DNA from: Candidatus Sumerlaeota bacterium
GTDB lineage: Bacteria > Sumerlaeota > Sumerlaeia > JABWBI01
DNA: 40,795 nucleotides
Direction of reading: 5' to 3'
Assembly (NCBI GenBank): GCA_016928695.1
Contig: JAFGKF010000116.1
Location: forward strand, 1-40,795
Shown here: positions 1 through 40,795 of the stretch, one piece after another
Layout of the letters: every line of letters begins with the position of its first letter
Numbering within the stretch: the stretch's first letter is position 1
Made by a program: the position numbers and the translations under genes
The notes under the pieces: generated by a model
Told to the model about the DNA's origin: nothing
What the model saw: the letters and a program-made list of their open reading frames with translations, nothing else
The model's database searches: none

Positions 1-922
1 CGTCGACATCGAGCTGAATGCGCAGCGTGCCGGCCACGTCGCCGAAGTTGGTGAAGACGACGCCGCGGCTCTGCTCGGGCTCGAGTGTCAGCGACTTCGC
101 GTCGATGCGCTCGCCGTCGAGAGAGAGCTCGAGGATCGTGTCCACCTGCCGCGTCGTGGCGTTGAGCACCTCGGCGAAGATCTCCACGCGGCTCTGATCG
201 CTCAGCCCCCGGCTCAGGCTGAAGGCGACCAGCCCGACGTTCTCACCCCCCGTGCCGCAGCGGATGTAGCGCATGGGGGGGGCGTCGCCCTCCTCATCGA
301 GCATCTCCATCAGCGCCTCGGTGCGCGTGCCCAGCGCGCCGTCGCTGAGGAGGATCACCTCCGGGTTGGGATGGCGTTGGACGAGGGATCGGACCAGCAC
401 CAGGGCATCGGTGATGTCGGTCGGCTGGTCGGTGGGCTCGATCGCCCGGATCGCCGCCCGAAGCGCCGACGCGTCATCCGTGGGGAGGGAGGCGAGCTCC
501 GTTCGGCTGTTGAAGGTGGCGACGATCATGCGGTCGCCCGGCCCGAGGTTGTCGACGAGCTCGAGGGCCATGGCCTTCGCCTGGTCGAGGCGGGTGTCGA
601 AGTCCTCGACGTCGGTCGCCTGCATCGAGGCGGAGGTGTCGATCAGGACGATCTTCGTCTCATTGCGCTCCTGGTCCATCGCCAGGAAGGGGCGTGCGAG
701 CGCGAAGACGATCAGCGCGGCGATGAGCAGCTGGAGCCAGAGGAGCAGGTTGTTGCGCAGCCTCTGGAATGGGGCGTTGGCCGTCAGGTCCTGGAGCGAG
801 CGGAGCCAGAGCAGCGTCGAGGGGACCTCCTGGCGCTGGCGCTTGAGCTTGAGGAGATAGAGCACCACGATCACGGGGAGCGTGAGGGCGAAGGCGAACA
901 TCAGGGGGGCAAGAAAGCTCAT
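1..922 (-). CDS. BatA-like VWA membrane protein (3' end cut by window edge)
   Basis: This gene is missing from the ORF track because it runs off the window at base 1. I translated the minus strand from the ATG at 922. The protein starts MSFLAPLMFAFALTLPV, an N-terminal membrane helix, followed by KLKRQRQEVPSTLLWLRSL and a second helix ending in ALARPFL. This is the layout of the BatA N-terminal domain. A von Willebrand factor A domain follows, with an intact metal-binding DxSxS motif (DTSAS) and a later LLSDGALGTR strand. About 307 codons are present; the C-terminus is outside. Its ATG overlaps the TGA of the DUF58 gene (ATGA), so the two are probably translationally coupled. BatA-type proteins work with MoxR ATPases and DUF58 proteins in the cell envelope, but their substrate here is unknown. 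Confidence 0.8.
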   Translation of the reverse strand, partial: MSFLAPLMFAFALTLPVIVVLYLLKLKRQRQEVPSTLLWLRSLQDLTANAPFQRLRNNLLLWLQLLIAALIVFALARPFLAMDQERNETKIVLIDTSASMQATDVEDFDTRLDQAKAMALELVDNLGPGDRMIVATFNSRTELASLPTDDASALRAAIRAIEPTDQPTDITDALVLVRSLVQRHPNPEVILLSDGALGTRTEALMEMLDEEGDAPPMRYIRCGTGGENVGLVAFSLSRGLSDQSRVEIFAEVLNATTRQVDTILELSLDGERIDAKSLTLEPEQSRGVVFTNFGDVAGTLRIQLDVD

Positions 923-1818
923 CTCAGGAGCCCCCGTCTGCGGAGGAAGTTCAGGATCAGCTGATCGAACGGGGTGTCGGTCGAGGCGACGGTGTAGACC
1001 ATGCCGTGGGCGTTGCACCAGTCGCGCGCGGAGGTGCACAGGGCGTCGAGCATCTCGCGGTAGCGCCGGAGCAGCGGTCTGTTGATCGTCACCTCTGTGC
1101 GGTCACCCGTCTCGCAGTCGACGAGCTCGAGGTGGCCCAGGAGCTTTGGCTCGAGCTCGTCTCGGCTCAGCAGGTGGAGGACGTAGACCTCGTGGTTGCG
1201 GTGGAGCAGCCACTTCAGGGCGTCCTCGAAGCCGTGCGGGTCCATCAGGTCGCTGAGCAGGACGACGATGCCGCGCGATCTCTGCTGGAGGACGAACTGG
1301 CGGCAGGCGGAGGCGAGGTCGGTGTCGCCCTCGCCCCCGAGGTCGCCGAGGAACTGCAGCAGCGCCCAGGTGCGCGCGCGGCCGCGCGTCGGGGCGAATG
1401 TGGCGAGCTGTCGCCCGCGCATGGCGTAGACCCCTGCCTTGTCGTTGTTGATCAGCGCGATGTATCCCAGCGCGGCGGCGACGCGGCGGGCATAGAGCAG
1501 CTTCTCGGGCTGGCCCATCGTCATCGACTTCGAGACGTCGACGAGCACGTGGAGTGTCATCTCCTGCTCCTCGAGAAAGAGCTTGAGGAAGAGGCGCTCG
1601 AGCCGCGCGTAGATGTTCCAGTCCAGATGCCGGATGTCGTCGCCGGGAATGTACTCGCGGTGGTCGGCGAACTCGATCGACGTGCCGCGGCGCTTCGAGC
1701 GCCGCTCGCCGCGCAGCCGCCCCGCCAGCACCTTGCGGGCGGTCAGCTGGAGCTGCTCGATGCGGCGCAGGAAGTCGCTGTCGAGCAGGGTGCGCGGGCC
1801 GTCGGTCACGGGCGCCAT
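919..1818 (-). CDS. DUF58 / VWA-fold protein
   Basis: This is a 299-residue protein of the DUF58 family, the usual partner of MoxR AAA+ ATPases. The family signature GDDIRHLDW is present near residue 60. It is followed by a VWA-type core with the metal-site motif DVSKS near residue 94 and a second acidic strand, LLSDLMD. There is no signal peptide, so the protein is probably cytoplasmic or attached to the membrane through BatA. The start at 1818 is preceded by GAGGGG with 6-base spacing. The start lies 13 bases inside the end of the upstream redoxin gene, and the stop overlaps the downstream BatA-like start by 4 bases. Family and context are clear; the molecular job is not known. Confidence 0.85.
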   Translation of the reverse strand: MAPVTDGPRTLLDSDFLRRIEQLQLTARKVLAGRLRGERRSKRRGTSIEFADHREYIPGDDIRHLDWNIYARLERLFLKLFLEEQEMTLHVLVDVSKSMTMGQPEKLLYARRVAAALGYIALINNDKAGVYAMRGRQLATFAPTRGRARTWALLQFLGDLGGEGDTDLASACRQFVLQQRSRGIVVLLSDLMDPHGFEDALKWLLHRNHEVYVLHLLSRDELEPKLLGHLELVDCETGDRTEVTINRPLLRRYREMLDALCTSARDWCNAHGMVYTVASTDTPFDQLILNFLRRRGLLR

Positions 1819-2371
1819 GGGTTACCCCTCAGGAGGTGGTCGACCACCGCCTCGATGTCCTCGACGGCGGGCCGCTGGGGTGTGGCCCACCGGTGGCGGG
1901 CGAAGATGCGCCCGCGGTCGTCGACCAGTGCGGCGCTGGGTGTCACGTCGGTCGGGAAGAGCGTCGCGGACCGCTCGTGCTCGTGGAAGAGCGGCAGCCG
2001 GATCTCGTGGAATCCCATGTGCCGCACGGCCTCATCAGGGGGTGTGTCGGCCGTGGAGACTGCGATGACCTGAAAGCCCCGCTGCTCATGGAAAGGGACA
2101 AGCGCGGCCAGGTGGGGCAGCACGTCGCGACTGACGGGGCACTCGGGGGAGAAGCGGACGAAGAGGATCAGCTCGGAGTTCATCGCCGCGTTCGCCTCCT
2201 CCCACGTCATCCCCTCGCTGATGATGAAGTCGAGCTCCCCGCTGTCGAGGGGAAGCGGCGGGCGGAGGTACTCGATGCCCTCGCCGCGGGGGTACTCGCC
2301 GGGGTCGAAGGACCGGTAGAACGAGCAGGAGGTCAGCGCGAGCGCGAGCAGGGCGAGTGCAAGGGCGGGTC

Positions 2372-2375
<4 letters not shown>
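1806..2375 (-). CDS. Redoxin-like lipoprotein with a single active-site cysteine
   Basis: The track ORF (308 aa) starts too early. Its first 119 residues are the out-of-frame shadow of moxR. The real start is the ATG at 2375, which overlaps the moxR stop as ATGA, giving 189 residues. The N-terminus MRPALALALLALALTSCSF is a lipoprotein signal with lipobox LTSC. The rest is a thioredoxin/redoxin fold: LFVRFSPECPVSRD, then a VIAVSTAD strand, then VTPSAALVDDRGRI (the cis-proline TP region). The active site reads CPVS rather than CxxC, so a dithiol reductase mechanism is unlikely. A peroxiredoxin-like one-cysteine or structural role is possible. Placement inside a MoxR-VWA operon suggests an envelope redox or assembly function, which is an inference. 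Confidence 0.75.
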
Positions 2376-3381
<1,006 letters not shown>

Positions 3382-3385
<4 letters not shown>

Positions 3386-4230
3386 GACCTCACTCCTGTC
3401 TGGGTGAATTGGGGATTCGAAAGATGGCGATGCGGGCGAAGGAGCCACAGGCCCAGGGGGAGAAAGACCCCCGCGAGCCCGGCCGAGAGGGCCAGCTCCC
3501 ACAGCCTCGGAGTGGCGTCCGCCGGCGCCTCGATGAGGAAGCGCAGCAGCAACGTGGTGGTGTTGAAGAGAAGATGAACCACGATGCACGGCCACAGCGA
3601 GCCGCTGGCGAGCGCGAGCCAGGTGAAGATCACACCGATCACCGCGGCGGGCACCACCTGAAGCGGGTCGGCGTGGAAGAGCCCGAAGAGCACGCCGACG
3701 ATGACGCACAGGCGCAGGGGGCTCACCCAGGGCTGAAGCCCGCGCGTCATCACCCCGCGGAAGAGCAGCTCCTCGCACACCGCGGGAGTCACGGCGATGG
3801 TGAGCAGCAGCCAGGGGAGCTCGGCGGCCGTCGGGGCGGTCAGCGCCTCGGCCCAGTGATCCATGCGCTCCTGGTACCACGCGAACGGACCCAGCAGGGC
3901 TCCCTGCGCGGCCATCATCAGCCCCGCGGCACCGACAACGCCCAGCCCGAGACAGAGCGTTGCGCCCCAGTCGCGCAGCCTCGGCGCGTTCAGTCGCAGG
4001 GTTGCGGCCAGGGGCAGCTGCCGCCCGAGGAGGAAGCCGATGATGGGCGCCGCGATGAAGATCCACTGGGAGAGCGGCACCGCGCTCGCCAGGCCCACGC
4101 CGACCAGCAGGGGGCGGCCGACGAGGTGGTGAAGGAGGAAGACCACGATGAGCAGCGCCATCGCCTCGTCGGGGCGCAGCATCCGGGAGGGGCGATCACC
4201 CGGGGGCGGGATGACGGCGTGGCGGCTCAT
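3382..4230 (-). CDS. CPBP-family intramembrane metalloprotease (CAAX/Abi type)
   Basis: This is a 282-residue polytopic membrane protein. The three CPBP motifs are present: EELLFRG near residue 153 (the paired glutamates and the arginine), FGLFHADPLQ (second motif histidine), and VVHLLFNTT near the C-terminus (third motif histidine). About seven hydrophobic helices surround them. The catalytic residues look complete, so it should be an active protease of the CAAX-prenyl-protease/Abi superfamily. Both ends overlap neighbouring genes by 4 bases (VWA gene and moxR), so it is part of the same transcript. An intramembrane protease is not a standard member of MoxR-DUF58-BatA operons. Its substrate could be one of the membrane VWA proteins made next to it, which is an inference. 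Confidence 0.88.
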
Positions 4231-7193
4231 TTCATTTTCTTGCGGGCGCGCTTTTTCGCCTCGAGCAGCTTGCCCGTGTAGCCCTCGGGCTTGGCCGCGG
4301 GGGCCTGGGGCTTCGCCTCGTCGCCCCCCGTGGCGCGGCGCGGCGTCTTCGGCCGGATGGGAGCCTTCTCGACCTCACTGATGATGTCTCGCTGGGCCCT
4401 GACGCGTCCGAGCGCCTCCTGAAGGCGCTCCCGGTCCTCGGCGGTGGCGCCGGCCTCACGCTCCTCGGCGACCCGCTCCTTGACGTCGAGCAGGGCGGCG
4501 GTGCGCTCGTCGCGCTCGACGGGGCGGCGGCGCGGGATCAGCACAGCCACTGTCCAGGCCCATGCGGTGGCCACGCCCGCGCGGACATCGCCCCAGTCGA
4601 TCATGACGCGGCGGAAGAAGATGTCGATGGGGAGCACCATGGCGGCCAGCGCGAGCGAAAGCGGCCACATCGGCCTGCTGCTGCGGCTCGCGGGGAGGTT
4701 GTGGTCGAAGACCTCACGCGGCGTGACGTTCATCCGCCCCTCGGTCATGTCGGCCAGCTCGGTCAGCAGCGCCACGTTGGTGTCGCTCGTCTGGAACTCC
4801 GGGGAGTAGGAGAGCGAGAGCCCCGTCGTCAGCAGCTGGGTCTGGCCCTCGGTGCTCTCCGTGGCGATCGAGACCATGTACGATCCGATGTCGTCGACCT
4901 CGAAGCGCCCCTCGTAGCGCCCCGGGGCGGTCTGGCGGAAGGTGATCTCGCGGACGTCGTCTGGGTCGTAGCTGGGGGGGATCAGCCGTCCCTGGAACTG
5001 CGCGAAGTTGATGAACTGGTCGTCGTCGCTCACGGCGTCGATGGTGATCAGCCCCTCGGCGCCGGTCAGCTGGGTGGTCACGCGGAAGTTGCGGTCGGCT
5101 GAGTTGCGCAGCGACCACCGGACCAGCTGCGCCCAGAACCGCGCGTACTCGCCCCAGGTGAGCCATCGGCTCGCCCAGCGCGGCTTCGCGTCGCTGGTGA
5201 AGGCGACGGTGTGCCCGAGGCCGTAGCGCCAGTGGGCGAGCACCGGGTCATCGCTCTCGGGGACGACGATGGGGACGTCGGCGCCGGGCTCGGGCTCGGT
5301 GACGACGTGGCCGTCGAGGGGCCTGAGCGTCTCGCCGATGGCGAAGCCGGGCATCGCCTCGCTGCGCCGGACGATGGTCGGGGCGAACAGGTTCTCGTCG
5401 ATCATCGAGCGGCGGACGACGGTCGCCTCGCGGACGAAGATGCGGGGCAGCTCATGCGGCGAGGTGGGGTAGTAGAACCGCCCGCCGAAGTCGCGGGCGA
5501 TCTGCTGGAGCAGCGCGGCGTTCTGTGGGTGATGGGGGTTCATCACGACGGTCGAGATCGAGATCCCCGCGTCGTAGATCTGGCGGGCGAGATTCTGGTT
5601 GGGGGGCTGGGGATCGCCGTCGCTGATGATGACGATGTGCTTGGAGGCGGCCTCGATGGATGTCAGGCCATCGTAGGCCATCTGCAGCGTCTGGTCGAAA
5701 TCGGGCATGTCGCCCGGGCTGACCGCGTCGATCAGTCGGCGCCACTCGCTCTTGTCGCCGACCAGCCGCAGCTCGTCGAGCCAGTTGTAGCCGTACTGCG
5801 AGTACTGCCCCGTGTCCGCGCCGATGGGCGGGCCGAAGTAGAGCACCCCGAAGTAGTCGCGCGTCGAGAGGACGTCGAGCGCCGCCTTCGCGATCTCGCG
5901 CGCCCACGCGTTGCCGCTGGGGAACTCGCAGGTGTGCAGGATGACGGTCAGCGCCCCGTTGGGCAGGACGCGCCGGTGGCTCACGTCCATGCGCACGGGC
6001 AGGAGGCGCTCGATCGGGGTGTCCTGGTAGCCCCCGGGACCGAAGCTGTGGGGGCCTCCGATCATGATGAAACCCAGGCCGAGGTCCTGGACGCCGCGCT
6101 CGATCATCTCCATCTGGCTGCGGCTGAAGTTGGAGGCGCCGACGTCGGAGAAGATCACCGAGTCGTACGTCTGCAGCTCGGCCAGGCTCAGGGGGAAGCT
6201 CTCGGGGGCGCAGGCGTCGACCTCGATCTCCTCGGCGCGCAGCGCCATGATCAGATCGCGGCCCAGCGTGTTGGCCTCGCTGTCGACCAGCAGGACGCGT
6301 GGCTCGCCGCGGGCGCTGGTGAAGGCCTGACCGGTGTTGTTGTTCGGGTTGGCGTCGCCCGGCATCTCGATGCGGGCGCTGTACGTGTGGAAGCCCGGCT
6401 GATCGATGCGGCGCGGGATGAAAAAGACGTTGCGGATGTCGCCGCGCAGGGTGACGCGGTCCTCCCGGATCGGGCGGCCATCCTCGAGGAGCCACAGCGT
6501 CGCCTCGGTGTCGCGATCGGAGTCGACGAAGACGCGGACGTCGAACGGCGCCTCGAGGTGGACGCTGTTGGGCACGTCGACGCGGCTGATCCGCACGTCG
6601 CCCTCGCCGACGAGGCGAAGGGGGAAGACGTCGATCGGAACGCCACCGCCGACCGCCAGTCGCGCGGCCTCGATCGCCTCGCCGAAGTTCTGGTTGCCGT
6701 CGCTCAGCAGCACGATGCGCCGGCCCGTCGTCTCCGGCTGCACGGCCAGGGCCAGGCGGAGGGCGCCCGCGATGTTGGTCCGCGCGCCCGCGATGGCCGA
6801 CTCCACGTCGGCGACGGCCTTCGGCAGCTCAGGGAGAGCCTGGGGTGAGACCTCGATCGAGGGGTCGCGGCCAAAGATCATCAGCCCCGCCTGATCGTCG
6901 GTGCCCATGGCGTCGAGCGCCTCGCGGATGAACTGCAGGGCGAGGTCGCGCTGCTCCTCGGGCACGGAGTCGGACCAGTCGAGCGCGAAGAGGACAGAGA
7001 GATTCTCGTGCGTGCGTGTCAGGCGGATCTCGGCGAGCGCGAGGACGATGAGGGTGAAGAGAAGGCAGCGCATCGCGGTCACGGTGCGGCGCCGCGCCCT
7101 CCCCAGGGCCTCGAGCCGGCGCGTGCGCAGCAGCGTCCAACCCAGGAGCGGGATCAGCAGGAGCAGGGCGAGGGGTTGGCCAAAGGAGATCAA
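4227..7193 (-). CDS. Large membrane VWA protein with glutamine-amidotransferase-like middle domain
   Basis: This is a 988-residue protein. The order of parts is: an N-terminal membrane helix (LALLLLIPLLGW) and a second helix near residue 45; a VWA domain with intact metal site DWSDS and LLSDGNQNFGE; an Ig-like segment; a class-I glutamine-amidotransferase-like domain from about residue 300 (RVLLVDSE to GFIMIGGPHSFGPGGY); a second VWA-like domain in which the DxSxS site is replaced by HTCEF while a VIISDGDP strand remains; a second beta-rich part; two hydrophobic segments near residue 850; and a charged, Lys/Ala-rich cytoplasmic tail. Proteins of this build accompany MoxR/DUF58/BatA in planctomycete-like genomes. 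The amidotransferase-like domain is of the type lacking enzymatic activity and is probably structural. It overlaps the CPBP gene by 4 bases. Confidence 0.85.
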   Translation of the reverse strand: MISFGQPLALLLLIPLLGWTLLRTRRLEALGRARRRTVTAMRCLLFTLIVLALAEIRLTRTHENLSVLFALDWSDSVPEEQRDLALQFIREALDAMGTDDQAGLMIFGRDPSIEVSPQALPELPKAVADVESAIAGARTNIAGALRLALAVQPETTGRRIVLLSDGNQNFGEAIEAARLAVGGGVPIDVFPLRLVGEGDVRISRVDVPNSVHLEAPFDVRVFVDSDRDTEATLWLLEDGRPIREDRVTLRGDIRNVFFIPRRIDQPGFHTYSARIEMPGDANPNNNTGQAFTSARGEPRVLLVDSEANTLGRDLIMALRAEEIEVDACAPESFPLSLAELQTYDSVIFSDVGASNFSRSQMEMIERGVQDLGLGFIMIGGPHSFGPGGYQDTPIERLLPVRMDVSHRRVLPNGALTVILHTCEFPSGNAWAREIAKAALDVLSTRDYFGVLYFGPPIGADTGQYSQYGYNWLDELRLVGDKSEWRRLIDAVSPGDMPDFDQTLQMAYDGLTSIEAASKHIVIISDGDPQPPNQNLARQIYDAGISISTVVMNPHHPQNAALLQQIARDFGGRFYYPTSPHELPRIFVREATVVRRSMIDENLFAPTIVRRSEAMPGFAIGETLRPLDGHVVTEPEPGADVPIVVPESDDPVLAHWRYGLGHTVAFTSDAKPRWASRWLTWGEYARFWAQLVRWSLRNSADRNFRVTTQLTGAEGLITIDAVSDDDQFINFAQFQGRLIPPSYDPDDVREITFRQTAPGRYEGRFEVDDIGSYMVSIATESTEGQTQLLTTGLSLSYSPEFQTSDTNVALLTELADMTEGRMNVTPREVFDHNLPASRSSRPMWPLSLALAAMVLPIDIFFRRVMIDWGDVRAGVATAWAWTVAVLIPRRRPVERDERTAALLDVKERVAEEREAGATAEDRERLQEALGRVRAQRDIISEVEKAPIRPKTPRRATGGDEAKPQAPAAKPEGYTGKLLEAKKRARKKMK

Positions 7194-7205
7194 GGCGCGC
7201 CTGGG

Positions 7206-7577
7206 TCACTCGTTGGGTTCGGTCACGGTCTCGAGGATCATGCGCACCTCCCGGTGCGAGAGCGAGCGGGCCATGGCCAGCACGTGGCAGTCGATGAGGG
7301 TCTCGCCGATCCCGACGCGGATCAGGCCCGTCCGCGCGTCGTGCCAGCGGGTGAGCAGATCGATGCGGTCGAAGATCCCCTCCCACAGCTCCTCGGGGGG
7401 TGTGGGCACCTCTCCCATCGCCTCGCCCCCGCGGATGAGGGTGATGTCGAAGGCGTCGCCGCGCCAGTGGAGGTGGATCTCGTCGACACCCTCCTGCAGC
7501 GCGCTGAGCAGCGTGTGGCCGAAGATCTGCGCGATCAGCGGGTTCTCGCCCGGGCGCTCTGGCGCGTCGTCGGTCAC
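7206..7577 (-). CDS. Stand-alone PilB/GspE N2-like domain protein
   Basis: The track ORF starts upstream in another gene's shadow. The likely start is the GTG at 7577, overlapping the NHL gene stop as GTGA, giving 123 residues. The sequence follows the pattern of the N2 domain of type II/IV secretion ATPases. GVDEIHLHWRGDAFDITLI matches the 'ASDIHIEP...LRVRYRIDG' strand pair. PTPPEELWEGIFDRIDLLT matches 'PPKELQAAIISRIKIMA'. RTGLIRVGIGETLIDCHVL matches 'QDGRIRVRVGGREVDLRV'. EVRMIL then matches the strand just before the ATPase core. The protein stops there: no Walker A or ATPase domain follows. It could be a regulator or adaptor that pairs with a secretion ATPase or folds alone. The similarity is read by eye and is moderate. 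It is separated by 12 bases from the VWA gene. Confidence 0.6.
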   Translation of the reverse strand: MTDDAPERPGENPLIAQIFGHTLLSALQEGVDEIHLHWRGDAFDITLIRGGEAMGEVPTPPEELWEGIFDRIDLLTRWHDARTGLIRVGIGETLIDCHVLAMARSLSHREVRMILETVTEPNE

Positions 7578-8542
7578 TGTGCCATCACCTGCAGGCGGTG
7601 GTTCTCGGTGTCGGCCACCACGAGGGCTCCGTCGGGCCGCACCGTCACGCCCCAGGGCGAGAAGAGCTCCCCGGGCTCGCGCCCCTGCCCTCCCCAGGAG
7701 CGCTCGAAGGTGCCGTCGGCGGCGAGCCGCTGCACGCGCATGTTCTCCCACTCACAGACGTAGATCTCGCCCGCGGGCCCGAGCGCCACGTCGTAGGGGT
7801 AGCGGAACTCCCCCTCGCCCGTGCCCTCGTGCCCGATCGACTCCAGGATCTCGCCCTCGGGCGACATGCGCACGAGGCGGTGGTGGCACGAGTCGGCCAG
7901 GAGCAGATCGCCGCGGCTCTCCTCCCAGACGATCGCCATCGGCCGCATGAGAAGGTCGTCGCCCGTCTCGGGGTCGCGCGGATTCCACTCGTCGATGAAC
8001 TCCCCCTCCTCGGTGAAACGGAGCACGCGCACACGGTTGCCGTACTCGGTGACGTAGACGTGGCCGCGGCCGTCGAGCGCGACGTCGGTGGGGAAGATCA
8101 TCTGGCCCGGGCCGATCTCGCCCGAGGGCGGGGCGGACTCGCCGAACTGCAGGATCATCTCGCCGTCGGGTGTGTAGACCAGGATGCGCGAGTAGTGCGT
8201 GTCGGCGACCCAGAGATTGCCCTTGTCGTCGAGCGTCATCCCCGTCGGTGTGCCGTTGTCCCACGCGGGCAGCCGCCAGCGCGTCTCGGGGGAGCCGTCG
8301 GGCGCGAGCCGCTGCACCCAGCCGGAGCGGTCGATGACGAACAGTCTTCCGTCGGTGTCGCAGATCACGGCGCGCGGCCGCATGAACTGGCCGGGTGCGA
8401 GGCCGCGTCCGCCGATGATCTGAATGCCAGGGACCTGCGACGCGGTCTGATTGTCTCGGGAGCTCTGGCAGTGAAGGGTGAACAGAGCGAGTGTCAGCGC
8501 ACCGCCCAGCGACAGGATCTGCCTGATCCCACCACGGGTCAC
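7574..8542 (-). CDS. NHL-repeat six-bladed beta-propeller, exported
   Basis: This is a 322-residue protein starting at GTG 8542, which overlaps the stop of the upstream coiled-coil gene (GTGA). After a hydrophobic leader (ILSLGGALTLALFTLHC) come six NHL units, recognisable by repeated patterns such as FMRPRAV...GRLFVIDR, PTGMTL...NLWVADTHYSRI, FPTDVAL...HVYVTEYGNRV, MRPMAI...DLLLADSCHHRL, YPYDVAL...EIYVCEWENMRV and SPWGVTV...ALVVADTENHRL. These would close a six-bladed propeller. The cysteine after the leader could be a lipobox cysteine, but the preceding LH is not canonical. Such propellers usually bind proteins or peptides. No catalytic residues are evident. Operon context puts it with the MoxR-VWA set. 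Confidence 0.85.
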   Translation of the reverse strand: MTRGGIRQILSLGGALTLALFTLHCQSSRDNQTASQVPGIQIIGGRGLAPGQFMRPRAVICDTDGRLFVIDRSGWVQRLAPDGSPETRWRLPAWDNGTPTGMTLDDKGNLWVADTHYSRILVYTPDGEMILQFGESAPPSGEIGPGQMIFPTDVALDGRGHVYVTEYGNRVRVLRFTEEGEFIDEWNPRDPETGDDLLMRPMAIVWEESRGDLLLADSCHHRLVRMSPEGEILESIGHEGTGEGEFRYPYDVALGPAGEIYVCEWENMRVQRLAADGTFERSWGGQGREPGELFSPWGVTVRPDGALVVADTENHRLQVMAQ

Positions 8543-10299
8543 GGCGCCTCGCTCTCCCCCCCGCTCTCATCGGTCGGGCGGACCTGCACCGGGTGGATCG
8601 CCTCGAAGTACTCGCGCGCGATCGTGCGGTAGCCCGCGGGGATCACCTCGGTCTCCAGCGTGTGCTCGGCCGTCTGCTCGTAGCTGAGGAAGGCGTCGCT
8701 GATCTCGATGTTCGATTCGCCGGGGACCTGGACGCCGTCGCGGTGCTCGAACTGGGCGATGATCACGCCCGGCGTGTGGGCGCCCTGCAGCTGCTCGTCC
8801 TCGAAGGAGGTCTCGCCCGGATCATCCTCGGGGGGGCGTCCGCCCATGCCCTGGCCCGGTCCCCCCGTGCCGCTGCCCCGGCGGCCCTCGGTGGGGCCTG
8901 CCCCCCAGCGGCCGGTGGCCATCGAGAGACGCCAGCGATTGCCCTGCCCTGCGCCGGCGCCTCGGCCTTCGCCCTCGCCCTCACCTCGTCCCGCGCCGGG
9001 GCGTGCACCCCGCCCGACGCCGCGCTGCTCCTGCTGCCCCTCTCCGGGGCGGCAGGCCATGCACGCGCGGGCGGCATTGAGGTCGGCCTCGAGGGCCTCG
9101 GCGATGGAGAGCTGCTGCTGCGCGTCGGCCATGTCGGCGGCGGCCTGGGCCATGGCGCTCTGCGCCTGCTGCATGGCCTGGGCCATCTGGGCCTGCACCG
9201 CCTGGTTGTCCCCGGCGCCCTCGCTCTGCTGCATGGCGGCGGCCGCCGCCTGCATCGCCTGCGCCGCCTGGGCGACGGACTGACCTGTCTGCGACTGGTC
9301 TCCCCCCATCTGCTCGGTCATCGCCTCCAGCTCCTGGGCCAGCTGCTCGAGATCCTCGGCCTCGAGCTCGCCGCTCTCCATCTGCTCGGCGAGCTCCTCC
9401 ATCAGGTCCTCGACCGCCTGCTGCACCGCCTCGGTGTCGCCCTCCTCCATCGCCTCCTGGATCGCCTCGGTCATCGTGGCGCTGGGGTCAGCGGCGAAGT
9501 TGCGGCTCTCGGCGAATTGCCTCTCCATCTCGGCGCGGCGCTCGGCCATGCGATCGGTCAGGTCGCTCAGCTCGGCCAGCTGCTCGATGCGCGAGGCGTC
9601 GGGCTCCTGGAGCCGCTCGGCGATCTCCGTCAGCTCGCGCCGCATCTGGTCCCACTCCTCGGCGTCGTCGAGGTCGGTCGTCGCCTCCTCGATCAGCGCC
9701 GCGAGGTCCTCGAGTTCCTCGGCGCGGTCCTGGTTGTCCTCCTGGACGATCTCCATCTGGCGGCGCTCCTCGGGGGTCAGCACCGAGTCATCATCGCGCG
9801 CCAAGAGGTTGTGCTGGTCCATCACCAGCGCCGCGATCGCCAGCGCGATCAGCGGCAGGGGGGTCCAGCGCGCCAGGGCGGGCATCGCGAAGGGGAAGTC
9901 CCGACGTGGGCGGATGCGCTCGGCGGCGACGGTGGCGTCGGCCTCGAGCAGCTCCTCCATGGGCTTGCGCTCGCCGCGCAGGAGCACCGCCGAGCTCAGC
10001 CTCTCGCGCAGACTCAGCTGCTGGTCGGCCTCGAGCGCGGTGCGGAAGAGGCTCTGGCGCCCCAGAAGCATCCCGATCAATCCCGCCGGGATCGCCAGGG
10101 CGATCAGCGCACCCACCGTGATCCAGGCGCCGTATTGCCAGAGAGCCTCGTCCTCACCGAACATCACCAGACGCGAGGCGATGAAGACGAGCGCGGCCAG
10201 GGCCGCACACCAGAACAGGCTGAGAAGGGTCACGCGTGCGAACCTCAGCCACATCAGGCGTCGGCGCACGGCGCGCAGTTTGCGATGCAGAGGGCTCAT
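8539..10299 (-). CDS. Membrane-anchored coiled-coil protein, Gln/Ala- and Gly-rich
   Basis: This is a 586-residue protein and the first gene of the nine-gene operon. Two membrane helices lie at residues 20-75 and a third near 150 (PLPLIALAIAALVM), followed by about 230 residues of Glu/Gln/Ala-rich coiled coil (for example ELEDLAALIEEATTDLDDAEEW). A CMAC pair follows, then a glycine/arginine-rich linker (GRGEGEGEGRGAG) and a short folded C-terminus ending in DESGGESEAP. The layout resembles DUF4175-type proteins found next to MoxR/BatA genes in some Gram-negative phyla, but I cannot confirm the family. A GAGAGG element lies 11 bases before the ATG at 10299. The stop overlaps the NHL gene start. 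The function is unknown; a membrane scaffold for the VWA proteins is a reasonable guess. Confidence 0.8.
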   Translation of the reverse strand: MSPLHRKLRAVRRRLMWLRFARVTLLSLFWCAALAALVFIASRLVMFGEDEALWQYGAWITVGALIALAIPAGLIGMLLGRQSLFRTALEADQQLSLRERLSSAVLLRGERKPMEELLEADATVAAERIRPRRDFPFAMPALARWTPLPLIALAIAALVMDQHNLLARDDDSVLTPEERRQMEIVQEDNQDRAEELEDLAALIEEATTDLDDAEEWDQMRRELTEIAERLQEPDASRIEQLAELSDLTDRMAERRAEMERQFAESRNFAADPSATMTEAIQEAMEEGDTEAVQQAVEDLMEELAEQMESGELEAEDLEQLAQELEAMTEQMGGDQSQTGQSVAQAAQAMQAAAAAMQQSEGAGDNQAVQAQMAQAMQQAQSAMAQAAADMADAQQQLSIAEALEADLNAARACMACRPGEGQQEQRGVGRGARPGAGRGEGEGEGRGAGAGQGNRWRLSMATGRWGAGPTEGRRGSGTGGPGQGMGGRPPEDDPGETSFEDEQLQGAHTPGVIIAQFEHRDGVQVPGESNIEISDAFLSYEQTAEHTLETEVIPAGYRTIAREYFEAIHPVQVRPTDESGGESEAP

Positions 10300-10473
10300 G
10301 GTCGGTGGGTCCTCTCGGGTGGAGGTCTGAGGTGGCCGCCGTGGGGTGGGGCGACCCTCACTCTTTTGGACCCTGCGAAACCCCCTTTGGTTGAGTGCAA
10401 GTGTCCTTTTCCGAGGGGCGCGTGTCCAGCCTCAAACATGGGACGCATCGCGCCCCCCAGCGGTTGACAGGAT

Positions 10474-11316
10474 TCAGCTCAGGGATCGGTGCCAGATGTT
10501 CATGCTCTCGATCCGGCCGCAGATGTCCGTGTTGTTCGTCAGCGTCCCCGAGTGCTCGTAGCCGAGCTTGGCGAAGGTGATGTTCATCCCCGCCGAAAGC
10601 GCCCGGGCGATGGTGCATGCCGTGCGCATGGGCCCCTCGCGCATCGCCGCCTCCATCACCTGGAGCAGCGCCACGGCGAAGCCGCGGCCCCGATGCGAGG
10701 GCAGCGTGGCGAAGTCGGTCATCTCGACGCTGAGCGCCTCGTGATCCATCTCGGCCGAGGCCAGCGCGACAAGGCGACCCTCCTCACGCACTCCAAAATA
10801 GCGGACATGGGTTCGCATCGTCTCGCGCAGATACTCGGGGTCGTGGATGGGGAAGGGGTAGGTCTCGAACACCTCTCGGTAGACCTCCGCCATCGCCTCG
10901 GCGTCGCCGGGTGTCGTCTCGAAGATCTCAGCCCTCTCCAGGGGGGGCGCACTCAGTCCCTGGCCTGCCTTCTCCTTCGCGAGTGCCAGGTTGCGGGCGA
11001 TCTCCTCAGCGTGGCGCTCCTGAGCGCGCTCCGGCGAGAGAAACCGGCCCAGGAAGACGGCGTCGGTCTCGCCCCGATAGTATCGCGGGATGTTGGCCTC
11101 AGGGAGATACTCCCGCGCGATGAAGTCGCCCTCCATCGGCGCGGGCACCTTGGCGAAGATCTTGGTGTAGCCGCGCTCCTTGGCGAGGGCGTCGAGCCGA
11201 TCGATCAGACCCGGGAGATCGTCGGCGTTCGCCTTCATCAGGTAGATCCTCTGATTGCACGGCCCATGCTGGATGACCGAGTGACCGATGGTCTCGATGG
11301 TGTCGAACTCAGGCAC
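10474..11316 (-). CDS. ablB: Beta-lysine N6-acetyltransferase (GNAT family)
   Basis: This enzyme acetylates beta-lysine to N-epsilon-acetyl-beta-lysine, a compatible solute, using acetyl-CoA. The family N-terminus (DTIETIGHSVIQHGPCNQRIYLMK) and a C-terminal GNAT fold are present, including an acetyl-CoA loop in LPSHRGRGFAVALL and the tail pattern ALSAGMNITFAKLGY. The gene follows ablA, as in known ablAB operons. The track start (ATG 11382) adds a proline-rich stretch not typical of the family. The GTG at 11316 has GAGGAG 7 bases upstream and gives 280 residues that begin just before the conserved start, so I prefer it. The ATG at 11382 also has an AGGA element and cannot be excluded. Confidence 0.88.
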   Translation of the reverse strand: MPEFDTIETIGHSVIQHGPCNQRIYLMKANADDLPGLIDRLDALAKERGYTKIFAKVPAPMEGDFIAREYLPEANIPRYYRGETDAVFLGRFLSPERAQERHAEEIARNLALAKEKAGQGLSAPPLERAEIFETTPGDAEAMAEVYREVFETYPFPIHDPEYLRETMRTHVRYFGVREEGRLVALASAEMDHEALSVEMTDFATLPSHRGRGFAVALLQVMEAAMREGPMRTACTIARALSAGMNITFAKLGYEHSGTLTNNTDICGRIESMNIWHRSLS

Positions 11317-11394
11317 GGGCGGTCTCCTCGGGCGCGGGGGAGGTGAGTGTGGGAGGGTCCATGGGGTTGCCGAAGATGACATGGTCGATCCTGC

Positions 11395-12717
11395 TCACGG
11401 GCCGCTTCTCTCCTCCCCCTCGAAGGGCCGCTCCATGCCCTCGGGCGTCAGCGAGGTGGTCTCGTCATAGTCGGCGAGGAGCTTCTCGATGCCGATCGCG
11501 CGGTACTCCTCCGCCCCCTCCAGCCTCAGCTGCAGGTTGCACTCCTCGCAGTTGCGGTCGCAGAACACCGGCTCATACGAGTCGGGCTCGCGGTAGGTCG
11601 TGATCACCCCCTGGTAGTTGCGGAGCACCACCCGGTGGGTGGACCACGAGATCAGGTAGTTGGGCATGATGGGGATCTTGCCGCCGCCGCCGGGGGCATC
11701 GATCACGTAGCGCGGCACAGCGAACCCGCTGGTGTGGCCCAGGAGGCTCTCGATGATCTCGATGCCCTTGCCCACCGGCGTGCGGAAATGGGCCAGCCCC
11801 TCGGTCAGATCGCACTGATACAGGTAGTAGGGCCGCACGCGGCTCTTCACCAGCTCGTGGACCAGCTTGCGAATGATCCGCGGGCAGTCGTTGACCCCGG
11901 CCAGCAGCACCGTCTGATTGCCCAGCGGCAGGCCCGCGTCGGCCATGCGGCGCAGCGCCTGGCGTGAGGAGGAGGTGATCTCCCGCGGGTGGTTGAACTG
12001 GGTGTTGACCCACAGGGGATTGTGGCGCCGCAGCATCGCCACAAGGTCATCGGTGATCCGCTGGGGCAGGACGACGGGCATGCGTGTGCCGATGCGGATG
12101 ACCTCGACGTGCTCGATGGCCCGCAGCTCCGTCAAGAGCCAGTCCAGCAGATCGTCGGAGAGCATCAGGGGATCGCCGCCGGACAGCAGCACATCGCGCA
12201 CCTGGGGTGTCTCGCGGATGTAGTCGATGCCCAGCTTCAGAGTCTCGCGATCCGGGATGTGATCGACGTCGCCCACGCGCCGCTTGCGGGTGCAGTGGCG
12301 GCAATACATCGCGCACACGTTGCTGACGAGAAAGAGGACGCGGTCGGGATAGCGGTGCGTGATCCCCGGCACGGGGCAGTCGCGGTCCTCGGCCAGGGGA
12401 TCGCGCAGGTCGCAGCGGTGGAGCATCAGCTCGGAGGGAGAGGGGATCGCCTGCTGAAAGATCGGGTCGTTCTTCAGATCGTCGGTGCTGATCAGCGAGA
12501 GGTAATACGGGGTGACAGAGATGGGGAATTTCTCGATCACTTCCTCGAGTCGCCCCCGATCCTCATCGCTGAGGGTGACGCCGAGCAGTCTCTCGAAGGT
12601 CGCGATGTCGCGGATGCAGTGGCGCACCTGCCAGCGCCAGTCGCGCCATTTGCCGAGACCCTCCCCCGCGCCGATCAGCTTCGCCACTTCGCGCTGACGG
12701 CCAGACATGGTGGGCAT
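11395..12717 (-). CDS. ablA: Lysine 2,3-aminomutase (radical SAM)
   Basis: This is a 440-residue radical SAM, PLP-dependent enzyme that moves the alpha-amino group of L-lysine to carbon 3, making L-beta-lysine. The [4Fe-4S] motif CAMYCRHC (CxxxCxxC) is visible near residue 135. [10 protein letters not shown] is the SAM-contact GGE-like strand. The PLP lysine region reads [13 protein letters not shown]. The C-terminal CDRNCEECN cluster resembles the zinc/dimer cysteines of the family. The first of two nearby ATGs (12717) is chosen because GGGAG lies 9 bases before it; the second would remove three residues. Paired with ablB downstream, it points to osmoadaptation by acetyl-beta-lysine rather than lysine fermentation. 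Confidence 0.93.
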
Positions 12718-12900
12718 AGTCGGTGACTCCCATCTCGTGTCGCGCCAGTGATCAATGACAGATTGAGCCCAGGCGGCTCTCCGACAGCGGCATCAGAGAG
12801 GACGGCGCGACCGCGATCAGACTTTTTTGGATTCAGCGACCAGCCTGACGGCTGGGGATTCGATGGTCAAGGGGAGTCTGGGTGATCGGTGAGGAAAAAG

Positions 12901-12948
12901 TCATGGGTCGCATGGGTTATAGGTCCTATAGGACCCATACGACCTATC
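12901..12948. repeat. Palindromic 'GGTCCTATAGGACC' patch
   Basis: The sequence holds the perfect 14-bp palindrome GGTCCTATAGGACC, flanked by partial echoes of the same words (CATGGGTTATA, ACCCATACGACCTAT). The words 'CCTATAGG', 'CCCAT' and 'GACC' recur in both orientations, as in short palindromic intergenic repeats. It is AT-richer than the surroundings. It has no coding potential. I cannot count genomic copies from one window. Confidence 0.55.
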
Positions 12949-12949
12949 G

Positions 12950-12979
12950 ATGGTGCCGGAATTCCCATTCCGGCACCAT
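12950..12979. repeat. Perfect 13-bp hairpin directly after the deacetylase gene
   Basis: ATGGTGCCGGAAT and ATTCCGGCACCAT form a perfect 13-bp stem with a 4-base loop (tccc). It begins 4 bases past the stop codon of the minus-strand deacetylase gene. There is no T-run on either side, so it is not a standard intrinsic terminator. It may stabilise the mRNA 3' end or be a REP-type repeat. Confidence 0.7.
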
Positions 12980-12983
12980 GTCC

Positions 12984-13784
12984 TCACTCCCCCAGCGGCA
13001 GCATCTCGTCGATGCGGACGAAGGTGTATCCCCGCGCTCTGAGCTCCTCGATGAGCGGCTCGAGCAGCAGGTGCATCTTGTCCTCCCGCAGCGACCCGAG
13101 GTGCATGAGCATCAGGGCGCCATTGAGACCATGGGGATCGGTCTCCTCGAACGTCAGGATGTCCTCCATGATCTGCTGCGAGGGGCGGAAGGCCGCGTGC
13201 CCCTCGGGCGCCCAGTCGCGGTGCGACCCGATGCCCGGCGTGAAATTGAAGAGCAGGATCCCCATGTCACGCGCCCAGACCACCTGGTCCTCGTTGAACC
13301 ACTCGAAGGGCGGAATGAAGTGGATCGGGCCGTCGCCCTGCAGCGCGCCGAATCCCCGCAGCGTCTCGATGTTCGCCTCGAGGTCGTGCCTGAACTCCTC
13401 CTCGGTCACGAGCGATGTCTCACGGTCCTCCCACGGCGCGTAGAGCAGGTGGGCGTCCGAGTGCGGGCCGAGATAATGCCCCTCGTCGACCATGCGGCGG
13501 AGCTGGTGGTGGAAGGCGGGCATGGCGGTGTAGTCGCCGGTGACGAACATCGACGCCCTCACGCCCTGCCGTGCGAGCACGTCGAGGATGTGATCCGCGC
13601 CGTCGCCATAGGAGCCGCCGGTGAAGATCAGCGCGATCCTCTTCTCGCTCACGTCTCCCCGCACCACGCCGCCGTGGTCCAGCGTCCAGGCGGGATCGAG
13701 CTGCTCCGGGATCGTTGGTGGGGCGGTGATGCAGGCGATGAGAAGCAGAGGGGCGATTGCGATGATCAGGGCGCGGTGCGACAT
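12984..13784 (-). CDS. Polysaccharide-deacetylase-like (NodB fold) lipoprotein
   Basis: This is a 266-residue protein. The N-terminus MSHRALIIAIAPLLLIACIT is a lipoprotein signal with lipobox LIAC. The NodB-type barrel is recognisable: IALIFTGGSYGDGADHILDVL in the place of motif 1, GHYLGPHSDAHLLY (motif 2 HSxxH metal histidines), HFIPPFEWFN in the motif 3 position, and ALMLMHLGS near the end (motif 5). The usual TFDDG of motif 1 is replaced by FTGGSYGDG. A single aspartate follows, so the metal site is altered in the way seen in an atypical branch of the family. The substrate is unknown; envelope polysaccharide is likely. An AGGAGA element lies 8 bases before the ATG. It stands alone between lplA and ablA on the same strand. 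Confidence 0.8.
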   Translation of the reverse strand: MSHRALIIAIAPLLLIACITAPPTIPEQLDPAWTLDHGGVVRGDVSEKRIALIFTGGSYGDGADHILDVLARQGVRASMFVTGDYTAMPAFHHQLRRMVDEGHYLGPHSDAHLLYAPWEDRETSLVTEEEFRHDLEANIETLRGFGALQGDGPIHFIPPFEWFNEDQVVWARDMGILLFNFTPGIGSHRDWAPEGHAAFRPSQQIMEDILTFEETDPHGLNGALMLMHLGSLREDKMHLLLEPLIEELRARGYTFVRIDEMLPLGE

Positions 13785-13820
13785 GGCAGAGCTCTCCTGT
13801 GATCAGACTGAGGGGATTGA

Positions 13821-13880
13821 ACCACAGTGGGCGCGGAGTGCACGGAGTTTTTTCCTCTGTGCCCTCTGTGAACTCTGTGG
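13821..13880. repeat. CACAGAG-type imperfect tandem repeat with terminal inverted CCACAG/CTGTGG
   Basis: Read on the minus strand, the element is CCACAGAG-tt-CACAGAG-gg-CACAGAGG-aaaaaactcc and so on. It is three near-identical CACAGAG units followed by an A-run and ends with the inverse of its first bases (CCACAG at 13822, CTGTGG at 13875). It fills almost the whole gap between lplA and the deacetylase gene. Its composition differs from the GC-rich surroundings. It resembles widely scattered intergenic repeats of environmental bacterial genomes; copy number cannot be seen here. Confidence 0.6.
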
Positions 13881-13886
13881 CTTGAG

Positions 13887-14606
13887 TCAGAGTGATTTCC
13901 GACGGCGAATTCGCCATTCCTCGTTGAGATAGCGGAGAGAGCGGAGACTCATGGCGTGTTCTTCGAGTGACGAGAGAAGTTCCTCTCGCTTCACTGGGGA
14001 CCGAAAGCACTGTCCAATGGCAGCTTCGAGCGCGGGCACGGCGTGCCGTGCCCCTACAGAGGAGGTCTCTTCGGAAGGGGCCCGGTCGAGCATCAGCGCC
14101 GCCTGGACGAGGAGGCGGCCGCGGCGGAAGCGCTGGCCGATGCCGGCGACCTTCGCGTCGCCGTGGAGAACGTCGCCCGCGTAGAGACGATCCGCGCACA
14201 GCGGGGCCGACTGCGTCGCGGAATCCCCAGAGTCGATCACGCGTGTCTCGAGACCGAGCCGCTCCCACACCGAGACGAGAAACCTCCCCAATGCGCAGGC
14301 GATGGGACCGGGCCGCTTCGCCTCGCCGAGATCGTGTGCGATCAGCGAGAAGGAGATTGTCCGGCCGTGGTGGTGAATCGCCCCGCCGCCGGTCAGGCGC
14401 CGCGTCCAGGGGAGATCGCCGAACTGAGAGGAGCGGATCTGCTGAGCGGGTTGCGCGAAGCCGAGGGTGACGCACTCCTCGTCGAAATCGTGAAGGCAGA
14501 GAGTCGGCGGATCCCCGGGGGCGATCGACTCCCACAGCGTCTCGTCGACCGCCATGTTCCAGGCGACGTCGCCGGAGGGGGTGTGGATCAAACGCCAGGG
14601 TCTCAT
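13887..14606 (-). CDS. lplA: Lipoate-protein ligase (LplA/BPL fold)
   Basis: This is a 239-residue protein that attaches lipoate (or octanoate) to lipoyl domains such as GcvH. The track ORF starts too early, inside gcvPB shadow. The ATG at 14606 (MRPWRLIHTP) has AAGG 6 bases upstream and starts 28 bases after gcvPB. Family motifs are RRLTGGGAIHHHGRTISFSLI near residue 70 and the catalytic lysine region GDAKVAGIGQRF near residue 155. The gene is co-directional with gcvPA-gcvPB, which fits a role in lipoylating the glycine cleavage H protein. One oddity: residues around 183-194 read SSVGARHAVPALE, encoded by a palindromic repeat (separate entry). The reading frame stays open through it. Whether it is a lipoate ligase or an octanoyltransferase cannot be settled here. 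Confidence 0.82.
   Translation of the reverse strand: MRPWRLIHTPSGDVAWNMAVDETLWESIAPGDPPTLCLHDFDEECVTLGFAQPAQQIRSSQFGDLPWTRRLTGGGAIHHHGRTISFSLIAHDLGEAKRPGPIACALGRFLVSVWERLGLETRVIDSGDSATQSAPLCADRLYAGDVLHGDAKVAGIGQRFRRGRLLVQAALMLDRAPSEETSSVGARHAVPALEAAIGQCFRSPVKREELLSSLEEHAMSLRSLRYLNEEWRIRRRKSL
14034..14053. repeat. GC-rich palindrome inside lplA, translated as GARHAVP
   Basis: GGGCACGGC-gt-GCCGTGCCC is a 9-bp inverted repeat with a 2-base centre. On the lplA strand its surroundings read gtaggggcacggcacgccgt, which looks like a mobile palindromic intergenic element. Here it is in frame inside a gene and adds roughly 10-12 residues near the C-terminal domain. Confidence 0.65.
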
Positions 14607-14634
14607 GGGAGACCTTGCAGGGACTCGCCGTCCG

Positions 14635-16113
14635 TCACTCGGACTCGGGCGGCAGCCAGCACAGGCACGGCACCCGGGCCGCCGTCGCCTCGTCCACCCG
14701 GGTGACGGGCGCGCGCTGGGGGGCGGAGGTGATCGAGTCGGGGTCGGTCGTCGCCCGCTCGCACAGCGCACGGAGCGTGTCGGCGAAGGCGTCGAGCGTC
14801 TCGCGGCTCTCGCTCTCGGTCGGCTCGATCATCAGCGCCTCGTCGACGACCAGCGGGAAATAGATCGTCGGCGGATGGAAGCCCTCGTCGATCAGCGCCT
14901 TCGCGAGGTCGAGCGTCTTGACGCCGTGCGCCCTCAGCGGCTTGCCCGATGCCACGAACTCGTGCATGCACGGCTTGCCGTGCGGAATGGGGAGAAACTC
15001 CGCGACCTTCGCGCGGAGGTAGTTCGCGTTGAGGACAGCCATCTGCGCCACGCGCCGCAGCCCCTCGCCCCCGAGCGAGCGGATATAGGCCCACGCGCGG
15101 ACGGCGACGGCGACGTTTCCGTGCCAGCCGTGGATCTTGCCGATCGAGTGGGGACGGTCGTGGTCGAAGACGATCTCGCCGCCGCGCTCGGCGATGACGG
15201 GCTTCGGCAGATACGGCTCCAGGTGGCCCTTGACGCACACCGGCCCCGCGCCGGGGCCGCCGCCGCCGTGGGGCGTCGAGAACGTCTTGTGCAGATTGAT
15301 GTGCATCACGTCCGCGCCCCAGTCGCCGGGCCGCGTCACGCCGACGACGGCGTTGAAGTTCGCGCCGTCGAGATACACCTGACCGCCCGCGCCGTGAACG
15401 ATCCGGCAGATCTCCTCAATGTTCTTCTCGAACAGCCCGAGGGTGTTCGGATTCGTGATCATCAGCGCCGCGGTGTCGGGGCCCACGAGCCCGCGCAGCG
15501 AGTCGAGGTCGACGAGCCCGTCGTCGCCCGACTTGACCGCCTTGACTCTGAAGCCGCATCGCGCGGCGCTGGCGGGGTTGGTGCCGTGCGCCGTGTCGGG
15601 GATGAGGACGGTGCGGCGCTCGGTCTCGCCGCGCTCGCAGAGCATCTTCTGAATCATCATCAGCGCGGTCAGCTCGCCGTGCGCGCCCGCGGCGGGCTGG
15701 AGCGTCACCGCGTCGAATCCCGCCAGCGCGGCGAGCCACTGGGAGAGATCGTGGAGCACGCGCAGCAGCGCGCAGTCCCGCGCGTCGTCCATCGCGGCGG
15801 GATGGAGCGCGGTGAACGCGGGCCAGGTCGCCATCGTCTCGTTGATCCACGGGTTGAGCTTCATCGTGCACGAGCCGAGCGGATAGAAGGTCGTGTCGAT
15901 GCCCATGTTGCGCGCGGCGAGCGTGTTGAAGTGCCGCACCATGTCGAGCTGGCTCACCTCGGGCAGAGCCGGGGGCTCCGCGCGCCGCATGCTCTCGGGG
16001 ATGGCGTCGAGCGCCCGCGAGGTGTCGAACTGAGGCGCGGGGGGAAGCCACGCGCGGCGTCCGGGCACCGAGCGCTCGAAGATGGAGGGGGCGGTGGACT
16101 TGATCTGGCTCAC
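14635..16113 (-). CDS. gcvPB: Glycine dehydrogenase (decarboxylating) subunit 2
   Basis: This is a 492-residue beta subunit of the two-part P-protein of the glycine cleavage system, which decarboxylates glycine with PLP and loads the aminomethyl group on lipoylated GcvH. The PLP-binding lysine is in INLHKTFSTPHGGGGPG near residue 275. DTAHGTNPASA and YLDGANFNAVVG are other conserved family segments. PLGSCTMKLNP near the N-terminus is the usual start of the catalytic half. The start overlaps the gcvPA stop by 4 bases. gcvT and gcvH are not in this window, so the rest of the system must be encoded elsewhere. Confidence 0.95.
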   Translation of the reverse strand: MSQIKSTAPSIFERSVPGRRAWLPPAPQFDTSRALDAIPESMRRAEPPALPEVSQLDMVRHFNTLAARNMGIDTTFYPLGSCTMKLNPWINETMATWPAFTALHPAAMDDARDCALLRVLHDLSQWLAALAGFDAVTLQPAAGAHGELTALMMIQKMLCERGETERRTVLIPDTAHGTNPASAARCGFRVKAVKSGDDGLVDLDSLRGLVGPDTAALMITNPNTLGLFEKNIEEICRIVHGAGGQVYLDGANFNAVVGVTRPGDWGADVMHINLHKTFSTPHGGGGPGAGPVCVKGHLEPYLPKPVIAERGGEIVFDHDRPHSIGKIHGWHGNVAVAVRAWAYIRSLGGEGLRRVAQMAVLNANYLRAKVAEFLPIPHGKPCMHEFVASGKPLRAHGVKTLDLAKALIDEGFHPPTIYFPLVVDEALMIEPTESESRETLDAFADTLRALCERATTDPDSITSAPQRAPVTRVDEATAARVPCLCWLPPESE

Positions 16114-17432
16114 TGGACCGCCTCCTTCCAGGCTTTGACCTGTTCGGCGGTGGTCAGCTCACTCGCGGTGACGAGGAAATGGCTGGTCAAGTCAGGGTAC
16201 CATCGCTCCAGCGGCAGGCCGAGGTGGGGCGATTGGCCCGTCACCACGAAGCTCTGCGCGCTCGGGGTGTCGAACGCGATCTCGACGCCCGGCATCTCAT
16301 TCGCCGCGGCCCGGGCCGCCTGCGCGGCGGCGAGCGTGGCGAGCCCGATCTCGCGCAGCCCCTGGGGACCGAGGCAGATCAGATGGATCGCGGCCCGCAG
16401 GGCATGGAGGCCCTGATTCGTGCAGATGTTGGAGGTCGCCTTCTCGCGCCGGATGTGTTGCTCGCGCGTCTGGAGCGTCAGCGTGTGGGCACGCCTCCCC
16501 TCGGAGTCCTTTGTGGTCCCCACCAGCCGGCCGGGCACCTTGCGGATGAAGTCCTTTCGGCAGGCGAAGAGACCCAGCGTGTCGCCGCCCGCGAACGGCG
16601 TCAGCCCCAGCGAGCAGCCGTCGGCCACGACGACGTCGGCGCCCATCGCACCGGGGGACTCGATGATGCCGAGCACCGACGGCTCGGTCATCGCCACGAG
16701 GAGTGCGCCGCCCCCGTGCGCGAGCTCGGCGACCGGCCGCAGATCCTCGAGCCCACCGAAGAAGTTGGGGTGCGCCATCACCAGCGCGCAGGTGCGCTCA
16801 TCGATCGCATCGCGGACGCGATCGATGTCCGAGGTGCCTCCGCGCTGAGGGATTGTCACCATCTCCCACCCCGCCGCATCGAAGTAGCTCTGCATCACCG
16901 CGCGGGCGTGGGGAGCGACGGTCTCGCTGACCACCGCTCGCTCGCGTCGGTTTTTCCCGCGGCTCGTGATCTCGCCCGCCATGAAGGCGGCCTCGGCCAG
17001 CCCGGTGGCGCCGTCGTAGAGCGAGGCGTTGGCGATCTCGCAGCCGAGCAGCGCCGCGATCATGGTCTGAAACTCATGGAACGCCTGGAGGATCCCCTGA
17101 CTCGCCTCCGCCTGATACGGCGTGTACGCGGTCAGGAACGGCGGCAGTGTGGCGAGCCGATGCACGAGCGCGCTCGACGCGTGCGGCTCCCATCCGCCCC
17201 CGAGGGGAAACGCGGCGCGCGCACGTGGGTCGGAGGGATGCTCGTCGGTGAGGCGTTGGAGCTCGGTGACGAGATCCGTCTCGCTCAGTGCGGGGGGAAG
17301 AGCGGGCGCCTCCCTCAGGAGAAGATGTTCGGGGACGTCGCGGTAGAGCTCATCGATGGATGCGCATCCAATGGCGGTGAGCATCGACTCGACCTGCTCG
17401 GGTGTCTGTGGAAGGAAAGGGTGTGTGTTCAA
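16110..17432 (-). CDS. gcvPA: Glycine dehydrogenase (decarboxylating) subunit 1
   Basis: This is the alpha subunit of the split P-protein. The track ORF (start 17522) carries about 30 extra residues not typical of the family. The TTG at 17432 has GGAG 6 bases upstream and yields 440 residues beginning LNTHPFLPQTPEQVESML, close to the usual MxYIPxTPEDxxxML start. I therefore prefer it. Conserved stretches include TAYTPYQAEASQGILQAFHEFQTMIAALLG, NASLYDGATGLAEA and the C-terminal TNQGLHALRAAIHL. The gene is first in a gcvPA-gcvPB-lplA run. A TTG start suggests modest translation. Confidence 0.92.
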   Translation of the reverse strand: MNTHPFLPQTPEQVESMLTAIGCASIDELYRDVPEHLLLREAPALPPALSETDLVTELQRLTDEHPSDPRARAAFPLGGGWEPHASSALVHRLATLPPFLTAYTPYQAEASQGILQAFHEFQTMIAALLGCEIANASLYDGATGLAEAAFMAGEITSRGKNRRERAVVSETVAPHARAVMQSYFDAAGWEMVTIPQRGGTSDIDRVRDAIDERTCALVMAHPNFFGGLEDLRPVAELAHGGGALLVAMTEPSVLGIIESPGAMGADVVVADGCSLGLTPFAGGDTLGLFACRKDFIRKVPGRLVGTTKDSEGRRAHTLTLQTREQHIRREKATSNICTNQGLHALRAAIHLICLGPQGLREIGLATLAAAQAARAAANEMPGVEIAFDTPSAQSFVVTGQSPHLGLPLERWYPDLTSHFLVTASELTTAEQVKAWKEAVQ

Positions 17433-17735
17433 TTCTCGCTCCAGGTCACAGATCGCCTGGGCTTTTCGCACAGCGCTGAGGCCGGTGCAAGGGCTGTGAT
17501 AAGCGGACTGCAAAAGCCTCATTTGGCGGGGGAAGCTGTGGGCTGAAGCGGGAAAAGCCTCTTGAAAAGCGGCTCAAAGGGCAGAAATCGTCCATTTCCA
17601 GCGAAAACGTGCGTTTTTCGCTTGCATTCACCTGGGGGCTCAGCTCAGGTCGGATGAAGGAAAGGCGCTCCCAGAGCGGCTGAAACGCCCCTCGCGACAT
17701 CCGAGCGCCCACCAGACACGGAGGACTTTCCGACC
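17433..17735. other. Divergent intergenic region between gcvPA and the HU gene
   Basis: This 303-base gap must carry the promoters of gcvPA (minus) and the HU-like gene (plus). It holds an 8-bp inverted repeat, AGCGAAAA-cgtgcgt-TTTTCGCT (17600-17622), which could be an operator. The word AAAAGC recurs several times around 17510-17570. I looked for a glycine riboswitch upstream of gcvPA and saw no convincing aptamer. I cannot name -35/-10 elements with confidence. The 102-codon minus ORF in the track here looks spurious. Confidence 0.5.
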
Positions 17736-18023
17736 ATGGCAGCTGCCAAACCAATGACCAAAGCCCAGCTGACGGCGAAGATCGCCGACGCTGCGGAGAT
17801 CACGAAGAAGCAGGCAGGGGTGATTCTCGAGACCCTCGCTGCGACCGCCTACAAAGAGGCCAAGAAGGGCTTCACCATTCCCGGCATCGGCAAGCTGGTG
17901 CTGGTCAAGCGCAAAGCCCGCATGGGCCGCAACCCCCAGACGGGCGAGCCGATCAAGATCCCGGCCAAGACCGTCCTGAAGTTCCGCATCGCGAAGGCGG
18001 CCAAGGACGCCATCGGCAAGTGA
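17736..18023 (+). CDS. HU-family DNA-binding protein
   Basis: This is a 95-residue histone-like protein of the HU/IHF fold, a dimer that bends DNA and compacts the nucleoid. It shows the family course: LTAKIADAAEITKKQAGVILETL helix-turn-helix base, then the beta saddle GFTIPGIGKLVLVKRKARMGRNPQTGEPIKIPAKTVLKFRIAKAAKDAI with the arm-tip proline (RNPQTG). GGAGG lies 11 bases before the ATG. The gene stands alone, followed by a strong terminator, which fits an abundant single-gene transcript. Confidence 0.93.
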   Translation: MAAAKPMTKAQLTAKIADAAEITKKQAGVILETLAATAYKEAKKGFTIPGIGKLVLVKRKARMGRNPQTGEPIKIPAKTVLKFRIAKAAKDAIGK

Positions 18024-18051
18024 CGACTGCCGCGACCTGAGGGTCGATCTC

Positions 18052-18089
18052 GGGGCCGGATCCCCTCAGGGGGTCCGGCCCCTCTTCGT
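18052..18089 (+). terminator. Intrinsic terminator after the HU gene
   Basis: A 14-bp stem, GGGGCCGGATCCCC with GGGGGTCCGGCCCC and one G-T wobble, closes on a tca loop and is followed by the T-rich stretch TCTTCGT. It lies 28 bases after the stop codon. Confidence 0.85.
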
Positions 18090-18170
18090 CATTGATGGGG
18101 GGATCCGATCACTGATTGACTGGGGGTGGGGTCAGATCAACCGATCGGCCTCTGCCCGGGTCCCTCACCC

Positions 18171-19928
18171 ATGCCCTCCACGCGATCTCACCTCGCCGAG
18201 CTCATCTGGCATCTCGCGCCGCTGGTCGTGATCGTGCCCACGGCGATCCTCGCGGTGTGGGGAAGCGCACTGCTCGGCCCCTCCTTCGATGAGCCGGCCG
18301 ACATCACCGCGGGCTACGTGTTCTGGAGATCGGGCGAGGAGCTCGAGGCCCCCGGTCGCCCGCTGCTCGGACTGATGCTCGAGTCGCTCGGCCTCTGGGT
18401 CACCTGGGGGGAGAACGTCGACGACTGGCCCGGTCTGCCCGAGCGCGATCTCGATCGCCTCACGGCCCACGTGCTCTCAGGCATCGTGCCCGTGCATCGG
18501 ATGCTGTGGTGGGCGCGCGTGCCGGGGATGCTGGCGATGGCTCTCACGGCGCTGCTCGTCCACCGCGGGGCGCTCGCCCTGTGGGGGCATCGCAGCACCG
18601 CGCTGCTGGCGACCACGCTCTTCTGTCTTCTCCCGAGCACACTGGCGCATGCCACGCGCGCCGACGGCGCGATGCTCTCGGCGATGTGGGTGTGTGCGGC
18701 GACGGTGGCCGGCTGGCGCTGGCTGTGCCGGGAGAGCTCGGGGTGGCCGGCGCTCGTCTATCTGATCGGGGGTCTGTTGACCGACTGGGCCCTCTGGCTC
18801 CTCATCCCCTTCGCCCTCGGCGTCGTCGCGGTGCGCGCCGCCGACACCCTGGCGGGGCGCCTCGAGCCTGCGCAGGATCCCACCCCCGATCCGCGCGCGA
18901 GCCGCGGTGACGGATGGGGAGGGGGTCTCGCCCGCGTGCTCCACGAGAGCCGGGTCTCGATGGCTCGTCTGCTGGTGGGCGCACTCGTCTTCTGGCTGGT
19001 GATCGTGGAGCTGACGGGCAACTGGCGGGTCTGGTGGGACCTGTGGCAGAGCGCGGTGGTTCACTGGACGCGCTGGCGCTCGGAGGCGCTGCCGCTCTTT
19101 TTCGCCGGGCAGTTCTATGCCCATGTGCCCCTCGCCTATCACCCCGCCCTGATTCTCCTGAAGACGCCGCTGTGGCTGTTTCTTCTCTGGGCTCTGGCGA
19201 TCGGGTGGTCGGGGGCGCTGCGCCCCCCCGCAAGGTGGCATGCGCTCCTCTATCTCCACGCGGGCGTGCTCTGGATGATCGCCGTCGGTTCACCGCTGCT
19301 GCCCGCGCGGGGGTATGCCGTCTGGGTGCCTCTGACACCGATTCTCTGCATGGTGGCCGCCGGGGCGCTGCCCACCGGGCCCGAGGCGCTGCGGCTCTCA
19401 CGCCGTGCCCTCACCGTCCGCTGGTTGGCGATCGCGCTCGCCCTCGGGGTGGGCACATGGACGATTTTGGAGAGTGCCCCCCACTGGCACGCGCAGTGGA
19501 ACACGGTGGCATGGCTCGACGGCGGCGGAAGGGTCTGGTTCGCCGCGCCCGAGAACGACGCGGGTCCGGCGATGCCCGCCGTCGCGGAGCATCTGCAGCT
19601 CAGCGGCGAAGGCGACGAGCTGATCTTCGTGGCGCACTGTGGACGCTGGTCGCCGACGAATCTGGGGCTGAAGTGCCTCTTTCTCCCGAGCCATGGGCTC
19701 TTGCTCGAACAGATGCACCGCTTCAAGATCACGGAGCCCCCGCCGGGGATCTACGTGATCGCCGCCTCGCTTCTCATGGGACAGGACTGCCTCTACCCGG
19801 GGACCTATCGCTGGTTCCGCGAGCGCCCCGCCGACCTCTGGATCGGCGGCACGGTGGGGCTGTGGACGGTGGAGGAGCCGGCGAGCGGGGAGACCGATGG
19901 TGCGGTCGGGTCGGAGGTCTCCGACTGA
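18171..19928 (+). CDS. Polytopic GT-C-type glycosyltransferase (GT39/dolichyl-mannosyltransferase-like)
   Basis: The track start (GTG 18126) adds 15 residues. The ATG at 18171 (MPSTRSHLAELI) is preferred, giving 585 residues. About ten membrane helices are visible. The first periplasmic loop carries GPSFDEPADITAGYVFW, the acidic DE pattern typical of GT-C enzymes that use lipid-linked sugars. A later ATRADGAMLSAMW and LLKTPLWLFLLWALAIG fit the PMT/ArnT-like core. The C-terminal 120 residues form a soluble domain (GDELIFVAHCGRWSP) with several cysteines. Acceptor and sugar are unknown. It overlaps the next gene by up to 32 bases, and both lie just upstream of pilus genes, so protein or pilin glycosylation is possible. 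Confidence 0.7.
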   Translation: MPSTRSHLAELIWHLAPLVVIVPTAILAVWGSALLGPSFDEPADITAGYVFWRSGEELEAPGRPLLGLMLESLGLWVTWGENVDDWPGLPERDLDRLTAHVLSGIVPVHRMLWWARVPGMLAMALTALLVHRGALALWGHRSTALLATTLFCLLPSTLAHATRADGAMLSAMWVCAATVAGWRWLCRESSGWPALVYLIGGLLTDWALWLLIPFALGVVAVRAADTLAGRLEPAQDPTPDPRASRGDGWGGGLARVLHESRVSMARLLVGALVFWLVIVELTGNWRVWWDLWQSAVVHWTRWRSEALPLFFAGQFYAHVPLAYHPALILLKTPLWLFLLWALAIGWSGALRPPARWHALLYLHAGVLWMIAVGSPLLPARGYAVWVPLTPILCMVAAGALPTGPEALRLSRRALTVRWLAIALALGVGTWTILESAPHWHAQWNTVAWLDGGGRVWFAAPENDAGPAMPAVAEHLQLSGEGDELIFVAHCGRWSPTNLGLKCLFLPSHGLLLEQMHRFKITEPPPGIYVIAASLLMGQDCLYPGTYRWFRERPADLWIGGTVGLWTVEEPASGETDGAVGSEVSD

Positions 19929-22221
19929 GCGGATGAGACGACGCGCCCATCTCGCCCTGCGCCTCTTACTGCTCGCGCTCGTCGCCGTTCCGGTGCTCAC
20001 GCTCGTGCCGCGCCACCCGGTGAATGAGGGCAAGGTGTGGACGGGGATGATGCTCGCCCTGTTCGCCCTCGTCGTGGGCGGTGCGCTGATCTCCCTGTCG
20101 CCCGCCGCATGGGGTCGAATGCACCGCACGCTGCTGCCTGTGCTCGTGATCAACGCGGTGCTGTCGCTGTCGCCGCTGATTGCCTCGGATCCTCTTCTCG
20201 CGCTGGGCCGCTGGGGTGAGCTGGCCCTGTGGTCAGCCCTCATCCCCCTCGCCGCCGCGGTGAGCGGTCGCCGCTGGCTGCCCCGCCTGGGTGGCGCGGT
20301 GGCGCTCGCGGCGGGCCTGGCGTCGCTTCCTCTTCTGATCTCGCACCTGGATTGGTTCGGTCTCGCGCGTCTCGAGGCCGGGACGTTCGGCAATCGCAAT
20401 CAGCTCGGGCAGTTCCTGGCGATGGCGCTCTGGTTCGCTGTGGTGCCGCTCATGCGGAGGCGGGGAGTTGCCTGGCGGGCAGGGTGGATCGCCCTCTGCG
20501 CGGTGATCCTCTGCGCACTGCTTCTCACCCGCTCGAAGGGCGCGTGGATGGGCGCGGTGGTGGCCCCACTGATCCTGGGGGGGGCGATGGGATTGGGTCT
20601 TCTGCCGCGTTGGCGAGGGGAACTCTCTCGCCGGCTTTTGGCGCCGGCGCTTCTGCTCATGGGGGCGCTCGTCGTGCTCGCGGCTCTCAACGCCGACTCC
20701 CTGAGACGGGAGTGGGCGACGATCTCCTCCGATTCCCAGGGCATCGCCGTGCGCCGCATGCTCTGGAGCGGAACGGTGGAGATGATCGGCGACAGTCCTC
20801 TGCTCGGTGTGGGGATCGGCCAGTGGCCCCTGACGTTTCCCCCTCACATGGATCAGGAGCACTTCGCCTTCGAGGGCACCCGCCCGCGCGAGGCGCACAG
20901 CGACTGGCTGCAGATGATCGCGGAGACGGGGGCACTGGGTGCTCTGACGATGCTGTTGATTCTCGTCTGGGTCGGGCTTCAGTGCCGACGTGCGCTGAGG
21001 ACCCCCGAGGCCGCTGCGCCGACTCTGGCCCTTCTGGCTCTCGCCGTGATGGCGATGGTCGACTTCCCCCTTCAGCGCGCGGTGCCTCCGATTCTCGCGG
21101 CGATCCTGGTGGGATCCTTGGCGGGCTCGATGACAGGCGAGGGTGTGAAAACACAGGGGGTCCTCCCCCTGTGGTCGCGGTTGCCTCTGGCCGTCGCGCT
21201 GATCGCTCTCCTCCTCGGGGTGCCCTCACTGGCTCGCCGCCATGCCCTCGCTCACCATCTGGGCGAGGTGCGAGCCGCCCTCGAGGGGCACGGCGTGTCG
21301 TCGGACGAGACGCTCGCGCACATCCGTGCTGCGGTCGCCCTCGGGGCCTCACCCCTGGAGGCCGATCGCCTCGCGGCGACGGCGCTTCTGCTCGGCGCAC
21401 CGGATCTCGCCGAGGAGATCGGCGAGGCGGCACTCCACCGCGACTTCACGTGGTTCGATCACTGGCTGTGGCGGGCTGAGGCCCTCAGGGCAATGGGTGA
21501 GACCGAGCAGGCAGTTGTCAGCTCCCAGTGGGCCGTCGCGTTCGCGAATGGATCAGGGCGTGCGTGGCACACCCTGGGCCGATCGCACTGGGCGAACGGC
21601 GACCTCGCGGGGGCGGTCGATGCGCTCCGGGAGGCGCATCGTCTCATGCCGGGCAGCGACCTGGCGCTGCGTGACCTCGGGATCTGTCTGCTGGAGAGCC
21701 GCCGCTGGGACGAGGCGGCCGCGGTGATCCGCGAGAGCCTGGAGCGCAACTCGGAGAGTGCTCCCGAGTGGCGGTCCCTGGGCACTGCGCTTCTGGGTCT
21801 GGGCCAGCGCGAGGCCGCGGCGGAGGCCTTCTCGCAGGCGGTCGCGCTCGACTCCTCGCTGGTGACCGCGTGGCTTCAGTGGGCACAGGTGTCACTGGGG
21901 GAGGGTGAGAGCGCCGAGGCCGAGGCGATCCTGCGGCGTGGCCTCGAGGCGGCTCCCGACTCCGCGCCTCTGTGGGAGTTGCTCGCCACCTCGCTGGCCA
22001 CCCAGTGGAAGCTGGAGGAGGCCCATGAGGCCCTTGCCGAGGCACTTCGCATTGATCCCGGCTACGCACCCGCGTGGCGCGGGCAGGGATTTCTGCTCAG
22101 CCAGGAGGGGCGCCACAGGGAGGCGATCGAGTCGCTGAGGCGCGCCCATCAGCTTGATCCCGAGGACGATCTGACCCGCCAAGCCCTCGAGCGTCTCGGG
22201 GTGGAGATCCCCTCTCCCTGA
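19897..22221 (+). CDS. Wzy/O-antigen-ligase-like membrane protein with C-terminal TPR domain
   Basis: This is a 774-residue protein (762 if the ATG at 19933 is used; the first ATG has GGGGAG close upstream and is kept). About a dozen membrane helices fill the first 440 residues. The Wzy_C signature region includes TFGNRNQLGQFLAMAL, LLLTRSKGAWMGAVVAPLI and SPLLGVGIGQWPLTFP with AHSDWLQMIAETGALG, the periplasmic loop and histidine of O-antigen ligases and PglL-type oligosaccharyltransferases. From residue about 530 there are six TPR-like units (for example AWHTLGRSHWANGDLAGAVDALREAH). TPR-tailed ligases of this type occur in many phyla. Next to pilM/pilN genes it may transfer glycans to pilins or lipids, which is an inference. 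Confidence 0.8.
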   Translation: MVRSGRRSPTERMRRRAHLALRLLLLALVAVPVLTLVPRHPVNEGKVWTGMMLALFALVVGGALISLSPAAWGRMHRTLLPVLVINAVLSLSPLIASDPLLALGRWGELALWSALIPLAAAVSGRRWLPRLGGAVALAAGLASLPLLISHLDWFGLARLEAGTFGNRNQLGQFLAMALWFAVVPLMRRRGVAWRAGWIALCAVILCALLLTRSKGAWMGAVVAPLILGGAMGLGLLPRWRGELSRRLLAPALLLMGALVVLAALNADSLRREWATISSDSQGIAVRRMLWSGTVEMIGDSPLLGVGIGQWPLTFPPHMDQEHFAFEGTRPREAHSDWLQMIAETGALGALTMLLILVWVGLQCRRALRTPEAAAPTLALLALAVMAMVDFPLQRAVPPILAAILVGSLAGSMTGEGVKTQGVLPLWSRLPLAVALIALLLGVPSLARRHALAHHLGEVRAALEGHGVSSDETLAHIRAAVALGASPLEADRLAATALLLGAPDLAEEIGEAALHRDFTWFDHWLWRAEALRAMGETEQAVVSSQWAVAFANGSGRAWHTLGRSHWANGDLAGAVDALREAHRLMPGSDLALRDLGICLLESRRWDEAAAVIRESLERNSESAPEWRSLGTALLGLGQREAAAEAFSQAVALDSSLVTAWLQWAQVSLGEGESAEAEAILRRGLEAAPDSAPLWELLATSLATQWKLEEAHEALAEALRIDPGYAPAWRGQGFLLSQEGRHREAIESLRRAHQLDPEDDLTRQALERLGVEIPSP

Positions 22222-22244
22222 GCTGGCAAAAAGGCACTCTCGTG

Positions 22245-22274
22245 TTGACTGCTGGCACAGCGGGATCCTAGATT
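22245..22274 (+). promoter_or_regulatory. Putative sigma-70 promoter for the pilM-pilN gene
   Basis: TTGACT (22245-22250), an 18-base spacer and TAGATT (22269-22274) lie just after the Wzy-like gene. They resemble the better promoter at 25194 (TTGACA/TAGAGT), which supports both being used. Confidence 0.55.
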
Positions 22275-22420
22275 GACGCTGGTTACAGGGACCCCCGGGG
22301 GGCTCCGCGCACCCCCACCCGCGGCTGCCTCGCCCCCCCGGCCGGGCATCTGGGTGGATGAATCGCCGACGTTGGACATGGCCGGCGAGACCCAATTCAC
22401 TGCTGCGAGACCTCACTGCT

Positions 22421-24478
22421 GTGGCAAATCTCAAGCGCTGTCTTGGCGTCGATCTCGGCGCCAACTCCGTCAAAGTCGTCGAGCTGCGCCGTGAAGGCGA
22501 CGCAGTGCGAATCGTCAGGGCGGTCACGAAACCCCTCGATCTTCTCCCCAACTCTCCCCCCGAGGAGCGCGCCGAGGCCACCTCCGCCGCCGTGCGCGAA
22601 CTCCTCCGGGAGGAGAAGATCGCCCTGAAGCAGGCGGTCTTCAGTGTCCCGGGCCAATCGGTCTTCATCAAGAGAGTGCGGCTTCCGCGCACGACCGAGG
22701 AGCGTCTCCACCGCATCATCAACTACGAGGCGCGCCAGCAGATCCCCTTCCCGCTCGACAAGACACTGCTCGAGTTTCAGATCTTCGACGAGCCCGGCGA
22801 TCCGCAGGTCGAGGTGCTCCTGGTCGCCATCAAGCGCGACTTCATCGAGAGCTTCATGCGCACGATCACGCGCTGTCGCCTCAAGCCGGTCGCCATCAGT
22901 GTCTCGAGCCTCGCGCTCTTCAACTACCATCTCTTCGACGGCGCCGCGCCGGACCTGCTGGGCCTGACGGCGAAGGCCGAGAGGGCCGAGCGCAGGAGCA
23001 AGGGCAAGAGGAAACGCCTCAGGCTCTCGCTGCGGCGCAGGAAGGGGGGCGCCGAGGAGGAGAAGGAGGAGGCCGCGGAGCACCCCGCGCCCCAGATGGT
23101 CGAGGAGGAGGACACCGACCTCGATCTCGGTGAGGAGACCGACCTCGACCTGGGCGAGGATGTGGATTTCGGGGACTTCGAGGACCTGGATCTCGGCGTC
23201 GAGGACGTCAAGGCGTTCCTCAACATCGGCGCCACCACCCTGGACATTGTGATCGCCCGCTTCGGCAAGCGCAAATCGCTGGGCTTCACCCGCTCGGTCC
23301 CCATCGCCGGAAATGAGATGACCAAGCTGGTGATGGATCGCCTGCGGCTGGAGTCGTTCGCCGAGGCCGAGGAGCTCAAGTGCACGCAGTGTGTCGCGGT
23401 CAGCGATGGGGTGGACCCGGGATCGCTGCTGCCCAATGCCAACGCCGAGGCCTCGAACGCGGCGACGGCCCTGATCAATCGACTGGTCGCGGAGATCCGC
23501 CGGACCCTGGACTTCTTTGTCTCGCAGCCCGACGGCGTCACCGTCGACTCCGTGGTGATCAGCGGCGGTGCATCGCAGATGCCCAATCTGGGTCCCTACA
23601 TTGAGGACAAGATCGGACTGCTGGTGGAGCGGGCCGAGGGCCCCACGAGCGAGCACCTGGTGACCGATGCCCAGCCCCGCGAGGGCTGGCACGGCTACTT
23701 CCCCGCCATCGGCCTCGCCCTCAGCGGGATGGGGCTCGGCAAGATCGCCATCGACTTCCTGCCGACCAACCTCAAGGACATCCGGCAGTTCAAGGGCAAG
23801 CTGGTGGAGATCGCCATTCTCGCCGGCTGCCTGGCTGTCTCGGTGGGCTTCGGCATGCAGATGGGCGAGGCGAACGTCGAGTGGTACGATCAGCGGATCC
23901 AGTCCATGCAGCAGAGTGTGATGCGAGCCCAGCCGATCGTGAATGACGGCGAGCAGGCCCTGGAGGCGCGCCGCCGCATCAAGACGCAGTTCGGGGAGCT
24001 GGCAAAGATGGTCCCCTGGCGGGAGTACTGGGCCAAGATCTATCTCGAGGTCATCAGCAACTGCCGGCCCTCCCAGGTCTTCCTGACCAATGTCGAGATG
24101 ACGGGGTATGGCCAGATCCTCATCCAGGGGCGCTCCTTCACCCCCGATGCCATCGCCACCTACGCGCAGCGCATCAACCAGGAGACCAGCGCGTACATCC
24201 AGACCGGTGAGGACCCGGCGACCCAGCTGCCGATGGTCGAGGTCTACACCGATCCGATCCCCCATGTCACTCAGCGCGGTGAGACGCAGACCGGCTTCAC
24301 CCTTTTCATGAGGACACACACCCGCACCAGCTCGCAGTCGGTGCCCTACCGCGATCTCTCCCCGCGCGCGGCGCTGGGGCTTCAGCAGGATGCGATGCGA
24401 GGGGGGGCTTTCCCCGGGGATCGCCGGGGTCAGCAGGGCAACCGCCGGCCCCAGCCGGGGGAGGCGTTCATGCGATGA
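22421..24478 (+). CDS. PilM-PilN fusion, type IV pilus/secretion inner-membrane platform
   Basis: A single frame joins a PilM-like FtsA-fold ATPase to a PilN-like protein. PilM part: LGVDLGANSVKVVEL (phosphate 1), IINYEARQQIPFPLDKTLLEFQIF, FLNIGATTLDIVIARFG (phosphate 2) and VVISGGASQMPNL (adenosine motif). Between its subdomains sits an insert of about 90 residues, first basic (RSKGKRKRLRLSLRRRK), then acidic repeats (DLDLGEETDLDLGEDVDFGD). PilN part from about residue 460: KIAIDFLPTNLKDIRQFKGK, then one membrane helix (AILAGCLAVSVGF), then a periplasmic ferredoxin-like domain with YLEVISNCRPSQVFLTNVEM. The start is uncertain: GTG 22421 begins just before the conserved PilM start, while ATG 22358 would add 21 non-family residues. 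Normally pilM and pilN are separate genes. Confidence 0.8.
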   Translation: MANLKRCLGVDLGANSVKVVELRREGDAVRIVRAVTKPLDLLPNSPPEERAEATSAAVRELLREEKIALKQAVFSVPGQSVFIKRVRLPRTTEERLHRIINYEARQQIPFPLDKTLLEFQIFDEPGDPQVEVLLVAIKRDFIESFMRTITRCRLKPVAISVSSLALFNYHLFDGAAPDLLGLTAKAERAERRSKGKRKRLRLSLRRRKGGAEEEKEEAAEHPAPQMVEEEDTDLDLGEETDLDLGEDVDFGDFEDLDLGVEDVKAFLNIGATTLDIVIARFGKRKSLGFTRSVPIAGNEMTKLVMDRLRLESFAEAEELKCTQCVAVSDGVDPGSLLPNANAEASNAATALINRLVAEIRRTLDFFVSQPDGVTVDSVVISGGASQMPNLGPYIEDKIGLLVERAEGPTSEHLVTDAQPREGWHGYFPAIGLALSGMGLGKIAIDFLPTNLKDIRQFKGKLVEIAILAGCLAVSVGFGMQMGEANVEWYDQRIQSMQQSVMRAQPIVNDGEQALEARRRIKTQFGELAKMVPWREYWAKIYLEVISNCRPSQVFLTNVEMTGYGQILIQGRSFTPDAIATYAQRINQETSAYIQTGEDPATQLPMVEVYTDPIPHVTQRGETQTGFTLFMRTHTRTSSQSVPYRDLSPRAALGLQQDAMRGGAFPGDRRGQQGNRRPQPGEAFMR

Positions 24479-24530
24479 GCGCATGGAGGACGACGGGCCA
24501 ATGGACAGGCAAGAGAGGGTGATCTGAACC

Positions 24531-25085
24531 ATGGACCAGCTCAAACCCCTGCTCCGCAAGCTGCAGCGCAACGTCGACCGCGCAGCCATTGTGGTGTTCT
24601 TCATTCTCACCGGGGCGGTGGTCTACTTCTACCAGTCCGAGCAGAGCGCCCCGCCCGCCGAGGAGCCGCCCGAGATCCGCCCGACCCACCTTGATGTTCA
24701 GGTGGAATTTCCCGATGAGAGTTATCAGACAGTGATGACCACCCTGAGCTGGGGGGGTGATCTGTATGCCGACCGGCCGATTGACCGCAGCCACCCATTC
24801 TTCCCGATCATTGAGCAGAATCTTTTCCGTGAGCCCCTCACCATGCAGGAGCTGCATGAGCAGGCGCTCGAGCTGCTCGACGATGCCCGGACCGCATACG
24901 CCCAGGCCAGCCAGCCGGGCCAGAGCCCTGAGGAGGTCCGAGTCCAGCTGGAGCGGACCGTCAATCTGTGCAACCGTGTCATCGACATCTGGGCGGCCCA
25001 GAGCGGTGGCGCGGAGCAGACCGAGGCGCGCACCCTGCTCGAGAATGCCCAGGCGCTGCTTGACAGCATGGGAGCCACCCCATGA
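24531..25085 (+). CDS. Small bitopic membrane protein in the PilO position
   Basis: This is a 184-residue protein with an N-terminal basic stretch, one membrane helix (AAIVVFFILTGAVVYFY), a proline-rich linker (SAPPAEEPPEIRP) and a periplasmic part ending in two helices (LHEQALELLDDARTAYAQA and later VQLERTVNLCNRVIDIW). GAGAGGG lies upstream of the ATG. It sits between the pilM-pilN fusion and the secretin, where pilO/pilP genes usually lie. Size and topology fit PilO loosely, but I see no clear sequence match, and the ferredoxin-like fold is not obvious. It may be a lineage-specific PilO/PilP equivalent. Confidence 0.7.
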   Translation: MDQLKPLLRKLQRNVDRAAIVVFFILTGAVVYFYQSEQSAPPAEEPPEIRPTHLDVQVEFPDESYQTVMTTLSWGGDLYADRPIDRSHPFFPIIEQNLFREPLTMQELHEQALELLDDARTAYAQASQPGQSPEEVRVQLERTVNLCNRVIDIWAAQSGGAEQTEARTLLENAQALLDSMGATP

Positions 25086-25193
25086 GTGCGAACCAAGTCG
25101 TCGGGTCGGACCAGGCCCGAGAGGCCCCCTCCTCAGGGGCACGCCGGCAAGAGAGTCCCCCTCCCTCCTCCCCGGGAGGCCAACTCTCACAGC

Positions 25194-25221
25194 TTGACAG
25201 GTTGATTGTGGATTCTAGAGT
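25194..25221 (+). promoter_or_regulatory. Putative sigma-70 promoter of the secretin gene
   Basis: TTGACA (25194-25199), a 16-base spacer and TAGAGT (25216-25221) lie about 100 bases before the chosen secretin start. The promoter falls inside the longer track ORF, which also argues that the ORF's first 79 codons are not translated. The 233-base gap 25086-25318 contains only this promoter, short GC-rich hairpins and the ribosome binding site. Confidence 0.65.
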
Positions 25222-25318
25222 TACTACGCCTCCGGGTCGCCGGAGATCATTTGCCGTCAGGGGTCTGTTGGAGATTCACTGGCGCCGGACCACCCGCTCT
25301 CGAAGGAGTACCCGTCAC

Positions 25319-28300
25319 ATGCAGGTGACCAAGGCCCATCACCTCCGGAGATTCTGTGCTCTGGGGCTGACACTGGTGCTTGCCACTCTGGCACCATCGG
25401 CGATGGCTCAGACCACAGCCGGTGCCCCGATCAGTCAGGTGGCGGATCTTCTCGCCCAGGGAGATCAGGCCTTCCAGATCAGGGATTATGAGTCCGCTCT
25501 GCGCCACTACGCCACGGCAGCCCAGGTCGACCCCGACAGCCCCCTGGTCGTCGAGCGTCTTCAGGAGGCCCAGCGTCGAGAGGCGGCGCGCCAGCGTCTG
25601 CTGCTGACGGTCCCCGCCGAGCCCCAGGCACGCGAGCAGTTCCTGGAGCGGCGCCATCAGCAGGCGCTTGCGCTGCTGCACGACAACCGCCTGGAGGCGG
25701 CGGCGCAGCGCTTTGAGGAGATCTTCTTTGTCGACCCCGACTACCGGCGCGTCCGCAGGCAGCTCGAGCGCCTCGATGCCCAGCTCGCCGCGGAGGGGCT
25801 CGCCTCGTTCACTGAGCTGCCCACTGTCAGCCCCGGAGGCGCCGCGCAGCCGGTGCTCCCCGAGGACGAGACACGGATCGCTCAGATCGAGCGCGCCGAG
25901 TCCGAGGCGGAGACCGCCGCGCGCCGCGCGGCCGAGGCGGTCCAGTCGGAGCGCGATCGCGCGGCCGAGGTTCTCAGCGAGGCGACCATCAGTCAGGCTC
26001 TGCGCGATGGCCGCCGCGCCCTTCGCCGCGATGAGTACACCGAGGCGATTCGCCACGCCGAGACGGTGCTCGCGCTCGACCCCGCCAATGCGACGGCGCA
26101 GCGCCTGATCGAGGACGCCACCGCCGAGCGCGATGCCCATGCGATGGCCGAGCGCCGGGCGGAGCAGACAGCGGCCAACGAGGAGCAGGAGCAGCGCATC
26201 GAGGATCTCCTGGAGCAGGCGGAGGAGTATCTCGAGGACGAGCGCTTCGCCGAGGCGATCTCCACGGCGGAGATGGTTTTCGAGATCGAGGTCGACAACG
26301 CCGAGGCGCAGCGGTTCATCGCCCAGGTGAACGAGGCGGCGCAGGAGGCCGAGCGGGAGGCCCTCGAACGCCAGGCCCGGGAGCGTGAGGAGCAGATCAG
26401 CGATCTGCTGCGATCGGGTCGGCGCTCTCTGCGGCGTGACAACTTCGAGGAGGCCCAGACGGCCGCCGAGCAGGCTCTGGCCATGGACCCCTCCAATGCC
26501 GAGGCGGCCGAGCTGCTGAGCCAGGCCCAGGCGGGTGCCGCCGCTGTCGCGCAGGAGGCCGCCGCTCGCGATCTGGCCGAGCAGGTCGATGCTCTGCTGG
26601 ATCAGGCGAGACAGTGTCTCCGCGACGATGATTATCAGGCGGCGATCGATGCCGCCAACAGCGCCCTGGCTCTCGACGCAGAGAATGAGCGGGCCCGCGC
26701 GCTGATCGCCGATGCCCAGAGAGAGATGGCCGTGGCAGCCGATGCGGCTCAGGAGCGGCAGCTGGAGGGTCTGCTCGACCAAGCCCGCCGAAGCCTCCGC
26801 GCCGATGAGTGTGAGGCGGCCATCGCCACCGCGAACCAGGTGCTCGCGATCGACGCGGAGAATGACGAGGCCCGCGAGCTGATCGCCGATGCCCAGCGCG
26901 AGATGGCTGCGGCTGCTGCCGAGCAGGCCGCCGCGCAGAACGCGCAGAGGGTGGCGGAGCTGATCGACTCCGCCCGCGCCGCGATGGATGCGGGCGAGAA
27001 CGAGGCCGCCCTCGAGATGCTGCGCGAGGCGGAGTCACTCGATCCCGGCAACCGCGGCATCAGCCGCATGATCCGCCGGGCCGAGAGCGCCATCGCCGAT
27101 GCTCAGCGCGAGGCGCAGGAGGCCGAGCAGGTTCAGCGGCAGGAGACCGAGGAGGCCGACCAGGCCCGCGCGGAGGCTCTGGAGGACGCGCTTCGCCTGG
27201 CCGACCGGGCGCTCCGCCGCGAGCGCTACGAGGAGGCGATTGAGCACTATCAGGCGGCCCTGGCCGTGGCGCCTGATGATGCCGCCGCGGCCGAGGGGCT
27301 GGCCAATGCCGAGCAGGCGCTGGCCGCCATTCAGGCCGCTGAGGCCACCACCCAGGAGGCCGAGGCCCAGATCGCGGCCGGCGAGGCCGCCCTGCGTGAG
27401 GGCGATCTCGACGCCGCCGAGGCGGCATTCCAGATGGCCGGGGCTCTCGTCCCTGGCCTGGAGGCCGCTCAGGAAGGCCTCGGGCAGGTTGCCCAGGCGC
27501 GCGAGGAGGCCATGGAGCGGGCCCAGCTCGAGGCCATGCGCGAGGCCCGCGAGCGCGAGGATCAGATGCGGGCGCAGAGCGAGCAGCGTCTGGCCGAGGC
27601 CCAGAGCCTGTTGCAGGCCGGCCGCCTCAACGAGGCCGAGGGGGCCGTGCGTGAATCCCTCGCCCTGTGGCCCGAGAACACCCGTGCCCAGAGCACCCTG
27701 GGGCAAATCGATCGGATGCGCGAGCAGGCCGCTCAGGCTGAGGTCGACCGCGAGGCGCGCAACCGCGAGGCCCTTGTCAGCGGTCTTCTGGCGGAGGGTC
27801 GTCAGGCCTACGATCAGGGCGACGTGGTCGCCGCGGTCGAGAGCTGGACGCGCGTGGTGGAGATCGATCCCAACAACGACTACGCGCTGACGCTTCTGGA
27901 GAACACCGAGGCCGAGCACCGCGGCGCCCTGGCGCTCGAGCGGGCCGAGGCCGACCAGATGGCCCGCGAGCAGGAGATGCTCGAGCGGCTGAGCACCCCG
28001 ATCTCGATCACCACGCCGAGCGAGGGGACGCCGCTTCAGGTCTTCCTCGAGAACATCTCGATCTTCACCGATCTCAACTTCGTGATCGCCGACGGCGTGG
28101 AGGTGCAGGTCACCGGGGCGTTCGTGGAGCAGCCGCTGCGGCGGGTGCTGGACTCGGTGATCACGAACAACGGTCTGAGCTGGACGGTGGAGGACACGAT
28201 CATCTCGATCACGCCGAACCTGGTGACGCGCATGTGGACGCTGACGTCGGAGGACACGGCGTCGCTGGTGGTCTTCCGCGACTCGGGGATGCTCGACCGG

Positions 28301-30427
28301 ACGCTGTACCCGCCCGACGGCGTGAGCCGGGTGGGCGGCGAGATGTACGAGCTCGACGACATCACGGGCACCTTCATCGTCACGGGCAGCCAGGCCCAGA
28401 TCCAGCGCATCGAGCAGCTGGTGGCCGACCTGTCGACCGTCGAGGGGGCGCGGCCCCTGGTGACGCGCATCTTCCGTGTGCGCGAGGACGAGGGCGAGCA
28501 CATCCGCACCCTGGTCGAGGCGGTTCTCGAGACCGAGCGCTCGGCCGACACGCAGGCGTTCGAGCGGCGCATCATTCTGCAGGGCGAGAACCTGATCGTG
28601 CGGGCCACCGACCCCGAGCTGCGGCGCGTCGAGCAGCTGCTCGAGGAGTACAGCGACCGGGGCCTGGGCGAGCAGCTGGACGTGGCCACCTTCTCTCTGA
28701 TCCCGCGGCGCGTTCTGCAGGTCAACGAGGAGGTCGCCCGGACGCTGGCCGAGAGCATCAAGGAGACGGTCGAGGTGCTCCTCTACGCCGAGGGGGGGGC
28801 GCAGGCGGCGCGGGCGCAGGGCCGGCGGCTGTGGTACGATGAGTTCACGCTCCAGCTGACGATCACCGACACGCCGAGCAACATCGGCCGGGTCACGCGC
28901 TACATCACGTCGATCCCGGTCCTGGAGCCTCGGCGGACGACGCGGATCGTCTACCTGAACCACCAGACCCCCTCGGAGCTGGCGGGCAAGCTTGAGGACT
29001 TCCTCGACATCGAGATCCGCGGCGGGGGTGGCGGCTCATCGACGAGCGCGACGGGCGACGTGGTGGTGCGGACGCTGAGCGAGGACGACGAGCTCTCGTT
29101 CCGCGACATCCGGATCACTCTGATCAGCGTGGAGGAGAACGACATCGACGACGACCGCGACGAGGACGTGACGATGATCATCGACACGCTGAACTCGAGC
29201 GAGGAGCGGACGATCGAGGAGCTGCGCTCGGAGATCATCGAGGACTACCGCATCCGGATCGTCGAGGCCGACGCCGACGGGTCGGGCAGCGCGGAGATCG
29301 AGGTCACCTACGTCGGCAACCAGCAGAACCAGAACTTCCAGATCGATCCCCTGGAGGGGAGCAACCAGCAGCAGCAGCAGGAGGGCGACACCACCGATCA
29401 GACGACCGGCACCGAGGATGACCGCATCCCGATCGTCCAGGCGGACGACGAGGCGGGGTCGATCCTGATCTCGGTGGTGAATCCGGGCGATCTCGCGCTG
29501 ATCGAGGAGGCCATTCAGCTGCTCGACGTCCCGATTCTCCAGGCATCGATCGAGACGAAGTTCGTCGAGGTCAACGAGAACCGCGCCCGCGAGCTCAAGA
29601 GCGAGATCTCCCTCGCGGGGATCGGCCGGGAGGGGATCAACTTCAGCGACTCCTTCTTCTCGGCCCGCTACGCCCAGGACACCGACGAGTTCCGCAACAT
29701 CTTCGAGCCGGCGCTCGAGAGCCCGACCAATGCGAATCTGCCCAAGGGCACAACCGTCCTCTCGCTGATCACCGGCGGGAGATCCCCCCTGACATGGGAG
29801 CTGGCCTTCCTCGAGGCCGAGGGCGTGATCAACACCGTCAATGGTCCCTTCGTCACGGCGGTCAACCGCGAGCGGGCCCAGTTCGAGATCACCCAGCAGT
29901 ACAACGTGTTCGGATCGATCGCCGGCGTCAGCACCACAAGCGGCACCGACAGCCAGAATCAGACGACCACGGGGACCGCGGGCGTGGGCGCCAACCTGCT
30001 CGACCGCGAGCTGGTTGACCTGGACGTGGAACCCATCATCTTCCGGTCAGGCTACATGGAGCTCGAGATCAACGTCGACATCTCGAACTTCACGAACAAT
30101 CTCGGCCAGCTGATCACCACCACCGGTGCCATTCAGACCGCCGATCAGGGCGGGGGGCTCGGACTCAGTGAGGATGCCGTGCGAAACATCTTCGGCGTCT
30201 ACTCGAACAACCTCAAGCAGCTCGACACGGTGGCGCGCGTGCGCGACGGCGGGACGATCATCCTCGGCGGCTGGACCCTCGAGCGCGTGACCCAGACGTC
30301 GTCGGGCATTCCGGTGCTGAGGAACCTGCCCTACGTCGGGCAGCTCTTCTTCTCGCGCAATCAGGACTTCCTCGAGCGGCTGACGCTGCTCATCTTCCTG
30401 ACGGCGCGCATCGTCGAATTCGAGTGA
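25319..30427 (+). CDS. Giant TPR-repeat secretin (GspD/PilQ family)
   Basis: This is an outer-membrane secretin for type IV pili or type II-like secretion. The track ORF starts at 25082. The ATG at 25319 is chosen because AGGAG lies 10 bases upstream, a signal peptide follows directly (RFCALGLTLVLATLAPSAMA|Q), and a promoter lies just before it. The result is 1702 residues, two to three times a usual secretin. Residues about 30-880 hold some 12 TPR-like units of about 45-60 residues (for example LRRDEYTEAIRHAETVLALDPANATAQRLI) joined by Glu/Ala/Gln-rich coiled coil. An STN/N0-like domain follows near 895-960 (NISIFTDLNFVIADGVEVQV), then secretin N-domains with a GGGGSS loop and a QQQQQ linker, then the C-terminal secretin domain (QASIETKFVEVNENRARE, ending GIPVLRNLPYVGQLFF and LLIFLTARIVEF). 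The architecture recalls the Amuc_1098-type pilus secretins of Verrucomicrobiota. Confidence 0.9.
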   Translation: MQVTKAHHLRRFCALGLTLVLATLAPSAMAQTTAGAPISQVADLLAQGDQAFQIRDYESALRHYATAAQVDPDSPLVVERLQEAQRREAARQRLLLTVPAEPQAREQFLERRHQQALALLHDNRLEAAAQRFEEIFFVDPDYRRVRRQLERLDAQLAAEGLASFTELPTVSPGGAAQPVLPEDETRIAQIERAESEAETAARRAAEAVQSERDRAAEVLSEATISQALRDGRRALRRDEYTEAIRHAETVLALDPANATAQRLIEDATAERDAHAMAERRAEQTAANEEQEQRIEDLLEQAEEYLEDERFAEAISTAEMVFEIEVDNAEAQRFIAQVNEAAQEAEREALERQAREREEQISDLLRSGRRSLRRDNFEEAQTAAEQALAMDPSNAEAAELLSQAQAGAAAVAQEAAARDLAEQVDALLDQARQCLRDDDYQAAIDAANSALALDAENERARALIADAQREMAVAADAAQERQLEGLLDQARRSLRADECEAAIATANQVLAIDAENDEARELIADAQREMAAAAAEQAAAQNAQRVAELIDSARAAMDAGENEAALEMLREAESLDPGNRGISRMIRRAESAIADAQREAQEAEQVQRQETEEADQARAEALEDALRLADRALRRERYEEAIEHYQAALAVAPDDAAAAEGLANAEQALAAIQAAEATTQEAEAQIAAGEAALREGDLDAAEAAFQMAGALVPGLEAAQEGLGQVAQAREEAMERAQLEAMREAREREDQMRAQSEQRLAEAQSLLQAGRLNEAEGAVRESLALWPENTRAQSTLGQIDRMREQAAQAEVDREARNREALVSGLLAEGRQAYDQGDVVAAVESWTRVVEIDPNNDYALTLLENTEAEHRGALALERAEADQMAREQEMLERLSTPISITTPSEGTPLQVFLENISIFTDLNFVIADGVEVQVTGAFVEQPLRRVLDSVITNNGLSWTVEDTIISITPNLVTRMWTLTSEDTASLVVFRDSGMLDRTLYPPDGVSRVGGEMYELDDITGTFIVTGSQAQIQRIEQLVADLSTVEGARPLVTRIFRVREDEGEHIRTLVEAVLETERSADTQAFERRIILQGENLIVRATDPELRRVEQLLEEYSDRGLGEQLDVATFSLIPRRVLQVNEEVARTLAESIKETVEVLLYAEGGAQAARAQGRRLWYDEFTLQLTITDTPSNIGRVTRYITSIPVLEPRRTTRIVYLNHQTPSELAGKLEDFLDIEIRGGGGGSSTSATGDVVVRTLSEDDELSFRDIRITLISVEENDIDDDRDEDVTMIIDTLNSSEERTIEELRSEIIEDYRIRIVEADADGSGSAEIEVTYVGNQQNQNFQIDPLEGSNQQQQQEGDTTDQTTGTEDDRIPIVQADDEAGSILISVVNPGDLALIEEAIQLLDVPILQASIETKFVEVNENRARELKSEISLAGIGREGINFSDSFFSARYAQDTDEFRNIFEPALESPTNANLPKGTTVLSLITGGRSPLTWELAFLEAEGVINTVNGPFVTAVNRERAQFEITQQYNVFGSIAGVSTTSGTDSQNQTTTGTAGVGANLLDRELVDLDVEPIIFRSGYMELEINVDISNFTNNLGQLITTTGAIQTADQGGGLGLSEDAVRNIFGVYSNNLKQLDTVARVRDGGTIILGGWTLERVTQTSSGIPVLRNLPYVGQLFFSRNQDFLERLTLLIFLTARIVEFE

Positions 30428-30451
30428 GGCGGGGCCCATCCCCCCCTCAGG

Positions 30452-30477
30452 GCGCCGCCACCGGGCGGCGCTTTTTT
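30452..30477 (+). terminator. Intrinsic terminator after the secretin gene
   Basis: GCGCCGCC-accg-GGCGGCGC forms an 8-bp GC stem directly followed by TTTTTT. It lies 24 bases after the secretin stop and closes the pilus gene group. Confidence 0.9.
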
Positions 30478-30729
30478 CTTGACGGTCTGGAAGGGCTGTC
30501 ATTGAGTGGGGGTGAGTCCTCAGACGAAAGGGCTCGATGGAGTTGTCGGCGTCTGGCTGATGACCTGTTGAGCGCTCTCCTTCCACTCCCCGCGGACACA
30601 GTGAGCTCGGACCCTCAGGGGGGTCCCGCCTCGGTTTCAGAGTTGTGATGTGCCGCAGAGGCTCGGTTCCGGAGGAGCGCTCTTCGAGTTCAATCCCCGA
30701 ACGCATCGGATCGACCGTTGCCCCGAGCC
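30478..30729. other. Intergenic leader before polA
   Basis: About 250 bases between the secretin terminator and polA. A TTGACG hexamer at 30479 has no good -10 partner. A 6-bp hairpin GGACCC-tcaggg-GGGTCC lies at 30609-30626, and a strong GGAGGAG at 30671 is too far from the polA start to serve it. I see no small gene I can support. Confidence 0.45.
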
Positions 30730-33444
30730 ATGAGCTCTCACACCCTTCATCTGATCGATGGCCACAGCCAGGTTTTCCGGGCGTATCACGCCATCCCGGC
30801 CACGCTGTCGAGCTCGACACTCGGTGTCCAGACCAACGCCATCTTCGGCTTCCTGATGGGCCTCAATGCCCTGATCCGGGAGGAGAGGCCGACCCATCTG
30901 ATCGTCACCTTCGACGCGGGCCACGACGGCCGCACCGCCCTGTTCCCCGGTTACAAGGCCAACCGCGATGAGATGCCCGAGGACCTGGCGGAGCAGATGC
31001 CCTGGATCGAGCGGGTGCTCGATGCGCTGGGGATCCCCGTCGTCCGCCGCGAGGGCGAGGAGGCCGATGATCTGATCGCCACCCTGACGCGGCAGGCGCG
31101 GGAGCGGGGCTTCGATGTGGCGATCATCTCCAACGACAAGGATCTCTTTCAGCTGGTCGATGACCACGTCACTGTCCTGCGCACACAGCCGCGGGGCGGG
31201 ACGGCGCGCTGCGATGTGGCGGCTGTGCGCGAGAAGATGGGGGTCGAGCCGTCGCAGATCACCGACCTTCTGGGCCTGATGGGCGACGCGGTCGACTGCA
31301 TCCCGGGCGTGCCCGGGGTGGGGCCCAAGACGGCTGCCAAGCTCCTGAACGAGCACGGCGACCTGGAGTCGGTGCTCGCCGCCGCGGAGTCGGTGAAGCA
31401 GCCGAAGCTGCGCGAGCGGCTGATCGCTCACGCCGACGATGCCCGCCTCTCACGGCGCCTGGCGGCGCTGGATTTCGCGACCGATGTGGTCTTTGATCCC
31501 GATCAGTGTGCCTGGTCGCTCACCCCCTCGCAGGGGCTGACCGAGCTGCTGCGCCAGCTCGAGATGCGTGCGCTGCTCGAGGAGTGGGGAGACGGCGGCA
31601 CCCCTGCGGAGGGGACGCCCGGGGCCGAGACGCCAGGGACCGAGTGGGAGATCCTGTCCGACGAGCCGGCGCTCAGGGCCTGGGTGGAGCGGATGGCGGG
31701 CGCGCCGATGCTCGCCCTCGACACCGAGACGACGGACCTCGATGTCATGCGTGCCGACCTGGTCGGCATCTCGCTCTGCGCCGAGGAGGGCCGGGCCGTC
31801 TACATCCCGGTCGGTCACACGTCGCTTGGGGTGCCCATCGAGGGCCAGCTGCCGCTCGAGAGGGTCCGGGAGCTGCTCGGACCGCCCCTGGCCGACCCGT
31901 CCGTGCCCAAGTGCGGGCATCATCTGAAGTTCGATCTCAAGGTTCTCCGCCGGGCGGGGTTCGAGGTGGGAGGCATCGCCTTCGACACGCTTGTGGCCTC
32001 TCACATGCTCAATCCCGACAGTCGGGGCCATGGCCTCAAGGAGCTCAGCCTCGAGCGCCTCGGGGTGCGCCAGACACCGATCGAGGACCTGATCGGGTCG
32101 GGGAAGAGCCAGATCTCGATGGCGGAGGTGGCCATCGAGCGGGTGGCCCCCTATGCCGCGCAGGATGCCGACATGACCCTGCGCCTGTGGCGCCAGCTCC
32201 GCGCCGAGCTGGAGAAGGCGGGGCTGCTCGATCTCTTCGAGACGCTGGAGGTGCCGCTGATCGAGGTTCTCGCCCAGATGGAGCTCGATGGGGTGGCGAT
32301 CGATCCCAAGCACTTCGGGGCCCTGAGGGGGGAGCTCACCGAGCGGCTCGCGGCGATCACGGACGAGATCCACGCGATCGCGGGCCATGAGTTCAACATC
32401 AGCTCCACCCCCCAGCTTCGGACGGTGCTCTTCGAGGAGCTGGGGTTGCCGGTCCAGCGAAAGGGCAAGACGGGCCCCTCGACCGATGTGGGCGTGCTGG
32501 AGACGCTGGCGACCATGCACCCCCTGCCCGAGAAGATCCTCGAGCACCGGTCCCTCGAGAAGCTGCTCACGACCTATGTCGAGGCACTTCCGGGGCTCGT
32601 CAGCCCCGAGACGGGGCGGATCCACACGACGTATCACCTGGGCGTGGCCGCCACGGGGCGCCTCTCGTCGAGCGACCCCAATCTTCAGAACATCCCCGTT
32701 CGCTCGGAGATGGGGCGGCGCATCCGGCGGGGGTTCGTCCCGCGGGCGGAGGGCAATGTCTTTCTCGCGGCGGACTACTCGCAGATCGAGCTGCGCATCG
32801 CGGCGCACCTCAGCGGGGACGAGGCGATGCTCCGCGCCTTCCGCGAGGGGGGAGATTTTCACCGCGCGACGGCGGCACGCGTCCATGGCATCGGGATGGA
32901 CGACGTCACACCCGACCAGCGTGAGGCGGCGAAGCGGGTGACGTTCGGGATCCTCTATGGCATCTCGGCCCACCGCCTCTCGAACGAGCTGAGGATCTCC
33001 CGCGATGAGGCCAAGGGCCTGATCGAGCAGACGTTCGAGAGCTTTTCCGGCCTGAGGGCGTGGATGGACCGCACGCTGGAGGAGGCGCGTGCCAGTGGAT
33101 TCGTCACCACGCTTCTCGGGCGGCGCCGCTTTGTCCGCGACCTCGGGTCGAAGAACTTCAATCTGCGCTCGGCGGCCGAGCGGGTGGCGATCAACACGCC
33201 CGTCCAGGGCTCGGCGGCCGACCTGATCAAGAGGGCCATGCTGCTCCTCGCCACGCGCCTGAGAGACGAGGGCCTGCCCGCAAAGATGGTCCTGCAGGTC
33301 CACGACGAGCTGATCTTTGACCTCCCCGAGGGGGAGGTCGACACCCTGCGCCCCGTCGTCGTCGAGACGATGGCCGGGGCGCTTCCCCTCGCGGTGCCCG
33401 TGGTCGTCGACGTCAAAGTCGGCGCCACCTGGGCGGACTGCTGA
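30730..33444 (+). CDS. polA: DNA polymerase I
   Basis: This is a 904-residue polymerase with three domains, acting in Okazaki-fragment maturation and repair. The 5' nuclease occupies about residues 1-275 ([59 protein letters not shown]). The 3'-5' exonuclease follows with all DEDDy pieces ([31 protein letters not shown]), so proofreading looks intact. The polymerase domain shows [32 protein letters not shown] (motif A), the O-helix [16 protein letters not shown] (motif B; Thr where Asn is common before Phe) and [11 protein letters not shown] (motif C). The track start is a TTG four codons upstream; the ATG at 30730 begins exactly at the conserved N-terminus. coaE-rho follows 74 bases later. 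Confidence 0.97.
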
Positions 33445-33518
33445 GGGACCAACCCACACCACGGCGTGGCCCCGGACGGCCGGGTGACGCGCCCTGCATG
33501 AGAGGCCAGGAGACAGCC

Positions 33519-35698
<2,180 letters not shown>

Positions 35699-35705
<7 letters not shown>

Positions 35706-36817
35706 CCCGATGAGCGATCACCCGGGGGGGACAGAATCCATCCCCCCGCGACGACCGTCTCGTCGGCCTCGTCGCAGATGACGGCCGCCTGCCCGGGAGC
35801 GATGGAGCGCTGGGGCTCCTCGAAGAGGACCTCGAAGCACGTCTCCCCCGTCGGCCTCAGGCGGCAGGGGGCGGCAACGTGCCGGGCGCGGATCTGGGCG
35901 CGGAGGCGGCGGCCCTCCAGCGCCTCGGGCGGCTCGTGCCAGATCACCCCTCCGGCGCTCAGGCGATCGCCGAGCGTCTCATCTCCCTCGCCCAGGATGA
36001 CCGTGTTGGACTCGGGTCGGATCTCGAGCACATAGAGGGGTCTCGGCGCGCTGATCCCCAGGCCTCGGCGCTGGCCCACCGTGTAGTGGGCGATGCCCCG
36101 GTGGGTGCCGAGTCTCTGGCCATCGGTCGTCATGAAAGGGCCGGGCTGCAGCGCGGCGTCGCTCTCCTCCACGCGGCTTCGCAGGAAGTCACGGTAGTCG
36201 CCGCTCGGGATGAAACAGATCTCCGCGCTGTCGGGCTTGTCGGCCACCGGAAGCCCCAGGGCGCGGGCCTGCTCGCGCACTTCGCCCTTGGTCAGGTTTC
36301 CCAGGGGGGTCAGGAAAAGGGCCAGCTGCTCCTGGGTGAGGCTGAAGAGATAGTAGGTCTGGTCCTTGGCGCGATGGCGGGGGCGGCGGAGACGCCATCG
36401 CCCCTCTCCGTCGCGCTCGACCCGAGCGTAGTGCCCCGTGGCGACGGCCGAGGCGCCGTAGATCGAGGCCTTCTTCAGAATCGTCCCCAGCTTCAGCCGC
36501 TCGTTGCAGAGCACACAGGGGATGGGGGTTTGCCCGGAGCGGTAGGCCTCGACGAAGGGGGTGATCACCTCGCGCTCGAACACCTCCTCAAGGTCCAAGA
36601 CATAGAGGGGGATCCCGAGGCGCCGGGCGACCGCCTGGGCGTCGCGGATATCCGCGGGTGAGCAGCAGGACTTGGTGAAGCCCTCGCCCGTGGGGTGGTG
36701 CCAAACCCGCATGTGGAGGCCCACGGTCTCGTGGCCGACAGCGCGCAGCAGGGCGGCTGCGACGGCGCTGTCGACGCCGCCGCTCATGGCGACAAGGGTG
36801 CGGGGACGGGTGCTCAT
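35699..36817 (-). CDS. mnmA: tRNA-specific 2-thiouridylase
   Basis: This is a 372-residue enzyme that makes 2-thiouridine at wobble position 34 of tRNA-Lys/Glu/Gln using ATP and a sulfur relay. The PP-loop [13 protein letters not shown] is near residue 12. Catalytic cysteines are in [11 protein letters not shown] and [25 protein letters not shown] and [12 protein letters not shown] are further family signatures, and a C-terminal beta-barrel follows. The length is normal. The gene is convergent with coaE-rho, and the two coding ends overlap by 7 bases, leaving no room for a terminator between them. Confidence 0.96.
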
Positions 36818-36846
36818 GGGGTCGTCTCGGGGTGGCGGCTCAGCTG

Positions 36847-36875
36847 TTGACAGGGTCGCCGGGGGGACCGATCAT
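36847..36875 (+). promoter_or_regulatory. Putative promoter for the ABC exporter operon
   Basis: TTGACA (36847-36852), a 17-base spacer and GATCAT (36870-36875; four of six -10 bases) lie in the gap between divergent mnmA and the ABC ATPase gene. The predicted leader is about 115 bases. Confidence 0.45.
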
Positions 36876-36998
36876 CTGCGCCGCTGTGCGAGGACGAGGG
36901 CATTTTGCCTGGGCGCAGGTCACAGAACCAGAAGAAATCACCCCGCTCCGGTGTCGTTTGATCCCAAAGAGCGGAAGAGTGAGGTTGAGACGCAGAGC

Positions 36999-38006
36999 AT
37001 GGACAACGTCATCGTCACGCAACACCTGTCCAAGATCTACGTTCAGGACTTCCTGACGTTCGAGAGTGGACGCCCCCGGCTCAATCTCCGGCGTGAGACG
37101 AAACGGCGCGAGGCCCTGAGGGACCTGAACTTGGAGGTCCGGCGGGGCGAGATCTTCGGCCTGATCGGCCCCAATGGGGCAGGGAAGACGACGGCCATCA
37201 AGATCCTCATGGGCATCCACTTTCCCACGCGGGGGTCTGCGAAGATCCTGGGCCGCCCCCTGGGCGACAAGTGGGCCAAGGCGCAGATCGGCTATCTGCC
37301 CGAGAACCCCTACTTCTACGACTATCTGACCGGTGGCGAGTTTCTCGACTACTACGGCCGCCTCTACGGAATGGGGCGCTCTCAGCGCCGCGCCAAGATC
37401 CCGGAGCTGCTGGAGCGCGTCGGACTCACGGCCTCGGTGTCGATCCCGCTGCGGGGGTACTCCAAGGGGATGCTGCAGCGCATCGGCATCGCCCAGGCGT
37501 TGCTCAACGACCCGGAGATCGTGGTGCTCGACGAGCCCCAGTCGGGCCTGGACCCGATCGGCCGCAAGGAGATCCGCGACATCATCCTCTCGCTGCGGGA
37601 GCAGGGCAAAACGGTCTTCTTCTCCTCCCACATTCTCCAGGACGCCGAGATGATCTGCGACCGGGTGGGGATTCTCCACCTGGGCGATCTGGTCAAGATC
37701 GGGCGCCTGGAGGAGCTGCTGACGGCGCAGGTCAGCGAGTTCGAGATCGTGGCCAGCGGCATGAGAGCCGAGGCGATCGCGGAGGTCGAGCGGACCTCCA
37801 AGCGCACGCTGCGCCGCGCCGACGATGTCCTCTTCATCATCGAGAGACGCGGTGACGCGGACGCGGCGCTGGCGAAGATCAGCGCCTGCGGCGGGACGCT
37901 CCTCTCCTTCACCCCGCGCAAGGAGACGCTCGAGGACATCTTCCTCAAGCAGGTCGGGCGGGGGACGCGCGAGGTCGCGGGTGCGTCCCGGGGGGAGGTG
38001 GCCTGA
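36999..38006 (+). CDS. ABC transporter ATP-binding protein
   Basis: The 444-aa track ORF begins in the antisense shadow of mnmA. The ATG at 36999 (MDNVIVTQHLSKIY) is the start of the ABC fold and gives 335 residues. Motifs are Walker A GLIGPNGAGKTT, the signature LRGYSKGMLQRIGIAQALL (YSKGM, typical of ABC-2 exporters), Walker B EIVVLDEPQSGLDPIGR, and the switch histidine in FFSSHILQDAE. An insert between residues 15 and 40 (FESGRPRLNLRRETKRRE) precedes the usual ALRDLNLEVRRGE strand. The C-terminal 100 residues form the regulatory extension of this subfamily. The stop overlaps the permease start by one base (TGATG). The transported substrate is unknown. Confidence 0.92.
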   Translation: MDNVIVTQHLSKIYVQDFLTFESGRPRLNLRRETKRREALRDLNLEVRRGEIFGLIGPNGAGKTTAIKILMGIHFPTRGSAKILGRPLGDKWAKAQIGYLPENPYFYDYLTGGEFLDYYGRLYGMGRSQRRAKIPELLERVGLTASVSIPLRGYSKGMLQRIGIAQALLNDPEIVVLDEPQSGLDPIGRKEIRDIILSLREQGKTVFFSSHILQDAEMICDRVGILHLGDLVKIGRLEELLTAQVSEFEIVASGMRAEAIAEVERTSKRTLRRADDVLFIIERRGDADAALAKISACGGTLLSFTPRKETLEDIFLKQVGRGTREVAGASRGEVA

Positions 38007-38911
38007 TGGACAAGGTTTTCGCCATCGCCCAGAACACCTTCAAGGAGGCGATCCGCAACCGGGTGATGTATGTCATCCTGGTCTTCGCCATCCTCTTCAT
38101 CCTGACCGGCGTCGTCGTCAAGGACCTGACCATCGCCGCCCACGGCCTTGTGATCCGCGCCATTGGGCTGTGGGCGATCAATGTGTTCGGTCTGATCCTC
38201 GCCCTTCTGCTGGGCATCGGGCTGGTCTACACCGAGCTCGACAAGAAGACGATCTACACGATCGTCTCGAAGCCGATCGACCGCTGGCAGTTCCTCCTGG
38301 GCAAATACCTGGGGCTGCTGCTCACGCTCTACCTGATCGTCGTGGTGATGTCGGCGGTCTTCCTGGTCGAGATCCATCTGCTCAACCGCCAGATCCAGGA
38401 CCCACACTTCGGGCTGGCGATGCTGATGAGTCTCAAGGCGATTTTCCTGGGGTGCGTGGAGCTCGCCGTGGTCGTGGCCTTCGCCCTGCTCTTCTCCTCG
38501 TTCTCCTCCCCCGTGCTCTCGGGCTTCATGACGCTGATGGTGATCGTCGCCGGCAGGCTCAACGAGGACATCGAGCGCTTCGCCCAGAAGATCATCGCGG
38601 GATTCGAGGGGGGCGGAGAGGTCGCCAAGCAGGGATTCCTCGCGGGGATGGCCTTCCTGCGGGACCCCGCGACGGGGGCCACGATCTTCGATCAGATCAA
38701 GTTTCTCTTCGCGAAGGGGACGGCGCTCGTCTTCCCCAACTTCGAGCTCTTCAACGCGCGCACCCTGGCGCTCCACTTCGACACGGTCGATGTCAACATC
38801 CTGAAGATGATCACCGTCAGCACGTCCGACGCCCTGATCTACGCCGTGCCCTACACGGCGTCGGTCCTGCTGCTGGCCATGTTCCTCTTCGGGCGACGCA
38901 ACTTCCGGTGA
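38006..38911 (+). CDS. ABC-2-type transporter permease
   Basis: This is a 301-residue membrane protein translated directly after the ATPase. It starts AIAQNTFKEAIRNRVMYVILVFAILFI, the common N-terminus of ABC-2 permeases (cytoplasmic helix, then membrane helix 1). Five to six hydrophobic segments are visible, including INVFGLILALLLGIGLVYTELDKKTIYTIVSKPI, a hallmark coupling loop, and the last helix VLLLAMFLFGRRNFR. It pairs with the preceding ATPase to form an exporter, probably as a homodimer. The substrate cannot be told. Confidence 0.88.
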   Translation: MDKVFAIAQNTFKEAIRNRVMYVILVFAILFILTGVVVKDLTIAAHGLVIRAIGLWAINVFGLILALLLGIGLVYTELDKKTIYTIVSKPIDRWQFLLGKYLGLLLTLYLIVVVMSAVFLVEIHLLNRQIQDPHFGLAMLMSLKAIFLGCVELAVVVAFALLFSSFSSPVLSGFMTLMVIVAGRLNEDIERFAQKIIAGFEGGGEVAKQGFLAGMAFLRDPATGATIFDQIKFLFAKGTALVFPNFELFNARTLALHFDTVDVNILKMITVSTSDALIYAVPYTASVLLLAMFLFGRRNFR

Positions 38912-38924
38912 GAGGCGTGACGGG

Positions 38925-40496
38925 GTGATCTGTTCCAGCGCCATCCGCCGCCGGGGCTTCCTCTCGAGGAACTTCCTCGTGGGCCTCGTGCTGTTCATCC
39001 TCTGCGCCGGATTCGCAATCCACCGCCAGGCCCTGTACCTGGCGAACATGCGCCCCTATCGCCCCTATCTCACAATCAACCTGATCCCCGGCACCCGCTC
39101 GAATCAGGTCATCAAGGCCGCGGCGCTGGGCTACGACGACTTTCTCAGCGTGTTCCTCTGGCTGCGCAGCATCCAGGATTTCGGGGGGCAGTTCCGCGAC
39201 CCCTTCGCCCTGGAGTCGCAGGCCAACGCCTTCTGGAGCATCACGGCGCTCCAGCCGCTCTTCACCGAGGCGTACGACTTCGGCGGTCTTGTGATCGGCG
39301 ATGAGGGGGGCAGCCTGAACATCTGGGGAAGCCGGGTCCGCCCCGTGGAGGAGCAGGAGCAGGGCTGGCAGTTCGTCAACAGCATGGAGGAGGCCCGCCA
39401 GCGCGCCGACGCCATGAACGAGCAGGCACTCGCCCTCTTCGAGCATGGGATCGAGAGCGATCCCGACCACTTCCGCCACGCCTACAACGCCGTCTACACC
39501 TCGGTCAGCGGCCTCCACGATCCCCGCCGGGCCGTGCCCTACGCGGAGGTCGCCACCCTCCGCCCGGACTGCCCCGACTGGGTGGCGGGCACGATCCCCT
39601 ATCTCCAGGGCCGCAGCGGTGAGCACCGCATCGCCATGGCGCTGTGGTTTGCCCGCCTGCGCGAGGCGATCTCGGCGCGCAGCGATCTGCAGATCGGCAT
39701 CAACATGCGAAAGATCGCCGAGGACGGCGTCAACGCTTGGAATTGCCAGACGCTGACGGCCGCGCTCAGCCTGTGGTCGGGCATGCACGGCAGAGCGCTG
39801 CCCGACTCCCTCGATCAGCTGGTCACCGACGGGTTCCTGACTTTCGACCCCGAGGATGTCCTGGCGTCGATCGAGCTGTGGCGGGCTGCCCACAGCACCA
39901 CCGATCCCCCCCCTGACCTCCAGACCCTGGTGGTTGAGGGTTTCTTCCCCGCCGACCCGGAGAATCCGCCTGAGCCGCTCGCCTTCTTCGACTACATCCG
40001 ATTCCTCGACGATGTGCGCCGATTGCAGGAGACCACCTCGCAGTTCGAGACGATCCGCGAGGCGGACTTGAACCTCGAGATGTATTTGACCGTCCAGGGC
40101 CGCATCCCCGACTGCCCGCTCAACGCCTGGTATATCCACAGCGGCGACGCGCAGATGCTCGAGCGGATGCAGCGGATCGGGCCATTCAGCTACATGGTGG
40201 ATCACCGCGACAGCAGAGTGTGGGACACCAACCGCCTCTTCGAGGACACAGCGCGTGACTTGGTGAGTCTCCGCCGCCGACTCAGCAACTATCACGGATC
40301 GCATGACCAGTGGCCCGAGACCCTCGACGAGCTCTTCCCCGAGGGGGAGAGCGCCCCCGTGGAGCGTGGGACCGGCCTTCCGTTCATCTACGATCCCGCG
40401 GACGGCACAGTCCACTGCCGCACCTTCCCCGCGCTCAACGGGGAGATCAACGAGACCATGATGGGTCCCCCCCGCCCCGTCGATGAGGGGGGATGA
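38925..40496 (+). CDS. Membrane-anchored protein of unknown function with pseudopilin-tail-like motifs
   Basis: This is a 523-residue protein starting at GTG 38925, with AGAGG about 10 bases upstream. One N-terminal membrane helix (NFLVGLVLFILCAGFAIH) is followed by a large extracytoplasmic part. AAALGYDDFLSVFLWLRSIQDFGGQF matches the 'lG...aD.lWlr.iqyfG' start seen in TPR-like membrane proteins of several phyla. AMNEQALALFEHGIESDPDHFRHAYNAV looks like a TPR pair. Two later stretches, LWSGMHGRALPDSLDQLVTDGFL and YHGSHDQWPETLDELFPEG followed by GLPFIYDPADGTV, resemble the C-terminal 'YxxxxGxxPxsLdxLv ... G.pf.Y' pattern of type II pseudopilins. It lies 13 bases after the ABC permease and is probably cotranscribed. 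I do not recognise the family. Confidence 0.75.
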   Translation: MICSSAIRRRGFLSRNFLVGLVLFILCAGFAIHRQALYLANMRPYRPYLTINLIPGTRSNQVIKAAALGYDDFLSVFLWLRSIQDFGGQFRDPFALESQANAFWSITALQPLFTEAYDFGGLVIGDEGGSLNIWGSRVRPVEEQEQGWQFVNSMEEARQRADAMNEQALALFEHGIESDPDHFRHAYNAVYTSVSGLHDPRRAVPYAEVATLRPDCPDWVAGTIPYLQGRSGEHRIAMALWFARLREAISARSDLQIGINMRKIAEDGVNAWNCQTLTAALSLWSGMHGRALPDSLDQLVTDGFLTFDPEDVLASIELWRAAHSTTDPPPDLQTLVVEGFFPADPENPPEPLAFFDYIRFLDDVRRLQETTSQFETIREADLNLEMYLTVQGRIPDCPLNAWYIHSGDAQMLERMQRIGPFSYMVDHRDSRVWDTNRLFEDTARDLVSLRRRLSNYHGSHDQWPETLDELFPEGESAPVERGTGLPFIYDPADGTVHCRTFPALNGEINETMMGPPRPVDEGG

Positions 40497-40673
40497 GCCG
40501 GACCGCACTCGGAAGCGCAGCGCTTGAAGCTCTGAGGCGAGAGTGCCTCGGAGTCAAAGGCATCTTGGCCTGGCCACGGCCCCCGGCTGGATATCCTTGA
40601 CAAATAACTCCATGTGACAAAAAACACGAAGTGGGTTTGAGGGGTCTGCTCTCTCACGAGGAGGTGCATCGGC
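40497..40673. other. Intergenic region before the last partial gene
   Basis: This region contains a possible hairpin, CTCTGAGGC-gagagt-GCCTCGGAG (one mismatch), without a T-run, and a good -35 hexamer TTGACA at 40597-40602, for which I find no clear -10. GGAGGT at 40660 serves the next start. Confidence 0.4.
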
Positions 40674-40795
40674 ATGACTCACATCGGACTCCCCCTGACC
40701 CTCGTTTCTCTGCTCACGGCGCTCCCTCTGGCCGCGCAATCCATCGAGGATCCCGTTGCCCCCTCCCACGGCTTCTACGCCGTCCAGATCGCCGC
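40674..40795 (+). CDS. Secreted protein, N-terminus only (cut by window edge)
   Basis: This gene is absent from the track because it runs off the window. The ATG at 40674 has GGAGGT 9 bases upstream. The 40 visible codons read MTHIGLPLTLVSLLTALPLAAQ as a Sec signal peptide with likely cleavage at LAA|Q, then SIEDPVAPSHGFYAVQIAA. The FYAVQIAA stretch resembles the first strand of a SPOR (peptidoglycan-binding) domain, but too little is present to be sure. Confidence 0.7.
   Translation, partial: MTHIGLPLTLVSLLTALPLAAQSIEDPVAPSHGFYAVQIA

Follow-up and report, generated by a model that had tools for sequence, protein, structure and literature searches.

This locus raises the question of why a bacterial operon built around a MoxR-type ATPase and a VWA protein should contain a small gene whose product resembles one domain of a pilus or secretion motor. 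The window, by which we mean the whole analysed stretch of 40,795 nucleotides, carries on its minus strand an operon that reads, in order, a 586-residue protein, an NHL protein, the gene in question (P0002), a VWA protein, an Rce1-like protease, a MoxR-type ATPase, a redoxin-like protein and a DUF58 protein. P0002 encodes a 123-aa stand-alone N2-like protein at 7206..7577, with a GTG start at 7577 and a stop codon at 7208-7206. Its upstream neighbour (7574..8542), which is syntenic in relatives, encodes an NHL-repeat (beta-propeller) protein with a lipoprotein-like N-terminus, and its downstream neighbour (4227..7193) encodes a membrane protein of 988 aa with VWA and GATase1-like parts. The same strand carries the genes for the Rce1-like CAAX protease (3382..4230), the MoxR-type AAA_3 ATPase (2372..3400, start within the stretch) and the DUF58 protein (919..1818). 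The MoxR protein scores 42.7 bits against bpMoxR, above the Pfam cut-off of 27 bits. This family is named for MoxR-vWA-beta-propeller systems, and the operon does hold VWA and NHL-propeller genes; the stronger match of this protein is to ordinary AAA_3, not to bpMoxR.

P0002 is a real coding gene. Its reading frame of 123 codons fills 7206-7577, and GC contents of 0.71, 0.43 and 0.94 at the three codon positions give it the codon signature of the neighbouring genes. The frame has a coding score of +99 bits, which lies within the range of true genes, and the remaining five frames score negative. A non-coding or shadow ORF was ruled out by this codon signature together with the fit into the operon. 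The stop codon of the NHL gene and the start codon of P0002 share a GTGA overlap (7574..7577, minus strand), visible in the sequence itself, which suggests translational coupling of the two genes. At the other end, the P0002 stop precedes the TTG start of the VWA gene by 12 nt.

Several sequence comparisons point to the N2 domain of PilB/GspE-type ATPases. With P0002 alone as query, 46 of 386 genomes gave matches at E ≤ 0.01, nearly all of them in ORFs of at least about 550 residues, the size of PilB/GspE. The best pairwise local partners were a PilB of another genome in the class (2.5e-9) and a PilB from the same genome, on contig C331 (7e-9, search space 1). Against the N2 domain of the latter, P0002 reached an E-value of 5.5e-7, compared with 2.3e-5 for the best of 20,000 shuffled copies (search space 1). 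A profile of 31 N2 domains likewise scored P0002 above the best of 20,000 shuffles, by a narrow margin. Among 81 motor ORFs, P0002 found 23 at E below 0.1 and 25 shuffled copies found none, a count that is inflated, as some of these loci had been fetched by P0002 itself. The homology spans about 90 residues at about 24% identity to the nearest N2 domains. The best PilB matches fall both inside and outside the class, and do not single out a source PilB.

The preliminary description of this DNA had proposed that the product follows the N2 domain strand by strand and ends where the Walker A core should begin, and both proposals held. A single-sequence AlphaFold2 model of P0002 predicts a helix, three strands, a helix and three strands, with a low-confidence pLDDT of 53. 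In a Foldseek search of this model against the PDB, ranks 1 to 25 were all PilB, EpsE/GspE, PilF, BfpD or PilT chains (best E 4.8e-5); AlphaFold2 has itself been trained on structures of the PilB/GspE family, which bears on this model as well as on that of P0003 below (pLDDT 57). The protein stops seven residues after the strand equivalent to MRILD, before the linker and the Walker A core, and the C-terminal ATPase core with its Walker A/B, ASP and HIS boxes is absent. The same description had seen no remnant of an ATPase downstream, and indeed the window contig (C98) holds no match to a pilus motor or T2SSE. A split ATPase completed in trans was also considered and rejected on the one frame examined that encodes a C-terminal domain by itself (contig C184, locus L066): it lacks an upstream stop and stays open as far as the sequence extends, so that it looks truncated by the end of its contig.

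Convergence on a common alpha/beta (PAS-like) fold, with P0002 unrelated to N2, would account for the likeness in another way. P0002 has no match in Pfam (including PF00437) or NCBIfam, phmmer against the PDB returned unrelated weak matches only, and the structural model is of low confidence. Searches of PHROGs and PADLOC gave no match either. Against convergence, three kinds of sequence comparison align P0002 with N2 in the same register, which shuffled sequences do not do. Moreover, a profile made from three stand-alone proteins (P0002 with P0003 and P0004, described below), with no motor rows in it, retrieved N2 domains in 129 of the 386 genomes, and the ORFs concerned were almost always the size of a motor protein. 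We therefore regard convergence as very improbable, and P0002 as a relative of the PilB/GspE N2 domain, as judged from sequence and predicted structure. The first description, of an N2-like domain that lacks an ATPase and sits in a MoxR-VWA operon, is thus supported by homology, predicted fold and gene order, and the profile searches and the model, which might have shown no relation to N2, found one.

The surface of the domain tells a different story from its core. In Geobacter PilB (GmPilB), three arginines, R257, R271 and R286, make contact with either the nucleotide or its Mg-binding glutamate (PMC5424180). After subtraction of a 20-residue numbering offset, which was inferred from chain length and places all three sites on N2 arginines, these residues correspond to the arginines of PQDGR, DYRVS and VLRLLD. 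The residues of P0002 aligned to them are L85, H98 and M113 (alignment A1), although the alignment of the last strand may shift by one residue, which would put R112 at the R286 position. P0002 also has five residues fewer in the loop that precedes PQDGR. Compared with positions conserved in the 31 N2 domains, P0002 keeps the hydrophobic class at 21 of 23 and the basic class at only 3 of 12; the conserved histidine of the ASDxH motif, one glycine and one aspartate are also kept. The pI of its core is 5.1, whereas the N2 domains have a median of 9.25 and range from 5.6 to 10.2. By alignment, P0002 is thus a degenerate N2 domain that has retained the core of the fold and lost the catalytic surface. 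Lacking both an ATPase and the N2 arginines, it should not turn over ATP by itself, while binding would remain available to it.

This loss bears directly on whether P0002 acts on a pilus motor. Each PilB chain places its N2 against the C-terminal domain of the adjacent chain and contributes R271 and R286 to an ATP site (PMC5424180), so that a dead N2 could in principle poison the ring. As a decoy or regulator of such a motor, in a type IV pilus or a type II secretion system, P0002 would replace the neighbour's N2 on the PilB C-terminal domain and, having no arginines, block ATP turnover. P0002 has the homology and predicted fold to be such a decoy, its genome carries several PilB-type ATPases, and small PilB inhibitors exist, namely Tip, Aqs1 and CpiA (PMC11656802). 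None of these three is described as N2-like, however, and in P0002 the conserved basic surface is lost and its charge reversed. The gene, furthermore, sits in a MoxR operon on a contig without a motor. The idea that P0002 caps or competes with a pilus ATPase is consequently not supported: the three arginines and most of the basic positions are gone and the core is acidic.

A type IV pilus had also been reported in the same window. What we find is a PilM-domain protein (22358..24478, plus strand) and a TPR-secretin protein of 1781 aa (25082..30427, plus strand), which form a distant pilus-like cluster and serve here as context only. Hence the pilus part stands for these two genes, which lie 15-23 kb from P0002 on the opposite strand, and falls for the motor. 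The 1781-residue ORF, downstream of the PilM-domain gene, has TPR repeats and a secretin domain in a single protein. Elsewhere in the window, a 735-residue ORF (33498-35705, plus strand) combines CoaE (dephospho-CoA kinase) with a following Rho terminator factor, and may be an uncommon fusion of genes or may reflect an uncertain start site.

A second kind of stand-alone N2-like protein was detected in two other genomes: P0003 (L134:5001-5462) in G209, Candidatus Abyssobacteria SURF_17, and P0004 (L135:4983-5453) in G347, JACRIR010000133. The two proteins have 154-156 residues, are 66% identical to each other and are thus conserved between two MAGs. They carry about 45 N-terminal residues more than P0002, to which they are 23-25% identical, and the segments VPTPxEE and RTG are common to all; the pairwise comparison of P0002 with P0003 gave 4.8e-8 (search space 1). 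In the P0003 model (pLDDT 57, low confidence), the 21 best PDB matches were PilB/GspE chains. The P0003 core is acidic as well (pI 4.6), keeps 2 of the 12 conserved basic positions, and has K, K and Q, as aligned by eye, at the three arginine positions. With the N2 profile alone, P0003 ranked 3 of 20,001 among its own shuffles and was not separated from them, so that its N2 case rests on the predicted fold and the three-protein profile. Among the short ORFs matched by P0002 or by the stand-alone profile, only those of G209 and G347 held up: the G190 ORF is a Maf-like protein, the G388 ORF looks like a small acetolactate synthase subunit (IlvH type), and the match of the G377 frame was unconvincing. 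As the other matches were false leads, stand-alone N2-like proteins look rare.

The P0003 and P0004 genes lie upstream of genes for a corrinoid protein and a methyltransferase and not near pilus genes, which speaks further against a decoy. That N2-like proteins stand alone in two unrelated operons, neither of them close to pilus motor genes, makes a binding module for operon partners likelier than a pilus-motor decoy; the decoy we consider unlikely. They also allow a broader, tentative proposal, somewhat less secure than our reading of P0002 itself, that N2 was released from the motor at least twice, lost its nucleotide-sensing arginines, and was reused in stand-alone modules that bind cytoplasmic machines unrelated to the motor, in a MoxR/VWA setting here and in a corrinoid-methyltransferase setting elsewhere.

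Gene order in relatives shows how P0002 is distributed. It had been suggested that the same small gene be sought in other MoxR operons; it is missing from each of the 14 relatives that share the flanking genes, where NHL and VWA are direct neighbours separated by 21-239 bp that contain no gene. Conserved presence in MoxR/VWA/DUF58 operons is therefore not seen (0/14 between NHL and VWA). In G001, the only other member of the family among the searched genomes, the NHL-VWA gap is 79 bp, and the closest match to P0002 is a full-length motor ORF. Searches of 84,980 species genomes (with short-pattern seeds), of viral contigs and of plasmids turned up no ortholog, and a search for repeats marking an insertion at P0002 returned chance-like 9-mers only. 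P0002 is hence specific to its lineage, an addition to MoxR operons rather than one of their core components, and gene order indicates that it was gained in its lineage within a MoxR/VWA/DUF58 operon. A link between the MoxR-VWA system and the pilus, as previously suggested, is disfavoured by these 14 relatives, as well as by the position of the best other stand-alone proteins beside corrinoid-methyltransferase genes.

The same distribution invites the view that a gene rearrangement left P0002 behind as a stray domain, expressed without a selected function: no ortholog was found, even in the same-family genome, and the operon lacks the gene elsewhere. At only about 24% identity to the nearest N2, however, the frame is still open, the GC periodicity intact, 21 of 23 core positions kept and the start coupled. 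Neutral decay should have erased these features, which counts against a stray domain, and we hold this explanation to be rather unlikely.

We favour, with a probability of roughly one half, the reading of P0002 as a free-standing, degenerate descendant of a PilB/GspE N2 domain that serves as a non-catalytic binding module for an operon partner. An N2 domain of a PilB/GspE-type ATPase would have become a free-standing gene through a gain in this lineage inside the MoxR/VWA/DUF58 operon. With its hydrophobic core kept and its catalytic surface lost, the product may act as a small, soluble, acidic binding module, and coupled translation would have it made in step with the VWA protein. The most probable partner is the MoxR ring, the DUF58 protein or the cytoplasmic tail of the VWA protein, with P0002 as a putative adaptor or regulator; it is the position of the gene that points to this operon role. 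The existence of the operon without P0002 in 14 relatives counts against the binding-module reading. A basic VWA tail as a specific attractor of the acidic P0002 was discarded, as the tail is equally present in relatives without P0002.

N2 domains are known as integral components of the hexameric motors that drive pili and secretion. P0002 resembles the PilB/GspE N2 (within PF00437, T2SSE) in its predicted order of helices and strands, its roughly 90 residues of homology and its hydrophobic core. Unlike that domain, it stands alone without the N1 domain, linker and ATPase core, is acidic where N2 domains are mostly basic, falls below the Pfam threshold, and lacks equivalents of R257, R271 and R286, besides having the shortened PQDGR loop. 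Free N2-like proteins without these arginines imply that the N2 fold can live alone, and they offer a small test object for N2 binding without ATP chemistry; the family databases searched miss them. We found no description of a free N2 domain in the open-access literature, in a search of which little concerned stand-alone motor domains, and P0002 may be a known domain in a new stand-alone, non-catalytic form, with an earlier description possible.

MoxR AAA+/VWA operons include RavA-ViaA and NorQ-NorD, and the operon of P0002 resembles them in its MoxR, DUF58 and VWA genes. To our knowledge, no N2-like component of such operons is known, and P0002 offers a lead on the partners of these poorly understood systems. 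Like Tip, Aqs1 and CpiA (PMC11656802), P0002 is a small protein that might contact a pilus motor at its N2/CTD region; unlike Aqs1, with its helix-turn-helix, four-helix bundle and helical dimer, it is predicted to be alpha/beta. P0002 shares most with P0003 and P0004, which are likewise stand-alone, degenerate and acidic, with a matching predicted fold.
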